In this document: positions 1-64,000 of the stretch, one piece after another | Position numbering within the stretch: the first letter of the stretch is position 1 | Layout of the letters: every line of letters starts with the position of its first letter | DNA from: an uncultured Bacteroidota bacterium | Lineage (GTDB): Bacteria > Bacteroidota > Bacteroidia > Flavobacteriales > Flavobacteriaceae | NCBI GenBank assembly: GCA_902535165.1 | Contig: CACASE010000002.1 | Coordinates: forward strand, 1 to 64,000 | Length of the DNA stretch: 64,000 bases | Reading direction: 5' to 3' | Notes under the pieces: generated by a model | What the model saw: the letters and a program-made list of their open reading frames with translations, nothing else | Database searches by the model: none | Told to the model about the DNA's origin: nothing | Translations under genes and position numbers: made by a program

Positions 1-191
1 TCTTTTTCTTTTCTAAGGTAAGTTCCAATTTTAAATGTTTTCCAATTAGGACTTAATATTTTTAAATTAAATTTTTCTGCATATAATACAGCTCTAGCCC
101 AAACGAACAATAGATTACCCAAACCTGGTCCTCCAATTCTAAAATCAAAAAAATCTATATCACTAAATTTAATTCGAATGTATTTTTTCAT
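1..191 (-). CDS. Partial glycosyltransferase, possibly alpha-1,2-fucosyltransferase-like (N-terminus only)
   Basis: Only the first 63 residues lie in the window; the gene runs off the left edge. An ATG at 191-189 opens a frame without stops. Residues about 17-28 read GGPGLGNLLFVWARA, which resembles the GGLGNQLFQYA nucleotide-sugar loop near the start of GT11 fucosyltransferases. GDP-fucose synthesis genes (gmd, fcl) lie in the same block, which fits a fucosyl donor, but that link is inference. It overlaps the end of the upstream flippase by 23 bp, so the two are probably co-transcribed. Another glycan-modifying family with the same loop is possible. Confidence 0.45.
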   Translation of the reverse strand, partial: MKKYIRIKFSDIDFFDFRIGGPGLGNLLFVWARAVLYAEKFNLKILSPNWKTFKIGTYLRKEK

Positions 192-1503
192 ATAGAAATT
201 TGATTTTTTCTTTAATGTAAAATGGTGCAATAGATGAAAATAAAAAATATCCAACTATTGAAGATATTACTATGGTATTTAAAGATAAATTATTTGTATA
301 AACTAAAATTATGAGTACTAGGATTTTTAAAACTAGTCCAATCAATATAGAAATAAACATGAACTTATAAGCACTTATGCCATATAATATATCTGAATGA
401 ATAGTGCTCCACATCACATTAAATAATAAAAACCCTATCAACAATTTTAGAGATAATTCAATTTTATATACCTTACCTAACCATATATCTGTTATGAAAT
501 TGAAGGTAAATGACAGCAATAATATTCCAACAATTATAAAGAGTGAGAATAAATAAAGCCTATTAATTATCTTGTTTATCCACTCATAATTATTATTTGC
601 CTTTGCTGCTGCATATGAAGACCAAAGTGGTTGAGCAATAACTGAAAAAGGGAATAATAATAAAGTCATTACCCTGTATACAATATCATAATTTGTTACA
701 GTATCTCCATCAAAAAACTTAAGAATAATAAATCTATCTAATGATAACATAAGAAAAAATAAGATCTGAATAATAAAAATTTTAATTCCAGAATCAAAAA
801 GAAATTTTATCAAATCAAATTCTATGTTGTTTAATGATGGAGTTAAATTTTTATTCTTTAAAAAAAACCAAAAAAAGAAAATCGAATATGATATTAGAAC
901 TGAGCAAAAATAATATATAGAAACATGAAAAAAATTGAGATTAAAATCAAAAAAAATTACAAAAAAGATTGATAAATAAAATAATAAGGCAGTAACAAAA
1001 GTAATGTAAACTGTGACGTAACTAAGTTGGAAACTATACAGTATTTGATCTAGGTTTCCAAAAATTAATTTTAATATTATTACACAAATAAAGACGCTTA
1101 AAGTAGCATCAAAATTTAAATTAGATTTTAAATTGAAAAAGTAAGCAAAATCTATAAAGTTATTTATTGTAAAATATGAAATAAAAAAAATAATACTTAT
1201 TAATGTTGTTACAAAAAAGGTTGTTGATATTAATTTTTTTGCCTTAGTGAAATTATTTTTTTCAATTAATTCAGTAAGTAAATTTCTCATTCCCTTACCT
1301 ACACCTAAATCTAATATAAAAACCCAATTAATTACAGAGAATAGAGTTATGTATATACCATAATCAGTATCTCCAAGATTATTTATTAAAAAGGCTGTAG
1401 TCAAGAAGTTAAGTCCAATTATAAATATTCTTGAGAAAAAAATTCTAGAATAAAATTTCGATAAATTTTTATAATTATCCAATTGAATTATAATTGAAAC
1501 CAA
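169..1503 (-). CDS. Polysaccharide flippase (Wzx-like, MOP superfamily), first of two
   Basis: A 444-residue hydrophobic protein with about twelve predicted membrane segments, the usual size of a Wzx lipid-linked oligosaccharide flippase. The N-terminal part contains [15 protein letters not shown], typical of PST/MOP exporters. It would move undecaprenyl-linked repeat units across the inner membrane. The frame opens with TTG at 1503; an alternative TTG at 1482 would reduce the overlap with the end of ugd, and no in-frame ATG occurs nearby. A second, dissimilar flippase is encoded at 14478-15704, so this one may serve a different repeat unit or belong to a separately acquired block. Confidence 0.8.
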
Positions 1504-2866
1504 TTTCTTCTAAATGGTCCTTATCTAATATATTTCTACCATCAAAGATAAATGCAGGTTTTTTCATCATTTGGTAGATTTTTTTCCAATTATATGTTTT
1601 AAATTCATCCCATTCAGTTAATATGGCAACTGCATGGGCTCCTTCAACTGCTTTGTAAGGGTCACTTTTAATATTTAAGTATTTTTTATTTTCAAATTCA
1701 GATCTAGTATTTAAATAGTTTATGTCAAAAATCATCTGAGATGAAGAAACTTTAGGGTCATAAATATTCAAAATAGCATGCTCACTTATTAATGTATCAG
1801 CTACATAAATTGCTGCAGATTCTCTTGAGTCATTTGTGTCTTTCTTAAATGCCCATCCGAAAATTGCAATAGATTTTCCTGAAACAGTATTATATAAATT
1901 TTTAATAATATTTTTTGCAAATCGATCGCGCTGATGGGTATTCATTACGATTACCTGATTCCAATATTCAGCAACTTCATTAAGGCCTAGTGAGCGAGAA
2001 ATATAAACTAAATTTAATATATCCTTTTGAAAGCAAGAACCACCAAAACCAACTGAAGCATTTAAAAATTTTGATCCAATTCTTGAATCCATTCCGATTG
2101 CTTTTGAAACTTCTCCAATGCTGGCACCTGTCCTTTCACACAACTCAGATAATGAGTTAATTGATGAGATCCTTTGAGCTAAAAAAGCATTAGCTGTTAG
2201 TTTTGATAATTCAGACGACCAAACATTAGTTGTTAAAATATTTTCTTTTGGAACCCATGAAGAGTAAATATCTACAAGGGCTTGAATTGCTTTCTTTCCC
2301 TCTTCAGTTTTATCATTTCCACCAATTAAAACACGGTCTGGAATAGCTAAATCACGCATAGCAGTACCTTCTGCTAGAAATTCAGGATTTGAAAGAATTT
2401 CAAAATTAACACCACTTCCTGCATTCTCAAGAATACTTTGTATAGATTCAGCTGTTTTAACTGGTAATGTAGATTTTTCAACAACTATTTTATCTGATTT
2501 AGCTATTTTCCCAATATTTCGAGCACACAATTCAACATACTTTAAATCAGCAGCCATACCTTTTCCTGTTCCATAAGTCTTAGTTGGAGTATTAACAGAA
2601 ATAAATATCATTTCAGATTCTTTGATTGCACCATCAATATCATTGGAGAAAAATAAATTTCTACCACGAGCTTTTGATACAACCTCTATTAATCCTGGCT
2701 CATATATCGGGAGATTATTTAAGTTTTTATCATTCCAAGCATCTATTCTTTCTTTATTTAAGTCAACAACTGTAACTTTGATTTCTGGATTATGTTGTGC
2801 AATTACCGACATAGTTGGACCACCTACATAGCCTGCACCAATACAGCATATGTTTTTAATTTTCAT
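1475..2866 (-). CDS. ugd: UDP-glucose 6-dehydrogenase
   Basis: Oxidises UDP-glucose to UDP-glucuronate with NAD, supplying an acidic sugar for the surface polysaccharide. The 463-residue protein has an N-terminal Rossmann motif GAGYVGG at residues 10-16, the central dimerisation region, the catalytic-cysteine motif [10 protein letters not shown] with Cys278, and a complete C-terminal UDP-binding domain. Length and sequence resemble the long, eukaryote-like UGDH class rather than the short bacterial class. The ATG start is clear. It follows gmd with a 24-bp gap and overlaps the flippase frame by 29 bp, consistent with one operon. Confidence 0.93.
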
Positions 2867-2890
2867 AATTTTTTTTTAATAAAATTAATT

Positions 2891-4018
2891 TTACTCATAG
2901 TAATTAGTCGTGTTGTATCCTCCCTTCTTTAAAAAACTATTCTTTTCCATCAATTTTAAATCAGACCTCATCATATCATCAACTAACATTTCTAAATTAT
3001 ATTCGGGAATCCAACCCAATTTATTTTTAGCTTTAGTTGGATCACCAACAAGAAAATCAACCTCAGTTGGACGAAAATATGTAGGGTCTACAGACAGAAT
3101 TTGTTTTCCGATTGGAAGCTGGTATTGATTATTGTTACATTTTGAAATATAACCCTTTTCTTTAATGCCTTTCCCCCGAAAAGAAATCTCTATACCCAAG
3201 TGTAAAAATGTCATTTTAACAAAATCTCTTACAGTTGTTGTTATTCCAGTTGCAATTACCCAATCCTCGGCCTTTTTTGCCTGCAAAATCATCCACATCA
3301 TTCTTACATAATCCTTTGCATGCCCCCAATCTCTTTTAGCATCAAGGTTGCCTAAATACATTTTATCTTGTAAACCTAATGCAATTTTTGCAGTTGCTCG
3401 AGTTATTTTTCTAGTGACAAAAGTTTCTCCTCTTCTTGGTGATTCATGGTTGAATAGTATCCCGTTACAAGCAAAAATATTATATGCTTCTCTGTAATTT
3501 TTTGTAATCCAAAATCCATAAATTTTTGCAACCCCATAAGGAGATCTAGGATAGAATGGAGAATTTTCATCATAAAAACCTTTTTTATTTTTATTTTCTA
3601 ACATGCCTCCATATAATTCAGAGGTTGATGCCTGATAGATTTTAGTTTTATTTTCTAAACCAAGTAATCGAACGGATTCCAGAATTCTTAAAGTACCTAA
3701 ACCATCAACGTTAGCCACGTATTCTGGTGTATCAAAAGACACTTTAACGTGTGACATAGCACCTAAATTATAAATTTCATCAGGTTGACAATCTTTTATG
3801 ATTTTTGTTAAGTTCATAGAATCTGTTAAATCTCCATAATGAAGCTTTAGTCTTTGATTTGGATAATGAGGATCTTGATAAATATGATCAATTCTATCAG
3901 TATTGAATAATGAAGATCTTCTTTTAATTCCATGAACTATATAACCCTTTTCTAATAAAAGCTCAGCAAGGTAGGATCCATCCTGACCTGTGATTCCAGT
4001 GATTAGCGCAGTTTTCAT
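2891..4018 (-). CDS. gmd: GDP-mannose 4,6-dehydratase
   Basis: Converts GDP-D-mannose to GDP-4-keto-6-deoxy-D-mannose, the first step to GDP-L-fucose. The 375-residue short-chain dehydrogenase has the NADP-binding motif GITGQDGS at residues 8-15, the STSE segment at 131-134 and the catalytic Tyr161-x3-Lys165 pair in YGVAK. Length is normal for the family. The ATG start at 4018 lies 3 bp after the fcl stop codon, so gmd and fcl are translationally close and act in sequence. Confidence 0.95.
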
Positions 4019-4021
4019 ATT

Positions 4022-4972
4022 TTACAATTTTATTTCTCTAATATTTTCAATATTCTTCAAAAACCATTCATATGTTTTTGTAATTCCCTCAACAAGATCA
4101 GTTGAATATCGCCAACCTAATTTATTCATCTTTGAAACATCTAATAATTTTTTGGGAGTTCCATCTGGTTTGTTTAAATCCCATTCAATTTTACCTTTAT
4201 GTCCAACTATATTCTGAACAGTTTCAGCTAAATCTTTAATTGTGATATCTATTCCTGATCCAACATTGTATAAATGATCTGGCATTTCATTCTCTATGGA
4301 AAAAACCACTGCATCAGCCATATCATCTACAAAAAGAAATTCTCTCATTGGACTTCCTGTTCCCCAAAGTGTAACAATTGCATCATTATTTAATTTTGCA
4401 TCATGAAATTTTCTTAACATAGCAGGTAATACGTGTGAGGATTGCAAATCAAAGTTGTCATTAAATCCATATAAATTCGTTGGCATAAGGCTAATATAAT
4501 CTCTTGAATATTGTTTTTTTATAGCCTGACAAGCTTTAACACCCGCAATTTTAGCAATAGCATACCATTCATTTGTTGGCTCCAAGACATCGGTTAACAA
4601 ACAATCTTCTTTGATAGGCTGTTTTGAAAACTTTGGATATATACATGAACTTCCCAGGAAAATAAATTTATTTATTTCAGAATTAAATGCTCCATGAATT
4701 AAATTATTTTGGATCATCAAATTTTCCATTAGAAATTGATAAGGAAAATTATTATTTGCTAAAATACCTCCAACTTTGGCAGCTGCATTAATAACAACCT
4801 TTGGTTTTTCATTAGATAAAAATGATAAAACCTTCTTTTGATTTGTTAAATCCAATTCCTCTTGAGATTTATATAAAAGATTATTGTAACCATTTTTTAT
4901 TAGAGCTCTGCAAATTGCTGAACCAACCATTCCATTGTGACCGGCTACATATATTTTTGAAGATTTTTTCAA
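4022..4972 (-). CDS. fcl: GDP-L-fucose synthase (epimerase/reductase)
   Basis: Catalyses 3,5-epimerisation and NADPH reduction of the Gmd product to GDP-L-fucose. The 316-residue protein shows the Rossmann motif GHNGMVGSA at residues 11-19, SSC at 108-110 (catalytic Ser/Cys region) and Tyr137-x3-Lys141 in YAIAK. The reading frame opens with TTG at 4972; there is no in-frame ATG before the nucleotide-binding motif, so TTG is the likely true start. It sits directly upstream of gmd on the same strand, forming a GDP-fucose module. Confidence 0.93.
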   Translation of the reverse strand: MKKSSKIYVAGHNGMVGSAICRALIKNGYNNLLYKSQEELDLTNQKKVLSFLSNEKPKVVINAAAKVGGILANNNFPYQFLMENLMIQNNLIHGAFNSEINKFIFLGSSCIYPKFSKQPIKEDCLLTDVLEPTNEWYAIAKIAGVKACQAIKKQYSRDYISLMPTNLYGFNDNFDLQSSHVLPAMLRKFHDAKLNNDAIVTLWGTGSPMREFLFVDDMADAVVFSIENEMPDHLYNVGSGIDITIKDLAETVQNIVGHKGKIEWDLNKPDGTPKKLLDVSKMNKLGWRYSTDLVEGITKTYEWFLKNIENIREIKL

Positions 4973-4981
4973 CTTAATAGT

Positions 4982-5821
4982 TTATTTTTTTTTATTAAAA
5001 CTCACTGATCTTCCTTCCTTTTTTTCCCAATCCTTGTTAGGTCTTAACTTTAAATTTGTTTTCCAACCTCCCTTCACAGTATTCATCTCAATTCCGATTT
5101 TTTCAGAAAAATTTATAATCGCATTTACATCCTTAGGAAAACAAGTCCCACCATAACCAAGATTTCCATCATGACCAGGAACATTTAAATGGCTTTCAGA
5201 TATTCTTCCATCAGACACAAAACCAGAAAGGGCATCTTCCCAATCAGCTCCAATTTTATCGCACAGAATTTTAAATTCATTCATTATACTAATTTTTGTG
5301 GCAAAAAAAGTATTATTCATGTATTTTATAAGTTCAGCTGTCTGTGAGTTGGTTAGGATAATATTTTTATTTTTAAATCTCAAATAAAATAAATTTTTTA
5401 CTTGTTCTGTTAATTTAGTATTTCCTCCAATTATAATTCTTGCTTGAGTTAACATATCAAGTTTAGCTGTTCTTTCAGTTAGAAATTCAGGTGAAAAAAC
5501 AATATTTAATTTTGGATATTTTTTATTCAATTTTTTTGTTGTTCCAGGTAATACTGTAGATTTAATAATATAAATTGGTTTTCGAGATCCATTTGAAAAA
5601 ACTTCTTCAACATAGGATAAATCTTGAGAACCATCCTTAAACATTGGAGTTGGTACACAAACAAAAACAAAATCACAATTATGAATTTGTTTTAAATTAC
5701 TGAAGCTTTTTAGAGGGTTAATATCAAAAATAAACAATTCTGAAACCGAAGAAAAAGCAAATGAAATTGCCTCGCCCACAAAACCATTTCCTATTATTCC
5801 AACCTTTAGTTTTTTTTTCAC
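4982..5821 (-). CDS. Short nucleotide-sugar dehydrogenase (UDP-glucose/GDP-mannose DH family, lacks C-terminal domain)
   Basis: A 279-residue member of the UDP-glucose/GDP-mannose dehydrogenase family. It keeps the NAD motif GNGFVGEA (10-17), the KSTV/PGT segment near 87-94, SPEFL at 110-114 and the catalytic motif GYGGTCFPKD with Cys227, but stops soon after the central domain. The C-terminal nucleotide-sugar-binding domain of typical 390-460-residue enzymes is missing. The start is GTG at 5821. It lies first in the gmd/fcl/ugd block. The exact substrate cannot be read from the sequence; an uronate-forming or regulatory role is conjecture. Confidence 0.7.
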   Translation of the reverse strand: MKKKLKVGIIGNGFVGEAISFAFSSVSELFIFDINPLKSFSNLKQIHNCDFVFVCVPTPMFKDGSQDLSYVEEVFSNGSRKPIYIIKSTVLPGTTKKLNKKYPKLNIVFSPEFLTERTAKLDMLTQARIIIGGNTKLTEQVKNLFYLRFKNKNIILTNSQTAELIKYMNNTFFATKISIMNEFKILCDKIGADWEDALSGFVSDGRISESHLNVPGHDGNLGYGGTCFPKDVNAIINFSEKIGIEMNTVKGGWKTNLKLRPNKDWEKKEGRSVSFNKKK

Positions 5822-5961
5822 AAATAATTTTTTTACAATTAAAAAATAGGTTTTAAAATTTTCAAATTAAAAACAAAAATCAATACAATTTTTAATAAAA
5901 AATAAAATTATGAAAGGCTTCGCCATAAAAACCACAATTACAATTAAATATAATCATTGAA

Positions 5962-6468
5962 TTATACTTCAAAAATAGTTAATGACTTTTGTTTTAACGT
6001 CTTGTTTGAAACAAAAAAGTTAACTTTTCTTTTTATTTTTTTTTCAATTTTAACAGAGATAAAATCTAAAAATTCTTTGTCTATATTATCTCCAACAATT
6101 AAAATTTCAATTAATCCACTATCAATTCCTTTAGCATAGTCACCAAGAACCATTATTTTTTTTACATTACCAATCCTATTATATACACTTTCTAAAATTT
6201 CCTCAATCCCGAGATGCTTATGCACAATTTTTTGAATAATCTTAAAAAGAGGGTGTGAAGAATTAGCTTTGTATATTATCTTATTATTTTTATTTCGTTT
6301 TTGCAAGTATCCAGCAGATGAAAGATTATTTAATTCTTTTCTCACAGAATTTGTTGACTCTCCAAATTCATTTGCCAAACTATTTAAATACCCTTTATTT
6401 GCAATATTTACAAAAAACTTAATTAAAAGTCTTAACCTAGTTTTAGATGTAATTAAGGATTCTAACAT
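5962..6468 (-). CDS. Winged-helix transcriptional regulator with degenerate nucleotidyltransferase-like C-terminal domain
   Basis: A 168-residue cytoplasmic protein. Residues about 8-68 form an ArsR/MarR-like winged helix: a helix-turn-helix around 27-50 (LANEFGESTNSVRKELNNL) followed by a basic wing. Residues about 100-155 resemble a MNT-type nucleotidyltransferase fold, but the usual GSxxxG...DxD signature is changed to GDYAKG (109-114) and IEI (120-122), so the catalytic aspartates are gone. It probably regulates the flanking capsule genes. An inverted repeat lies 4-24 nt upstream of its start codon, which suggests autoregulation. Function is inferred from fold and position. Confidence 0.75.
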   Translation of the reverse strand: MLESLITSKTRLRLLIKFFVNIANKGYLNSLANEFGESTNSVRKELNNLSSAGYLQKRNKNNKIIYKANSSHPLFKIIQKIVHKHLGIEEILESVYNRIGNVKKIMVLGDYAKGIDSGLIEILIVGDNIDKEFLDFISVKIEKKIKRKVNFFVSNKTLKQKSLTIFEV

Positions 6469-6471
6469 AAA

Positions 6472-6492
6472 TCAAGTACTAAATTTACTTGA
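6472..6492. promoter_or_regulatory. Inverted repeat, candidate operator of the adjacent regulator
   Basis: Perfect 7-bp arms TCAAGTA (6472-6478) and TACTTGA (6486-6492) are separated by 7 bp. The element lies 4-24 nt upstream of the ATG of the winged-helix regulator. Its centre holds TAAATTTA, close to a flavobacterial -7 element, so a bound dimer would block transcription. Symmetry and position are seen; binding is inferred. Confidence 0.45.
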
Positions 6493-6570
6493 AATTGTAT
6501 TAAATAAAAAAATATTACTAAAAAATTTATATTGAAATTAGTTTTAATAAGAATTTCTTAAATATTATTT

Positions 6571-6578
6571 TAAATTTG
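6571..6578 (+). promoter_or_regulatory. Candidate -7 promoter element (TAAATTTG)
   Basis: TAAATTTG matches the Bacteroidota -7 consensus TAnnTTTG exactly and ends 7 nt before the ATG of the lipoprotein gene at 6586. If transcription starts the usual few bases downstream, the mRNA would be leaderless or nearly so. No good -33 TTG is seen; TTA sits 24 nt upstream. Confidence 0.4.
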
Positions 6579-6585
6579 ATTATCC

Positions 6586-7272
6586 ATGAGATATTTCATA
6601 TTCTTTTTTTTATTAATTACTAATTCATGTGAATATCCCGAGCTTGAAATTAATGAGTTAGTTTTATCAAATACTTTTGAAGATGGAAATTTAGAACATA
6701 TAAATGGGGGTGTAATTTCTGATTATAATAATACAAAAGTCTTGGGGGATTATAACAACGATGGTTTTAATGTACATATTACCGATATCAGTGACCATAA
6801 TTTTATATTTGTTTCTTTTGATTTATATATTCATGGATCCTGGGATGGAAATTCCAATGGATTTAAAGATAATGACAAGCCCGATAAATGGATCTTAGAA
6901 CTTGACCCTGAAATGGATGATTATTCTAATCTTTCAGTTAAAAAATTTGAAACAACTTTTTCTAATTCTCCTTGTTTTACTGATTATTGTTTAAAACAAT
7001 CATATCCAGAAAATTACCCATTTGATAATATACCTAAAACAGGTATTAGCACTACGGATCTACCAAAAATTTGTAGTGGATTTTGGGGTTCTAAAACTTC
7101 ATTATATAAAATAGAAAAATCATTTAAAAGTAATGGAAAAGGCTTTGTTTTAAGATTTTATGATGAACTCTATCAACCTAATGCTATAGACAAGGACGGA
7201 AATAATGTAGCTAAATGTGATGAAAGTTGGTCAATAGACAATTTAAATATCAGAATATTAGGATATAAATGA
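6586..7272 (+). CDS. Hypothetical lipoprotein paired with Wzi-like protein
   Basis: A 228-residue exported protein. The N-terminus is a short hydrophobic signal ending in the lipobox LITNSC, with Cys15 as the likely lipidated residue. The mature part is rich in Asp, Asn and aromatic residues and reads as a beta-sandwich-like domain, with Cys pairs at the CFTDYC segment and further on. No family is recognised. Its stop codon overlaps the start of the Wzi-like gene in ATGA, so the two are translationally coupled, which points to a role in capsule attachment or assembly at the outer membrane. Confidence 0.7.
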   Translation: MRYFIFFFLLITNSCEYPELEINELVLSNTFEDGNLEHINGGVISDYNNTKVLGDYNNDGFNVHITDISDHNFIFVSFDLYIHGSWDGNSNGFKDNDKPDKWILELDPEMDDYSNLSVKKFETTFSNSPCFTDYCLKQSYPENYPFDNIPKTGISTTDLPKICSGFWGSKTSLYKIEKSFKSNGKGFVLRFYDELYQPNAIDKDGNNVAKCDESWSIDNLNIRILGYK

Positions 7273-8936
7273 AATTACTGATCTTACTTTTTTCATTAAC
7301 ATTATTTTCACAATCCTATGATTTAAACAATAACTTAATTGATGAATATTTAAAATATTATAACTTAAATAATGAGTTTGAAATAGATAATTTCAATATT
7401 AGACCGTTAAATTCATTTAATTATGATGGAAGCCCAATTAAATTCAATAAAGACTTAGTAATTTATGAGTCAAAAAATAAAAAAATTAGACTAGATTTTT
7501 TACAACCTGAATATAAGGTTGAGTATAATTCAAGACATCCTCTTAACAGAAATAATGGAACTATGATCCCAAACAGAGGATATCAACATATTTTCTCTAC
7601 CGGTTTTTTTTTGATGCTCGGACCATTGGAAGTAAGACTTAAACCTGAACATCATTATTCTGAAAATAAGGACTTTTCAGGATTTTGGGATGGACATTAC
7701 CCTGAAATTTGGGAGAAAAGATATCGACTTTGGAATGGTATTGATATGCCTGAGAGATTTGGTGAAAAAAGACACAATACATTAAATAACGGTCAATCAA
7801 AGATCAGTTTGAATTGGAAAAATTTTTCAATTGGAGTTTCAAATCAAAATTTGTGGTGGGGACCATCATTTAGAAATAGCATAATGATGAGTAATCACTC
7901 CAAAGGATTTAAACATATTTTCTTTAATAATATCAAACCCATAAAAACTTTTTTGGGATCATTTGATTTTCAGCTGATTTCCGGAAGGTTGGAGTCCTCT
8001 GGATATAATCCACCAAATACTGATTATGAGTATAATGGAAGAAAATTATTTGTACCAAAAATCACACAAGGGGGTCGAACTGATGATTGGAGATATTTTC
8101 AAGGCTATATCTTATCTTTTTCTCCAAAATTAATTAACGGACTTTCATTAGGATTAATAAGATGGAGTGAAATGTATTATTCGCTTGTTAGAGGAGATTA
8201 TGTTTGGATGGTAGGAAAGCCAAATTGGTTTCCAGTTTTTCAAAATCTTTTTAGAAAAAAAGATAAATATGTAGATTATGAAGACCAAATGAATCACGCT
8301 GCTGGTGGATTTTTAAGATGGTTTTGGGAAGATTCAAAAGCAGAAATTTATACAGAATTTTATTATAATGATTCTAAATGGAATTTGAGAGATTTAATCT
8401 TAGACTCTGATCATTCAAGAGGTGTCACTATTGGCATTGGGAAAGTTTTTGATATCAAAAATAGTAATTGGCTTTTTAGATGGGAGTGGACTCAATTGGA
8501 GCAAAACGCATCCAGATTGATAAGAAATGCAGGTTCATGGTATGAGCATTGGAGTGTTTTTGATGGTCATACTAATAATGGTGAGGTTTTAGGTGCAGGA
8601 ATAGGTCCAGGAAGCAATTCCCACTTCCTATCTATAAAAAGGTTTAAAGAAAATAAAGCCTATGGTTTTTCATTTGAAATTATTGATGTTGATAATGATT
8701 TTTATCATATTGCATTTGCATCCGCCAGAGATCCTAGAAGGTATTGGAAAGATCTTAACTTTCACATTGATTATTCAAAAATTTTTAATAAAATAGCCAT
8801 TAATTCTAAATTTATATACTCAAGGAGCCTTAATTATCAATGGGAATTGGAAGATGAAGCTCAACCATACTTTCATCCAGGTAATGATACCAATAACTTT
8901 CATATTACCTTAAATATTACATACCACTTCAATTAA
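7269..8936 (+). CDS. Capsule assembly protein, Wzi family
   Basis: A 555-residue protein with a cleavable signal (about residues 1-14) and long alternating beta strands rich in Trp, Tyr and Asn, as in the outer-membrane beta-barrel Wzi that anchors capsule in E. coli. Segments such as NLWWGPSFRNSIMMSNHSKGF and the C-terminal strand ending in an aromatic residue (HFN) fit this family. It is coupled by ATGA to the upstream lipoprotein. Its stop codon overlaps that of the convergent glycosyltransferase in a TTAA (8933-8936). It implies that the polysaccharide of this locus is held on the cell surface. Confidence 0.82.
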   Translation: MKLLILLFSLTLFSQSYDLNNNLIDEYLKYYNLNNEFEIDNFNIRPLNSFNYDGSPIKFNKDLVIYESKNKKIRLDFLQPEYKVEYNSRHPLNRNNGTMIPNRGYQHIFSTGFFLMLGPLEVRLKPEHHYSENKDFSGFWDGHYPEIWEKRYRLWNGIDMPERFGEKRHNTLNNGQSKISLNWKNFSIGVSNQNLWWGPSFRNSIMMSNHSKGFKHIFFNNIKPIKTFLGSFDFQLISGRLESSGYNPPNTDYEYNGRKLFVPKITQGGRTDDWRYFQGYILSFSPKLINGLSLGLIRWSEMYYSLVRGDYVWMVGKPNWFPVFQNLFRKKDKYVDYEDQMNHAAGGFLRWFWEDSKAEIYTEFYYNDSKWNLRDLILDSDHSRGVTIGIGKVFDIKNSNWLFRWEWTQLEQNASRLIRNAGSWYEHWSVFDGHTNNGEVLGAGIGPGSNSHFLSIKRFKENKAYGFSFEIIDVDNDFYHIAFASARDPRRYWKDLNFHIDYSKIFNKIAINSKFIYSRSLNYQWELEDEAQPYFHPGNDTNNFHITLNITYHFN

Positions 8937-10030
8937 TTGTTTAAAAAAAGTTTTTCATACTTATTTGATATATAATTCCAATCATATATTTTGGGAATTT
9001 TATAGTTCTTGTTTTTTTTATTTAAGGATAAATAGTTTCTTTCTAATTCATTAATTTTTTTTGAGATTGAATTTATTTCCTTTTCAAAATAAATTGCTTT
9101 TTTATTTTTAAGCATTTCAAAATTAAATTTTGTATTTAAAGCTAAAATCTGACAATTTAAAAATAAAGCATTTATCATTGTTGGATTAGTTCCTCCAAAT
9201 TCATGACCGTGGATGTATGCATAAGAATTTTGATACAGACATGATAATTTTATTTGATCTTTAACATATCCAGTAAATATTACTCGTTCAGATTCTAATC
9301 CTTTAACTTTTTTAGAATAATAATCATTGTATGGTACATCACCAACAATGACTATTTTTTTTGAAGATTTGGAATTAATGAATCCATTAATAATTAATCC
9401 AGAATTATTATCTGGTATCAATCTTCCGACTATTAAATAATATTCTTTTTCTTTTAATTTATATTGTTTTAAAAATAGATTTTCTTCACTTTTAATCATA
9501 GTTGGCCCATAAGCTATAACATTAGATTTTTTGTTAAATTTTTCAAGATAAATCTTACTCATTTCTACAGAATCGGTAATAATCTCATCAAAAAATAAAG
9601 TAGCAAGTTTTGAAGAAAGCTTAAAGTAAAGTGATCCAAATCCTTTCCATTTTGGTCTTAACCACTCGAGACCATCTACATTTATAAAAGTTTTTTTTTG
9701 AAAAACTTTCGTGAGAATGCCAAAAGTTCCATTGGCAGAATTAACAACTAAAACAGTATCAAAGTTTGAAAAACATACATGTAAAAATGAAAAAAATGAA
9801 TTTATAAATTGAGACAAAAACTTTGTTTCAATTGAAGGTGTATAAACCAAATCAATTCCATTAAGATTTCTTGGTTTTTTTTTAAATAATGAGCTGTGAC
9901 AATAGATTCTAACTTTATGTCCTTTGTTAACTAGTCGCTCTGAAAGTTCTTTGACCAAAGTTTCATAACCAGAGTAGACATATGGATATCCTCTCGAACC
10001 AATTATTGCAATTTTTAATTTTTTACCCAA
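8933..10030 (-). CDS. Glycosyltransferase, GT4 type with DUF1972-like N-terminal domain
   Basis: A 365-residue GT-B fold enzyme. The N-terminus GSRGYPYVYSGYETLVKEL (residues about 11-29) is the signature of the DUF1972 domain of rhamnosyl/galactosyltransferases. The C-terminal half holds the GT4 nucleotide-sugar region (YLIVGRLIPDN; HGHEFGGTNPTMINAL). It would add one sugar of the repeat unit at the cytoplasmic face of the inner membrane. Start is TTG at 10030, overlapping the upstream GT4 stop by 8 bp; no in-frame ATG precedes the conserved motif. It is the last gene of the wza-led operon. Confidence 0.85.
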   Translation of the reverse strand: MGKKLKIAIIGSRGYPYVYSGYETLVKELSERLVNKGHKVRIYCHSSLFKKKPRNLNGIDLVYTPSIETKFLSQFINSFFSFLHVCFSNFDTVLVVNSANGTFGILTKVFQKKTFINVDGLEWLRPKWKGFGSLYFKLSSKLATLFFDEIITDSVEMSKIYLEKFNKKSNVIAYGPTMIKSEENLFLKQYKLKEKEYYLIVGRLIPDNNSGLIINGFINSKSSKKIVIVGDVPYNDYYSKKVKGLESERVIFTGYVKDQIKLSCLYQNSYAYIHGHEFGGTNPTMINALFLNCQILALNTKFNFEMLKNKKAIYFEKEINSISKKINELERNYLSLNKKNKNYKIPKIYDWNYISNKYEKLFLNN

Positions 10031-11147
10031 TTGACTTTAATAAATTTCTTTTAAATTTTTCCTCTGAAAAATTTTCACAAACATATTTAAAAGCTTCATT
10101 TACATTTTTATCCTTTTCTTTTTTATTCTCTACATAAGATAAAATATTTTTAACGGACTCCTCAACTAAATCATTTCTAATTATTAATCCATTTTTACCA
10201 TTATTGAGAATTTCATAAGCTCCACCAAGGTTGTTTGTAATTACTGGGGTTTCACACTTTATTGCTTCAAAAATAACGGTAGGAAGTGGGTCCGGTGATA
10301 AAGGTGTATGAATAAAGAAATTAGATTTGTTTAAAATTGATGTTACATCGTCTTTATAACCTAAAAATTTAATTTTATTATTTAACTCTCTTTTTTTTAT
10401 ATCAAGCTTTAATTCTTCTAAATATTTTTGATATTCTGGTAATGTATCCCCAACAATTTGTAGATAAATATTTTCATTTTTCTCACAAAGCATTTCAAAT
10501 ATAGTTATCAATAGTGAATGGCCCTTATAAGGAATTATCCTTGCAATACTTGTAAAAACTATTTTATACTTACTAAGAATTTTAGGCTTGGATTTTTCTA
10601 AATTGTAACCATTATAAATAATTTTTGCTTTAGTTTTCTTCACTCCATTTTTTATCCAAAAATCATAAACTGATTTAGAAACACAAATAATTTTTTTAGG
10701 GAATATATTTAGAAATACCGTAATGAATTTTGAGTAAATAGGATTGCCATTAGGTATTTCATGAATATGAAACATAGATGGTATCCCATATAATTTAGCT
10801 GCAATTGATGGGCTTATTAATGTAGATGTATTAATGTAAACCAAATCAATTTGATTTTTTTTCAAATATTTCCTAATGATTAATGAAGATTTAATTATGA
10901 AATAAAAACGATTAATTAACCCAAAAATTGTGAAATATCTTTTTCTAAAAACTCCAAGATTAATAATACTAAGTTTTGTTTTATTTATGGTTTTATTTTT
11001 ATTTAAAGGGCCATTATTTGGTAATAATAAATGAACTTCAAACCCATTATTAATAAAAATATCAATAATAGAAATTAGGACTTTACTAGCACCATAGCAA
11101 TCATTAGAACTATGTGTAATTAGTATTTTTTTAATAGAGTTTTTCAA
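10023..11147 (-). CDS. Glycosyltransferase family 4
   Basis: A 374-residue GT-B enzyme. The N-terminal acceptor domain begins ILITHSSNDCYGASKVL. The C-terminal Glycos_transf_1 domain contains FTSIARIIPYKGH near the hinge and an E-x7-E-type motif in PLPTVIFEAIKCETPVI. It adds a sugar to the lipid-linked repeat unit. The start is TTG at 11147 and the gene overlaps both neighbours by a few bases, typical of this tightly packed operon. Donor and acceptor cannot be told from sequence. Confidence 0.87.
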   Translation of the reverse strand: MKNSIKKILITHSSNDCYGASKVLISIIDIFINNGFEVHLLLPNNGPLNKNKTINKTKLSIINLGVFRKRYFTIFGLINRFYFIIKSSLIIRKYLKKNQIDLVYINTSTLISPSIAAKLYGIPSMFHIHEIPNGNPIYSKFITVFLNIFPKKIICVSKSVYDFWIKNGVKKTKAKIIYNGYNLEKSKPKILSKYKIVFTSIARIIPYKGHSLLITIFEMLCEKNENIYLQIVGDTLPEYQKYLEELKLDIKKRELNNKIKFLGYKDDVTSILNKSNFFIHTPLSPDPLPTVIFEAIKCETPVITNNLGGAYEILNNGKNGLIIRNDLVEESVKNILSYVENKKEKDKNVNEAFKYVCENFSEEKFKRNLLKSIG

Positions 11148-12222
11148 ATCCTTTAATAAAGTTTTTTTGATTGAACAAATAAGCTCTTTTTTTTCCTTTT
11201 GATATAAGGTTTACAACAGTTGTTTTATCTTTTAAAATTAATTTCAACTTTTGATATAGATCATTATAATCTTGCTTTTTAAAATAAATCACAGAATCAT
11301 TGGCAATTTCTTTAAATATTTCAATATCTGAGCATATTATTGGGACTTGAGCTCTCATAGACTCTATTAATGGAATCCCAAATCCTTCATCAATTGATGG
11401 AAAAACATAACAAAGGGCATTATTATAGAAATAAATAGCTTCTTTCTTTTTTATGTATCCGGGCATAATTATAGATGAAAACAAATTATTTTTTGAAATA
11501 TATTTTTTTATTGATTTATAAACTTTCTTATTACCATTAATGTACTTTGAACCTGCTAATACCAGTTTATAATTTGAATGAGTATTATCAATAAATAATT
11601 TAAATGCTTTGACAAGAGTCAACAAATCTTTTCTCTTTTCAAATGTTCCAATATGTAAAATGTATTCTTTTGATTTATTGATTTTAGAATCAAAATAAAT
11701 CCTTTCAGAACTCTGATAAATATAATTAATTGTATTATTAGCAAAAGTATTTTTCAAACCATTTTTTGAATACCTACTAGTAGTTACAACTTCAGCATTT
11801 CTTGATACTCCAAGTTTTATCATCTTTATAAAGTATTTTCTCCATAACAATGGGTAATTTTTAGGATATTTCCAAAAAAGATTATCATGGATGACAACAA
11901 TTTTTTTACATGATGTAAATACAGGTGCTACATAATCTGGACAAATTAAAATATCTGCTTTATTGTAAGTCAATTTTAGAGGTAAAACTAATTGTTTCCA
12001 AATTAGATATTGGAGCTGAAAAAACCACCTAACTAACCTAAACTTTGAATTTATAAAAAACTGCTTTTTTTTTAACTTTTCAATATCATGAGAAAAAATA
12101 TATTCAACATCTTTTCTTCCATATTTATTTGCTCCATGAACTAGTTCCTCAATATAGGTTTTAATCCCCGACAGCGCGGCTTTATAATAAAAAACATCAA
12201 TATAAACTTTTACTTTTTTCAA
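11131..12222 (-). CDS. Glycosyltransferase family 4
   Basis: A GT-B enzyme of about 363 residues. The C-terminal domain shows ILHIGTFEKRKDLLTLVKAF and the donor-site motif SIDEGFGIPLIESMRAQVPII, both characteristic of GT4 mannosyl/rhamnosyl-type transferases. The open frame extends to an ATG at 12261, but homologues normally start just before the KVKVYID strand, and a TTG at 12222 gives that start with only 26 bp overlap with the polymerase gene. It works with the other GT4 and GT2 enzymes of the operon on the repeat unit. Confidence 0.86.
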   Translation of the reverse strand: MKKVKVYIDVFYYKAALSGIKTYIEELVHGANKYGRKDVEYIFSHDIEKLKKKQFFINSKFRLVRWFFQLQYLIWKQLVLPLKLTYNKADILICPDYVAPVFTSCKKIVVIHDNLFWKYPKNYPLLWRKYFIKMIKLGVSRNAEVVTTSRYSKNGLKNTFANNTINYIYQSSERIYFDSKINKSKEYILHIGTFEKRKDLLTLVKAFKLFIDNTHSNYKLVLAGSKYINGNKKVYKSIKKYISKNNLFSSIIMPGYIKKKEAIYFYNNALCYVFPSIDEGFGIPLIESMRAQVPIICSDIEIFKEIANDSVIYFKKQDYNDLYQKLKLILKDKTTVVNLISKGKKRAYLFNQKNFIKGFEKLY

Positions 12223-13582
12223 ATTTAAGTTGTGTATACCTGGATTCAATATATCCAGCAAAAAACCAAGTAGCTAAAGATACAAAAAGGTAAAGTTCTG
12301 CATTTGCAGTCAAAAGAGGAAGTAGTAAACCAAACTTTGTGCAAGCAACAATAAAAGAGATATGCTTGTCGCCATTAGAGCTCATATAATAAACTTTACA
12401 GCTTCTTCTGATAATATAGAATAATATTAAAATATATATGATTAGAGACAAAACTCCCATTTGAACTCCAAATATCAAAAACTGATTTTCTCCTCCTACC
12501 TTAATTGCTTGATCAACGCCGCTTGCATTGCCACTCATCGCCAGGCCAATTCCTAAAGGGTTTTCAAAAATGGAGAGAATACCCTCAATCCATTCGACTA
12601 AATGACCTAGTGAAGAAGTATTCTCAAATTTTAAAGTATCTATTATCAGATATCTGATTTCTTCAGATCCAAAATAAATTAAACTTAATGTTGACAAAAC
12701 AAATAATCCAAATATCAATAGTAAAAATTTATACTTTTTATTTAATAGTAGCCCGAATAAAAAAATTCCAATACACGCAACAATAGCTCCTCTTGAAAAT
12801 GAAAAAAGAAATGCAGCGGCAACCATAAAAAGCAAAAAATAATTTATGTTTCTTTTATTGTTCCAAAAATTAAAAATCAATAATGAAGTAAATAATAATA
12901 ATGAGGCTGATAACTCCAATGGATCTGCAAAAAAAGCAGCATATCTAGGTGATGAACCTTGTGATTCAAAAGACCAACTCAGACCATAGTTTCCTTGAGG
13001 ATCAATTTCATTAACTAGAGAATTATAATTTGAAAAATCAATGATTGAATGAAAGTGCGTGGATGAAATAAATTCAAAGCATAAAAAAAATGTGAGTAAT
13101 AAAATTAAATACTTAAGTGTTTTTTTAATTGTATTCAAAAACACTTCATCAATTTTAATATTCCTTCCAATTAAGTAAGTTATTGATATTATATATAAGT
13201 TTTTTGCATAAATTAATTTGGAAAAAATATCTGCCTCACCCATGGGGATTAAAGCATATACAGTTACTATAATAGTAAATATTAGAATTAACTTATCGAC
13301 CAAAGAAAATTTAAATTTTCTTTCATATAGGTTGATGTTTTTTCCAAAAAGGAATATAATAAATGCGTAAATAAATATTAAATCTTTTGACAACTTGATT
13401 ATAGTAACAATAATTTCAGTATTAAATATTTTAAATGCTTGAGCCTGAAGAGTTATATATATAGGTAAACAAGTACATATGAAGATAATTAAATATTCTA
13501 TTTTTCCCCTTGATATCTTATTAATTGTGTAGGTAAAAACTATAAAATAAAAAACAATAAATATTAGACCAATTAATGTCAT
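12197..13582 (-). CDS. O-antigen/capsule polymerase or ligase (Wzy/WaaL-like)
   Basis: A 461-residue integral membrane protein with about eleven hydrophobic segments and one long periplasmic loop (roughly residues 170-225, then 295-360), the layout of Wzy polymerases and WaaL ligases. The segment FSFSRGAIVACIGIFLFGLLL is typical of the Wzy_C domain. Its place between Wzx, Wzz and glycosyltransferases favours a polymerase that joins repeat units in the periplasm, with chain length set by the Wzz-like protein. ATG start at 13582, directly adjoining the GT2 stop. Confidence 0.82.
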   Translation of the reverse strand: MTLIGLIFIVFYFIVFTYTINKISRGKIEYLIIFICTCLPIYITLQAQAFKIFNTEIIVTIIKLSKDLIFIYAFIIFLFGKNINLYERKFKFSLVDKLILIFTIIVTVYALIPMGEADIFSKLIYAKNLYIISITYLIGRNIKIDEVFLNTIKKTLKYLILLLTFFLCFEFISSTHFHSIIDFSNYNSLVNEIDPQGNYGLSWSFESQGSSPRYAAFFADPLELSASLLLFTSLLIFNFWNNKRNINYFLLFMVAAAFLFSFSRGAIVACIGIFLFGLLLNKKYKFLLLIFGLFVLSTLSLIYFGSEEIRYLIIDTLKFENTSSLGHLVEWIEGILSIFENPLGIGLAMSGNASGVDQAIKVGGENQFLIFGVQMGVLSLIIYILILFYIIRRSCKVYYMSSNGDKHISFIVACTKFGLLLPLLTANAELYLFVSLATWFFAGYIESRYTQLKFEKSKSLY

Positions 13583-14481
13583 TTTTTAAAATTTATAGCA
13601 TCTACCAATCCTTTTGATACCATTTTAAATTTATTAAATCTGAATCTTATTAGAAAATATATTAAATAAGATAATATTTTAATTAACTGAAATAATAAAA
13701 CACCAATTGAATTAAATGATTTTGAGTGTTTTTTTAAAAGTAAAATATGATTTCTAATATTGAGATAATGGACGTATGGTGATAAATTTCCTTCACTTTT
13801 ATTAATAGATTTTGATGAAGCCGACTCAAAATGTTGTAAATACGAATGATTCATCAAAGCTATAGAATAGCCCATTTTTTTAAGACGAATAGAATAATCA
13901 ACATCTTCATAATAAGCAAAAAATCTTTCATCAAAATAACCAACATGATTGAATATTTCTGACTTAATTAAAACACAGCAGCCTGTAAACCAATCAGTAA
14001 ATGTTCTATTTCTTTTAAAATTTTTAAAATCTTTTCCCTTTTCTAATGTTTGAAAAGTTCCAAAAAAATTATTTATTTTTCCTCCAGCATTCCAAATCTT
14101 GGAACCATCGTAATTTAAAATTAAGGGTTGTATTATTTTTTGATTTAAATTACTTGACTGTTGGATCAAAGAATCAATTAAATCATTTTTAATTATTGTA
14201 TCATTATTCAATAGTAATACGTAATCAAATCCATTTTTTATAGAATATTTAATTCCTTGATTATTTGCTTTTGAAAAACCTTCGTTATTCTCATTTTTTA
14301 TTATTTGAATTTTTTCACTTTTATTTATTTCATCTGGAAAGCTGTTTTGGGACTCATTATCAATTAAAATAATTTTAAAATTTTGGTATGAGCTTTTTAA
14401 CACTGAATCAATACAGTTTAATGTAAGGTCATACTTTTTCCAATTAATAATTATTACGGCAATTTTTTTATCATCATTCAT
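13579..14481 (-). CDS. Glycosyltransferase family 2
   Basis: A 300-residue GT-A enzyme. It opens with VIIINWKKYDLTLNCIDSVL and holds the donor/metal motif LLNNDT near residues 94-99, plus GCCVLIKSEIFNHVGYFDERFFAYYEDVDYSIRLKKMGY, split here as the usual rhamnosyltransferase-type C-terminal GT2 signature (ED followed by D). A hydrophobic stretch near the C-terminus (about 255-280) may anchor it to the membrane. dTDP-rhamnose genes nearby make rhamnose a plausible donor, but this is inference. It overlaps both neighbours by 4 bp. Confidence 0.87.
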   Translation of the reverse strand: MNDDKKIAVIIINWKKYDLTLNCIDSVLKSSYQNFKIILIDNESQNSFPDEINKSEKIQIIKNENNEGFSKANNQGIKYSIKNGFDYVLLLNNDTIIKNDLIDSLIQQSSNLNQKIIQPLILNYDGSKIWNAGGKINNFFGTFQTLEKGKDFKNFKRNRTFTDWFTGCCVLIKSEIFNHVGYFDERFFAYYEDVDYSIRLKKMGYSIALMNHSYLQHFESASSKSINKSEGNLSPYVHYLNIRNHILLLKKHSKSFNSIGVLLFQLIKILSYLIYFLIRFRFNKFKMVSKGLVDAINFKK

Positions 14482-15704
14482 TTTTTATTAATAAAATAGT
14501 AGTGAATAATAAATGAAAATAATTCAGTTAAAACTAATGCATAAGCCAACCCCAATCCGGAATATAGATAAGACAAAATAAAAGAGCTAAAGAGCATGAA
14601 AATCAAAGTAACAAATGTTGCTTTATTTAAAATAGATTTCAAATCATTTACTAGCATATAAATTACATTTTTAAAATTCAACATTGCTAGAAAAGGTATA
14701 AATCCTAGAATGGACAAAATTTTAGAGCTATACTCAATTTTTTCTCTGGAAAAAACATATATAATAGTATCAGAAAAAATGAATGTTACAACCGCAATCA
14801 AAATTGTAGTTATTAATCCAAGTTTAAAATATTTAGAAATATACTTTTTGTAAGCGTCTTTTGACTTGAGATTAAATCTAGATGCTTGTTGCAAAGCAGA
14901 TTGAATAAAAAATACTGGTAGCATTCTTAACAAAAAGGCTACTTTATAAGCTAAGGTAAATCTTCCCAGCTCTTTATTTGTTGCAAAAAAAGATAAGACT
15001 ATAAGTGCACTGTTTAACGTAAAATGTGTTGATGTAGATGATAAAAAAAATTGAAAATTTTGCTTTAAATTAAATATTATTTTTTTAAAAGATAACAACA
15101 AAAAAATTGTATTATCTATTGTAAAATATTTTATCCAGAACAATAAAAATAAAAGTGTAATACTGAACCCATAAAAAAAGTTTGCGAGATATGCATCTTC
15201 ATATTCAGATATAAATAATATAATAAGAGCAACATACAGGGTTTTTGAAAAAAAATTTAGAATTGATTGAGGAAGAATTTTGTTTTTACCTTGTAAATAA
15301 AAAAGTGGATTTAATGCTTCTGTAAAAAGAATTATCAATGAGAACAGTAAAATTTGTTGAAAAATTTGATCTGTAAAAAAGAAGATAAATGGTATAGATA
15401 AAATAAGCACTATCAATGATACACTCAACCTTAAATTCAAAATATCAATGATTACTAAGTTTTCTTCATTTATATTTTTTGATTGAGCAATTTTAATAGG
15501 TCCATTTAAATTATATCCATAACTAACCAATATGGTTAGTATTATTATAGCAGAAAGGGCTAAATGAATTAATCCAAAGTTTTCATCACCCAGATTTTGA
15601 AATAAAAAAGGGGTATAAATTAAAGTTGCAACAATATTTACACCTTGGTTTAAAGAAAGATTAATGAAATTTTTTGAAAAAATTGATTTAATCAAGGATG
15701 ACAT
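14478..15704 (-). CDS. Polysaccharide flippase (Wzx-like), second of two
   Basis: A 408-residue protein with about twelve membrane segments and the N-terminal pattern NIVATLIYTPFLFQNLGDENFGLIHL typical of MOP/PST flippases (shown here only as a family likeness). It lies in the main operon between wzz-like and GT2 genes, so it is the probable exporter of the lipid-linked repeat unit made by the neighbouring glycosyltransferases. It is not closely similar to the flippase at 169-1503. The stop overlaps the GT2 start by 4 bp. Confidence 0.83.
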   Translation of the reverse strand: MSSLIKSIFSKNFINLSLNQGVNIVATLIYTPFLFQNLGDENFGLIHLALSAIIILTILVSYGYNLNGPIKIAQSKNINEENLVIIDILNLRLSVSLIVLILSIPFIFFFTDQIFQQILLFSLIILFTEALNPLFYLQGKNKILPQSILNFFSKTLYVALIILFISEYEDAYLANFFYGFSITLLFLLFWIKYFTIDNTIFLLLSFKKIIFNLKQNFQFFLSSTSTHFTLNSALIVLSFFATNKELGRFTLAYKVAFLLRMLPVFFIQSALQQASRFNLKSKDAYKKYISKYFKLGLITTILIAVVTFIFSDTIIYVFSREKIEYSSKILSILGFIPFLAMLNFKNVIYMLVNDLKSILNKATFVTLIFMLFSSFILSYLYSGLGLAYALVLTELFSFIIHYYFINKK

Positions 15705-15727
15705 AATATAGTTTACATAAAAATAAA

Positions 15728-16792
15728 CTATTTAATCAATGAATGATATAACCTTACTAATGAAAAATAAATGATAGCTAATAGAAAACCACCAAAAATT
15801 CCATAAATCAGACTTTCAATAAATTTTAATTTTGAATTTTCTAGGGGAAGAGTAGGTTTGTCAATAATTTGAATTAAAGGGGTATTATTTCTATGAGTAA
15901 CCTTTGCTAACTCTAATTGGGTTACAACTTGTTGGTATATTGCACCATTAGATTGGACTTCAATTAATGCTTTTTGATAAGGTACTAGATTAGTTTTTGC
16001 TAAAGGGTTAGGATTGGGAACTCTTTGATCTTCGTTTGCTAAATCTAGTATAGATTTGTCTAAAACTCTTTTAACACTATCTCTTTGTCTTTGAAGTATT
16101 TCTAGGTTTTTACCAGATTTTTGTGTTTTTGTTTTAAAATAAAAGTCGTTTACAATGGTTACTAAATTTTCATTAAAATTCTTGGCAAGAAGTTCATCTT
16201 TGTGATCAAAACCTATCTCTAAAATAGTAGTCTTTCGACTTGGTTTATCAACGATTAAATATTCCTTTTTAATTATTTCAGATGCTTCAATTAATATACT
16301 GTCGTGGAGTCTTTTATTGTTTTTAGATATTTTATAATTATCAAAATCAACTCCTAGCTTTTTCCACTTTCTATTGATTTTTTCAATTTCTCCAAAACGA
16401 TTAATTAAACTAATTTCATTATTATCAAATATAGATTTTGATAATAGAGTTTCTATTATCATTGAATTAGATTTGTAAAGTTCTTGAATATTATCAATTT
16501 GAAATAGTCCACTGGCATCAATGAATGATGAAGCATTGATTCCAGCAAGTGATGCTAAAGAAGCAACATCTCCAATAGAATTTGAAGATGATTGGCTGTC
16601 CAATACAAATGTTGTTTTAGCATAATGTATTGGTGACTTAATGTAATTATAAGCCAATAATAACAATAAAAACAAAAAAGAAAATTTAATTATATCTTTT
16701 GATTTACTTAACAAAAATGATAACCAATTTTTAATGGTCTCTAAAAGAGTTTTAAGAGAAAAATCATCTACTTGTTCTTTATTTGAGTCCAT
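15728..16792 (-). CDS. Chain-length determinant protein (Wzz/GumC-like)
   Basis: A 354-residue inner-membrane protein with a transmembrane segment at about residues 37-55, a long periplasmic part with coiled-coil character (about 215-275), the proline-rich motif IIDKPTLPLENSK near 303-315, and a second membrane segment near the C-terminus. This is the topology of Wzz polysaccharide co-polymerases; there is no C-terminal tyrosine kinase domain. It controls chain length together with Wzy and contacts the Wza-like export protein encoded just upstream. Start and upstream stop overlap in TAATG. Confidence 0.87.
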   Translation of the reverse strand: MDSNKEQVDDFSLKTLLETIKNWLSFLLSKSKDIIKFSFLFLLLLLAYNYIKSPIHYAKTTFVLDSQSSSNSIGDVASLASLAGINASSFIDASGLFQIDNIQELYKSNSMIIETLLSKSIFDNNEISLINRFGEIEKINRKWKKLGVDFDNYKISKNNKRLHDSILIEASEIIKKEYLIVDKPSRKTTILEIGFDHKDELLAKNFNENLVTIVNDFYFKTKTQKSGKNLEILQRQRDSVKRVLDKSILDLANEDQRVPNPNPLAKTNLVPYQKALIEVQSNGAIYQQVVTQLELAKVTHRNNTPLIQIIDKPTLPLENSKLKFIESLIYGIFGGFLLAIIYFSLVRLYHSLIK

Positions 16793-19338
16793 TATTTAAT
16801 TTGGTTTATTGCCAATAATAAAGCTGCTAACCCTGTTGTGAAATTTAATATTTGGCTTGCAGCTAACGGGTTTTTAACAGGTTTCTTAGGAACAATTACT
16901 TCACATCCTGGTTCAGCTTTAGGATAAAAATTAAAAAATAAAAATTTCTTAGTTCTAGCCACATCACCATTAGCATAAACTACATAAGTCCCGCTTCTTT
17001 TTGCTTTTATATCAAACCCACCTGCTGAATTTATATAATATTTTAAACCTCTAGCTGCAATATGACGAACTGTTGTAGGATATAATAATTCTCCCCTCAA
17101 TCTAACTGTCTCAAGCCTTTTTGGGATTACAATAATATCTCCCTCTTCAACTAGTAAATCAGACTTTTTACCAGGGCTCTTTATAATATCTTCTAAATTG
17201 ATTCCAATTGACTCTGACTTTGCTAGAGGAATATCTTCTGACATGGCATTTCTCTTAACAATTTCAGTAATTCTCTCCTCTTTCACAGAACTAGAAAAGG
17301 TCTGGTTAGAGCTGTTTTCATTATTAAGTTTTAAAATATCTTCATCAATACGATTTAACAATAACTTTTCAGATTCACTTAACAGGTTTGTATTTTCTGA
17401 TAACTTAATTTTTAACTTATTTAAGTCATCAATCTGCTTTTCAATATCATTTTTATCTTCCACAAACTCTGTTTTTCTTATTATTGTAGCACCCTTCTGG
17501 AAAGCAAATTCTTTAAGACCTCCTGCTCTTTTCAACAGGTCAGAAATTCTCTCCTTTTTTGATGAAATCAAATACTTTCCAGGATACTTGACCTCACCCT
17601 CAATGTAAGCATACGTCATTTGTTCAATTGAAGGATCTTTTCGTACTATGACATTGTCAAAAGGCTTGAGTTTGATTGATTCATCCTCCAAATTATTTAG
17701 ATTTATATTTATCAGTTCGGCATTTTTATCAAAATCATTATTACCAGTTGATTTCAGTCTCGAGATCTCTATGTTCCTAAGTGTAGCGCTTTTTCTTAAT
17801 CCACCTGCTAATATTATTAGGTCATTTAAACTTAAATTACTTGAGTATGGAAAAATTCCGGGCATATTAACCTCACCTGATATTTCTAAGTATTGATCTT
17901 CTCTTAAATCATTAATTGAACTTATTAAAACTACGTCATCTTGTTTTAAAGCTATTGGATTTTCAGATCCATTAACTTGAGTTGTTAAATTAAAAGGTAT
18001 TGTTGTAGTTGAATAATCAGAGTTGGTTCTAGTTATATATGCTCTTTGAAAATAAGTATCAGGTTTTAAGCCCTCCGCCTTTTCAATCAAATCCTTGACA
18101 GTTATTCCATCTTGAAAAGAAAAAACTCCAGGTTTGTAAACAGATCCTTTAATTAATAATCTGTTTTCATATTTCATAACAATTTGATCAACTTCTATCA
18201 CATCACCATTTACTGGGGTGAAAAATTCAAATTGATCTGAGTTCACATCAACAATTTTTAATTTATCATTAAAAATTCTAGTAATTTTAACAGACTTAGT
18301 GTAAGCATTTTCCTTAAATCCTCCTGCATAGTCTATAAGGTTTTTAAGAGACTCCCCCTCCTTTGATTCAAATCGACCTGGCGTGATAACATTGCCTTTA
18401 ATAGTAACTCTGTTTTTATAAGTTCCTACTAAAATCAAGTCATTGTTTTCTAACCTTACATTATTTGTCATGTCACCAGATGTTAAAAAATCATATACAT
18501 CAACTGTAGAAATTAATTTATTATTTCTGTATAATCTTATATCTCTAAGGCTAGCATTTTCTGTAATACCACCTGCAACATAAAGAGCATTATAAAGAGT
18601 GTTAAAAGCACTGAAGTTATATGTACCTGGTAACTGAACTTCACCAGCTATATTAATTCTTATAGCTCTTGGAATTCCGACCGAAATATTTATTGATGTT
18701 ATACCCTTACTAATACCATTGTAAACTCTCTTTAATCTATTTTTCAGACGGGTTTTAGCTTGGTCTAGATTTAATCCGGTAATATTGACAGGACCAATAT
18801 TCTCCAATAGTGCATTACCTTCAGGGCTAATCTCAACTTGGTAATAAGCTTCAGACTCACCATAAATATCAATGAATAGTTTATCTCCAGGACCTAAAAC
18901 ATAGTCAGGGGGTGTTGGTAGGTTTAAGTTTGATTGAAAACTCAAGAAACTTGTTCCTCTAAATACATTATATCCGAATACATCGCTATCAATTTGCCTA
19001 AGAACCTCTATATCTTGTAACCACTGTTTCCTCAATCTTGTTTCCTCCAGAGGAGTAGTTGCTGTTTCAGCAATTCTATTAACGTTTTTTGCCGACTTAA
19101 ATCTCTTATCTAACTTCTCTATCTCCTCAAGGGTAAAACCTTGTGATTGAGCAATTTTTAAAATATCAAATTCATTATAACCTTGGGCTCCAGCTCTTCT
19201 CAGTAGTAAATCAATCTGAGGATCGGTTAATTCTCTTAAATTTAAACTTGATATATCACTAAAATCTTGAGAATATATCGATTGATTTGACATAAAAGTC
19301 AAAATCAAAGTGAATATAAATGCTAACTTTTTTAACAT
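16792..19338 (-). CDS. Outer-membrane polysaccharide export protein, Wza-like with multiple SLBB domains
   Basis: After a signal peptide (about residues 1-23, ending near SIYSQ) the protein carries a Poly_export domain beginning at DYVLGPGDKLFIDIYGES and then a series of about six SLBB repeats, each with the pattern 'G-x-V-x2-PG-x-F/Y ... L-x-D-L-I-x2-A-G-G-x4-A'. Total length is 848 residues, longer than E. coli Wza (about 380). It would form the outer-membrane exit for the polysaccharide. The open frame extends to 19422, but the ATG at 19338 gives a proper signal peptide and lies 16-23 nt below a candidate promoter, so it is preferred. Confidence 0.88.
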   Translation of the reverse strand: MLKKLAFIFTLILTFMSNQSIYSQDFSDISSLNLRELTDPQIDLLLRRAGAQGYNEFDILKIAQSQGFTLEEIEKLDKRFKSAKNVNRIAETATTPLEETRLRKQWLQDIEVLRQIDSDVFGYNVFRGTSFLSFQSNLNLPTPPDYVLGPGDKLFIDIYGESEAYYQVEISPEGNALLENIGPVNITGLNLDQAKTRLKNRLKRVYNGISKGITSINISVGIPRAIRINIAGEVQLPGTYNFSAFNTLYNALYVAGGITENASLRDIRLYRNNKLISTVDVYDFLTSGDMTNNVRLENNDLILVGTYKNRVTIKGNVITPGRFESKEGESLKNLIDYAGGFKENAYTKSVKITRIFNDKLKIVDVNSDQFEFFTPVNGDVIEVDQIVMKYENRLLIKGSVYKPGVFSFQDGITVKDLIEKAEGLKPDTYFQRAYITRTNSDYSTTTIPFNLTTQVNGSENPIALKQDDVVLISSINDLREDQYLEISGEVNMPGIFPYSSNLSLNDLIILAGGLRKSATLRNIEISRLKSTGNNDFDKNAELININLNNLEDESIKLKPFDNVIVRKDPSIEQMTYAYIEGEVKYPGKYLISSKKERISDLLKRAGGLKEFAFQKGATIIRKTEFVEDKNDIEKQIDDLNKLKIKLSENTNLLSESEKLLLNRIDEDILKLNNENSSNQTFSSSVKEERITEIVKRNAMSEDIPLAKSESIGINLEDIIKSPGKKSDLLVEEGDIIVIPKRLETVRLRGELLYPTTVRHIAARGLKYYINSAGGFDIKAKRSGTYVVYANGDVARTKKFLFFNFYPKAEPGCEVIVPKKPVKNPLAASQILNFTTGLAALLLAINQIK

Positions 19339-19360
19339 AACATTAATATTAGAGGGAAAG

Positions 19361-19395
19361 CGAAGATAACTAAAATCTAATAAATTGATATTCAA
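19361..19395 (-). promoter_or_regulatory. Candidate promoter of the wza-led capsule operon
   Basis: On the minus strand, TTG (19395-19393) is followed after 24 nt by TATCTTCG (19368-19361), one mismatch from the Bacteroidota -7 consensus TAnnTTTG. The -7 element ends 22 nt before the chosen ATG of the Wza-like gene. The same TTG-N24-TAnnTTCG layout is seen before mfd (34696-34730). Confidence 0.45.
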
Positions 19396-19460
19396 CTGAG
19401 ATAATTTGAAAAAAAATCTCATTTTTTTTAGAACAAATTCAATAATACATAAATTGCGGT

Positions 19461-20060
19461 ATGGTTAAGTGTTTATTAGGTTTTATAATTTTATTTTCAA
19501 CAACTCTAAATAGTCAAACAGAACTTAAATTTAATTTAGCTTCAGCTCCCTTTTTAGTCCCCAACATTGGAATTGAAGTACAACTCTCAGAAAGATTTGG
19601 ATATCAATTAGATACTAGTGCATCTTTTTATGATAATATTGAGGGCTCCCCTTTTCATATGATACAAATTTTTAATGAAATAAGATTTTATCCTAAAAAC
19701 AAAAAAAATAAAAGAAGTTTTTTCATAGGTGCACATGTAGGTTATGGAATGTATAATTTGCGACTACCAAAATGGATCACAACAATTGTTGATACTGAAT
19801 ATAAAGAAGAGGGAAGCTATCAATATGGAAGAAATGCATATTATGGTATAACGATTGGAAAAAAAATACCATTGAAAAATGAAAAATTTAATCTTGAAAT
19901 TTTTGTTGGGGGTGGATCATCTCAATCCAACTACAAGTACTATAACAAAGAAGAACAGAGAATTTTTGCAATAACAAATTATAAGAGAAAATTTAATAAA
20001 AGTGGAGAGGAATTACCATATAGAGGTGGATTAATGTTAACATATAAATTAAGTAAATGA
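19461..20060 (+). CDS. Exported protein, DUF3575-like, probable outer-membrane beta-barrel
   Basis: A 199-residue protein with a signal peptide (about residues 1-19). The mature N-terminus, [19 protein letters not shown], and the following strand pattern resemble the DUF3575 family of small Bacteroidota outer-membrane proteins. Alternating hydrophobic strands ([29 protein letters not shown]) support a beta-barrel. Its stop overlaps the rmlA start in ATGA, so it is translated with the rhamnose genes. Function is unknown. Confidence 0.65.
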
Positions 20061-20935
20061 AGGGAATAATTTTAGCTGGAGGCAGTGGAACGAGACTGTA
20101 CCCTTTAACAATAGGTCAATCAAAACAATTACTCGCTATTCATGATAAACCCATGATTTACTATCCATTGTCTGTATTAATGCTAGCAGGCATTAAGGAT
20201 ATACTAATAATATCAACTCCACAAGATTTACCTAACTTTAAAAGGCTACTCAGTGATGGTTCCCAGTTAGGAATGAATTTTTCATATGAAGAACAAAAAA
20301 AACCAAATGGAATTGCAGAGGCTTTTATTATTGGAGAAAAATTTATAGGTACAGATTCTGTTTGTTTGATTCTTGGAGATAATATATTTTATGGGACTGG
20401 TTTTACTAAAATTCTTAAAAAATCGGTTTATGATGTTGAAAAAAATAAAAAAGCAAAAGTTTTTGGATACTATGTTAATAATCCATCCAGATATGGGGTG
20501 GTAGAAAATGATAAAGAGGGGAATGTCATAAGTCTAGAAGAAAAACCAAAAAAACCCAAAAGCAACTATGCTCTGGTGGGCCTGTACTTTTATCCAAATA
20601 AAGTTATTGAAACAGCAAAGAATACAAAACCAAGTCTTAGAGGGGAACTTGAAATTACGTCTGTAAATAATTCTTTTCTTAAAGAAAAAAACCTTATTGT
20701 TGAATTATTTGATAAAAATTTTACCTGGCTTGACTCAGGGACCCACGAATCAATGCTTGAAGCTTCAAACTACATTCATACGATTGAAAAAAGGACAGGA
20801 CTCAAGATTGCTTGTATTGAAGAAATAGCTTACAAACTTGGATATATAAATAAGAAAAAACTCCATCATATTATAGATTATATTGGAGACAATCAATACG
20901 GTGATTATCTTAAAAAAATTAAAGATGGAATTTGA
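20057..20935 (+). CDS. rmlA: Glucose-1-phosphate thymidylyltransferase
   Basis: Forms dTDP-glucose from dTTP and glucose-1-phosphate, the entry to dTDP-L-rhamnose. The 292-residue protein has the nucleotidyltransferase motif GGSGTRLYP at residues 8-16, [19 protein letters not shown] in the sugar-binding region and [12 protein letters not shown] near the C-terminus. Length is normal. First of four consecutive rml genes in the order A-C-D-B; it overlaps rmlC by 11 bp. Confidence 0.95.
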
Positions 20936-21479
20936 AAAATTGAAAATTGATGGTTTAGTTTTATGTAAACCAAAAATCATTGAGGATGAAAGGGGATTTT
21001 TTTCTGAAACATTTAGAAAAGATCTACTAGAAGATTTTATATCTAAGAAATTAGATTTTTGTCAACATAATACCTCTAAATCTAGTTTTGGAGTTTTAAG
21101 AGGATTACACTTTCAAACTAAGCCAAAAGCTCAAACAAAATTAGTATCTGTTTCAAGTGGTGAAATTTTAGATGTTGTTTTAGATTTAAGAAAAGATTCT
21201 CAATCATTTGGAAAACACTATTCTGTAATATTAAATGATATTAATAATTTTCAGTTATTAGTTCCAAAGGGTTTTGCTCATGGATTTATATCTCTTAGTG
21301 AATTTGTCAAAGTCAACTATCAAGTAGACAATTATTACAGTTCAGAAAATGAATTTGGAATAAATCCTTTTGATAACGATTTGAAAATAAATTGGATTCT
21401 TGAAAAAAATCAAATAATCATTAACGACAAGGACAAATCACATAAAAATCTTTCAGCATCGCCAGCATATAAATTTTAA
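20925..21479 (+). CDS. rmlC: dTDP-4-dehydrorhamnose 3,5-epimerase
   Basis: Epimerises dTDP-4-keto-6-deoxy-glucose at C3 and C5. The 184-residue cupin shows DERGFFSE (21-28), RGLHFQ (59-64) with the likely catalytic base His62, and PKGFAHGF (114-121). The ATG at 20925 is chosen because the family begins close to this point; an upstream extension to 20883 would lie inside rmlA and lacks homology. It is followed after 1 bp by rmlD. Confidence 0.94.
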
Positions 21480-21480
21480 A

Positions 21481-22332
21481 ATGAGAATTTTAGTCACAGG
21501 ATCTAATGGACAATTGGGTCAACAATTTAAAAATAATGTTTATAATTCAGATCATGAATTTTTTTTTACCGATGAAAACGATCTAGATATTACTGAGAAA
21601 AAGGAAATTTTAGATTATGTTACAATTTATAAAATTGAACTAATAATAAATTGTGCTGCTTACACTAATGTTAATGATGCAGAGACAAACAAAAGACAAG
21701 CAATTAAGGTTAACATAGATGCAGTTAGAAATCTAGTAGAAGTATGTGAGGAAAAAAAAATAAAAATGATACATTTTTCAACAGATTACGTATACAATTC
21801 CAACAACTTAAATCCAATCAATGAAGATTCGAATATAAACCCTACTAATTATTATGGAATTTCAAAAAGAGAGGGAGAAAAAATTATTGAAAAATCAGCA
21901 TCTGATTCAATTATTATAAGAACCTCATGGCTTTATTCAATGTATGGAAATAATTTTGTAAAGACTATGATTAAAAAAGGAGAAAAGGGAGAAAAGATTT
22001 ATGTAATAAACGATCAATTTGGTTGTCCAACATACTCAAAAGACTTAGTTGACTGCACATTGAATATTATTATTTCAAATAAATTAAATAAGTATAGGGT
22101 TTATAACTTTTCTAATGAAGGCTACACAAATTGGTATGACTTTACAAAAAAAATATTTGAATTAAAAAAAATTTCTTGCGACGTTGTACCTGTTGACTCA
22201 AATAGTTATGAGACAACAGTAACTAGACCCAAATTTTCTGTTACTGATAAATCAAGAATAAAAGATATATTTAATGTTAAGATTCGGAGATGGGATGAGG
22301 CCTTAGAAGAATTTATTGTCAATTATCAATGA
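21481..22332 (+). CDS. rmlD: dTDP-4-dehydrorhamnose reductase
   Basis: NADPH-dependent last step to dTDP-L-rhamnose. The 283-residue short-chain dehydrogenase has GSNGQLGQQF at residues 7-16, FSTDYVY at about 99-105 and the catalytic YGISK (Tyr-x3-Lys) near 123-127, and ends with the typical RPxFSVTDKS segment. Length is normal. The stop overlaps the rmlB start by 4 bp (ATGA). Confidence 0.94.
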   Translation: MRILVTGSNGQLGQQFKNNVYNSDHEFFFTDENDLDITEKKEILDYVTIYKIELIINCAAYTNVNDAETNKRQAIKVNIDAVRNLVEVCEEKKIKMIHFSTDYVYNSNNLNPINEDSNINPTNYYGISKREGEKIIEKSASDSIIIRTSWLYSMYGNNFVKTMIKKGEKGEKIYVINDQFGCPTYSKDLVDCTLNIIISNKLNKYRVYNFSNEGYTNWYDFTKKIFELKKISCDVVPVDSNSYETTVTRPKFSVTDKSRIKDIFNVKIRRWDEALEEFIVNYQ

Positions 22333-23315
22333 AAAATATATTAATTACTGGTGGAGCAGGTTTTATTGGGTCTCACCTTGTTAAAAGATTTGTTAAAAAC
22401 TATCCTAATTATAACATTTATAATGTTGATAGTCTAACCTATGCTGGTGATCTAAATAATCTAAAGGAAATCGAAAACAAAAAAAATTATAATTTTTTTA
22501 GAATTGATATTAATAACCACGATGAAATTATCAATTTATTTAAAAGCAAAGATATCTCTGATGTTATTCATCTAGCAGCTGAATCTCATGTTGACAAATC
22601 AATTGAAAGCTCATATGAATTTGCAAAAACAAATGTACTTGGTACTCTGTCTTTGTTAGAAGCTTGTAGAAAAGTCTGGATAGAACCATATCAAAATAAT
22701 ATTTTTTATCATATTTCAACTGATGAGGTATATGGCTCATTAGGTTTAGATGGTTCATTTAATGAAAAATCAAAGTACGATCCAAACTCACCATATTCAG
22801 CATCAAAAGCCTCGTCAGATCATTTTGTTAGATCATATTATAAAACACATAAATTACCAATTTTAATTTCGAATTGTTCGAATAATTATGGTCCATTTCA
22901 ACATAAGGAAAAGTTGATTCCTAATATTTTAAATTCACTTATAAATAGAGAAAAAATTCCTATTTACGGTGATGGAAAAAATATTCGTGATTGGCTTTTT
23001 GTTGATGATCATTGTGATGCTATTGAGTTGATTTTTAAGGAAGGACTAGTTGGGCAAACCTATAATATTGGTGGAGATTTTGAAATTTCAAATATTGATT
23101 TAGCCCACTTGATTATTAAAATATTTGATCAAATTAAATCAAATCCAGCAGGATTTTCAGAAAAACTACTTGAATTTGTTGATGATAGAGCTGGACATGA
23201 CTTTAGATACGCAATTGATCACAACAAAATCACAAAAGAACTTGGTTGGAGACCCAAAACAAACTTTAATGATGGCATAAATGAGACTATAAATTGGTAT
23301 CTTAAAAAACTGTGA
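22329..23315 (+). CDS. rmlB: dTDP-glucose 4,6-dehydratase
   Basis: Converts dTDP-glucose to dTDP-4-keto-6-deoxyglucose. The 328-residue protein shows GGAGFIGS at residues 8-15, HISTDEVYG at 128-136 with the catalytic Asp/Glu pair, and Tyr156-x3-Lys160. The C-terminal part has NIRDWLFVDDHCDAI. It completes the rml set, so this cell should make dTDP-rhamnose for the capsule. It is convergent with the glycosylphosphotransferase gene, only 5 bp apart, with no clear terminator between them. Confidence 0.95.
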   Translation: MKNILITGGAGFIGSHLVKRFVKNYPNYNIYNVDSLTYAGDLNNLKEIENKKNYNFFRIDINNHDEIINLFKSKDISDVIHLAAESHVDKSIESSYEFAKTNVLGTLSLLEACRKVWIEPYQNNIFYHISTDEVYGSLGLDGSFNEKSKYDPNSPYSASKASSDHFVRSYYKTHKLPILISNCSNNYGPFQHKEKLIPNILNSLINREKIPIYGDGKNIRDWLFVDDHCDAIELIFKEGLVGQTYNIGGDFEISNIDLAHLIIKIFDQIKSNPAGFSEKLLEFVDDRAGHDFRYAIDHNKITKELGWRPKTNFNDGINETINWYLKKL

Positions 23316-23320
23316 TATTA

Positions 23321-24670
23321 TTATTTTAGGTTATACTTCAAAATACCCAAAACTGTCTTAAAGCATATTTTTATATCAAAAAATATTGACCAATTTTTAA
23401 AATAGTATCTATCAAGCTTGACCCTTGACGACATATCGTGAAACCCATAGATTTTCCCTCGATGACCTTTTATTTGCGCAAGACCTGTTATACCTGGCTT
23501 AAACTGATGCCTCTTACTAAATTTATCAACTTTATTAGAAAATTGGTCATTTAATTTTATTGGATGTGGTCGAGGGCCAACCACAGACATATCTCCAATT
23601 AAAACGTTAAGGAACTGAGGCATCTCATCTAGGGCAGAAATTCTCAGAAATTTTCCAAATTTTGTAAGTCTAGAATCTTTATTGTCAGCAAATTTGGTGT
23701 CTTCCTGATTATTCATAACCATAGTTCTAAATTTATAACAATAAAAAATACTTCCCCCAATACCATGTCTCCTTTGTTTGAACAAAACAGGACCTCTTGA
23801 CTGAGTCTTGATAATTATTCCAAAAATTATATACATCCATGAGACAAAAAGTGTTAAAACAAAAAAGGAAAAAATAATATCAAAAATTCTTTTTAAAATT
23901 TTATTATACCAAATATCCAACGGTAATTGATTGACCTCGATTATGGGAATATTATATAATTTCTTAATGAAAAAGTTTTTAAATTCATAATTAACAAGAT
24001 CAGGTAGAAGTTTTACTGAAATTAAATTTCTATCACAAAAATCTATTATTTCTTTTTGAGTCCTCATCGGAATTTTTGCTGAAATAAATACCTCGTCATA
24101 TTGTTCATAATTATTATAAAATTTATTGATGTATCCATTTTCAGGTACATTTTTATCTAAGTGCATAGACTTATAAAAAAATATTCCATTAGATCTTAAA
24201 CCCAAGTGAGGGTTGTTTTTAATTGTATTATAGAAAGTTTTTCCCATTTTGTCATAGCCTATAATTGCTATGTTTTTGATATTTCCACCGTATGAGCGGT
24301 AACTATCTAATATAAAATGTATTAGTACTCTAAAAAAGAGTATTAAAATGGTAAAAACGAATACTGAAAACAATATTGATTTAATTGAAAAAGTATAATA
24401 GTCAACAAATAAATTTCCTATTGCAACAACAGAGAACAAAATAAACACTGACTTTAGAGCAGTTTTTATTGTATTTGAATATGAAACTCCTCTACCAATA
24501 TTATAGGATTTTAAAGAAACATTCAATATAAGCCAAAATAATACGATTAGAGAGTTGTAAATATTCCAAGTAGAAAATGTAAGAAAGTGCATTAGAGATG
24601 TAACAAATGAAATTATTATTACTTCACTTAAAATAAAAATAAAAGGGAATAATAAGTTAAATCTTTTCAA
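23321..24670 (-). CDS. Polyprenyl glycosylphosphotransferase (initiating enzyme, WcaJ/WbaP type)
   Basis: A 449-residue inner-membrane protein with four or five N-terminal membrane segments, a central nucleotide-binding-like domain (IAIIGYDKMGKTFYN, about 148-162) and the C-terminal bacterial sugar-transferase domain starting with a membrane helix near 262. The latter has FKQRRHGIGG, FRTM, LDEMPQFLNVLIGDMSVVGPRP and KPGITGLAQI, all diagnostic. It transfers a sugar-1-phosphate to undecaprenyl phosphate to begin repeat-unit synthesis. It begins 44 bp after the 3' end of tRNA-Leu on the same strand and may share its promoter. Confidence 0.93.
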   Translation of the reverse strand: MKRFNLLFPFIFILSEVIIISFVTSLMHFLTFSTWNIYNSLIVLFWLILNVSLKSYNIGRGVSYSNTIKTALKSVFILFSVVAIGNLFVDYYTFSIKSILFSVFVFTILILFFRVLIHFILDSYRSYGGNIKNIAIIGYDKMGKTFYNTIKNNPHLGLRSNGIFFYKSMHLDKNVPENGYINKFYNNYEQYDEVFISAKIPMRTQKEIIDFCDRNLISVKLLPDLVNYEFKNFFIKKLYNIPIIEVNQLPLDIWYNKILKRIFDIIFSFFVLTLFVSWMYIIFGIIIKTQSRGPVLFKQRRHGIGGSIFYCYKFRTMVMNNQEDTKFADNKDSRLTKFGKFLRISALDEMPQFLNVLIGDMSVVGPRPHPIKLNDQFSNKVDKFSKRHQFKPGITGLAQIKGHRGKIYGFHDMSSRVKLDRYYFKNWSIFFDIKICFKTVLGILKYNLK

Positions 24671-24714
24671 AACTCTTAGTTAAAAACAAAATTAGCAAAA
24701 ATTGAAACATTTAG

Positions 24715-24798
24715 TACTTCGGGTGGGAATCGAACCCACACTCTGTTGCCAGAACTGGATTTTGAATCCAGCGCGTCTACCAGTTCCGCCACCGAAGC
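24715..24798 (-). tRNA. tRNA-Leu (anticodon CAA)
   Basis: An 84-nt cloverleaf. The acceptor stem GCTTCGG pairs with CCGAAGT (with one G-U at the end), the discriminator is A, the anticodon stem CTGGA/TCCAG encloses loop TTCAAAA with anticodon CAA, and a long variable arm typical of a class II tRNA precedes the T arm GTGGGTTCGATTCCCAC. The CCA end is not encoded. It is divergent from prs. Confidence 0.95.
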
Positions 24799-24804
24799 AA
24801 TAGA

Positions 24805-24866
24805 GGTCAAATTTATAAAAAGTTTTGATTTTAATAGTTTCTATCAAATTATTATTAAATTTGACC
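24805..24866. promoter_or_regulatory. Divergent -7 elements for tRNA-Leu and prs
   Basis: An 11-bp perfect inverted repeat, GGTCAAATTTA (24805-24815) and TAAATTTGACC (24856-24866), flanks 40 bp. Each arm contains TAAATTTG, an exact match to TAnnTTTG, pointing outward: one lies 10 bp from the tRNA-Leu 5' end, the other 17 bp before the prs ATG. This is best read as a symmetric divergent promoter, with GACC as a shared discriminator. Convincing -33 elements are not seen. Confidence 0.5.
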
Positions 24867-24880
24867 CCCAATAAAAAAAG

Positions 24881-25822
24881 ATGTCAAATCAGGGTCCTGT
24901 AGTAAAGATATTTTCATGTACTCAAAGCATTGATCTTTCAAAAAAAATTGCTAAGCATTTTGGTGCTGAATTAGGTAAGGTAAATTTTACAAATTACAGT
25001 GATGGAGAATTTCAACCCTCATTTGAAGAGTCAGTGAGAGGTGCAAGACTCTTTATTATTGGATCAACTCAGCCTGATTCTGATAACTTAATGGAACTTC
25101 TTTTAATGATTGATGCTGCAAAAAGATCATCTGCACGACATGTTACTGCAGTCATTCCATACTTTGGATGGGCTAGACAAGACCGAAAAGACAAGCCAAG
25201 GGTTCCAATTGGAGCAAAATTAATAGCAAATTTAATAGAAGCCGCTGGAGCTACAAGATTAATAACAATGGATTTACATGCTGATCAAATCCAAGGTTTT
25301 TTTGAAAAACCTGTTGATCACTTGTATGCCTCTACTATCTTTATACCATATATTCAGTCTTTAGATTTAGAGGAACTTACAATAGCATCACCTGATATGG
25401 GTGGATCTAAACGAGCTTATGCATACTCAAGATTTTTAAAAAGTAATGTTGTTATCTGCTATAAGCAAAGGAAAAAAGCAAATTTAATTTCTCACATGGA
25501 ATTAATTGGAGAAGTTGTAGGCAAAAATGTAATTATAGTTGATGACATGGTTGATACAGCTGGTACATTGACTAAAGCAGCAGATTTAATGGTTGAAAGA
25601 GGTGCAAAATCTGTTAGAGCTGTCTGTACCCACGCTTTACTTTCAGGCAATGCATATGAAAATATTGAAAAATCAAAGCTTAAAGAATTGATAGTTACAG
25701 ATTCTATCGCGCAAGAAAAAAAATCTGACAAAGTAACTGTGCTTACTTGCTCAAAATTATTTGCAGATGTAATGCACAATGTTAACACTAATGAATCTAT
25801 AAATTCATTTTTTATAAAATAA
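24881..25822 (+). CDS. prs: Ribose-phosphate pyrophosphokinase
   Basis: Makes PRPP from ribose-5-phosphate and ATP for nucleotide, His and Trp synthesis. The 313-residue protein has YSDGEFQ (39-45), WARQDRKDKPRVPI around 97-110, MDLHADQIQGFF (130-141) and the PRPP-binding loop VDDMVDTAGT (220-229). Length is normal. It is followed after 6 bp by rplY, the common flavobacterial prs-rplY-pth order. Confidence 0.96.
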   Translation: MSNQGPVVKIFSCTQSIDLSKKIAKHFGAELGKVNFTNYSDGEFQPSFEESVRGARLFIIGSTQPDSDNLMELLLMIDAAKRSSARHVTAVIPYFGWARQDRKDKPRVPIGAKLIANLIEAAGATRLITMDLHADQIQGFFEKPVDHLYASTIFIPYIQSLDLEELTIASPDMGGSKRAYAYSRFLKSNVVICYKQRKKANLISHMELIGEVVGKNVIIVDDMVDTAGTLTKAADLMVERGAKSVRAVCTHALLSGNAYENIEKSKLKELIVTDSIAQEKKSDKVTVLTCSKLFADVMHNVNTNESINSFFIK

Positions 25823-25828
25823 ATTATT

Positions 25829-26521
25829 ATGAAATCAATCACAATCAATGGATCTCAAAGAGAAAGCGTAGGGAAGTCTTCGACCAAAGCTCTACGTAAT
25901 GCTGGAAAGGTTCCTTGCGTAGTTTACGGTGGGGAAAAACCAGTGCATTTTTCAGCAGATGAAATCAGTTTTTCAAAATTAGTTTACACACCAGATGCTC
26001 ACACAGTGATCATTTCATTGGATGGTAAAGAAGAAATCAATGCTATAATTCAGGATATTCAATTTCATCCTGTTTCTGAAAAAATATTACATGTCGACTT
26101 CTTCCAGTTATTTGAAAACAAAGAAATCAATATGACTATTCCTGTTAAGTTTAGTGGAAATGCACCTGGTGTTAGGCTTGAAGGTGGTCTTCTTTTCAAA
26201 AATAAAAGAAAACTTTATGTGAAAGCATTGCCTAAAAACCTTCCAGATTTTATTTCTGTGGATATATCTAATCTGCATCTGAATGATAAGATAACTATTC
26301 AAGATTTATTAAATAATGATTACGTTTTTGTTCATCCTGAAAATATGGTTGTTTGTCAGGTTAAAATGTCTAGAGCTTCACTATCACTTACAACTGCTGA
26401 AGAAGAAGGTGAAGAAGGCGAAGAAAGCGTCGAAGGTGCTGAAGGTGATGAAGGTGCTGAAAAGTCTGAAAGTAAGGATACTGGTGATAAGCCTGCTGAA
26501 TCTGATAATAAAGAAGGATAA
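25829..26521 (+). CDS. rplY: 50S ribosomal protein L25 (general stress protein Ctc type)
   Basis: A 230-residue two-domain L25/TL5/Ctc protein. The N-terminal 5S-rRNA-binding domain begins [21 protein letters not shown] (family likeness) and the C-terminal domain starts near residue 95 with [15 protein letters not shown]. The last about 40 residues form a very acidic, repetitive tail (EEGEEGEE..., [10 protein letters not shown]), a feature of many Bacteroidota L25 proteins. ATG at 25829. Confidence 0.94.
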
Positions 26522-26557
26522 ATACATCATAGAAACATACATTATTTATAATTATTT

Positions 26558-26580
26558 AAGCTTAAAAAGCTTTTATAATT
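26558..26580 (+). terminator. Possible weak terminator after rplY
   Basis: AAGCTT-AAA-AAGCTT (26558-26572) forms a short hairpin followed by TTATAATTTTATT. The stem is only 6 bp and AT-rich, so it may only slow transcription between rplY and pth. Confidence 0.3.
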
Positions 26581-26601
26581 TTATTGTAAATTTTAAAGAC
26601 T

Positions 26602-27210
26602 ATGTTTTCAATACTCAAATACTTTCGAAAAGGTAGTATCGCACCAAATAATAAAAAATTTCTTATTGTTGGTCTTGGTAATATTGGTGAAGAATATAAA
26701 AACACTCGTCATAATATTGGATTTGACATAGTTGATCAGCTGGGTAAAATTCTAAAAGGAACATTCAATTCAGCTAAGTATGGTGATATATTGAAATCAA
26801 AATATGCTGGGAAACAAGTTATGCTGTTAAAACCAAATACCTTTATGAATTTAAGTGGTAAAGCAGTATTATACTGGATAAGAAAAGAAAAAATTCATAT
26901 TGATAACTTAATAATCATTGTAGATGATTTAAATATCAATTTTGGAGTTTCTAAACTGAAGCCATCAGGCTCTGATGGTGGTCATAATGGATTAAAAGAT
27001 ATAGCAAATTCACTGAAAACCTCGAATTTTACAAGGTTAAGATTTGGGATAGGGAATAATTTTAAAAGGAAAGATCAAGTTGATTTTGTTCTAAGTAAAT
27101 GGAATAATGAGGAGATTAATAATCTTAAACACCTTATCGATAAAAATGTTGAAATTATTATTTCATCAATCAAACGAGGTTTAGATTTTACAATGAATAA
27201 ATACAATTAG
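26602..27210 (+). CDS. pth: Peptidyl-tRNA hydrolase
   Basis: Releases tRNA from prematurely dropped peptidyl-tRNA. The 202-residue protein shows FLIVGLGNIGEEYKNTRHNIGF at its start (motif spans 20-41) with catalytic His37, the LLKPNTFMNLSG motif near 75-86, VDDLNINFG near 107-115 and GGHNGLKDI. The N-terminal extension of about 18 residues before the core is usual in flavobacteria. Its stop codon directly abuts the ribF ATG. Confidence 0.95.
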   Translation: MFSILKYFRKGSIAPNNKKFLIVGLGNIGEEYKNTRHNIGFDIVDQLGKILKGTFNSAKYGDILKSKYAGKQVMLLKPNTFMNLSGKAVLYWIRKEKIHIDNLIIIVDDLNINFGVSKLKPSGSDGGHNGLKDIANSLKTSNFTRLRFGIGNNFKRKDQVDFVLSKWNNEEINNLKHLIDKNVEIIISSIKRGLDFTMNKYN

Positions 27211-28143
27211 ATGAAGGTAACAAAAGGCTTAAAAAATGCACATTCAAGTTACCCGACTATTCTTACCTTAGGGACGTTTGACGGTATTCATCAAGGACAC
27301 AAAACAATCATTTCAAAATTAACTAGTGAATCAAAAAAAAATAATCTTAGATCAATAATTCTAACTTTTTTCCCACATCCAAGAAATGTTCTGAGTTTTG
27401 AAAAAATTAAGTCAATAAGTACTATTGATGAAAAAATTGAGATTTTTTCTAAGCTTGAAATAGATGAATTAATTATTCAAAATTTTGATAAGTCGTTCTC
27501 GAACATAAGTGCTGAAGAATTTGTTAAGCTATTAGTTGATAATTTAAATCTTAAGAAAATTATAGTAGGATACAATCACCGTTTTGGTAAAAATCGCTCA
27601 GCAGATATTAGTGTTTTGAAGGATTTTAGTTTAAAATATAATTTTGAAGTTGTAGAAATAAAAGCTTTTGAAGTTGAAAAAATTAAAATCAGTTCTACCA
27701 AGATAAGAAATGCAATTAACAGAGGAAATATTGATGTTTGCAATAGTTATTTAGGATATAATTTTAATATCAATGGTATTGTTGTAAAAGGAAAATCTAT
27801 TGGAAAATCTATTGGATTTCCAACAGCTAATATTAATATAGTTGAGGAATATAAAATCATACCTAAGAATGGTGTTTATCTTGTTCTTTGCTTTTTTGAA
27901 AGAAATAAATACTATGGCATGATGAATATAGGATTCAACCCTACTTTCGGTTCTAATAAAAAAAGTATAGAGGTTAATATTTTTGATTTAAATAAAGATT
28001 TATATGGGAAAAATATTAAAATTGAATTTTTGAAATTTATCAGAGAAGAAATAAAGTTTGATAATGCTGAAATGTTAAAAAATCAACTTAATATTGATCG
28101 AGAAAATTGTATTAAACATATAAATTCAACTTATAATAATTAG
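27211..28143 (+). CDS. ribF: Bifunctional riboflavin kinase/FAD synthetase
   Basis: Makes FMN and then FAD. The 310-residue protein has the N-terminal adenylyltransferase motif LGTFDGIHQGH (20-30), ISSTKIR (the xSSTxxR motif) near 168-174, and the C-terminal flavokinase domain with GKSIGFPTANI near 195-205 and MNIGFNPTFG. Length is typical. ATG at 27211 follows the pth stop without a gap. Confidence 0.95.
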   Translation: MKVTKGLKNAHSSYPTILTLGTFDGIHQGHKTIISKLTSESKKNNLRSIILTFFPHPRNVLSFEKIKSISTIDEKIEIFSKLEIDELIIQNFDKSFSNISAEEFVKLLVDNLNLKKIIVGYNHRFGKNRSADISVLKDFSLKYNFEVVEIKAFEVEKIKISSTKIRNAINRGNIDVCNSYLGYNFNINGIVVKGKSIGKSIGFPTANINIVEEYKIIPKNGVYLVLCFFERNKYYGMMNIGFNPTFGSNKKSIEVNIFDLNKDLYGKNIKIEFLKFIREEIKFDNAEMLKNQLNIDRENCIKHINSTYNN

Positions 28144-28156
28144 TTTTGTTAATAAT

Positions 28157-29425
28157 ATGTTACGGGTTGACTTCATAAAAGATAACTTTTCAAAAGTTAT
28201 CGATAGTCTTAAAAAAAGAAATAAAGATTTCTCATCTGACTTAAAAAAGATTATTGATTTTAATGAAAGTAGAAAAAAACAACAAATAAAGTTAGATACT
28301 CTACTGTCTGAGGTTAACACTTTATCTAAACAAATTGGTGAACTTTTTAAAAATGGTAAAGTCGATGAAGCTAATGAATTAAAAAAAGAAGTTGAGAAAA
28401 TTAAGCCTGAAATTAAACTATTACAAGAATTACTAAATAGTAATAATAGAGATCTTCAAGAATTATTATGTTCAATACCAAATGTTCCAAATGAATTAGT
28501 TAAAAAAGGATTAGATGAGAATGATAATGAAATTATTTTTGAAAGTACATTTAAAGTAAATGATGAAAAAATTCTCGAACATTGGGAACTTTGTGAAAAA
28601 TTTGATATTGTTGATTTTGAATTGGGGAATAAAGTCACAGGATCAGGATTTCCTGTATATAAAGGTAAAGGAGCAACTTTACAAAGAGCATTAATAAATT
28701 ATTTCCTGGATAAAAATACATCATCAGGATACACAGAGGTACAGCCTCCAGTCTTAGTTAATGAGGAATCTGCATTTGCAACTGGACAATTACCAGATAA
28801 GGAAGGTCAAATGTATCATATAAATAATGATAATTTGTACTTGATTCCAACCGCTGAAGTACCAATAACAAATTTTTATAGAAACAGTATAATTAATTCA
28901 TCAGACTTACCAATTAAACTTACTGGTTATACACCTTGTTTTCGCCGAGAGGCTGGTAGTTATGGAAAAGATGTTAGAGGTCTGAATAGGTTACATCAGT
29001 TTGACAAGGTAGAAATCGTTAGAATTGAAAAACCAGAAGATTCATATGAGGTATTAGATGAAATGGTTGCGCACGTAAAAAATATTCTTGAAGAATTAGA
29101 ATTACCATTCAGAATAGTAAGATTATGTGGTGGTGATTTAGGTTTTACGTCAGCACTAACCTATGATTTTGAAGTATATTCAAAAGCTCAAAAAAAGTGG
29201 CTTGAAGTAAGTTCAGTATCTAATTTTGAAACCTATCAGTCAAACCGTTTAAAATTAAGAATAAGAATTAATGAAAAAGAAAAAGAACTTGCTCATACAC
29301 TTAATGGTAGTGCACTAGCTCTTCCAAGAATTGTTGCTGCAATTATTGAAAACAACTCTTCAACTGAGGGAATTAAAATTCCAAAAATTTTACAAGAATA
29401 CACAGGTTTTAAATTTATATCTTAG
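28157..29425 (+). CDS. serS: Serine--tRNA ligase
   Basis: Charges tRNA-Ser. The 422-residue protein has an N-terminal coiled-coil arm (about residues 25-105), then the class II synthetase core: TAEVPITNFYR, motif 2 CFRREAGSYGKDVRGLNRLHQF (spanning about 258-279) and motif 3 LNGSALALPRIVAAIIEN. Length matches the family. It is followed within 11-17 bp by rsmA. Confidence 0.96.
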   Translation: MLRVDFIKDNFSKVIDSLKKRNKDFSSDLKKIIDFNESRKKQQIKLDTLLSEVNTLSKQIGELFKNGKVDEANELKKEVEKIKPEIKLLQELLNSNNRDLQELLCSIPNVPNELVKKGLDENDNEIIFESTFKVNDEKILEHWELCEKFDIVDFELGNKVTGSGFPVYKGKGATLQRALINYFLDKNTSSGYTEVQPPVLVNEESAFATGQLPDKEGQMYHINNDNLYLIPTAEVPITNFYRNSIINSSDLPIKLTGYTPCFRREAGSYGKDVRGLNRLHQFDKVEIVRIEKPEDSYEVLDEMVAHVKNILEELELPFRIVRLCGGDLGFTSALTYDFEVYSKAQKKWLEVSSVSNFETYQSNRLKLRIRINEKEKELAHTLNGSALALPRIVAAIIENNSSTEGIKIPKILQEYTGFKFIS

Positions 29426-29441
29426 ATATATATATTTGAAT

Positions 29442-30215
29442 TTGAACACTTTAAAGCCTAAAAGAAAATTTGGTCAAAATTTTTTGACAGATGATAACAT
29501 AGCCAAAGATATCGTTTCTTACCTATCTGACTACAAAACAAAAACAATAATAGAGGTCGGGCCTGGTAAGGGAATTTTATCAAACTTCTTATTAAAAATT
29601 TCTAATAAAAAAATTAAACTTGTTGAAATTGATAAAGAGTGTATTGAATATTTAAAAAATAACTTTTCAAATATTGAAAAATATTTAATTAATGATGACT
29701 TCCTTAATATTGATTTAAAAGCATTTAAAGAACCTCTATCAATTATTGGTAATTTTCCATACAATATATCATCACAAATATTATTCAAGGTATATGAAAA
29801 TAAAAGCATAGTTAATGAAATGGTTGGTATGTTCCAGCTAGAAGTAGCAGAAAGAATATGCTCTAATCATGGAACAAAAAAATATGGAATTTTGTCAGTT
29901 TTAATTCAAGCTTTTTACGATGTCAAAATGATGAAAAAAGTTAAACCACAGTGTTTCTTCCCAGTTCCTAACGTTGATTCTGCCGTAATTAAAATAAATA
30001 AGAGGAATAACAATATAAACTGTAATGAAATACTTTTTAAAAAAATTGTAAAACAATCATTTGGACAAAGAAGAAAAACGATATGGAACAGCCTGAAGAA
30101 TTTTAATATACATAAAAATAAAAAAGAAGACACTATCTTTGCAAAAAGGCCAGAACAACTAAGTGTTTCTGACTTTATTTATTTAACAAATCTGGTTGGC
30201 GATGAAAACATTTGA
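29442..30215 (+). CDS. rsmA: 16S rRNA (adenine1518-N6/adenine1519-N6) dimethyltransferase
   Basis: Dimethylates two adjacent adenosines in the 3'-terminal hairpin of 16S rRNA (KsgA). From the TTG at 29442 the protein is 257 residues. It shows RKFGQNFLTD (8-17), the SAM-binding EVGPGKGIL (38-46) and the catalytic NFPYN near residue 100. The open frame runs back to 29331 inside serS, but homology begins only at KPKRKFGQNF; TTG at 29436 is an alternative start. It overlaps the mgtE start by 14 bp. Confidence 0.93.
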   Translation: MNTLKPKRKFGQNFLTDDNIAKDIVSYLSDYKTKTIIEVGPGKGILSNFLLKISNKKIKLVEIDKECIEYLKNNFSNIEKYLINDDFLNIDLKAFKEPLSIIGNFPYNISSQILFKVYENKSIVNEMVGMFQLEVAERICSNHGTKKYGILSVLIQAFYDVKMMKKVKPQCFFPVPNVDSAVIKINKRNNNINCNEILFKKIVKQSFGQRRKTIWNSLKNFNIHKNKKEDTIFAKRPEQLSVSDFIYLTNLVGDENI

Positions 30216-31560
30216 ACTATCAAAAGAAATTATCCAAGAAATAAGCCAACTCATTTCTAATAAGAAGAATAAAGAAATTAAGAAAAAGGTTAAGGAAATT
30301 CATTATGCAGACCTTGCTGAAATTATTAATGAGTTAAACTTTCAAGAAAGTATTTACCTGATTAAACTCATTGATAGTGATAAAACATCTGATGTACTAA
30401 CTGAGCTTGATGAAGATGTAAGAGAAAAAATACTTGAAAGATTATCAGTGAAAGAGATAGCTGGAGAAATCAAAGAACTTGACAGTGATGATGCGGCTGA
30501 TATTTTATCTGAACTTTCTGATGAAAAACAAGAAAAAGTAATTTCACTCATAAAAGATGAAAATATTACAGATAACATTAGAGAACTTTTAAATTATGAA
30601 GAAGATTCAGCTGGTGGTTTAATGGCAAAAGAATTAATTAGTGTAAATGAAAATTGGAGTGTATTAACTTGTTTGAGAGAAATTAGGAAACAAGCAAAGG
30701 ATATTACTCGAGTCCATTCAATCTATGTTCTTAATAAAAAAAAGGTGTTGATTGGAAGGTTATCTTTAAAAGATTTAATTACTTCACCATCAAAAAGTAA
30801 AATAAAAGAAATTTACATTCCCAAAGTAGATTATGTTAATGTGAATGATTCTGCTGATGAGGTTGCAAAATTAATGTCAAAATATGATTTAGAGGCGATA
30901 CCCGTTGTTAATAACAAAACTGAGTTATTGGGGAGAATTACTATTGATGATATAGTTGACTACATAAAAGATGAAGCTGAAGAAGACTATTTTCTAGCGG
31001 CAGGAATCTCGAATGATGTTGAAGCAGATGATTCTATTTTAGAATTAACTAAAGCTAGATTGCCATGGTTAATCCTTGGATTATTTGGCGGACTTGGTAG
31101 TGTTTTTATTTTAGAGAGCTTTGAAAGTATCATGGCAACAAAAGAACTAAGAGCACTATTTTTCTATACTCCTTTAATTGCTGCAATGGCAGGGAATGTT
31201 GGTGTTCAATCATCTGCAATTGTAGTTCAAGGATTGGCCAATGACCAAATAAAGGGAAGTTTAGTTTCAAGACTTATAAAGGAAATCAGTCTTACTTTAT
31301 TAAACGGAATTATTCTAAGTTTAATTATTATATTATTTGGACTTTTAATTAATCAAAGCCTTGAGATGAGTATTACGATTTCTGTTTCAATGATTTTAGT
31401 AATTATAGTTGCTGCTTTAATTGGAACTTCAGTTCCAATTATCCTTGAAAAATTTGGCATTGATCCCGCTATTGCTACTGGCCCTTTTATAACCACTGGA
31501 AATGATGTAATAGGCATATTATTATTTTTCTATATAGCAAAAATTATTCTTGGATTCTAA
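30202..31560 (+). CDS. mgtE: Magnesium transporter MgtE
   Basis: A 452-residue Mg2+ channel. The N-terminal superhelical domain (about 1-125) is rich in Asp/Glu, followed by two CBS domains (about 130-255) and five membrane segments (about 280-450). The ion-path motif PFITTGNDVIG is present near the C-terminus. ATG at 30202 is favoured over the TTG at 30196. The start overlaps the end of rsmA. Confidence 0.94.
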   Translation: MKTFELSKEIIQEISQLISNKKNKEIKKKVKEIHYADLAEIINELNFQESIYLIKLIDSDKTSDVLTELDEDVREKILERLSVKEIAGEIKELDSDDAADILSELSDEKQEKVISLIKDENITDNIRELLNYEEDSAGGLMAKELISVNENWSVLTCLREIRKQAKDITRVHSIYVLNKKKVLIGRLSLKDLITSPSKSKIKEIYIPKVDYVNVNDSADEVAKLMSKYDLEAIPVVNNKTELLGRITIDDIVDYIKDEAEEDYFLAAGISNDVEADDSILELTKARLPWLILGLFGGLGSVFILESFESIMATKELRALFFYTPLIAAMAGNVGVQSSAIVVQGLANDQIKGSLVSRLIKEISLTLLNGIILSLIIILFGLLINQSLEMSITISVSMILVIIVAALIGTSVPIILEKFGIDPAIATGPFITTGNDVIGILLFFYIAKIILGF

Positions 31561-31561
31561 A

Positions 31562-32494
31562 ATGCCTAAAATACTTCATTTAGATGAAAATCATGAACTG
31601 CTAAAAAATGAATTAGAAAAACTTGGCTTTAAAAACTACTTTGACTTAATTTCTACAAAAAAAGAAATTGAAAATAAGATTTGGGAGTATCAAGGTATAA
31701 TTCTAAGAAGCCGAATTGAAATTGATAAAAGATTTATAGACTCTTGTAAAAATTTAAAATTTATAGCTAGAGTAGGATCAGGCCTGGAAAATATTGATAC
31801 TGATTATGCTAAAAAGAAAAATATAGAAATAATTTCTGCTGCTGAGGGAAATGCAAATGCTGTAGGTGAACATGCTCTTGGTATGCTTTTAAGTCTACTA
31901 AATAAAATTATTAAATCAAATAATGAGATTAACCAAAATATTTGGGAAAGAGAACAAAACAGGGGGATTGAATTGGATGGAAAAACTATCGGAATTATTG
32001 GTTACGGAAATACAGGAAAAAGTTTAGCTAAAAAATTATCAGGCTTTAATGTAAGAGTTTTATGCAATGATATTATTGAAGATGTATCTGATAAATACGC
32101 TACTCAAGTTAGCATTAGTGAAATAATGAAAAGCTGTGATATCGTAAGCCTGCACACAAATCTTAACGATTCAAGCTTTCATCTAATAAACAAACACTTT
32201 ATCAATAATTGCAAAAAATCTTTTTTTCTAATTAATACATCTAGAGGAGAATGTTTAAAAACATCTGATATAGTAGATGGTATCAAAACAGGTAAAATTT
32301 TAGGAGCATGTCTAGATGTAATAGAAAATGAATCGAAATCCTTTGAGTTTTTAAATATAAATAGTGATTTTGAATACCTCAGGAAATCTGAAAAGGTAGT
32401 ATTATCCCCCCATATTGCTGGCTGGTCAATTGAGAGTAAATTAAAATTAGCTCAAGTTATTTTAGAAAAAATTAAAAATTTATATGGAAAATAA
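31562..32494 (+). CDS. D-isomer-specific 2-hydroxyacid dehydrogenase (phosphoglycerate-dehydrogenase-like)
   Basis: A 310-residue NAD-dependent dehydrogenase. The cofactor motif GIIGYGNTGKS is at 144-154; the catalytic set is Arg228 (NTSRGE), a Glu at 255 or 257 (DVIENE) and His284 (SPHIAGW). Without a C-terminal ACT domain it is the short form of SerA-type enzymes; a role in serine synthesis is likely but not certain. ATG at 31562 is 1 bp after the mgtE stop. It overlaps the arsC-like gene by 11 bp. Confidence 0.88.
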   Translation: MPKILHLDENHELLKNELEKLGFKNYFDLISTKKEIENKIWEYQGIILRSRIEIDKRFIDSCKNLKFIARVGSGLENIDTDYAKKKNIEIISAAEGNANAVGEHALGMLLSLLNKIIKSNNEINQNIWEREQNRGIELDGKTIGIIGYGNTGKSLAKKLSGFNVRVLCNDIIEDVSDKYATQVSISEIMKSCDIVSLHTNLNDSSFHLINKHFINNCKKSFFLINTSRGECLKTSDIVDGIKTGKILGACLDVIENESKSFEFLNINSDFEYLRKSEKVVLSPHIAGWSIESKLKLAQVILEKIKNLYGK

Positions 32495-32906
32495 AAAGAT
32501 TTTAGTTTTATGCACTGGTAATTCATGTAGAAGTCAAATTGCAGAGGGTTATTTAAAATTTTTTTTAAAAAATAGAGCAAATGTCCACAGTGCTGGGGTT
32601 GATAATCACGAAATAAACAAGTTGGCAATAAAAACAATGAAAGATGATGGAATAGATATTTCAAAGCAGGTTTCAAATAATATAAATGAATTTAACAGTA
32701 TGAAATTTGACCATATTATTACTGTATGTGATAACGCACAGGAAAAATGTCCAATTTTTTTCTCAGAAAATGCAATTAGAACTCATCATCCTTTTTTTGA
32801 TCCTAGTTCAATTAAAAACCCTAAACTAATTGAGAGTGCATTTGCAAAATGTAGAGATGAAATAAAGTTATTTTGCAAAGATTTTTCAGAAAAAAATTTT
32901 AGTTAG
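32484..32906 (+). CDS. ArsC-type arsenate reductase / low-molecular-weight phosphatase family protein
   Basis: A 140-residue protein of the thioredoxin-linked ArsC (LMW protein tyrosine phosphatase fold) family. The P-loop CTGNSCR gives Cys10-x5-Arg16, and Cys82 and Cys89 in VCDNAQEKC occupy the redox positions of S. aureus ArsC. The catalytic Asp in FFDPS is present. No arsenite pump or ArsR gene is adjacent, so it could act in general detoxification. It overlaps the dehydrogenase gene at its start and is convergent, with an 8-bp overlap, with the aspartate kinase gene. Confidence 0.87.
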   Translation: MENKKILVLCTGNSCRSQIAEGYLKFFLKNRANVHSAGVDNHEINKLAIKTMKDDGIDISKQVSNNINEFNSMKFDHIITVCDNAQEKCPIFFSENAIRTHHPFFDPSSIKNPKLIESAFAKCRDEIKLFCKDFSEKNFS

Positions 32907-34149
32907 AAAAGATTAATTTCACTGTTTTTTCTGTTCTTTGTTCCAAAAGCAATTTTCTTTTATTACTAATTTTTTTAATAGATTTTTCATCAAAATGTCT
33001 TATAGTAAACAGTGATACATTTTTATGAATTTGAATTTTAAATTTACCTTCCAGATTACTTATAAGTTCATTTATCTTATTATACTTATCAAAAAAACAA
33101 ACTGAAAAAGTAATAGCAGAGTTTTGAATAACATCAACTTTCATTTTGAGATCATGAAATTGCTTAAAAATATGGCTAATATTATCCTCAACCATAAAAG
33201 AAAAATCAAGTGATGAAATTTTTAATAAAATTAAATTTTCTTTAAAAATATAGCATGGAACAAGTGGATTAATATTAACACCTTTAGAAATTACCGTTCC
33301 ATTTGCAAGAGGATTTTTAAATGATTTTACAAATAAAGGAATTTCTTTTTTTTGTAATGGTTGAAGGGTTTTTGGATGAATAATAGATGCTCCATAGAAA
33401 GCCAGTTCAATTGTTTCTGAATATGAAATTTGATTTAATAGTTTAGTATTAGAAAAAAATTTAGGATCTGCATTCAGCAAACCAGGAACATCTTTCCAAA
33501 TACTTAACGATTCTGCGTTTAATGAATAAGCAAAAATAGCAGCGCTATAATCAGATCCCTCTCTACCTAGTGTAACGGTGAAATTATTACTATCACTACC
33601 GATAAACCCTTGAGTAATATTTATTTTTGAGTCACAAATTAGCTCTTTTATTTTCTTGTTTGTCATTTCCCACTGAACCTTACCTCCTCTGTATTTAGAG
33701 TTGGTTTTAATACAGTTTCTAGCATCAATTAAGGAACAGTCTATATTATTTTTTAGAAGATATTCATATATAATTTTTGAAGAGATTAATTCTCCCAAAG
33801 AAACTACCTGATCATAAACAAAAGAGTAACTAGGTGACTTATTCAATTTTATAAATGAACCTAATTTTTCAAACGAAGTGTTTAGTTCTGAAAAAATGAA
33901 GTGATTTTTTTCAAAAAGATTATTAAGGATATTTATGTGAAAATTAAAAACATCTAAAATGCTAGACTGTAATTGAGCTTTATCATTAAAATAACTATTA
34001 ACAACTTTCTCCAAAGCATTAGTAGTTTTTCCCATTGCAGAAACAACTATCACTAAATTATCCTTCTTATATTTTGATATAATTTCTAAAATATTTTTAA
34101 TACTGGGTGCATCTTTTATTGAAGCACCACCAAACTTAAATACTTTCAT
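32899..34149 (-). CDS. Aspartate kinase (monofunctional)
   Basis: First step of the aspartate pathway to Lys, Thr and Met. The 416-residue protein has the amino-acid-kinase start KFGGAS (5-10), the segment TVTLGREGSDYSAA near 190-203 (canonical TLGRGGSD) and GVNINPLVPCYIF before a C-terminal ACT region (about 300-416). It is monofunctional, with no homoserine dehydrogenase part. The start overlaps the end of the acetyltransferase gene by 14 bp. Confidence 0.92.
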   Translation of the reverse strand: MKVFKFGGASIKDAPSIKNILEIISKYKKDNLVIVVSAMGKTTNALEKVVNSYFNDKAQLQSSILDVFNFHINILNNLFEKNHFIFSELNTSFEKLGSFIKLNKSPSYSFVYDQVVSLGELISSKIIYEYLLKNNIDCSLIDARNCIKTNSKYRGGKVQWEMTNKKIKELICDSKINITQGFIGSDSNNFTVTLGREGSDYSAAIFAYSLNAESLSIWKDVPGLLNADPKFFSNTKLLNQISYSETIELAFYGASIIHPKTLQPLQKKEIPLFVKSFKNPLANGTVISKGVNINPLVPCYIFKENLILLKISSLDFSFMVEDNISHIFKQFHDLKMKVDVIQNSAITFSVCFFDKYNKINELISNLEGKFKIQIHKNVSLFTIRHFDEKSIKKISNKRKLLLEQRTEKTVKLIFSN

Positions 34150-34621
34150 TTTCTACAAATTTTTTAATTGCATTTTCATCCATCAATGCTACCCTCCAAT
34201 CATTGAGTACTTGTGCTCCATTATTTTTATAAAACTCAATAGCACTTTGATTCCAGTCAAGAACCACCCATTGCACTCTTTTAACTTTTTGATTGTAAGA
34301 GTACTTGATAAACTTTGAAAATAATGCAAAGCCAATTCCTTTTCCACGATGCTTTTCAGTTACAATCAAATCTTCTAAATGCATGGCAGATCCTTTCCAG
34401 GTAGAATATCTAGGATAAATCAATGCAATACCTACAACCTCTTTTTTAATTTCTGCAATAAAACACTTAAATTTTGGTTGATCTTGAAATCCGTCAATTA
34501 TTATTTGTTGCTCTGTTAAAATAACCTCATGAGGTTCTCTTTCAAAAATAGCAAGTTCCTTAATCAATTTAAGGATTGATTTAGCATCACTTTTTTTGGC
34601 ATCTCTTATTATAAATCCCAT
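34136..34621 (-). CDS. GNAT family N-acetyltransferase
   Basis: A 161-residue acetyltransferase resembling the diamine acetyltransferase (SSAT-like) group: IRDAKKSDAKSILKLIKELA at the start, VTEKHRGKGIGFALFSKF as the acetyl-CoA-binding loop near 89-106, and VLDWNQSAIEFYKNNGA near the C-terminus. Substrate is unknown. It is the first gene of a two-gene minus-strand unit with aspartate kinase, divergent from mfd. Confidence 0.9.
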   Translation of the reverse strand: MGFIIRDAKKSDAKSILKLIKELAIFEREPHEVILTEQQIIIDGFQDQPKFKCFIAEIKKEVVGIALIYPRYSTWKGSAMHLEDLIVTEKHRGKGIGFALFSKFIKYSYNQKVKRVQWVVLDWNQSAIEFYKNNGAQVLNDWRVALMDENAIKKFVENESI

Positions 34622-34695
34622 AATTTAAATGCAAATCTAATCTAATCTTTTAAATAGATTAATTTTTGAAATATTTAAGGTATTTAAGGGTTGAT

Positions 34696-34730
34696 TTGTT
34701 ACATATATAACTAAGGATTGTATATATTCG
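34696..34730 (+). promoter_or_regulatory. Candidate promoter of mfd
   Basis: TTG (34696-34698, within TTTG) is followed after 24 nt by TATATTCG (34723-34730), one mismatch from TAnnTTTG. The ATG of mfd is 31 nt further on. The spacing equals that before the Wza-like gene. Confidence 0.4.
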
Positions 34731-34734
34731 CACG

Positions 34735-34753
34735 ACAATTACTTGATAATTGT
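34735..34753 (+). promoter_or_regulatory. Inverted repeat in the mfd leader
   Basis: ACAATTA (34735-34741) and TAATTGT (34747-34753) are perfect 7-bp arms around CTTGA. It starts 5 nt after the candidate -7 element, so it lies at the expected transcription start, and ends 8 nt before the ATG. It could be an operator or a leader hairpin near the ribosome-binding region. Confidence 0.35.
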
Positions 34754-34761
34754 AAAGATTG

Positions 34762-37700
34762 ATGATTAAAGGTTTATATCCTTTTGGGTTGAATCACTAC
34801 AGGTCTCTGAAATTTCAGAAACTCAGGAAACTTATATCAAAAAATCAAAAAAAAATTAAAGTTGAGGGTGCTTATGGCTCTTCATTGTCATTTTTACTGA
34901 TCGACATATTTTCATCAATTAATCAACAAATATTTTACATAAGTAATTCAAAAGAAACTGCTTCATATGTCTACAGCGATATTATAGAATTAATTGGTGA
35001 AAAAAATTGTAGTTTTTTACCATCAAACTATAGAAACGATACCAAAAAAATTAAAGATGAAAGCAATATCATTAACAGATCCAAAACTATTAAGGATATT
35101 TTAGATAAAGAAACTAAAATAATAGTGACTTATCCTGAAGCTATTTTTGAAAAAATTCCTGATGATAAAGAAATTGATTCCAAAACGATAAATATAGAAA
35201 AAGGACAATTTTTAAAAATAAATTCAATTAATGAATTACTATTTGATTTAAAATTTGAAAAGGATGATTATGTACAACAACCTGGTGATTTTGCAAGAAG
35301 AGGAAATATTGTGGATATTTTTTCTTTTGCGTATACAAGTCCATTGAGAATTGAATTTGATGGTGATACTGTAGAAAGCATAAGGGAGTTTAACATAGAT
35401 ACTCAATATTCAACAAAAGAATTAGTTGAAGCTAAAATTATACCTGATTTATCCAATGAATCTTTAATTAGAAGAGCAAACAGCATAGTTGAGTTAACTG
35501 ATAGTAATACCACTTTATTAATCGATGAAATTGATTCAATTAAAAAACAACTATCCAAGAATTTTAAGGAGAATAAGAACGAATATTCCGATAGATTATT
35601 TTTAAAAGAAATTGATGAAAGAAAAATTATTCATCTGAATAATTTTAACAAAGATTTTGATATTAAGCTTGATATAGTTCAGCAACCTGCATTTAATAAA
35701 AAGTTTGAAATCTTAAACGATGAGCTTAAATATTATTCATCAAAAAATTATAAACTAAATATTTATTTTTCAAGTAAAGAACAAGCAGAACGATTCTATC
35801 AAATATTATCAAAATTTGATTATAGTTATGAATTTAAGACAATAATAAAACCAATTTATAAAGGTTTTATAAATCATGATGATTTAAGAGTTTGTTTTAC
35901 AGATCATGAAATTTTCAATAGATTTCATAGATACAGAATTCAAAAAAAATATAGCAAAAAGAAAAAACTTAATATTGATGATATAAATCAAATTAACGTT
36001 GGGGATTTCGTAACTCATATTGATCATGGAGTTGGAATTTATAAAGGTTTGACAAAAATTGATGTTGAGGGAAGAAAACAAGAGGCGATTAAGTTAGTGT
36101 ACGGAGAAAATGATACACTTTATCTAAGTGTTCACTTATTTCACAAAATTTCAAAATATAAGAGTAGAGATGGTGCAAAACCTAGGATCTTTAAACTAGG
36201 GTCTGGAGCCTGGGAAAGATTAAAGACTAAAGCAAAAACTAGAATAAAAAAACTTGCTTTTGATTTAATAAAATCATACGCAAAAAGAAAAATTTCTAAA
36301 GGATATAAATATAAAATTGATAGCTCAATGCAAAATGAGCTTGAAGCTTCATTTTTATATGTAGAAACAAAAGACCAAATTAAAGCTACTGCGGATGTAA
36401 AAACTGATATGGAATCTGAGAATCCAATGGATCGATTAATTTGTGGTGATGTTGGATTTGGTAAAACTGAGGTTGCGATTAGAGCGGCCTTCAAAGCAAT
36501 TGACAATGGTAAACAAGTTGCAATTTTAGTACCAACAACAATTTTGGCATTTCAACATTATAAAACTTTATTAAAAAGATTTGATGGCTTTCCTATATCA
36601 TTTGATTATTTAAATAGGTTTAGAACAAAGACAGAAAAGACTAAAATACTAGATGAGATTAGTACTGGAAAACTTGATTTAATTATTGGAACTCATCAAT
36701 TAGTAAATGATTCTGTTCAATACCATAATTTAGGATTATTAATTGTAGATGAAGAACAAAAGTTTGGAGTTAATGTAAAAGAAAAGATTAGATCAATCAA
36801 GGAAAATATTGATGTTCTAACACTTACTGCAACACCAATTCCTAGAACCCTTCAATATAGTTTAATGGCTGCAAGAGACCTTTCAATTATATCTACTCCA
36901 CCTAGCAACAGAGTGCCGATTGAATCTGAAGTTATTAGATTTAATGCAAAGTCAATTCAAGATGCAATAAGATTTGAAATGCAAAGGGGAGGTCAAGTAT
37001 TTTTTGTACACAATAAAATTGATAATATTAATGAATTTGGAAATTGGCTTGAAAACTTGGTTCCTGATGCTAAAATTAAAATTGCTCATAGTAAGATTGA
37101 TGGTAAAAATCTTGAAAAAATTATGTTAGAATTTATTGAAAATAAATTTGATATACTATTATCAACAACTATTATTGAAAGTGGATTAGATGTTCCTAAT
37201 GCAAATACAATTTTTATAAATAATGCACACCATTTTGGACTAAGTGACCTACATCAAATGAGGGGTAGAGTTGGTAGAAGTAACAAAAAAGCTTTTTGCT
37301 ATTTTATAACACCTGAAATATCAGCATTAACTGATGAGGCAAAAAAGCGGATTAATGCTATAAGGCAATACTCTGAATTAGGCTCAGGTTTTAATATAGC
37401 AATGAAAGATTTAGAAATTAGAGGTGCTGGTGATTTATTAGGCGGTGAGCAAAGTGGATTTATAAATGATATTGGTTTTGAAACTTACCACAAAATTTTA
37501 AATGAAGCTGTTGAAGAATTAAAAAGTAATGAGTTCAAAAAAATGTTTAAAGAAGAATCAAATAATAATTTTATTAGAGATGTTATCATTGATACTGACT
37601 TTGAAATATTATTTCCTAATACTTACGTTTCAAAGGTGAATGAAAGACTAATTCTTTATACTAAACTATCGAAGTTAAATAATGATGATGAGTTGATTAA

Positions 37701-38028
37701 GTTTGAAAAAGAACTTAAGGATAAATACGGATTTCTTCCTGTTGAATCTATAGATCTTCTAAAAAGTATTCGATTGAAATGGAAAGCTCAAAAGTTAGGT
37801 TTTGAAAAAATTGTGATAAAAAAAAGTAAAATGCTGTGTTACTTTATCTTTGATAAGAATAACAATTTTTTTGAGAGTTTAGTATTTAAAAATATCATGA
37901 GGGATATTCAAAAATTTGAAAATTGTGAATTAAGAGAAAAGAATAAACTTTATTTAGTTTTTGAAAAAATAGGATCAATTGATCAAGCAATTCAAAACTT
38001 AGACAGATTTGAGTTTATTGATTATTGA
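34762..38028 (+). CDS. mfd: Transcription-repair coupling factor
   Basis: A 1088-residue ATPase that removes stalled RNA polymerase and recruits UvrA. Domains in order: UvrB-like N-terminal module (about 1-330), RNA-polymerase-interacting CarD/RID domain (about 410-480, NVGDFVTHIDHGVGIYKGL), superfamily 2 helicase with Walker A GDVGFGKTE near 561-569, DEEQ near 665 and QMRGRVGRS, then the TRCF C-terminal domain. Length is close to the usual 1100-1150. ATG at 34762 is preferred over the TTG 3 nt upstream. Its 3' end overlaps the convergent ACT-like gene by 30 bp. Confidence 0.96.
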   Translation: MIKGLYPFGLNHYRSLKFQKLRKLISKNQKKIKVEGAYGSSLSFLLIDIFSSINQQIFYISNSKETASYVYSDIIELIGEKNCSFLPSNYRNDTKKIKDESNIINRSKTIKDILDKETKIIVTYPEAIFEKIPDDKEIDSKTINIEKGQFLKINSINELLFDLKFEKDDYVQQPGDFARRGNIVDIFSFAYTSPLRIEFDGDTVESIREFNIDTQYSTKELVEAKIIPDLSNESLIRRANSIVELTDSNTTLLIDEIDSIKKQLSKNFKENKNEYSDRLFLKEIDERKIIHLNNFNKDFDIKLDIVQQPAFNKKFEILNDELKYYSSKNYKLNIYFSSKEQAERFYQILSKFDYSYEFKTIIKPIYKGFINHDDLRVCFTDHEIFNRFHRYRIQKKYSKKKKLNIDDINQINVGDFVTHIDHGVGIYKGLTKIDVEGRKQEAIKLVYGENDTLYLSVHLFHKISKYKSRDGAKPRIFKLGSGAWERLKTKAKTRIKKLAFDLIKSYAKRKISKGYKYKIDSSMQNELEASFLYVETKDQIKATADVKTDMESENPMDRLICGDVGFGKTEVAIRAAFKAIDNGKQVAILVPTTILAFQHYKTLLKRFDGFPISFDYLNRFRTKTEKTKILDEISTGKLDLIIGTHQLVNDSVQYHNLGLLIVDEEQKFGVNVKEKIRSIKENIDVLTLTATPIPRTLQYSLMAARDLSIISTPPSNRVPIESEVIRFNAKSIQDAIRFEMQRGGQVFFVHNKIDNINEFGNWLENLVPDAKIKIAHSKIDGKNLEKIMLEFIENKFDILLSTTIIESGLDVPNANTIFINNAHHFGLSDLHQMRGRVGRSNKKAFCYFITPEISALTDEAKKRINAIRQYSELGSGFNIAMKDLEIRGAGDLLGGEQSGFINDIGFETYHKILNEAVEELKSNEFKKMFKEESNNNFIRDVIIDTDFEILFPNTYVSKVNERLILYTKLSKLNNDDELIKFEKELKDKYGFLPVESIDLLKSIRLKWKAQKLGFEKIVIKKSKMLCYFIFDKNNNFFESLVFKNIMRDIQKFENCELREKNKLYLVFEKIGSIDQAIQNLDRFEFIDY

Positions 38029-38658
38029 AAATGCTTTATCAACTTCACTTTCCGATACTAAAATAGTAAACTCATTAGATGTAGAAATCACTTGATTAAT
38101 ATTAATTCCTTCCCAAGATAATTTTTGAAATACATAATAATAGATTCCTGGGACTGATACATTTTCTTCGGGTAATTTAAATGAAATTGCTGAAAGTTGC
38201 TCAGTCTTATTAATGCAAAATTCATTAACTAATTCGTTTTCAACCAACTCACATAAATTTTTACTAACTACTATATTACACTCGTCAATACCTCTTGAAG
38301 AGGTATAAAAATCATTCTTGCTTTCATATATATTTTTTAAAATATTTGACTGACTATTAAGTATTGTATCTGAAACTTTAAAATTATAATCAACCAGATT
38401 AGATCTTACAGAAACCTCTTCAATTTTTTTTATGACTCTTTTAATTTTTTGAGTGTGTTGAAATTCAAGGTTTAGAGATAATCTATTTAAAGCCATAACA
38501 ATTGCTCCATTGTTGACACTTTTTCGTAACATTTCTTCAATTTCAGGCTTTATTTTTCTTGAGAGTGAAGTGAAATTAATTATACCATCAGAAAGCGCAG
38601 AGCTTAAAAATGGTTTTGATTTTATATACTCACTAACAGCTTGAGATATTGTTTTCAA
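37999..38658 (-). CDS. ACT-domain-like regulatory protein
   Basis: A 219-residue cytoplasmic protein with no catalytic motif. The C-terminal half reads as two tandem ACT-like units (about residues 120-165 and 170-219; the second contains VPGIYYYVFQKLSWEGININQVIS and ends FTILVSESEVDKAFSII), as in the C-terminus of aspartate kinases. The N-terminal half is helical and basic. An amino-acid-sensing role is inferred. Start is TTG at 38658. It overlaps the 3' end of mfd by 30 bp in antisense. Confidence 0.65.
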   Translation of the reverse strand: MKTISQAVSEYIKSKPFLSSALSDGIINFTSLSRKIKPEIEEMLRKSVNNGAIVMALNRLSLNLEFQHTQKIKRVIKKIEEVSVRSNLVDYNFKVSDTILNSQSNILKNIYESKNDFYTSSRGIDECNIVVSKNLCELVENELVNEFCINKTEQLSAISFKLPEENVSVPGIYYYVFQKLSWEGININQVISTSNEFTILVSESEVDKAFSIINKLKSV

Positions 38659-38753
38659 ATTAGTCTTGTTTTAAATTAAACAAATAATTGTAAAAATAAC
38701 ATTTTAATATAAACAGAAGTTCATTTGTAAATTGACTATTTTTGAAACTAATA

Positions 38754-40436
38754 GTGGAAAGTAAAAAAAGATATACCATAACGTCTGCATTACCCTATAC
38801 TAATGGACGTTTACATATTGGGCATTTAGCAGGAGCATATATACCAGCTGATATCTATGCAAGATTCAAAAGAATCACTGATAATGATGTAGCTTACATT
38901 TGTGGAAGTGATGAACATGGTGTTGCAATTTCTATTAGAGCAAAAAAAGAAAATAAAACCCCAAAAGAAATTATTGATAAATATCATGCATTAATAAAAA
39001 AAAGCTTTGAAGATTTTGGTATTTCTTTCGATAATTATTCAAGAACATCCTCCAAAATCCACCACGAAACAGCATCTGAATTTTTTCAGTTTCTTAATAA
39101 AAAAAATTGTTTTGAAATTAAAAACTCCAAACAATTATATGACCCAGTTGAAAATCAATTTTTAGCAGACAGATTTGTTGAAGGAGAATGCCCTCACTGT
39201 GGATTTGAACATGCATACGGTGATCAATGTGAAAATTGTGGAAGCTCATTAAGCCCTGAACAATTAATTAATCCTATTTCAAAAATAAGTGGAGCAAAAC
39301 CAGTAGAAAAAGAAACCACACATTGGTACTTGCCATTAGGCGAATATGAAAATTTTATAAAAACCTGGTTTCTTAAGGATAAAAAAGATTCTGCAAAATC
39401 AAATGTATATGGGCAAGTTAAATCATGGATTGATCAAGGATTGGAATCTAGAGCTATTACTAGAGATTTAGATTGGGGGATACCAGTTCCTCACAAAGAT
39501 GGTGATGGCAAAGTTCTTTATGTTTGGTTTGATGCACCCATAGGTTATATCTCATCCACAAAAGAATGGGCTAAAAATGATAATAAAGATTGGGAATTAT
39601 ACTGGAAAGATAAGAATACTAAGCTTATTCACTTTATTGGAAAGGATAATATAGTATTTCACTGTATTATATTTCCTATAATACTTAAAGCACATGGTGG
39701 CTATATTTTACCTGAAAACATACCTGCTAATGAGTTTTTAAATTTAGAGGGAGAAAAATTTTCAACCTCAAAAAATTGGGCAATATGGATTGATGAGTTC
39801 TTGAATGATTTCCCAGGAATGCAAGATTCACTCAGATATACATTGACAGTTAATGCACCCGAAACCAAAGACAATGATTTTACGTGGAAGGATTTTCAGG
39901 CAAGGAATAATAACGAATTAGTAGCGATTTTTGGAAATTTCATAAATCGAGTCTTTGTCCTAACTCATAAATATTATGATGGCTTTGTTCCAGAATCTGG
40001 AGATTTAGATACTGTTGACACAGAAATATTAAAAAGAGCTTATAAAATGCCAATACTGATTTCTGAAGCATTAGATAATTATAAATTTAGGCAAGCAATA
40101 AATCTTTTAATTGACTTATCGAGACTTGGTAATAAATATTTAGCTGAGGAGGAGCCATGGAAATTATATAAATTGGGCAATATTGAAAGAGTAAAAAAAA
40201 TAATGTATGTATCTCTTCAGCTATGTGGATTATTATCGCTATTGTCTGAACCTTTTTTACCAAATGCATCAAAAAAAATCAGACAAATTCTTAACATAAA
40301 AGAGACAAAGTGGACTGAATTAACATTCAGTAATCCAGTTCTAAAAGAAAAAAAACAAATAAATAAGCCTTATTTAATTTTTCGAAAAATAGAGGATGAG
40401 GAAATTAAAAATCAAATTAATAAATTGAATTGTTAG
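38754..40436 (+). CDS. metG: Methionine--tRNA ligase, short form without C-terminal tRNA-binding domain
   Basis: Charges tRNA-Met. From the GTG at 38754 the protein has 560 residues; a TTG at 38742 is an alternative start. It shows the class I HIGH motif at 21-24, a zinc knuckle [18 protein letters not shown] near 143-160, the KMSKS counterpart KFSTSK near 331-336 and the anticodon-binding helical domain. Most Bacteroidota MetG proteins are near 680-700 residues with an EMAP-like tRNA-binding domain at the C-terminus; that domain is absent here. It is convergent with a lipoprotein gene 5 bp away. Confidence 0.94.
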
Positions 40437-40441
40437 AAGAA

Positions 40442-40918
40442 CTAATTATCAAGTTGTTTTGTTATTAAATTAATTTGAAATAATAAACCATTATAAGATT
40501 CTACTAGATTTTCTAAGTCAATTTTATATGCTTCTAAATTATCTTGATTCAATAAATAGGAATCAATTTTTTGAAGATATGTATTTACTACTCTTATCCT
40601 TCCAATAATTGGAGAAGTTTTATATTTCCCAGGTATAGTTTCTTTTTTTATTTTATCCAGATCTGTGCTAAGAAGCTTAATTTTAGATTTATGATTAATT
40701 TCTTTCTCAAATAAATCAGAAAATTTTTCTGTAAAACTAATCATCTGAACCCATGACTCAATTTGAGAACTACTAGTTAAATCTAACTTAATAATCTCTG
40801 GTTTTTCATTAAATAAAGAATTAATTGATGTAGGAATTGGAACTTGAACTTTGATGTTTTTATTATCATCCTCAGAGCAAGAAATTGTAATTAGTAAAAA
40901 AATAAATATACTTCTCAA
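40442..40918 (-). CDS. Hypothetical lipoprotein at the end of the PUL
   Basis: A 158-residue protein with a short signal and lipobox LITISC (lipidated Cys14). The mature region is mostly helical (for example FTEKFSDLFEKEINHKSKI; YLQKIDSYLLNQDNLEAYKID) and matches no family I know. Start is TTG at 40918. It lies 44 bp after the FN3-like lipoprotein on the same strand and is the last gene of the beta-glucan locus, although membership is inferred only from position. Confidence 0.55.
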   Translation of the reverse strand: MRSIFIFLLITISCSEDDNKNIKVQVPIPTSINSLFNEKPEIIKLDLTSSSQIESWVQMISFTEKFSDLFEKEINHKSKIKLLSTDLDKIKKETIPGKYKTSPIIGRIRVVNTYLQKIDSYLLNQDNLEAYKIDLENLVESYNGLLFQINLITKQLDN

Positions 40919-40962
40919 TTGTTAAATTTTCAATAAAAATACATTTATTTGAGATTTTTAAA

Positions 40963-41685
40963 CTAATCTGTTTTAAATGAATAAACAATAGAGTAGCTAC
41001 TATTAGTTCCATCACTTGTTTTAACTCTCCAATAATATGTTGAACCTGCATCAAGAGCAACATCAACAGTTTTATCAGATAAATTTGTAAGTTCACTTGA
41101 TGGCGTTTGTTTACCATCAGTCTTATCAACATACAAAGTATATTTTAATTCATCCCCTTGATCGGGATCAGATCCTTCCCAGGTGAATGTTACTTTACCA
41201 TCAGAGGATCTAGATACAGTTGAACCAGAACTTGGTGATTTTAAGTCAGCTGGAAAGGGGGCATAATTTTTAATTCCTAGTCCTGCTAAATAAAACTTCC
41301 AAGATGTACTTGTACCTGTTTGAGTAGTAGTAGTATTTTTTGAAATTACTTTCCAAATATATGGCTGACCTTTATCTAATTCAACGGTTGTGCTAGTTGT
41401 CGTTAACCCATTCTTATTTACAACTGATGAAGTATTCAAATTAGTAATCTGTAAATCATATGTACTAGTATTGGAAGATGCTTGCCAAGTAAAATCTACA
41501 TTACTTTTGGTGTCAGAAGTACTAGTTCCTGTCTCACATACTTTCCCGTTAGCTGGAGCTGTCAAAGTTACAGCGCCCGGTGGCTGAGGTGGTGGTGGAT
41601 CACCTCCTCCATCACCTGAATCTCCTCCATCTCCACTACACGAGAAAATAAAAAACGCTGTGAGTAAATAAATAATTTTTTTCAT
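40963..41685 (-). CDS. Surface lipoprotein with two FN3-like domains
   Basis: A 240-residue protein. The signal ends in lipobox FIFSC (Cys16), followed by a flexible Gly/Asp/Pro linker (residues 17-36: DGGDSGDGGGDPPPPQPP). Two fibronectin-III-like units follow (about 37-130 and 145-240), each with a Trp-x-x-S/G core and a TYxWxV strand (QPYIWKVISKN; STYYWRVKTSD). Such units often space or bind glycans on the cell surface. Its ATG overlaps the GH5 stop codon (ATGA), so it is translationally coupled to the enzyme gene. Confidence 0.75.
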   Translation of the reverse strand: MKKIIYLLTAFFIFSCSGDGGDSGDGGGDPPPPQPPGAVTLTAPANGKVCETGTSTSDTKSNVDFTWQASSNTSTYDLQITNLNTSSVVNKNGLTTTSTTVELDKGQPYIWKVISKNTTTTQTGTSTSWKFYLAGLGIKNYAPFPADLKSPSSGSTVSRSSDGKVTFTWEGSDPDQGDELKYTLYVDKTDGKQTPSSELTNLSDKTVDVALDAGSTYYWRVKTSDGTNSSYSIVYSFKTD

Positions 41686-44600
41686 TCTCTAATTACTTTA
41701 AAGGTTTTTCTAACTGTTTTACTTTCTAAAACAACTATATATGATCCAGGTATTTGATTTGTTAGATCTATATTCGTTTTTCTAGACATATCCGCTATAT
41801 CCTGAAATCTGCTGTAAATTAAATCTCCCTTCTCACTAAAGATATTAACTTTTACTCTAGTATCCTCCCCTCCTACATGTACTTTTACATCACTATCAGT
41901 CGGGTTTGGATAATAGTGAATATCCTCTGATATAAATACCTCTCTCTCTACAAAACCTTGACACTCTAAATCTGTGTCTACTCTTATAATGCTTAGCCCT
42001 GTAGATAGAGTTGCTTCAAAACTGTTTCCAGTAACTTTTTGTTTGATTCCATTGATCGTTACATTGTATTTGCTAGATCCACTCATCTGGATGCTTGCCT
42101 TTTTATCATCATTATCAATATCAATAAATGCTGTGAGTGCTGGTGGCTCCTCTACTATAACCTCAAAACACTGCTCATAGTTAGCCTGACCATCAACTGT
42201 AAAGCAAACCTCATAAGTACCTTTAGTAAGGCCGGTGACTGAAGCAGTTTTGTTTGTTCCCGTTATTACGACGTTATCCTTGCCAGTAATTGTAATTGTG
42301 TAGTCGTATGATGCGTCTTCCACACTCAAGTCTATCACTCCATCACTATTGCCAACACAAGTAGCGCTACCAACCTCAACCTTAAAATTGTTCACAGGAA
42401 GCTCAAAAATCTGACAACCATTTACATCAACCTTAGCACCAGAGGGAGTGTCAGGACATTGGTCAACTGAATCTCCAATACCATCTAAATCAGAATCTAA
42501 ATCTCTAAATTTCATCCAGTTCATATTAAAACCCCCATCCAGAACTTTAAGTCTGAGAAGAAATATTCCCTTAGGTATTGGATTATTAAGACTTGCTGTT
42601 ACGGTTACCCATTCTTGCCAACCACCAGTGGAGGAAAAATCAACTTCGGGCAACAAAACGTACTCCCTTGAGGAATTCTGTTCAACTAAAGATAATGCCA
42701 CTTTTCCTCCATTAGACTCAGATGCAACTCTAAAATCAACTGTATATTTTGAGGCGGTGTTTGTAAAAATTTTATAATCAGCATAATCACCATTATCAGT
42801 ATATCCAATATTTGAACCCCCTCCTTCATCATTTGTTTCTTCTAATCCTAATCCAAACATATTAACATAGTCTTCAACTTCAACCTTTCCAGGTATAACA
42901 AAACGTGCTTCTAAATCGTTAATAATGTTGAGGTTTGAAAAGGTATTTAAAGTTTTTCCATTTACAGACTTAATTAAGTCCCCAGAGTATGAAACTTTAA
43001 TATCATCAGTATAAAGTAAGTTTTCAGAAAGATTTAAAATAATTGTTTTAAGTTTAGAGGAATCTGAATTAAGAGAGGATATACTCTTTTCATTTCCGTT
43101 AACAGTAACAGTAAATTTATTCAAGCTACCATCAATTGATGAAGTCAATATTTCTTGATTTAGAAAAATCTCTAAGGACCTTTCATTAGAATTAGTTTTT
43201 CCATTAATAGAGTTAAATGGAGCTGCTGATATCTCAGCTGTTTTCTCAAATTGTAGACTGCTAATATTAAACGGGGTATTATCGTCAAAATGTAATTTCA
43301 AAGAATGGTTTCCTTCTTCTAATATTAAACCTTCAATTGTTGATGTACCAAAAGAAAACCAACTTCCAGTTGATTGGGTAGTATAAATTGGTGTAATGTT
43401 TTGATCATTTAAAGATAAATAAAGCTTTCCCCCGCTCTGCTCTGAAGCATTTCTAATCCTGACTCTGTAAACACCCGATGAATTAATTTTTACAGAATAT
43501 TTTGTCCACTCTCCTTTTTCAACAAATCCGATGTGATATCCATTGCTATTAACATTATCACTATTATCTTCAATATCAACTCCATCATTTCTGTATCGCC
43601 ATCCTCTGTTCCATGCAGTAAATGATCCGGATGACTGATGATAAGTTGCAAAATCATTGTCATGGTAAGCAAAATTATTTTTACCCAAATCGTAATCAGA
43701 TAAAAATACTACACCAGGGATTTCTTGGCGTTTTTTAAAAGGTATCGTATTATTTGAATGGGGTTGTCTAAGAAGTGCATCAGAGATACCCTTTCTGTAT
43801 AAGCAATTTTCTGATTTAGCATTTTCAGCTAATTCCATCATTGCTTCATAAGCTTCTTGTTCTGTTGGTTTATCACCTTCATCTTTCCAGTAGTTTAGAA
43901 TTTTTTGATAACCATCGTTAACAATAATTCTGTATGGGCTATTTACACTTCCAATTTTTTTCATAGCCCACCATGCCCAACCTACATTATTGTTTTCAAA
44001 TAAAGTGACAGCATCTGTATACCAGGTATTTGAATTTTCTCCAGACTCACCCATCCACAATGGTACATTGTGTTGTTCTCTCATTGGCAGAATCCAGTTT
44101 AAATCATCGTCATTTGTTGAATTCCAGTATTTATGAAAACTGTATACCATGTTGTCATCCCAAGGAGGAGTCAATCCTGTAAAATTATTTGCATAATCAT
44201 TTCCTTCAATGATTATTATGTGTTTATCATCAACTTCCCTGATAGCATCTGTGATTCGTACAAATAAATCCTTTAAATCAACTCCACCTGGAAGATCCCA
44301 ATTTGTTTCATTAAGAAGATCATATCCACCAATCCACTCATTGTCTTTATACCTTTCAGCAATTTTTCTCCACAGTGCAACTGTTTTACTTTTGTTTTGT
44401 TCGCTTTCCCAGAGGGAGGGTTTATCAGGATCATAGTCTGAGATATCAGTATTTCTGCCTTGACCACCAGGTGCAGCATGTAAATCTAAAATAACGTACA
44501 TTTTATGAGGTTGAGCCCATTCTAATATGTCATCAATAATTTCAAAACCTTCATCAAACCATGTATTTTCACCAGAATTAGGTTCTTCTTGAATTGGTAG

Positions 44601-44957
44601 AGTGAATAAATTGTAGTGCATTGGGACTCTAATACTATTAAATCCCCATGAGGCTAGTGAATCAACATCTCGCTTAGTAAAATGATTTTCTCTCCACTTT
44701 TTAAAAAATTCATCAGTCTTTTCATCGCCCATCAGATCTATTAATTTTTCCTTAATCTCATGTTGAGCACCAATACTTCCATCAGTTTCATGCATCATGT
44801 AACCTTCTATCAATAGCCAACCACCAGGTGCATATCCTTTGAGTAAAACCTCATTTCCATTTCCATCAACAATTTTTTGACCGTCTGTCCTTAAATTTTG
44901 AGAATTAGAAAAGAATGAGAAAAAAACAAATAAAATTACAATTAAAAATCTCTTCAT
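41682..44957 (-). CDS. Multidomain GH5 beta-glucanase with two CBM6-like modules and T9SS sorting domain
   Basis: A secreted 1091-residue enzyme. The signal peptide covers 1-20. The GH5 catalytic domain (about 24-375) has the acid/base Glu217 in DLLNET and the nucleophile Glu304 in WMGES. CBM6-like modules lie at about 415-572 and 684-818, with an Ig-like segment between them (575-680). A thrombospondin-3-type Ca repeat (820-848) is followed by Ig-like repeats and a type A T9SS sorting domain (about 1010-1091, beginning YYPNPTDSD). The ATG at 44957 is chosen over an extension to 45155 because it starts the signal peptide, 1 bp after the GH3 stop. A beta-1,3- or beta-1,6-glucanase role fits the locus but is not proved. 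Confidence 0.88.
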   Translation of the reverse strand: MKRFLIVILFVFFSFFSNSQNLRTDGQKIVDGNGNEVLLKGYAPGGWLLIEGYMMHETDGSIGAQHEIKEKLIDLMGDEKTDEFFKKWRENHFTKRDVDSLASWGFNSIRVPMHYNLFTLPIQEEPNSGENTWFDEGFEIIDDILEWAQPHKMYVILDLHAAPGGQGRNTDISDYDPDKPSLWESEQNKSKTVALWRKIAERYKDNEWIGGYDLLNETNWDLPGGVDLKDLFVRITDAIREVDDKHIIIIEGNDYANNFTGLTPPWDDNMVYSFHKYWNSTNDDDLNWILPMREQHNVPLWMGESGENSNTWYTDAVTLFENNNVGWAWWAMKKIGSVNSPYRIIVNDGYQKILNYWKDEGDKPTEQEAYEAMMELAENAKSENCLYRKGISDALLRQPHSNNTIPFKKRQEIPGVVFLSDYDLGKNNFAYHDNDFATYHQSSGSFTAWNRGWRYRNDGVDIEDNSDNVNSNGYHIGFVEKGEWTKYSVKINSSGVYRVRIRNASEQSGGKLYLSLNDQNITPIYTTQSTGSWFSFGTSTIEGLILEEGNHSLKLHFDDNTPFNISSLQFEKTAEISAAPFNSINGKTNSNERSLEIFLNQEILTSSIDGSLNKFTVTVNGNEKSISSLNSDSSKLKTIILNLSENLLYTDDIKVSYSGDLIKSVNGKTLNTFSNLNIINDLEARFVIPGKVEVEDYVNMFGLGLEETNDEGGGSNIGYTDNGDYADYKIFTNTASKYTVDFRVASESNGGKVALSLVEQNSSREYVLLPEVDFSSTGGWQEWVTVTASLNNPIPKGIFLLRLKVLDGGFNMNWMKFRDLDSDLDGIGDSVDQCPDTPSGAKVDVNGCQIFELPVNNFKVEVGSATCVGNSDGVIDLSVEDASYDYTITITGKDNVVITGTNKTASVTGLTKGTYEVCFTVDGQANYEQCFEVIVEEPPALTAFIDIDNDDKKASIQMSGSSKYNVTINGIKQKVTGNSFEATLSTGLSIIRVDTDLECQGFVEREVFISEDIHYYPNPTDSDVKVHVGGEDTRVKVNIFSEKGDLIYSRFQDIADMSRKTNIDLTNQIPGSYIVVLESKTVRKTFKVIRE

Positions 44958-44958
44958 A

Positions 44959-46767
44959 TTAAAGTCCAAATCCAACATCAAATAGTAAATCACTTGTTTT
45001 AGCATTAGCACCTTTCTCTGCTTGTATTGGCCAAGGATATGAGAGTCTCCCTGTCGATGGATAATCTCCAAATAATATATCTGAAACGCCATCTCCCTCA
45101 CTTCCTGGTAACCATATTGCAGCAAACCCATCCCATTCATCAATATGATCTGCAACGTTCATTGGCCTGCCGGAGATTAAAAGAACAAATACTTTATATC
45201 CTTTATTTTTTAGCTGATTAATTGTATCAATATCCTCTTTTAATAAATCAAGACTGTCTTTGTCGCCGAAAAACTCAGTATAAGGATCTTCTCCAATTAC
45301 TACAACTGCTAAATCACCACTAACTGAACTTAAATCTGAGCCATCTTTTGAGTAAATAACATTTGTGTCAACTGAAACAGAATTATTTATTCCATCCAGA
45401 ATTGTTTTACCGACGGTGATATCACCCTGGCCACCTTGCCAATTTATTGTCCATCCTCCACATTGCATTCCAAGATTATCTGCTCCTCTTCCAGCAACAA
45501 TAATTGAACTAATTTCCTTAGAAATAGGTAGTAGTCCATCATTTTTCAAAATAACAACACTTTCCCTTACTGCTTGCCTTGCAATATCTCTATGTTTTTC
45601 AGAACCAATAATATCCAGTGATTCATTTGTAACAAGAGGACTGTCAAATAGTCCATTACTAAATTTTACTTTCAAAATCCTTTTTACAGCATCATCAATT
45701 CTTGACATTGGAATTGATCCTTCCTGAATACTTTCCTTTAATAGCTTCATGAATTTTTTATAAGGTTGACCTTGCCCTGAAACCATAACCATATCTATTC
45801 CAGCATTGATTGAAGTAATTATATCAGATTTGTAATCTCCTGGAATTTCATCAATTCCTTGCCAATCTGAAATAACAAAACCTTCAAAACCTAATTCAAT
45901 CTTCAAGATATCAGTGAGTAATTCTTTACTACCATGACATTTAATCCCATTCCAGCTATTATACGATGCCATTACTGTTTGTACGTTAGCATCTATTGCA
46001 GCCTTATATTTTGGCAATAATTTTTCTTTGAGCTCCTCGCTGGTCAATATTGTATTTCCTCTGTCAACTAAACCGTTCATTCCAGTTCCAAATTCTGTAT
46101 TTCCATCCCCTATAAAATGTTTTGCGCAGGCAATCACCTTTTTACCAGTTTCTGTTTCAACGCTTTGATATCCTTCAACTGCAGCGGCACCTAGATTTTC
46201 AACAATATTTGGATCACTTGAAAAGCCTTCATAAGTTCTTCCCCATCGATAATCTTCTGGAGATGACAAACAAGGAGAGAATGTCCAATCAATTCCAGTT
46301 GCAGCAACCTCGAGTGATGTAGCTTTAGATATTTCATAAATTAATTCAGGGTTATTTGTAGCACCAAGACCAATATTCTGAGGAAAAATTGTAGCTCCAT
46401 AAACATTGTTATGACCATGAACTGCATCAATTCCATAAACAAGTGGTATACCTAATCTATTTTTCAACGTTTCCGATTGATATTTGTTATACATATCTAA
46501 CCATGCTTGTGGTTCATTAACACTTGGGTGTGACCCACCTCCACTTAATAACGATCCAATGGAATATGTTGAAAGATCTGTTATTGTATCTAAAAATCTT
46601 TGATCAATTTGGGTCATTTGACCTACTTTTTCATCAACAGTCATTTGATCAATTATTTCGTCAACCTTTTTTTCAATTTGAATATCGGAGAGATTGGTTT
46701 TACTTTCGCAATTAATAAAAAGTGAAACCAGAATTAGAAGAAAAATATTTTTTTTAAATGTGTTCAT
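44959..46767 (-). CDS. GH3 beta-glucosidase/exo-beta-glucan hydrolase, lipoprotein
   Basis: A 602-residue lipoprotein (lipobox SLFINC, Cys20). The (beta/alpha)8 domain carries KHFIGDG (216-222) and the nucleophile Asp301 in VISDWQG. The second domain has GEDPYTEFFGDKDSL, where the Glu corresponds to the acid/base of barley exo-beta-glucan glucohydrolase, so this is the exohydrolase type without an FN3 tail. It would release glucose from laminarin oligosaccharides. Start ATG at 46767 avoids overlap with GH16; an extension to 46803 would run into it. Confidence 0.92.
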   Translation of the reverse strand: MNTFKKNIFLLILVSLFINCESKTNLSDIQIEKKVDEIIDQMTVDEKVGQMTQIDQRFLDTITDLSTYSIGSLLSGGGSHPSVNEPQAWLDMYNKYQSETLKNRLGIPLVYGIDAVHGHNNVYGATIFPQNIGLGATNNPELIYEISKATSLEVAATGIDWTFSPCLSSPEDYRWGRTYEGFSSDPNIVENLGAAAVEGYQSVETETGKKVIACAKHFIGDGNTEFGTGMNGLVDRGNTILTSEELKEKLLPKYKAAIDANVQTVMASYNSWNGIKCHGSKELLTDILKIELGFEGFVISDWQGIDEIPGDYKSDIITSINAGIDMVMVSGQGQPYKKFMKLLKESIQEGSIPMSRIDDAVKRILKVKFSNGLFDSPLVTNESLDIIGSEKHRDIARQAVRESVVILKNDGLLPISKEISSIIVAGRGADNLGMQCGGWTINWQGGQGDITVGKTILDGINNSVSVDTNVIYSKDGSDLSSVSGDLAVVVIGEDPYTEFFGDKDSLDLLKEDIDTINQLKNKGYKVFVLLISGRPMNVADHIDEWDGFAAIWLPGSEGDGVSDILFGDYPSTGRLSYPWPIQAEKGANAKTSDLLFDVGFGL

Positions 46768-46783
46768 AATATAAGTTTTAAAT

Positions 46784-48379
46784 TCATTGATAAACTCTAA
46801 CATAATCTACCTCCATAGTATCAGAGACAAAATCTGATGGAACATTACCACCAAAAGTTCCTCCCATTGCTATATTTACTATGATAAAAAAGTCCCAGTT
46901 AAAAGGTAAAGAGCAAGCATTTCCAACAATGTGATAAGGTTTATCATCAACCAAAAAGGTCATTCCTTTTTCTGTCCAAACAATTGAGTAAACATGAAAC
47001 TCTGTTGATACATCATCATAGTCATATGTTGCACCGCCATCTCCTGAACCATAATTATCGGGGTGATGAGCAGTTGCTTGAATTTTATTTAATCTGTTAC
47101 CAGCATGTTCCATGATATCTAACTCACCACACTTAGGCCAATCGATTTGATCATAGTTAGAGCCTAAAAGCCATAGTGCTGGCCATGTACCTTTCTTGCC
47201 TGGAAGTTTTGCCCTTATATCTACTCTACCATAAGTAAAATCAAATTTTTTATTTGTTTTAACTCTTCCTGATGAAAATTGTTTTCCTCCATAATTTTCT
47301 CTTTTAGCAATAATTTTTAGGACACCATTTTCAACTAACACATTATCAAGCCTGTCAGTGGTTGCCTGCAGCTCTTGATTGTACCATTGATTTCTTATTT
47401 CGTAAACCCATTTATTAGAATCTAGTTTTCCATTATAATTAAACTCATCAGACCAGACTAAATTTGTATAAATTTTGTGAGATGGAGTCGTACTTATCTC
47501 TTGATCAGTTAACCAAACATACCAAGCTACATTTTGATTATCAACAGATCTTACAAGAATATTTTTTGAATCATAACATTCAATTGTAAATTCATGCTGA
47601 CCAACAAAAAAACCAATAAAGCCTTTATCGTTAAATTTTAGTTCATTATTACCATTATTTTTATTAACTGTAAATGTTGTTTGATAATCGTCCAATTTAT
47701 ATTTTTCAATTTCATTACTAGAATTAATATTTTGACCTGTATTACCAAATGTTTGTATCAAATAGGTAGCTTTTCCGTAAATGTCACCATTAGTTTTGTG
47801 TATATATGTACCATCATTTTTAAACGTAAACTCATCATCATAAAAACCTGAATTGGCTTTAGAAAATGAAGATGCTTTCCAGTAAGTAGAGTATTTATAT
47901 TGACTTGCTCCGTTTGCAAAGTGAGCATCATATGAAGCATTTATTTTCCATGTTTTTTCATTACCTCCTGTTAGTATTTTAAGGATGTCATCATCTGAGG
48001 TTGCCTCAACATAAACAACAATAGTTTTTGCAGAACTTATAAAATCACCTGAAGTTGAATAAGCTAGCACATTAACCGTATACGATTTTGTTCCAAATTC
48101 AGTATATGTATATTCAACAGATCCAGATGAAGAGTCTTGAACCTCACCTGTCCCAAACCTAAAACTGTAATTCACCGCGTCTGTTGCACTTGCAGTAAAT
48201 TTTACGACACCTGAGCCATCACCATACGGCTCTTCATCTTTTATACCTGCAATTTCAACGTTAAAAACTAAATTTGATGGAATGATTTTAACTGGTGGTG
48301 GATCAATATTATCTACATCAACATTCGAATCACTAGAGCATGAAATAATAAAAAAAATAAGTAAAAATATTTTATGCAT
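46784..48379 (-). CDS. GH16 endo-beta-glucanase (laminarinase type) lipoprotein with N-terminal PKD and glycan-binding-like module
   Basis: A 531-residue lipoprotein (lipobox IISC, Cys14). A PKD-like domain (about 36-127) and a second module (132-293) precede the GH16 catalytic domain (about 303-531). The catalytic motif is ELDIME with Glu419, Asp421 and Glu424; the EIRNQWYNQELQ and GTWPALWLLG segments support a beta-1,3-glucanase. Residues 36-293 are homologous to almost the whole of the neighbouring binding protein at 48461-49366. It would cut surface laminarin for SusCD import. A hairpin lies 14-59 nt upstream of the ATG. Confidence 0.93.
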   Translation of the reverse strand: MHKIFLLIFFIISCSSDSNVDVDNIDPPPVKIIPSNLVFNVEIAGIKDEEPYGDGSGVVKFTASATDAVNYSFRFGTGEVQDSSSGSVEYTYTEFGTKSYTVNVLAYSTSGDFISSAKTIVVYVEATSDDDILKILTGGNEKTWKINASYDAHFANGASQYKYSTYWKASSFSKANSGFYDDEFTFKNDGTYIHKTNGDIYGKATYLIQTFGNTGQNINSSNEIEKYKLDDYQTTFTVNKNNGNNELKFNDKGFIGFFVGQHEFTIECYDSKNILVRSVDNQNVAWYVWLTDQEISTTPSHKIYTNLVWSDEFNYNGKLDSNKWVYEIRNQWYNQELQATTDRLDNVLVENGVLKIIAKRENYGGKQFSSGRVKTNKKFDFTYGRVDIRAKLPGKKGTWPALWLLGSNYDQIDWPKCGELDIMEHAGNRLNKIQATAHHPDNYGSGDGGATYDYDDVSTEFHVYSIVWTEKGMTFLVDDKPYHIVGNACSLPFNWDFFIIVNIAMGGTFGGNVPSDFVSDTMEVDYVRVYQ

Positions 48380-48392
48380 TTGACCTTAAATT

Positions 48393-48438
48393 AAGAAAGA
48401 GTTTGGAAGAAGTTAAATTCTTCCAAAACTCTTTTCTT
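48393..48438 (-). promoter_or_regulatory. Intra-operon hairpin between binding-protein and GH16 genes
   Basis: The arm AAGAAAGAGTTTGGAAGAA (48393-48411) pairs with 48418-48438 across a 6-nt loop, with two single-base bulges. On the transcribed strand it lies about 22 nt after the binding-protein stop and is followed by a weakly T-rich stretch and then the GH16 ATG. It may act as an attenuator or partial terminator, or as a 3' stabiliser for the upstream mRNA. Confidence 0.6.
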
Positions 48439-48460
48439 ATACATAACAAATATTAATTTG

Positions 48461-49366
48461 TTAATTATCGTTAGTAATAATCCAAAACCATCCTAAACCA
48501 CCCGATCCAACTGTTCTAAGGACCATTCTATTTGATGATCTGGATAAAATAACATAATCATGTGAACCTACATAGAATCCCATGAAACCTAATCCTGAAA
48601 AATTAATCGTCTCAACACCACCAGGAGCTGAAATAGACCATGAAGTTTCAAAACTTTCATATGGATAATTTGTATACTCATTATCTCCATTCCTGGTTTG
48701 ACCACGATCACCACCCAAATCTGCATCCATTGGATCTGCTTTTCCAAAAATTTGTCCGTCAGGACCTACATCAAAACCAAATTTACCATCTGAATGGAAT
48801 GTATATCTATCGTCATACATTCCAGTTGAAGCTTTATCATATGGGTTTGCTCCCCACCACCATGGCTCTGGTGCATCCGAAGGTCCAACACCCATATGTC
48901 TCCACTCTTCAGCTTTAACCCTCCATGTTCCAGTTGTTAGCGCAGAAACAAGTGCAGCAGGAGGACTGTAGGTAACTAATACCTCAACTGTAACAGCAGT
49001 ACTCGATGTGGTACCACCTTTTCCAATAGCAACAATTGTAACTGTATATTTGTTTAACCCTAATTTTGAAAAAGTATACTTAACATTTCCATCTGGGCTT
49101 AATGTTTCTTGTCCATCATAAACAAATTTATATGTAATTGCATTATCTGCTGAACCTGAAAAATTAACTTCTCCCGAACCATCACCATTCGGGTTATCTG
49201 TGTCTACTCCAACAATACTAGCTGATATCTGAACATTAGTTGGAGCAGTAATATCACCAAATGAGTATTCGTCATCCTCAGCAAAACTATCGATTTCGCA
49301 GCTTACAGAAACAAAAATTGTTAGTGAAGTAATAAAGATTTTTAATAGTGTATTAAATTTTTTCAT
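48461..49366 (-). CDS. PKD-containing surface glycan-binding lipoprotein, paralogous to the GH16 N-terminal half
   Basis: A 301-residue lipoprotein (Cys23 after VSVS). It has a PKD-like domain (about 42-130) and a module at 137-300 with three adjacent Trp residues (169-171), GMYDDRYTF (182-190), GFMGFYVGSHDY (260-271) and a Trp-rich end. The same pattern occurs in the GH16 enzyme (178-186, 253-264, 284-293). It lies in the SusE position of the PUL. Binding of beta-1,3-glucan is inferred from locus and aromatic content. Confidence 0.8.
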   Translation of the reverse strand: MKKFNTLLKIFITSLTIFVSVSCEIDSFAEDDEYSFGDITAPTNVQISASIVGVDTDNPNGDGSGEVNFSGSADNAITYKFVYDGQETLSPDGNVKYTFSKLGLNKYTVTIVAIGKGGTTSSTAVTVEVLVTYSPPAALVSALTTGTWRVKAEEWRHMGVGPSDAPEPWWWGANPYDKASTGMYDDRYTFHSDGKFGFDVGPDGQIFGKADPMDADLGGDRGQTRNGDNEYTNYPYESFETSWSISAPGGVETINFSGLGFMGFYVGSHDYVILSRSSNRMVLRTVGSGGLGWFWIITNDN

Positions 49367-49385
49367 TTTCTAATTTTAAATATAA

Positions 49386-51467
49386 TTAATATTGAGTTAT
49401 ATCGTCAATGTATATGGTAAAGTTTGATGAACCATCTCCCATAGTTCCATTATCCATAAACATTACAAGATTATACCATTCAACTGATGAACTAGCTCCT
49501 GAAAAATCATATGTTAAAACCTCCCACTGATTTGCTACAGTAGATGTAGCAGTAACCTCAGCAGTGGCAGTTGTATTTGGCCAACCAACGGCATCTTCAA
49601 ATTTCATCATAAAATTTAGTCCAACTCTTGGCGACCATACTTTAACTCTTAGTTTACCTTCAGAATCCAACTTAAACTTGTCAGTAACTGTAAATTTATG
49701 ACCACCCCAAGTTTGACCAGAATTCTTGACAAGTTTTAGTACTTTGTCAGATGAATTTCCGCTCGTATCAGGGTTATCAATGATTTCTTGCGCTCCACCG
49801 TCAAATCCTGATAGACTTCCAGCATCTTCAAAACTTGAAATTAAAGTACCTGGCGTAACTGTAGAGCTTCCTGAAATAAATAATTCGATATCATCTAAAT
49901 GATATGTTCCAGTATCTTGTTTTCCACCATCAATGAAGAAAACCAATTTTTTAAAATCAGCAGTACCGTCCCAAGCTCCGCCAGGATTTGGCCATGCTTG
50001 AGCAGTTACAGTTGAAAAATCAAAAATTAAAGTGTTCCAACCTTTTGATGAAAAGTTTTGTTTCAACTCAATGTATTCATTATCATCACTTTGTTCTAAT
50101 TTCATCATGAGCTCATGAGTATCTGCTGTTGGGTTATATATTTTTACAGAGTAAGCATTATTCCCACCTTGAACAATCTTAATTGGATTATCCAATATGA
50201 GTTCAGCAGTTTCCCAATCATTACCGCCATTTGTTACTTTACCTGTATTATTTGAGGAATTATCAGGGTCTTTTGAAATTTCAAAAGATGCTCCACCTAC
50301 CCCGCTAAATGGTTCTTCTTTATCAAAATAAATTGGAAGTCCAACTGGGTTGTCTTTCCAAAAGTAAATATTGTCTAAAAAGACGTCAGCTTGAGCCCAT
50401 TGATCAACACCTTCAAATTTAAACTGAAATAAATCACCCAATGTAATGCCTTGGCTTGTCCATTCAGTAAGAGGAATATCTAAGCTTGTCCATTCGTCTT
50501 TTTTCAACTCTTTAACAACAGCGACCTCTCTGGGATTTGCATCTCCAGGTTCTCTAATCAAAAATGTTTTGAGTTGATTAAGATTTGCTGTCCAGGCATC
50601 AATATGCAAGTATTCCATACTCGACATATCAGTTTTTGCATATTGAACACCTTGATAACTTATTTTTGAGTAATGAGTTATTTTATCTCCGTTCAAATCT
50701 AACTCATTGTATCCGCTTCCTTGCCACATTTGACCCCAATCAGGATTCATATTTACATCAGCAACCGATGTGTAAGCATCACTAAATATTGAAACTACAG
50801 TGCTTGATTGTCTGCTTGGTGGTGTAGGAGCAGAAACAGTCGGTGCTAAAATTGCAGTAACTTCAAATTCCTGAGAATATTCTGTAGTTGCAATTGCAGC
50901 ACCTCTTGCAACAACTTTAACAGTGTAAGTGCCAGCTTCTTTATATGTAAATGATGCTGTTTCACCAATATTGGCAGTTACAGGATCTGCACCAGCTTCA
51001 CCAGAAATAAAATCAAAAACTGTTGCCCAATCAGCAGTCGCGGTTACATTAACCTTTTTTGAAACATTTGTATCATTTTCAATTGTAACCTGCAAATTTT
51101 CAGGAGCATTGAATGATACAATTAGAGAAACATCTGCTGTAGTTGTAAGATTATTTAATCCAGTAGCAGTTACTTTAATTGTATGATTACCTTCTTTGAA
51201 AGTATGTTTAACATTTCCTCCAGATTTAATTGAAGATGAGACAGGGGATCCGTCACCATAATCAATTACAAAACTAATCGCACCCTCACCTGTTGGTGTA
51301 ATAGTAACTAAACCTGTATTGTCCTGCGTAATATCAAAAGATGCAGAAACATTACTAGGTGGTGCAATATTCTTAGCAAATTCATTGTTATCGCTAAAAT
51401 CTTCATCACATCCAACTAAGAAAAAGATGATGAAAATAGAACTTAAAATTTTATATATATTTTTCAT
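49386..51467 (-). CDS. Large surface glycan-binding lipoprotein (SusE/F-position) with PKD and CBM-like domains
   Basis: A 693-residue lipoprotein (lipobox FLVGC, Cys20). Two PKD/Ig-like domains (about 37-118 and 120-206) are followed by three CBM-like beta-sandwich units (about 215-365, 370-540, 545-693), the last two sharing 'F-E/D ... ELMMKLE/NFMMKFED ... FDFS ... YHLDDIELF/IYIDDIT' patterns. It probably holds beta-glucan chains near SusCD. The ATG at 51467 is preferred: a TAAAAA stretch precedes it at suitable spacing. ATG at 51473 is an alternative. Confidence 0.82.
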   Translation of the reverse strand: MKNIYKILSSIFIIFFLVGCDEDFSDNNEFAKNIAPPSNVSASFDITQDNTGLVTITPTGEGAISFVIDYGDGSPVSSSIKSGGNVKHTFKEGNHTIKVTATGLNNLTTTADVSLIVSFNAPENLQVTIENDTNVSKKVNVTATADWATVFDFISGEAGADPVTANIGETASFTYKEAGTYTVKVVARGAAIATTEYSQEFEVTAILAPTVSAPTPPSRQSSTVVSIFSDAYTSVADVNMNPDWGQMWQGSGYNELDLNGDKITHYSKISYQGVQYAKTDMSSMEYLHIDAWTANLNQLKTFLIREPGDANPREVAVVKELKKDEWTSLDIPLTEWTSQGITLGDLFQFKFEGVDQWAQADVFLDNIYFWKDNPVGLPIYFDKEEPFSGVGGASFEISKDPDNSSNNTGKVTNGGNDWETAELILDNPIKIVQGGNNAYSVKIYNPTADTHELMMKLEQSDDNEYIELKQNFSSKGWNTLIFDFSTVTAQAWPNPGGAWDGTADFKKLVFFIDGGKQDTGTYHLDDIELFISGSSTVTPGTLISSFEDAGSLSGFDGGAQEIIDNPDTSGNSSDKVLKLVKNSGQTWGGHKFTVTDKFKLDSEGKLRVKVWSPRVGLNFMMKFEDAVGWPNTTATAEVTATSTVANQWEVLTYDFSGASSSVEWYNLVMFMDNGTMGDGSSNFTIYIDDITQY

Positions 51468-51477
51468 ATTCATTTTT

Positions 51478-52935
51478 TTAATAACCTGCATTTTGTGTTA
51501 AACCAGAAATATCAATTTCTGTCTGTGGTATCGGGAAAACTTCATGTTTACCTGCTACAAAACCAGAAATTTCATTTGGTGCTTGGCCTGTCCTAACTAA
51601 ATCAAAAAATCTTTGACCCTCACCAGCAAACTCCAATCTTCTTTCATCCCAAATTGCTTGGGTCAAAGCTGATCCAGTTTCATTAATAGATGAAACGCCT
51701 GCTCTACTTCTAACTTGATTAAGGTATGTTTGAGCTTTTGAATCACTAATTCCTCCTCTGTTATTAGCCTCAGCTGCCATCAATAATACATCAGCATATC
51801 TTATGTATCTATAATTATTCTCATAATTAAGCTCAGTTGTATTTTTTGAGTATCCAGCTCTAGGTATATATTTATTATTAAAATATCCCGTATGCTCATA
51901 GCCCTCGTTATAACTTGCTGAATTTGCATCAGCCCAAGCTACAATGTCAAGGATTGAAGCATTTTTTCTTTTATCGGCTGAATCATAAGCATCAACTAAA
52001 TCTTGTGTTGGAACATTAAAGCTCCAACCTGAAGAATAAACTGGTCCATTATAACCTCTAATTCCATGGTGAATAACTCCAAAATTACCCTCCGTACTTT
52101 GAGGCATCCATCCCCAGTTCCATCCATTAGACTCTTTGGAGTGCTGAATTTCAAATACAGACTCTGGTCCATTTTCACCCTCTACTAAAAATACACTACC
52201 AGGATCTGAAGGTAAGGTATATAACCCGATTAGTGGTTCTAAGATATTGGCAGCTTCAGCAAACTTTTCTTGATATAAATAAACTTTACCTAACAATGCA
52301 TGAGCTGTAAAGGAAGTAGCTCTCCCGTCTGCACTTTTCTTCGCAGGAAGAGCTGCAATTGCTGCAAGTAAATCAGATTCAATAACAGAATAAACCTCAC
52401 TCTTTGGTACTCTTTGAAGTGTGCCAGAGTCCCCTGCAGTCAATCTTCCATTAGTAAATAAAGGAACATCACCATATATTTTTACCAACTCAAAATAGAA
52501 GAATGCTCTTAGGAAATGTAATTCACCATACATTTCATCTTTCCTTGGAAAATCAATTTTATCTTTATTTTCAACCATGTAATTAGCCCGATTTACGCCC
52601 TCATACATGTATTGCCAAATTCTTTTTAATTGATCATTTACAGGGTCATGAATCATATCATCAATTTTTTGAAGACCAATCACATCGCTAGCACTTTCAC
52701 CTCCACAAAGTGAATTATCAGATGCAATTTCACCAATCATAAAGTTGTATAAAGTCCATTGTAGAACATCATAGACACCTACAAGTGCTGATTCAAAGTC
52801 ATTTGCAGACTTAAAATAATCATCAGCGACAATTTGATAACCTTCAGATGCTTCATAATCTACGTATTCATCGCAACTTTGTGCAAAAAATAGTAGCGAT
52901 ACAATTATTAAAAATTTATTAATTAAGTTTTTCAT
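51478..52935 (-). CDS. susD: SusD/RagB family nutrient-binding outer-membrane lipoprotein
   Basis: A 485-residue lipoprotein (lipobox AQSC, Cys21). It has the N-terminal SusD-like region (DYFKSANDFESALVGVYDVL), TPR-like helices and the C-terminal signature YRYIRYADVLLMAAEA ... YLNQVRSRAGV ... IWDERRLEFAGEGQRFFDLVRTG found in the RagB/SusD family. It forms the lid of the SusC channel and binds the oligosaccharide. It lies 9 bp downstream of susC. Confidence 0.95.
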   Translation of the reverse strand: MKNLINKFLIIVSLLFFAQSCDEYVDYEASEGYQIVADDYFKSANDFESALVGVYDVLQWTLYNFMIGEIASDNSLCGGESASDVIGLQKIDDMIHDPVNDQLKRIWQYMYEGVNRANYMVENKDKIDFPRKDEMYGELHFLRAFFYFELVKIYGDVPLFTNGRLTAGDSGTLQRVPKSEVYSVIESDLLAAIAALPAKKSADGRATSFTAHALLGKVYLYQEKFAEAANILEPLIGLYTLPSDPGSVFLVEGENGPESVFEIQHSKESNGWNWGWMPQSTEGNFGVIHHGIRGYNGPVYSSGWSFNVPTQDLVDAYDSADKRKNASILDIVAWADANSASYNEGYEHTGYFNNKYIPRAGYSKNTTELNYENNYRYIRYADVLLMAAEANNRGGISDSKAQTYLNQVRSRAGVSSINETGSALTQAIWDERRLEFAGEGQRFFDLVRTGQAPNEISGFVAGKHEVFPIPQTEIDISGLTQNAGY

Positions 52936-52944
52936 TTTTATTTA

Positions 52945-55900
52945 TTAAAATTTAACATTTAATCCAACTGAAACAGTTCTAGGACTTGGGTAATTACCCC
53001 TGTCAATACCTGTGTCTAATACGCCGTATGACATCTCAGGATCATAGCCAGTATAATCTGTAAATGTCATAAGGTTTTTTCCTTGTAAATAGAGTCTAAC
53101 AGCATCTAAAACCTTAGAATTAGTTACATTAAAATTATACCCTAACTGAACATTCTTTATCTTAAAATAAGATCCATCCTCAACATATCTTGTCGAAGGT
53201 CTTACGTTATTGTTAGAATCCACAAAAGTAGCTCGTGGTTCAAAGTTGCTAGTACCCTCACCAGTCCATCTGGCTAAGACACTAACTGGCTTATTCGTGT
53301 AATTTAAATTTCTCTCATATCCTCTAAATATATCATTTCCAAACAATCCATAAGTGGTTACACTCAAATCAAAATTATATACATTTAAATTTAAATTCCA
53401 TCCAAGTGAAAAATCACCAAAAGGATCTCCAATTTTTGTTCTGTCATCAGCATTTACAACACCATCACCATTAACATCAACAAACCTTATATCTCCAGGC
53501 TGAGCATTTGGCTGCGTCGCATGGTTGTCAATTTCAGACTGATTTTGAAAAATTCCATCAGCTAGATATCCCCAAAATATACCTGGAGATTCACCCTCTT
53601 GAAATCTAACTAAATTATTGTAAGGAATTCCATACCCTGCTCCCCAAATATATTTATCACCATTTGCAATTTCTTTAACTAAATTATCAGCTGTTGTGAA
53701 ACTTATGTTAGTTTGAAATGAAATATCTTTAGACTGGTCACTCTTGAAACCTAAATTAACATCAAATCCAGATGTCTCTGTCTTTCCAATATTTGCTGAC
53801 GGATAATTTGGGGTACCCAAATAAAGTGACAACGTTGGATTAAATAAAAGGTCATCAACAGTCTTTTTATAATAATCAACTGTCAATGAAACATTAGAAT
53901 CAAACATTCTTAAATCAAATCCAATATTGGTTTGCTCCTGATTTTCCCATGAAACATCAAGGTTAGGGATACCATCAAGGGCAGATCCAGTTATTATGTT
54001 ACCACCAAATGTATATTTTGGAAAAGTTGTTATTGTCCCAAATTGAGAACTTGCGTTGTCATTACCAACCGAACCATAACTAGCTCTAATTTTTAAAAAA
54101 TTTATTGCATTAGAGTTAAAGAAATCTTCATTTGAAGCAACCCATCCTAAAGAAGCAGATGGGAAAATACCAAATTTATTATTTTGACCAAAACTAGTTG
54201 ATCCATCTCTTCTGACGGTTACCGAAGCTAAATATTTTTCGTTGTAATCATATTCTGCTCTTGCAATCATTGATACGCTTCTACCAACAAATTGAAAGGA
54301 TCCAGTACTTTCCTCGTCTTGAGGGCCAGTTGCTGAACTTAAATCTGCAAAAGTCCAAGAGTTAAAAGGAACACCAACTTTTGATCCTGAAACCTGGTTT
54401 CCAGTATTTTTTGCTATTTGAAATCCAGCAAAAACATTGAAATTATTATCATCAATTGAAAAGTTATAACTGGCGTTAATATCATACGTATAATTAAAAT
54501 AAGTTGTTTTACTTTCATTAACACTATTCCAAGTTTGGGTAACATTTCCATCAGCGTCCGTTGACGTTATTGGGCTAAGGTCAGCATTTGCATTAGTTGC
54601 ATTGTGACCAACACCATAAAATTGATAAGGATTAAAACCTTTAGATGTAATATTTACATATGTATAACCTAGTCTGGATGTAATTTTTAAGTCTTTTAAT
54701 AAATCATATTGTAGCTCAAACTTTCCTGAAATTGAATTTGTATTTCCAGCTCCATATGAGTTAGATATTTGAGCCACAGGGTTTTTTATTTCCTGGGTGA
54801 TAATGTTGCTAATTGCATAAGACCCGTCATCAGCATAAACGGGGGTTGTAGGCGACATATTTAAGGCATTAAAAATAATATCCCCAAGTCCACTGTCTTT
54901 TATGTTAGTATATCTATTACTAATTTTCATATTTAGCTTGCTTGAAAGATCCGTATCAAAATTTGCCCTGAACGTTGACCTATCAAAAAACTGTTTATCA
55001 CCTCCATGAATAATACCCTCTTGTCCAAGAAATCCAGCTGAAAGGAAATATGATGAATTATTCGTTCCACCCGACACAGAAATATTATTTGAAATTATTG
55101 GAGCATCAATTCTAAAAATTTCTTTTTGCCAATCAGTTCCATAACCTAAACCTGACAAGTCAGAATAAATCAGTCCTCCGCCAGATGTTAAACTCATTTC
55201 GTTTAGAATTGCTGCATATTCAGTTGCATTTAAAACGCCTATTGTTTTTTCTGGGGATTGTTCTCCATAAGATGTATTAAATGAAAATTTCGCCTCTTGG
55301 TTTCTAGAACCACTTTTAGTAGTAATCACTATGACACCATTACCACCTTTAACACCATATAATGCTGTGGTTGATGCGTCTTTTAAAACAGAAATTGACT
55401 CGATGTCAGAGGGTTCTAATGAATTCATATCGTCCAAGCTTTGGTTTATTCCATCAACGATGACTAAAGGATCATTCCCAGTGTATGATGTAACACCTCT
55501 AATAATTACCGTGGGCTTAGACCCAGGTGATCCATTTGAGAACATATTAACACCTGGAAGACCCTGCAATGCATCCTCCATTCTTACTGGTTTTAATTTT
55601 TCTACATCATCGCCTCCAACAGTTGAAACTGCTCCTGAGATATTCGATGCTTTTTGACTTACATAACCGAGGACAACAACTTGCTCTAGCGCTTCAACAT
55701 CTTCCTCTAAGGAAATAGAGATATTAAAAGAATCTGAAACAGTATACTCTAGGGTTTTAAAACCTAAGTAAGAAAAAACTAGAATATCACCATTATTTAC
55801 GCCGTCTAAGGAAAAGTTTCCATTGAAGTCTGTATTAGTTCCATTATTAGTGTTTTTTACTACAACATTTACACCGGGTAAAGGATCATTGTTAATGGCA

Positions 55901-55989
55901 TCTGAAACAGAACCAGTTATTGAACCTTCTTGAGCGGTCACTGTAAAAAACCCTATAAGCAATAGGAAGTTTAATATTTGACGTTTCAT
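52945..55989 (-). CDS. susC: SusC/RagA family TonB-dependent outer-membrane transporter
   Basis: A 1014-residue outer-membrane protein. Signal peptide 1-19; carboxypeptidase-D-like N-terminal domain about 22-95 (GSITGSVSDAINNDPLPGVNV at its start); plug domain about 115-225 with the SusC-type VVVLGYVSQKASNISGAVS and DPLVIVDGI motifs; then a 22-stranded barrel ending in aromatic VGLNVKF. It imports glucan oligosaccharides with SusD, powered by TonB. It is the first gene of the PUL operon, with a palindrome 32-51 nt upstream. Confidence 0.96.
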   Translation of the reverse strand: MKRQILNFLLLIGFFTVTAQEGSITGSVSDAINNDPLPGVNVVVKNTNNGTNTDFNGNFSLDGVNNGDILVFSYLGFKTLEYTVSDSFNISISLEEDVEALEQVVVLGYVSQKASNISGAVSTVGGDDVEKLKPVRMEDALQGLPGVNMFSNGSPGSKPTVIIRGVTSYTGNDPLVIVDGINQSLDDMNSLEPSDIESISVLKDASTTALYGVKGGNGVIVITTKSGSRNQEAKFSFNTSYGEQSPEKTIGVLNATEYAAILNEMSLTSGGGLIYSDLSGLGYGTDWQKEIFRIDAPIISNNISVSGGTNNSSYFLSAGFLGQEGIIHGGDKQFFDRSTFRANFDTDLSSKLNMKISNRYTNIKDSGLGDIIFNALNMSPTTPVYADDGSYAISNIITQEIKNPVAQISNSYGAGNTNSISGKFELQYDLLKDLKITSRLGYTYVNITSKGFNPYQFYGVGHNATNANADLSPITSTDADGNVTQTWNSVNESKTTYFNYTYDINASYNFSIDDNNFNVFAGFQIAKNTGNQVSGSKVGVPFNSWTFADLSSATGPQDEESTGSFQFVGRSVSMIARAEYDYNEKYLASVTVRRDGSTSFGQNNKFGIFPSASLGWVASNEDFFNSNAINFLKIRASYGSVGNDNASSQFGTITTFPKYTFGGNIITGSALDGIPNLDVSWENQEQTNIGFDLRMFDSNVSLTVDYYKKTVDDLLFNPTLSLYLGTPNYPSANIGKTETSGFDVNLGFKSDQSKDISFQTNISFTTADNLVKEIANGDKYIWGAGYGIPYNNLVRFQEGESPGIFWGYLADGIFQNQSEIDNHATQPNAQPGDIRFVDVNGDGVVNADDRTKIGDPFGDFSLGWNLNLNVYNFDLSVTTYGLFGNDIFRGYERNLNYTNKPVSVLARWTGEGTSNFEPRATFVDSNNNVRPSTRYVEDGSYFKIKNVQLGYNFNVTNSKVLDAVRLYLQGKNLMTFTDYTGYDPEMSYGVLDTGIDRGNYPSPRTVSVGLNVKF

Positions 55990-56020
55990 ATATTTTATTT
56001 AATTGATTAGTTCGTACAAA

Positions 56021-56040
56021 TTACTATGCGTGCATAGTAA
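56021..56040. promoter_or_regulatory. Perfect palindrome, candidate operator of the PUL
   Basis: TTACTATGC-GT-GCATAGTAA: 9-bp perfect arms with a 2-bp centre, centred 42 nt upstream of the susC ATG and just downstream of the possible -7 element. Size and symmetry fit binding by a dimeric repressor such as LacI or GntR types; no such regulator gene is in the window. Confidence 0.5.
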
Positions 56041-56110
56041 TTTTGATGTGTAAATATATAAAAAATATTATGCCTGAATAATAAATTTTTAAGATTTTTT
56101 TTTTTAAAAA

Positions 56111-56253
56111 AATGTACATTAAAAAAAGGGCTTCATATTTAAAATATTGAGGAAATTTAAAATTAATAAATGATATTTTTCGATAATAATAAAATTAGAT
56201 ATTATAAATAAGATATTCTCAAAAAAAAAAATTAGTTTTTGGAAATGTACATT
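56111..56253. repeat. Two copies of the 10-bp palindrome AATGTACATT
   Basis: AATGTACATT occurs at 56111-56120 and 56244-56253, 133 bp apart, both between the symporter stop and susC. Each copy is self-complementary. They may be weak regulatory sites; in AT-rich DNA chance remains possible. Confidence 0.35.
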
Positions 56254-56262
56254 CTACTTATA

Positions 56263-57948
56263 TTACCAAAAAAATGCATATAAAAAGGCGGTAATAATAC
56301 AAATAACAAAAGCTGAAATGTTGAATGTAGGGCTTGTACTAAAAAGTTTTTTAGTGATATTAATTCCTTTTGGATCATCTGCATTTCCTTCCACTTTGCT
56401 AACTATAAAAATTATAAACATCGTTGCCAAACATGTAATTAACATTTGATTCATAAAAGGAATGTTATGATTAAATAATGCTAAACTTGACCAACCATTT
56501 GGGCCTACTTTAAAATACATGGCTATTGGAATTGAGGAAATAACACCCCAGATAGCTCCATTGTTACTAGCTTTTTTATAAAATAACCCCATTAGAAAAA
56601 CAGCAAGTATTCCAGGGCTAACAACTCCAGTATATTCTTGTATGTATTGAAAAACTTGGCCTAAACTTTTCAATTGTGGAGCTATTATTATCGCAATAAT
56701 TAATGCAACTAGACCAGCAACTCTACCAACTTTTACTAAAGATTTGTCATCTGCATTTTTATTTATTATGGACTTATAAATATCCATTGTAAAAATTGTA
56801 GAAGTTGAATTCACCATTGATGCAAGTGAAGAAACAATCGCAGCAGCAAGCGCAGCTAAAATCAATCCTTTTAATCCTACAGGGATAACTTCTTTTATTA
56901 ACCAAGGTGCAGCATTATCATTAACAATTGATCCACTTGCTCCTATAAATCCTTGATCAAGTGATTCTGTAGCTAAAGTTCCTGACGCATCTAAATTCAT
57001 AACGTAAACAATTATACCTGGTAAAACAACAAATATTGGTATAAGAAGTTTTAAAAATGCGGCGAATGCGATACCTTTTTGCCCCTCCTCTAAACTTTTA
57101 GCAGCTAGTGTTCTTTGAATTATATATTGATTAAAACCCCAGTAATATAAATTCGCAACCCACATTCCTCCAATTAGCACTGCCAATCCTGGTAAATCAA
57201 ACCAGGCATCATTACCGTTTGGAGTTATAATTTCTCCTTTTGACAGAATCATTGAAAATCTTTCAGGGACTGTTTCATAAACATATCTTAAACCATCTAA
57301 TGCAGATCCGCCGTCAGCAAGATTAACTAAAGCAAAATATGTCATCATTAGTCCACCAAATATCAAAACAATAACTTGAACCACATCAGTCCAAGCTACG
57401 GCTGCTAGACCACCCCACAATGAGTATGCAGCAGCAAACAATGCTAAACCTATAATTGCATTTATAAGAATTGAACCATCTCCAGTTCCCATCACAGTAT
57501 CTAAAGCAAGTCCACCCAAATAGAGAACAGTGGTAAGATTTACGAAAACAAATAATGCTATCCAAAAAATTGCCAAAATTGTTTTTAATTCTGTGCTAAA
57601 TCTTTTTTCGATAAATTCAGGAATTGTATACAATCCTTTTTCAATAAAAATTGGTAAAAAATATTTTCCTACTATTAGCAAGGTAATAGCAGCCATCCAC
57701 TCATATGATGCAATAGCTAATCCAAGAGCAAAACCTGATCCTGACATTCCTATAAATTGCTCGGCAGAAATATTTGCAGCAATTAATGAAGCTCCAATAG
57801 CCCACCACGGTAAAGACTTCCCAGCTAAGAAATAGTCCTCAGCGCTTTTTACTTTCCCTTTCTTTTCTCTTGAAACATATAAGCCTATGAACAGTATCAA
57901 TAGACAGTATCCAGAAAAAACTATTATATCAGTGTTAGAAATGTTCAT
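56263..57948 (-). CDS. Sodium:solute symporter (SSS/SGLT family), probable glucose uptake
   Basis: A 561-residue inner-membrane protein with about fourteen predicted helices. It opens with a helix followed by AEDYFLAGKSLPWWAIGASLIAANISAEQFIGMSG, the classic SSF signature in two parts, and later has AALAAAIVSSLASMVNSTSTIFTMDIYK, the sodium-site region of SGLT-type carriers. The ATG at 57948 is chosen; a longer frame to 58023 would overlap the divergent gene. Its place beside the PUL suggests import of glucose released by GH3, which is inference. Confidence 0.9.
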   Translation of the reverse strand: MNISNTDIIVFSGYCLLILFIGLYVSREKKGKVKSAEDYFLAGKSLPWWAIGASLIAANISAEQFIGMSGSGFALGLAIASYEWMAAITLLIVGKYFLPIFIEKGLYTIPEFIEKRFSTELKTILAIFWIALFVFVNLTTVLYLGGLALDTVMGTGDGSILINAIIGLALFAAAYSLWGGLAAVAWTDVVQVIVLIFGGLMMTYFALVNLADGGSALDGLRYVYETVPERFSMILSKGEIITPNGNDAWFDLPGLAVLIGGMWVANLYYWGFNQYIIQRTLAAKSLEEGQKGIAFAAFLKLLIPIFVVLPGIIVYVMNLDASGTLATESLDQGFIGASGSIVNDNAAPWLIKEVIPVGLKGLILAALAAAIVSSLASMVNSTSTIFTMDIYKSIINKNADDKSLVKVGRVAGLVALIIAIIIAPQLKSLGQVFQYIQEYTGVVSPGILAVFLMGLFYKKASNNGAIWGVISSIPIAMYFKVGPNGWSSLALFNHNIPFMNQMLITCLATMFIIFIVSKVEGNADDPKGINITKKLFSTSPTFNISAFVICIITAFLYAFFW

Positions 57949-57961
57949 AATATCAAAATAA

Positions 57962-57969
57962 TATATTTG
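57962..57969 (+). promoter_or_regulatory. Candidate -7 element of the Rieske-photolyase operon
   Basis: TATATTTG matches TAnnTTTG exactly, 36 nt before the ATG at 58006; TTA lies 24 nt upstream in the symporter coding start. The divergent symporter gene begins only 57 bp away, so the two promoters must overlap. Confidence 0.4.
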
Positions 57970-58005
57970 GCATAAGAATTGTTTAATCTTAGTAAATCTC
58001 GTAGA

Positions 58006-58512
58006 ATGAATAGAAAAAACCAAAATAAAAGAAGAGAATTTTTAAACAATGTTTGTCCTACTGTAGCCCTAGCTTTCATGGGTGTTACCATGCTTGAAGC
58101 TTGCTCATCAGGTGGTGATGATAGTGATATGGGTGGAGGCAGTAACAATGGAGGTGGAGGCAATAATAATGGAGGGAATGACACTGGATACACTAAGAAC
58201 GGAAATGACATTACGATTAATCTTAATCACTCAAGTTTTAGTGGTTTACATAGTAATGGATGGTTCAACTTACATCAAGAAAAAATTCTATTATTAAAAG
58301 TTAGTTCCACATCTTATCGTGCTTTTACCGGTTCATGTCCTCATCAGGGCACTCATACAGCTTGGTCATATAATGGATCATCTGGCGAATTCGTTTGTGG
58401 TCAGCATGGAAATAGCTACAAAACTGATTGCTCGACATCTGGTGTTGGAGGTGTACTTAAGTGCTATACTACAACTCTCTCTGGGTCAAGTTTAAAAGTT
58501 ACCAAGTCATAA
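58006..58512 (+). CDS. Rieske [2Fe-2S] lipoprotein with Tat signal
   Basis: A 168-residue exported iron-sulfur protein. The N-terminus has the twin-arginine signal KRREFL (Arg9-Arg10), a hydrophobic stretch, and lipobox MLEAC (Cys33), followed by a Gly/Asn-rich linker (35-62). The Rieske ligands are C-P-H (Cys111, His113) and C-x2-H (Cys131, His134); the extra disulfide cysteines of cytochrome bc1 Rieske proteins are missing at the usual places. It probably transfers electrons on the periplasmic side. It is 13 bp upstream of the photolyase gene. ATG at 58006 is chosen over TTG at 57979. Confidence 0.88.
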
Positions 58513-58525
58513 CTTAAAGTATAAA

Positions 58526-59995
58526 ATGTCAAAACCAATAATTAATCTTTATTGGTTCAAAAGGGATTTAAGAATTATCGATAATGTTCCTCTCCAAATG
58601 TCATGCGATGATGAATATCCTACTCTTTTATTTTATCTCTTTGAACCTATACTTCTAAATGATTTACATCATTCTCAAAGGCATTGGACTTTTATAACTG
58701 AGTCTATTATTGACATAAATAGTGACTTATATAAATATAAAACAAAAGTTCACTGCTATAAGCTTGATGCAATCAACTTTTTAAAAAAAGTCAATAAATA
58801 TTTTACAATCAATAAGATTTTCTCTCACACAGAGACTGGTATTGGGGTTACTTATAAAAGAGATTTAGAGGTTTCTCATTTTTGTAAAAAAAATAAAATA
58901 AAGTGGCATGAAGAAATAAGAAATGGTGTATTTAGAGGAAGATCAAATCGTAATAATTGGATTAACGATTGGAAAAATTATATGCAACATAATATTGTCG
59001 ATTTGGATTGCGATAAAAATGATTTTTGCAACATAAGTGATAAGCTTATTAAAACAGTAGAAATTAAACCAAATAATGATAATAAAGTTATTCAAAAAGG
59101 TGGTACAACAGAGGGTTTAAAATATCTGAAATCTTTCTTGAATGATAGATTTAAGAATTATCAAAATAATATTAGTAAGCCAATGAAATCTCGAACAAGT
59201 TGTTCTCGCTTATCACCCTATTTCGCCTGGGGAAACCTTTCCACAAGATATGTATGGCAATTAGCTAAAAATGAGATTTCAAGGGGTAAATCTAGATTTC
59301 ATCTTAATTCATTTACTTCACGACTGAGATGGCAAGCTCACTTTATTCAAAAATTTGAAATGGAATCAGATATTGAATTCAGAAGTATAAATAAAGGTTT
59401 TGAAAAATTTAAAAAAAAGGTAAATAATAAGTTTATTTCTGCTTGGAAAAAAGGAGAAACAGGTTATCCATTAGTTGATGCTAGCATGAGATGTTTAATT
59501 TCAACTGGATATGTAAATTTCAGGATGAGAGCTCTATTAGTTTCGTTTTTAACACATCACCTATGGCAACCTTGGCAAGAGGGAGTAATACACCTGGCAT
59601 CACTTTTCTTAGATTTTGAGCCTGGAATTCATTACCCACAATTTCAAATGCAGGCAGGTGAGACTGGAATTAATATGATCAGAATTTACAATCCTGTTAA
59701 AAATTCATTCGAACATGATAAAGATGGTGAATTCATAAAAAAATGGGTTCCAGAACTTCGAAATCTTCCCACTGAACTAATTCACAAACCATGGGAAATA
59801 AATTTGTTTGAAAAAAACGAATTTAATTTTGAAATTGGCAAAAACTATCCTGCAAGAATAGTAGATATAAGTAAAACATATTCCTTTGCATCAAAATCTT
59901 TATGGGATATGAGAAAAGACAGTCAGGTTAAATTGGAGTCTGCCAGAGTTTTAAATAGGCATACTAATCCGAACAGAAAAGCATTTCAAGATTAA
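58526..59995 (+). CDS. Deoxyribodipyrimidine photolyase/cryptochrome family flavoprotein
   Basis: A 489-residue protein with the N-terminal antenna-binding alpha/beta domain ([13 protein letters not shown] at 9-21) and the C-terminal FAD domain: [18 protein letters not shown] near 230-247, [34 protein letters not shown] near 314-335, and [23 protein letters not shown]. The segment [21 protein letters not shown] replaces the usual DGDLASNNGGWQW of class I CPD photolyases, so it may belong to another subclass. Light-driven DNA repair is likely but cannot be separated from a sensory role. Shares an operon with the Rieske gene. Confidence 0.87.
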
Positions 59996-60001
59996 TAATT
60001 G

Positions 60002-60073
60002 TAGCCCCACTAGGAATCGAACCTAGATCTAAAGTTTAGGAAACTTTTGTTCTATCCATTGAACTACAGGGCC
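60002..60073 (-). tRNA. tRNA-Arg (anticodon CCT)
   Basis: A 72-nt cloverleaf on the minus strand, 5' end at 60073. Acceptor GGCCCTG pairs with TGGGGCT with three G-U pairs; anticodon stem AAAGT/ACTTT encloses TTCCTAA with anticodon CCU, reading AGG; the T arm is CTAGGTTCGATTCCTAG. CCA is not encoded. It lies 5 bp below the add stop and is probably processed from the add transcript. Confidence 0.93.
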
Positions 60074-60078
60074 ATAAA

Positions 60079-61071
60079 TTAATATGAGCTTTCAACAATA
60101 TTTCTAAGTTTATTTTTAATTTTTTCTGATGCAAAAGAATGCTTAATCGCCTCTAAATTGCTTTTCTTGATTTTTTCTAAATCCCAATTAAATTCATTTT
60201 TAGCAATAAGATATTCTAAACTTAAATTGGTATCTGAGATTGTTCTTCCATCTGTATTTAAGCTTAAAGAAATTGATGAATTAAAAAGTTTATTAAGTGG
60301 ATGCTTAGAAAAAGAATCATATGTCTTTGTTTTTATATTGCTACTCAGGCATATTTCTAGATGATATTTATTTTTAGACAAAAAAATCATTAAATCCTTG
60401 TCTTCTATGCATCTGACACCATGTCCAATTCTAACAGCATGAAGTTTTTCTATAGTCTCCCAAATACTTTCTGATCCTTTTGCTTCACCAGCATGAGCTG
60501 TAATATTCAACTTATTTTCTTTAGCATAGTTAAAGGCATCCAAATGATTTTCTAGGGAATATCCTGCTTCATCTGCTGCAATATCAAAACCAACAACACC
60601 CTTTGATGAAAATTCTTTAACTAATTTGATTGTTTCCATACTTTGTTCATTAGAATAATGCCTTAATGTACATAGTATTAATCCATAATCAATATTATAT
60701 TTTTTAGAACTTAAACGTGCTGATTCACAAACAATATGCATAACTTTTTCAGGATCTAATCCTTTCTCACAATGAAGTAAAGGCGCAAATCTTATTTCAC
60801 AATAAATTACGTTGTCATCTTTTAACTGCTTGAACAAATCCTCAATAATTAGCTCTAAATTATCTTTAGTTTGCATAAGCTCAATTGCTTTATCAGCACA
60901 ACTTATATATTCACTTAATGAATAGCAATTTGGACTAGCTTTAAATGATTTTTTATATATATCATGGGTTATATTGGGATCAATGATCTTAACTACATCA
61001 AAGCTCAAACAGCAATCTAAATGTAAGTGCAATTCAATTTTTGGAAATTTATTAAAACTACTTATTTGCAT
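60079..61071 (-). CDS. add: Adenosine deaminase
   Basis: Hydrolyses adenosine to inosine in purine salvage. The 330-residue zinc enzyme shows the metal ligands His15 and His17 (ELHLHLD), His193 with catalytic Glu196 (TAHAGEAKG), His217 (RIGHGVR) and Asp274 ([11 protein letters not shown]). The TDxRTIS form is common in bacterial adenosine deaminases. The ATG at 61071 lies inside the last codons of queG (14-bp overlap), so the genes are co-transcribed. Confidence 0.93.
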
Positions 61072-61984
61072 ATTGAATATTCCTTTTTAAGCCTTGATAT
61101 TTTGTTCTTTTAATTGGACTTTCTTTGAAAACAACCTTAAAAACCTCATCTGTAAGTTCAATCCAATCTTTTTTAGTATAGTTTATTAATTCTTGTCTAG
61201 GTTTTAGTAGTGGATCATTATTAGGTTTTGAAAAACTATTCCAAGGACAAACATCTTGACAAATATCACAACCAAATATCCAATTTTTAAAATCTTCATT
61301 TAGATTATCTGGTAATTTATCTTTCAATTCAATTGTGAAATATGAAATACATTTTGATGCATCTATTTTGTATGGTTCATATAAAGCATCAGTGGGACAA
61401 GAATCTAAACAGGCTGTACACGACCCACAATGATCCTTAATTTCATGATCGTAATCTAATTCAATATCAACAATAATTTCAGCGATAAAAAAAAATGATC
61501 CTGTTTTCTTACTAATTAAATTTGTATTTTTCCCAATCCAGCCCAAACCACTTTTTTTTGCCCAAGCTCTTTCTAGAATTGGAGCTGAATCTACAAATAC
61601 TCTTCCGTCGATATGTCCAATTTCATTTCTCATTTCGTTAAGGAGTGTTTTTAATTTTTTCTTAATAATAAAATGATAATCTTTACCGTATGCATATTTT
61701 GATATTTTGAAATTATTATCATTGTTAATTTTTGTACTTGGATAATAATTATATAATAATGAAATTACACTTTTAGAACCTTCTACTAATTTGGCTGTAT
61801 CCATTCTTTTATCAAAATTTCTTTCCATATATGACATTTTTCCATGATAATTATTTTTAAGCCATTTTTCGAATCTATTTACTTCATCTTTCAAGAAACC
61901 CGATTTTGAAATGCCACAAGAAATAAATCCTAAATCAATAGCTTTATTTTTAATAAAATCTGTATAATAAGATTGAAGTTTCAC
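61058..61984 (-). CDS. queG: Epoxyqueuosine reductase
   Basis: Last step of queuosine synthesis in tRNA, a cobalamin-dependent reduction. The 308-residue protein has the catalytic Asp132 region ([25 protein letters not shown], spanning 129-153) and two ferredoxin-like [4Fe-4S] clusters: Cys186, 189, 192, 196 ([11 protein letters not shown]) and Cys212, 239, 242, 246 (CDICQDVC). Shorter than E. coli QueG (379) because the C-terminal HEAT-repeat region is lacking, as in other Bacteroidota. The start is GTG at 61984. Confidence 0.94.
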
Positions 61985-61993
61985 AATAAATAA

Positions 61994-63019
61994 CTAATCA
62001 AATAAGTCTTTTTGATTATTTGTAATATCTATATCTAAATGTTTATATGCTTTTTTAGTCACTTGTCTTCCTCTAGGTGTTCTGATCAAAAATCCCTCTT
62101 GAATAAGAAATGGCTCATACACTTCCTCAATTGTTTCAGCAGTCTCGGAAACTGCAGTTGATAATGTACTTATGCCAACAGGCTGTCCATTAAATTTTTT
62201 TATTAATGTACTAAGGATTTTATTATCCATCTCATCCAGTCCAAATTTATCAACATTTAAAGATTTTAGAGCATACTTTGTAATTTCAAGATCAATATTT
62301 CCATCTCCTTTAATTTGAGCAAAATCACGAACTCTTCTGAGTAATGAATTACAAATTCTTGGTGTTCCTCTGCTTCTTCCAGCTATCTCATTAGATGCAT
62401 CAGAATCGATTTTAATATTTAAAATATCAGCACTTCTATCAATAATTGATGATAAAACGTTAACATTATAATATTCCAATCTATTATTTATACCAAATCT
62501 AGCTCTCATTGGAGCAGTTAATAATCCAGACCTCGTTGTAGCTCCAATAAGCGTAAAGTCATTCAAATTAATTTGGACAGATCTTGCATTTGGACCAGAC
62601 TCAATCATTATGTCAATTTTATAGTCCTCCATTGCTGAATACAAGTACTCCTCAACAACAGGTGATAGTCTATGAATTTCATCAATGAATAAAACATCTC
62701 TACTTTCCAAACTTGTTAATAATCCTGCTAAATCACCAGGCTTATCAATAACTGGACCTGATGAAACTTTTAATGATACTCCCAGCTCCTCAGCAAGGAT
62801 ATGAGCTAGTGTAGTTTTTCCTAAACCTGGGGGGCCATGCAAAAGCGTGTGATCAAGGGCCTCAGATCTTTCATTAGCTGCTTGAACGAAAATCTTCAGG
62901 TTTTCAATAACCTGGGTTTGACCATTAAAATCTAAGAAGGATAAAGGTCTTAATGCCTTGTCAATTTCTAATTCATCATTGTTGAAGTTATCTTTAGATG
63001 GATCAAGATTTTCATTCAT
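61994..63019 (-). CDS. ruvB: Holliday junction branch migration helicase RuvB
   Basis: AAA+ motor that drives branch migration with RuvA. The 341-residue protein has [13 protein letters not shown] near the start, Walker [14 protein letters not shown] near 62-74, [11 protein letters not shown] (Walker B), [16 protein letters not shown] (sensor 1 region) and a C-terminal winged helix ([12 protein letters not shown]). ATG at 63019 is chosen over TTG at 63025. First gene of the ruvB-queG-add-tRNA-Arg unit. Confidence 0.96.
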
Positions 63020-63074
63020 AATCAAATATAGTTAAAACATAATTTAACTAATTGATCTTAGAAATTAGTTAGAA

Positions 63075-64000
63075 TTAATGTTCTGTAATCTTCTCTCCTT
63101 TGGCAATTGGTACAGATTGAGGAACAAAATCTTCTTCTTTTCCTGGCTTACTATAATCGTATGCCCATCTAAAAACTTGTGGTATTTTTCCTGGCCAGTT
63201 ACCATGCATGTGTTCGACTGGTGCTGTCCATTCTAATGTATTAGATTTCCAAGGATTTTGCTCAGCTTTTTTCCCATAATACATACTGTAGAAGAAATTA
63301 AATAAAAACACTAATTGAGCTAATCCAGCAATTAAGGCAAATACAGTTATTAATACATTAATATCTGCTAAATCATCAAAATAAGGAAAAGCAGTGTTAG
63401 TGTAATATCTTCTTGGAAGACCTGCCATACCAACAAAATGCATAGGGAAAAATATACCATATGCGCCAATAGCTGTAATCCAAAAATGAATATATCCAAG
63501 TGATTTATTCATCATTCTTCCATATAATCTTGGAAACCAATGATATACTCCGGCAAACAGGCCGTACAATGCAGAAATACCCATTACTAAATGAAAGTGA
63601 GCAACAACAAAATAAGTGTCATGAACATTAATATCAAGAGCACTGTCACCTAAAATAATTCCCGTTAGACCACCAGTTATAAATGTTGATACCAATCCAA
63701 TTGAAAATAACATAGCTGGGTTAAGTTGCAGATTACCCTTCCAAAGCGTAGCTATGTAGTTAAAGGCCTTTACTGCAGATGGAATTGCAATTAGTAATGT
63801 TGTAAATGTAAAAACTGATCCCAAAAATGGATTCATTCCTGTAATAAACATGTGGTGTCCCCAAACAATTGTTGATAAAAATGCAATTGCAAGAATTGAA
63901 GCGACCATCGCTCTATATCCAAATATTGGTTTTCTAGCATGTGTAGCAATAATTTCGGAGGTTATCCCCAGTGCAGGTAATAATACAATATAAACCTCAG
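63075..64000 (-). CDS. Cytochrome c oxidase subunit I (C-terminal part; N-terminus outside the window)
   Basis: The frame stays open from the stop at 63075 to the right edge. The visible 308 residues begin EVYIVLPALGITSEIIATHA, the end of the HPEVY motif with the Tyr crosslinked to a CuB ligand, and continue with VWGHHMF (two CuB histidines), DTYFVVAHFHLVMG (haem ligands) and several membrane helices. This is a heme-copper oxidase core subunit. It lies 55 bp upstream of ruvB, the order seen in many flavobacteria. Confidence 0.93.
   Translation of the reverse strand, partial: EVYIVLLPALGITSEIIATHARKPIFGYRAMVASILAIAFLSTIVWGHHMFITGMNPFLGSVFTFTTLLIAIPSAVKAFNYIATLWKGNLQLNPAMLFSIGLVSTFITGGLTGIILGDSALDINVHDTYFVVAHFHLVMGISALYGLFAGVYHWFPRLYGRMMNKSLGYIHFWITAIGAYGIFFPMHFVGMAGLPRRYYTNTAFPYFDDLADINVLITVFALIAGLAQLVFLFNFFYSMYYGKKAEQNPWKSNTLEWTAPVEHMHGNWPGKIPQVFRWAYDYSKPGKEEDFVPQSVPIAKGEKITEH

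Follow-up and report, generated by a model that had tools for sequence, protein, structure and literature searches.

A module of the SGBP-B type shared by a stand-alone lipoprotein and the adjacent GH16 enzyme in a probable laminarin PUL of an uncultured marine flavobacterium

Laminarin, an algal sugar, is a major oceanic carbon store. One of the described proteins that hold it is the surface glycan-binding protein B of Bacteroides fluxus (BfSGBP-B), a lipoprotein of a beta-1,3-glucan PUL adjoining SusC/SusD, which is composed of a PKD-like domain and a C-terminal beta-barrel module, and which binds laminarins and mixed-linkage glucan (PMC7157763). According to their titles, its solved structures (PDB 7KV5, 7KV6 and 7KV7) comprise the protein by itself and its complexes with either laminaritriose or mixed-linkage glucotriose. 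The N-terminus of a Maribacter GH16_3 laminarinase consists of a PKD domain and a BfSGBP-B-like laminarin-binding domain (PMC11345257). Thus, both the fold of the module with a bound glucan and the architecture combining PKD, a BfSGBP-B-like domain and GH16_3 (PMC11345257) are already known. Here, we compare with these systems a window of 64,000 nucleotides (contig CACASE010000002.1, positions 1 to 64,000) from an uncultured member of the Flavobacteriaceae.

A row of genes on the minus strand of the window encodes SusC, SusD, a 701-aa surface protein, a 301-aa lipoprotein, a 531-aa GH16 lipoprotein, GH3, and GH5-CBM6. The SusC-like and SusD-like genes (51478..55989), the family names of which were given from their sequences, stand in an order that is conserved in related loci. 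The 701-aa protein in the SusE position (49386..51491) contains two PKD domains and C-terminal CBM4/9-like repeats. Its residues 384-536 matched PDB 8QX6 (E 3.7e-10), a 165-residue 'PKD domain-containing protein', and judging by this match they perhaps represent a further family of laminarin-binding modules. The open reading frames of the GH3 enzyme (44959..46803) and of the enzyme with GH5, two CBM6 and a secretion tail (41682..45155) were listed with starts that are probably too long; starts at internal Met codons followed by signal peptides (~46767 and ~44954, respectively) would remove the apparent overlaps of the GH5 and GH3 genes.

The two genes in focus were confirmed as minus-strand open reading frames. 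The stand-alone lipoprotein of 301 aa (48461..49366), assigned as the SGBP-B of a laminarin PUL from its open reading frame, a structure search, an AlphaFold model and Foldseek, is composed of a signal peptide with a lipobox (Cys23), a PKD domain (residues ~40-132) and a beta-barrel module of the SGBP-B type, similar to the C-terminal domain of BfSGBP-B (residues ~135-301, 48464..48967), recognized by the structure match and conserved columns. The GH16 enzyme of 531 aa (46784..48379), assigned from its open reading frame, Pfam and a structure match, has a lipobox at Cys14, a PKD domain (residues ~34-125), its own SGBP-B module (residues ~128-294, 47498..47998; structure match and profile) and a GH16 catalytic domain (residues 301-531, 46787..47479). 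The stand-alone protein has the same PKD-like domain and C-terminal beta-barrel module as BfSGBP-B, but the two share only ~20% identity and come from marine and gut bacteria, respectively, and, in contrast to the BfSGBP-B system, the window contains a second copy of the module inside a GH16 enzyme. As in Maribacter forsetii GH16_3 (P177_RS20320), a lipobox, PKD, a BfSGBP-B-like domain and a GH16 laminarinase domain are combined in the window enzyme; however, a second BfSGBP-B-like insert splits the GH16 domain of the former, the gene of which lies outside a PUL (PMC11345257), whereas the GH16 domain of the window enzyme is uninterrupted and its gene has a stand-alone SGBP-B as neighbour within a PUL. 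A 719-aa fusion found at another locus (L099:1953-4109) has a GH16 domain split by an insert (333-405 and 549-719), like the Maribacter enzyme of PMC11345257.

The preliminary description of this DNA had aligned the N-terminal half of the GH16 enzyme with the stand-alone lipoprotein by eye, and this likeness was confirmed over ~290 residues. In BLASTP, residues 7-299 of the 301-aa protein and 1-292 of the GH16 protein were 32% identical (150 bits, E 6e-46). The Smith-Waterman score of the whole segment was 390, as compared with a mean of 40 and a maximum of 79 in 300 shuffles, and the PKD part (158 versus a shuffle mean of 32) and the second module (240 versus 34) were each similar in their own right, also with 300 shuffles. 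All the motifs that had been quoted, GDGSG, G[FM]YDD[ER][FY]TF, GF[IM]GF[FY]VG[QS]H and a Trp-rich end, were found. The triple Trp of the stand-alone protein (W169-W171), thought to be special to this copy and to speak for different affinities, proved to be private only at W169. The counterparts of W170 and W171 in the enzyme are Y166 and W167, and both columns are aromatic in 100% of the stand-alone and fused copies. The argument for different affinities from the triple Trp thus fails. The aromatic positions that are conserved in the stand-alone protein include W148, W170, W171 and W293, which have equivalents in the enzyme. The groups differ at other columns (e.g., W243 versus F236, and F198 versus H194), and from the sequences a difference in affinity between stand-alone and fused copies is possible.

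In Pfam and NCBIfam scans, no model scored above its curated cut-off over the module (residues 135-301), which explains why it could not be named at first. However, sequence searches of solved structures led with both proteins to the same relative, BfSGBP-B: the stand-alone protein matched 7KV5/7KV6/7KV7, the only relative among solved structures, with E 5.4e-9, and residues 97-289 of the GH16 protein matched it with E 7.7e-10. The AlphaFold model of the stand-alone protein, built with 52 homologues (mean pLDDT 90.5), had the bimodular fold of BfSGBP-B, a PKD-like domain followed by a beta-barrel. Its first four Foldseek matches were the 7KV5-7 entries (E 4e-15 to 5e-13), and a structural aligner superimposed it on them with Z 20.1 over 227-236 residues; the rows that followed had Z of 10 or less and mostly covered the PKD part only. 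The rmsd of the whole-protein superposition was large, which, as far as a model can tell, is probably due to the two domains being set at another angle to each other. Moreover, as would be expected of an SGBP-B, the stand-alone protein is a lipoprotein (lipobox Cys23) encoded next to SusC/SusD in the gene order. Zuhlke et al. are said to have introduced in 2024 two laminarin-binding modules of the marine flavobacterium Christiangramia forsetii, CBM102 and CBM103, the latter reportedly linked to a GH16_3. The module described here may be CBM103.

The GH16 domain was recognized by Pfam (PF00722, E 8e-24). Its catalytic ExDxxE is intact, with the active-site motif ELDIME, and E419, D421 and E424 are invariant in 22 homologues. 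The top fold matches of this domain were laminarinases, and the closest solved structures were the complexes of Zobellia LamA with laminarin oligosaccharides. LamA of Zobellia galactanivorans (4BOW, 4BPZ, 4BQ1), a GH16 laminarinase, is ~38-40% identical to the window enzyme when compared by catalytic domain only, and the window enzyme adds PKD and the SGBP-B module to it. Judging by the sequences of these nearest relatives, the enzyme would be of the GH16_3 type.

Homology, fold, gene order, conserved aromatic positions and the intact catalytic motif form the basis of our functional reading: the window very probably contains a laminarin PUL in which beta-1,3-glucan is gripped by both an SGBP-B and a laminarinase, the latter through a module copy that appears to have been inserted, in the pelagic lineage, into a PKD-GH16 enzyme. 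We infer the ligand, the binding, the surface location and the division of labour between the two proteins from homology and anatomy. In this uncultured marine flavobacterium, the locus would be a laminarin (beta-1,3-glucan) PUL, with the 301-aa lipoprotein encoded beside SusC/SusD as its surface glycan-binding protein B. This protein would be lipid-anchored in the outer membrane, with the PKD domain as a spacer and the C-terminal beta-barrel module keeping beta-1,3-glucan close to the SusC/D importer. The GH16 enzyme would be a surface laminarinase of the GH16_3 type, and with a module copy of its own, located after an ancestral PKD and before the catalytic domain, it would grip the same chain that its catalytic domain cuts. 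Parts of the preliminary description agree with this: the shared architecture, the glycan-binding role and laminarin as the likely ligand are all supported, whereas the novelty of the module, its duplication with PKD as one unit, and the affinities read from the triple Trp are not.

If the module represented a novel glycan-binding domain unrelated to any described one, this would fit the lack of a Pfam or NCBIfam model covering it, but its clear match in both sequence and fold to BfSGBP-B, solved with laminaritriose and other bound glucan, together with the same homology already described in Maribacter GH16_3 (PMC11345257), make this highly improbable. The preliminary description had itself named a match to a well-described carbohydrate-binding family as evidence against novelty, and the Foldseek match of the stand-alone model to BfSGBP-B comes close to that. 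By sequence and predicted fold, the module is a known type of laminarin-binding domain, that of SGBP-B. As the identity to BfSGBP-B is only ~20%, its ligand preference could differ, and the module could mainly bind another glucan, such as mixed-linkage beta-glucan, beta-1,6-glucan or a brown-algal polymer, with laminarin being secondary. In favour of this, mixed-linkage glucan is also a ligand of BfSGBP-B and, as a trisaccharide, is present in 7KV6; it can be cleaved by GH16_3 enzymes; and the locus additionally encodes a GH5 + CBM6 enzyme. Nevertheless, we consider another main ligand unlikely, as laminarinases are the closest relatives of the catalytic domain, most of the related genomes are marine, and the gene content matches that of marine laminarin PULs: with GH5-CBM6 and GH16, the window fits variants C and D of the laminarin PULs described for North Sea flavobacteria (PMC6298971). 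With the unnamed module recognized as the laminarin-binding domain of SGBP-B, pelagic flavobacterial genes of this kind can be annotated as encoding laminarin capture proteins.

The way in which the module came to be in both proteins appeared to be less simple than the duplication of PKD and module as one unit that had been proposed. In the module tree, all pelagic fused modules (22/22) formed one clade (support 100/99) apart from the stand-alone copies, which rules out a recent duplication in situ and indicates that the pair of stand-alone protein and enzyme is old. When all pelagic fusions were forced together with the stand-alone copies as a whole, this tree gave p 0.043, and when they were forced together with the other fusions, p 0.013; it does not single out one stand-alone lineage as the donor of the fused module. 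To compare the PKD domains, we used two profiles, one of PKDs of module-free GH16 enzymes and one of stand-alone PKDs of the same genomes, both built without the fused sequences that were later scored. All pelagic fused PKDs (20/20) preferred the GH16-only profile (median 125 versus 68 bits), including that of the window enzyme (124.5 versus 70.2 bits), whereas the 19 stand-alone PKDs of the same loci showed the reverse preference. In fusions from other Flavobacteriaceae, however, 19/22 PKDs preferred the SGBP-B type. In support of the profiles, the PKD tree grouped the pelagic fusion PKDs with the GH16-only PKDs, and forcing the fusion PKDs together with the stand-alone PKDs was rejected (p 0.025), although trees of this domain comprise ~110 columns and the support of the key branch was moderate (89/71). 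The two PKDs thus belong to different lineages.

The domain order is the same in both proteins, which align from end to end, and in many other Flavobacteriaceae the fused enzyme carries a PKD of the SGBP-B type, as if the enzyme had received PKD and module together, as a single cassette copied from the stand-alone gene, with the PKDs diverging only later. For the clade of the window, such copying is improbable given the profile scores of its PKD, the position of the fusion PKDs in the tree beside GH16-only PKDs, and the rejection of the cassette grouping at the p value given above. Instead, as the PKDs of pelagic and other fusions are of different types, the same architecture, PKD-SGBP-B module-GH16, was seemingly built by two routes. 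In the pelagic route, the sequences make it appear that the module was inserted into an existing PKD-GH16 enzyme without loss of the stand-alone protein; many other Flavobacteriaceae seem instead to have joined a whole SGBP-B to GH16. Among the loci of the latter that were examined with flanking sequence, none had a full-length stand-alone copy adjoining the fused gene, and those fetched loci that reached upstream had a 500-700-aa surface protein directly before it. The tree of catalytic domains spoke neither for nor against the two-route history or a particular order of events. With this and the moderate branch support, we regard the origin of the architecture on at least two occasions by different routes as likely but unproven. 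A modest novelty is that a binding module seems to have moved between a capture protein and an enzyme along more than one path, and this points to recurrent selection for laminarin-holding enzymes.

The module is common: its profile had matches in 122/299 sampled genomes of the family to which the window belongs and in 51/395 sampled genomes of its phylum. The stand-alone gene lies directly beside a PKD-module-GH16 gene in 20/79 fetched loci, the window not being among the 20, and in many more of the 79 it lies beside a module-free PKD-GH16 enzyme. Genes for SusC, SusD and a large surface protein are usually located upstream, and the order SusC-SusD-SGBP-module-GH16 is conserved in dozens of marine genomes.

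At L021:4663-7242, the surface protein in the corresponding position has three tandem divergent copies of the module (85-101 bits), and one divergent copy each is present at L033:5999-7606 and L044:5994-7607. In Cyclobacteriaceae and relatives, a two-module version of the stand-alone protein (~490-550 aa) is encoded directly after SusD, without a separate large surface protein (L065, L066, L068, L069, L071, L072, L076, L079 and L080). In the window's own genus (L100:2391-3413) and in a near relative (L028:6948-7979), the stand-alone copy is ~341-344 aa long and an insertion breaks the module match. In the complete genome of Lacinutrix neustonica (L034), SusC is in three pieces, SusD is in two, and GH16 is a fragment; this laminarin PUL appears to be broken, and the sequence would fit either decay or sequencing error. 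A contig labelled as Euryarchaeota archaeon ARS96 (L010) carries the same flavobacterial PUL, with 87% module identity to the window, and is probably mis-binned or mislabelled.
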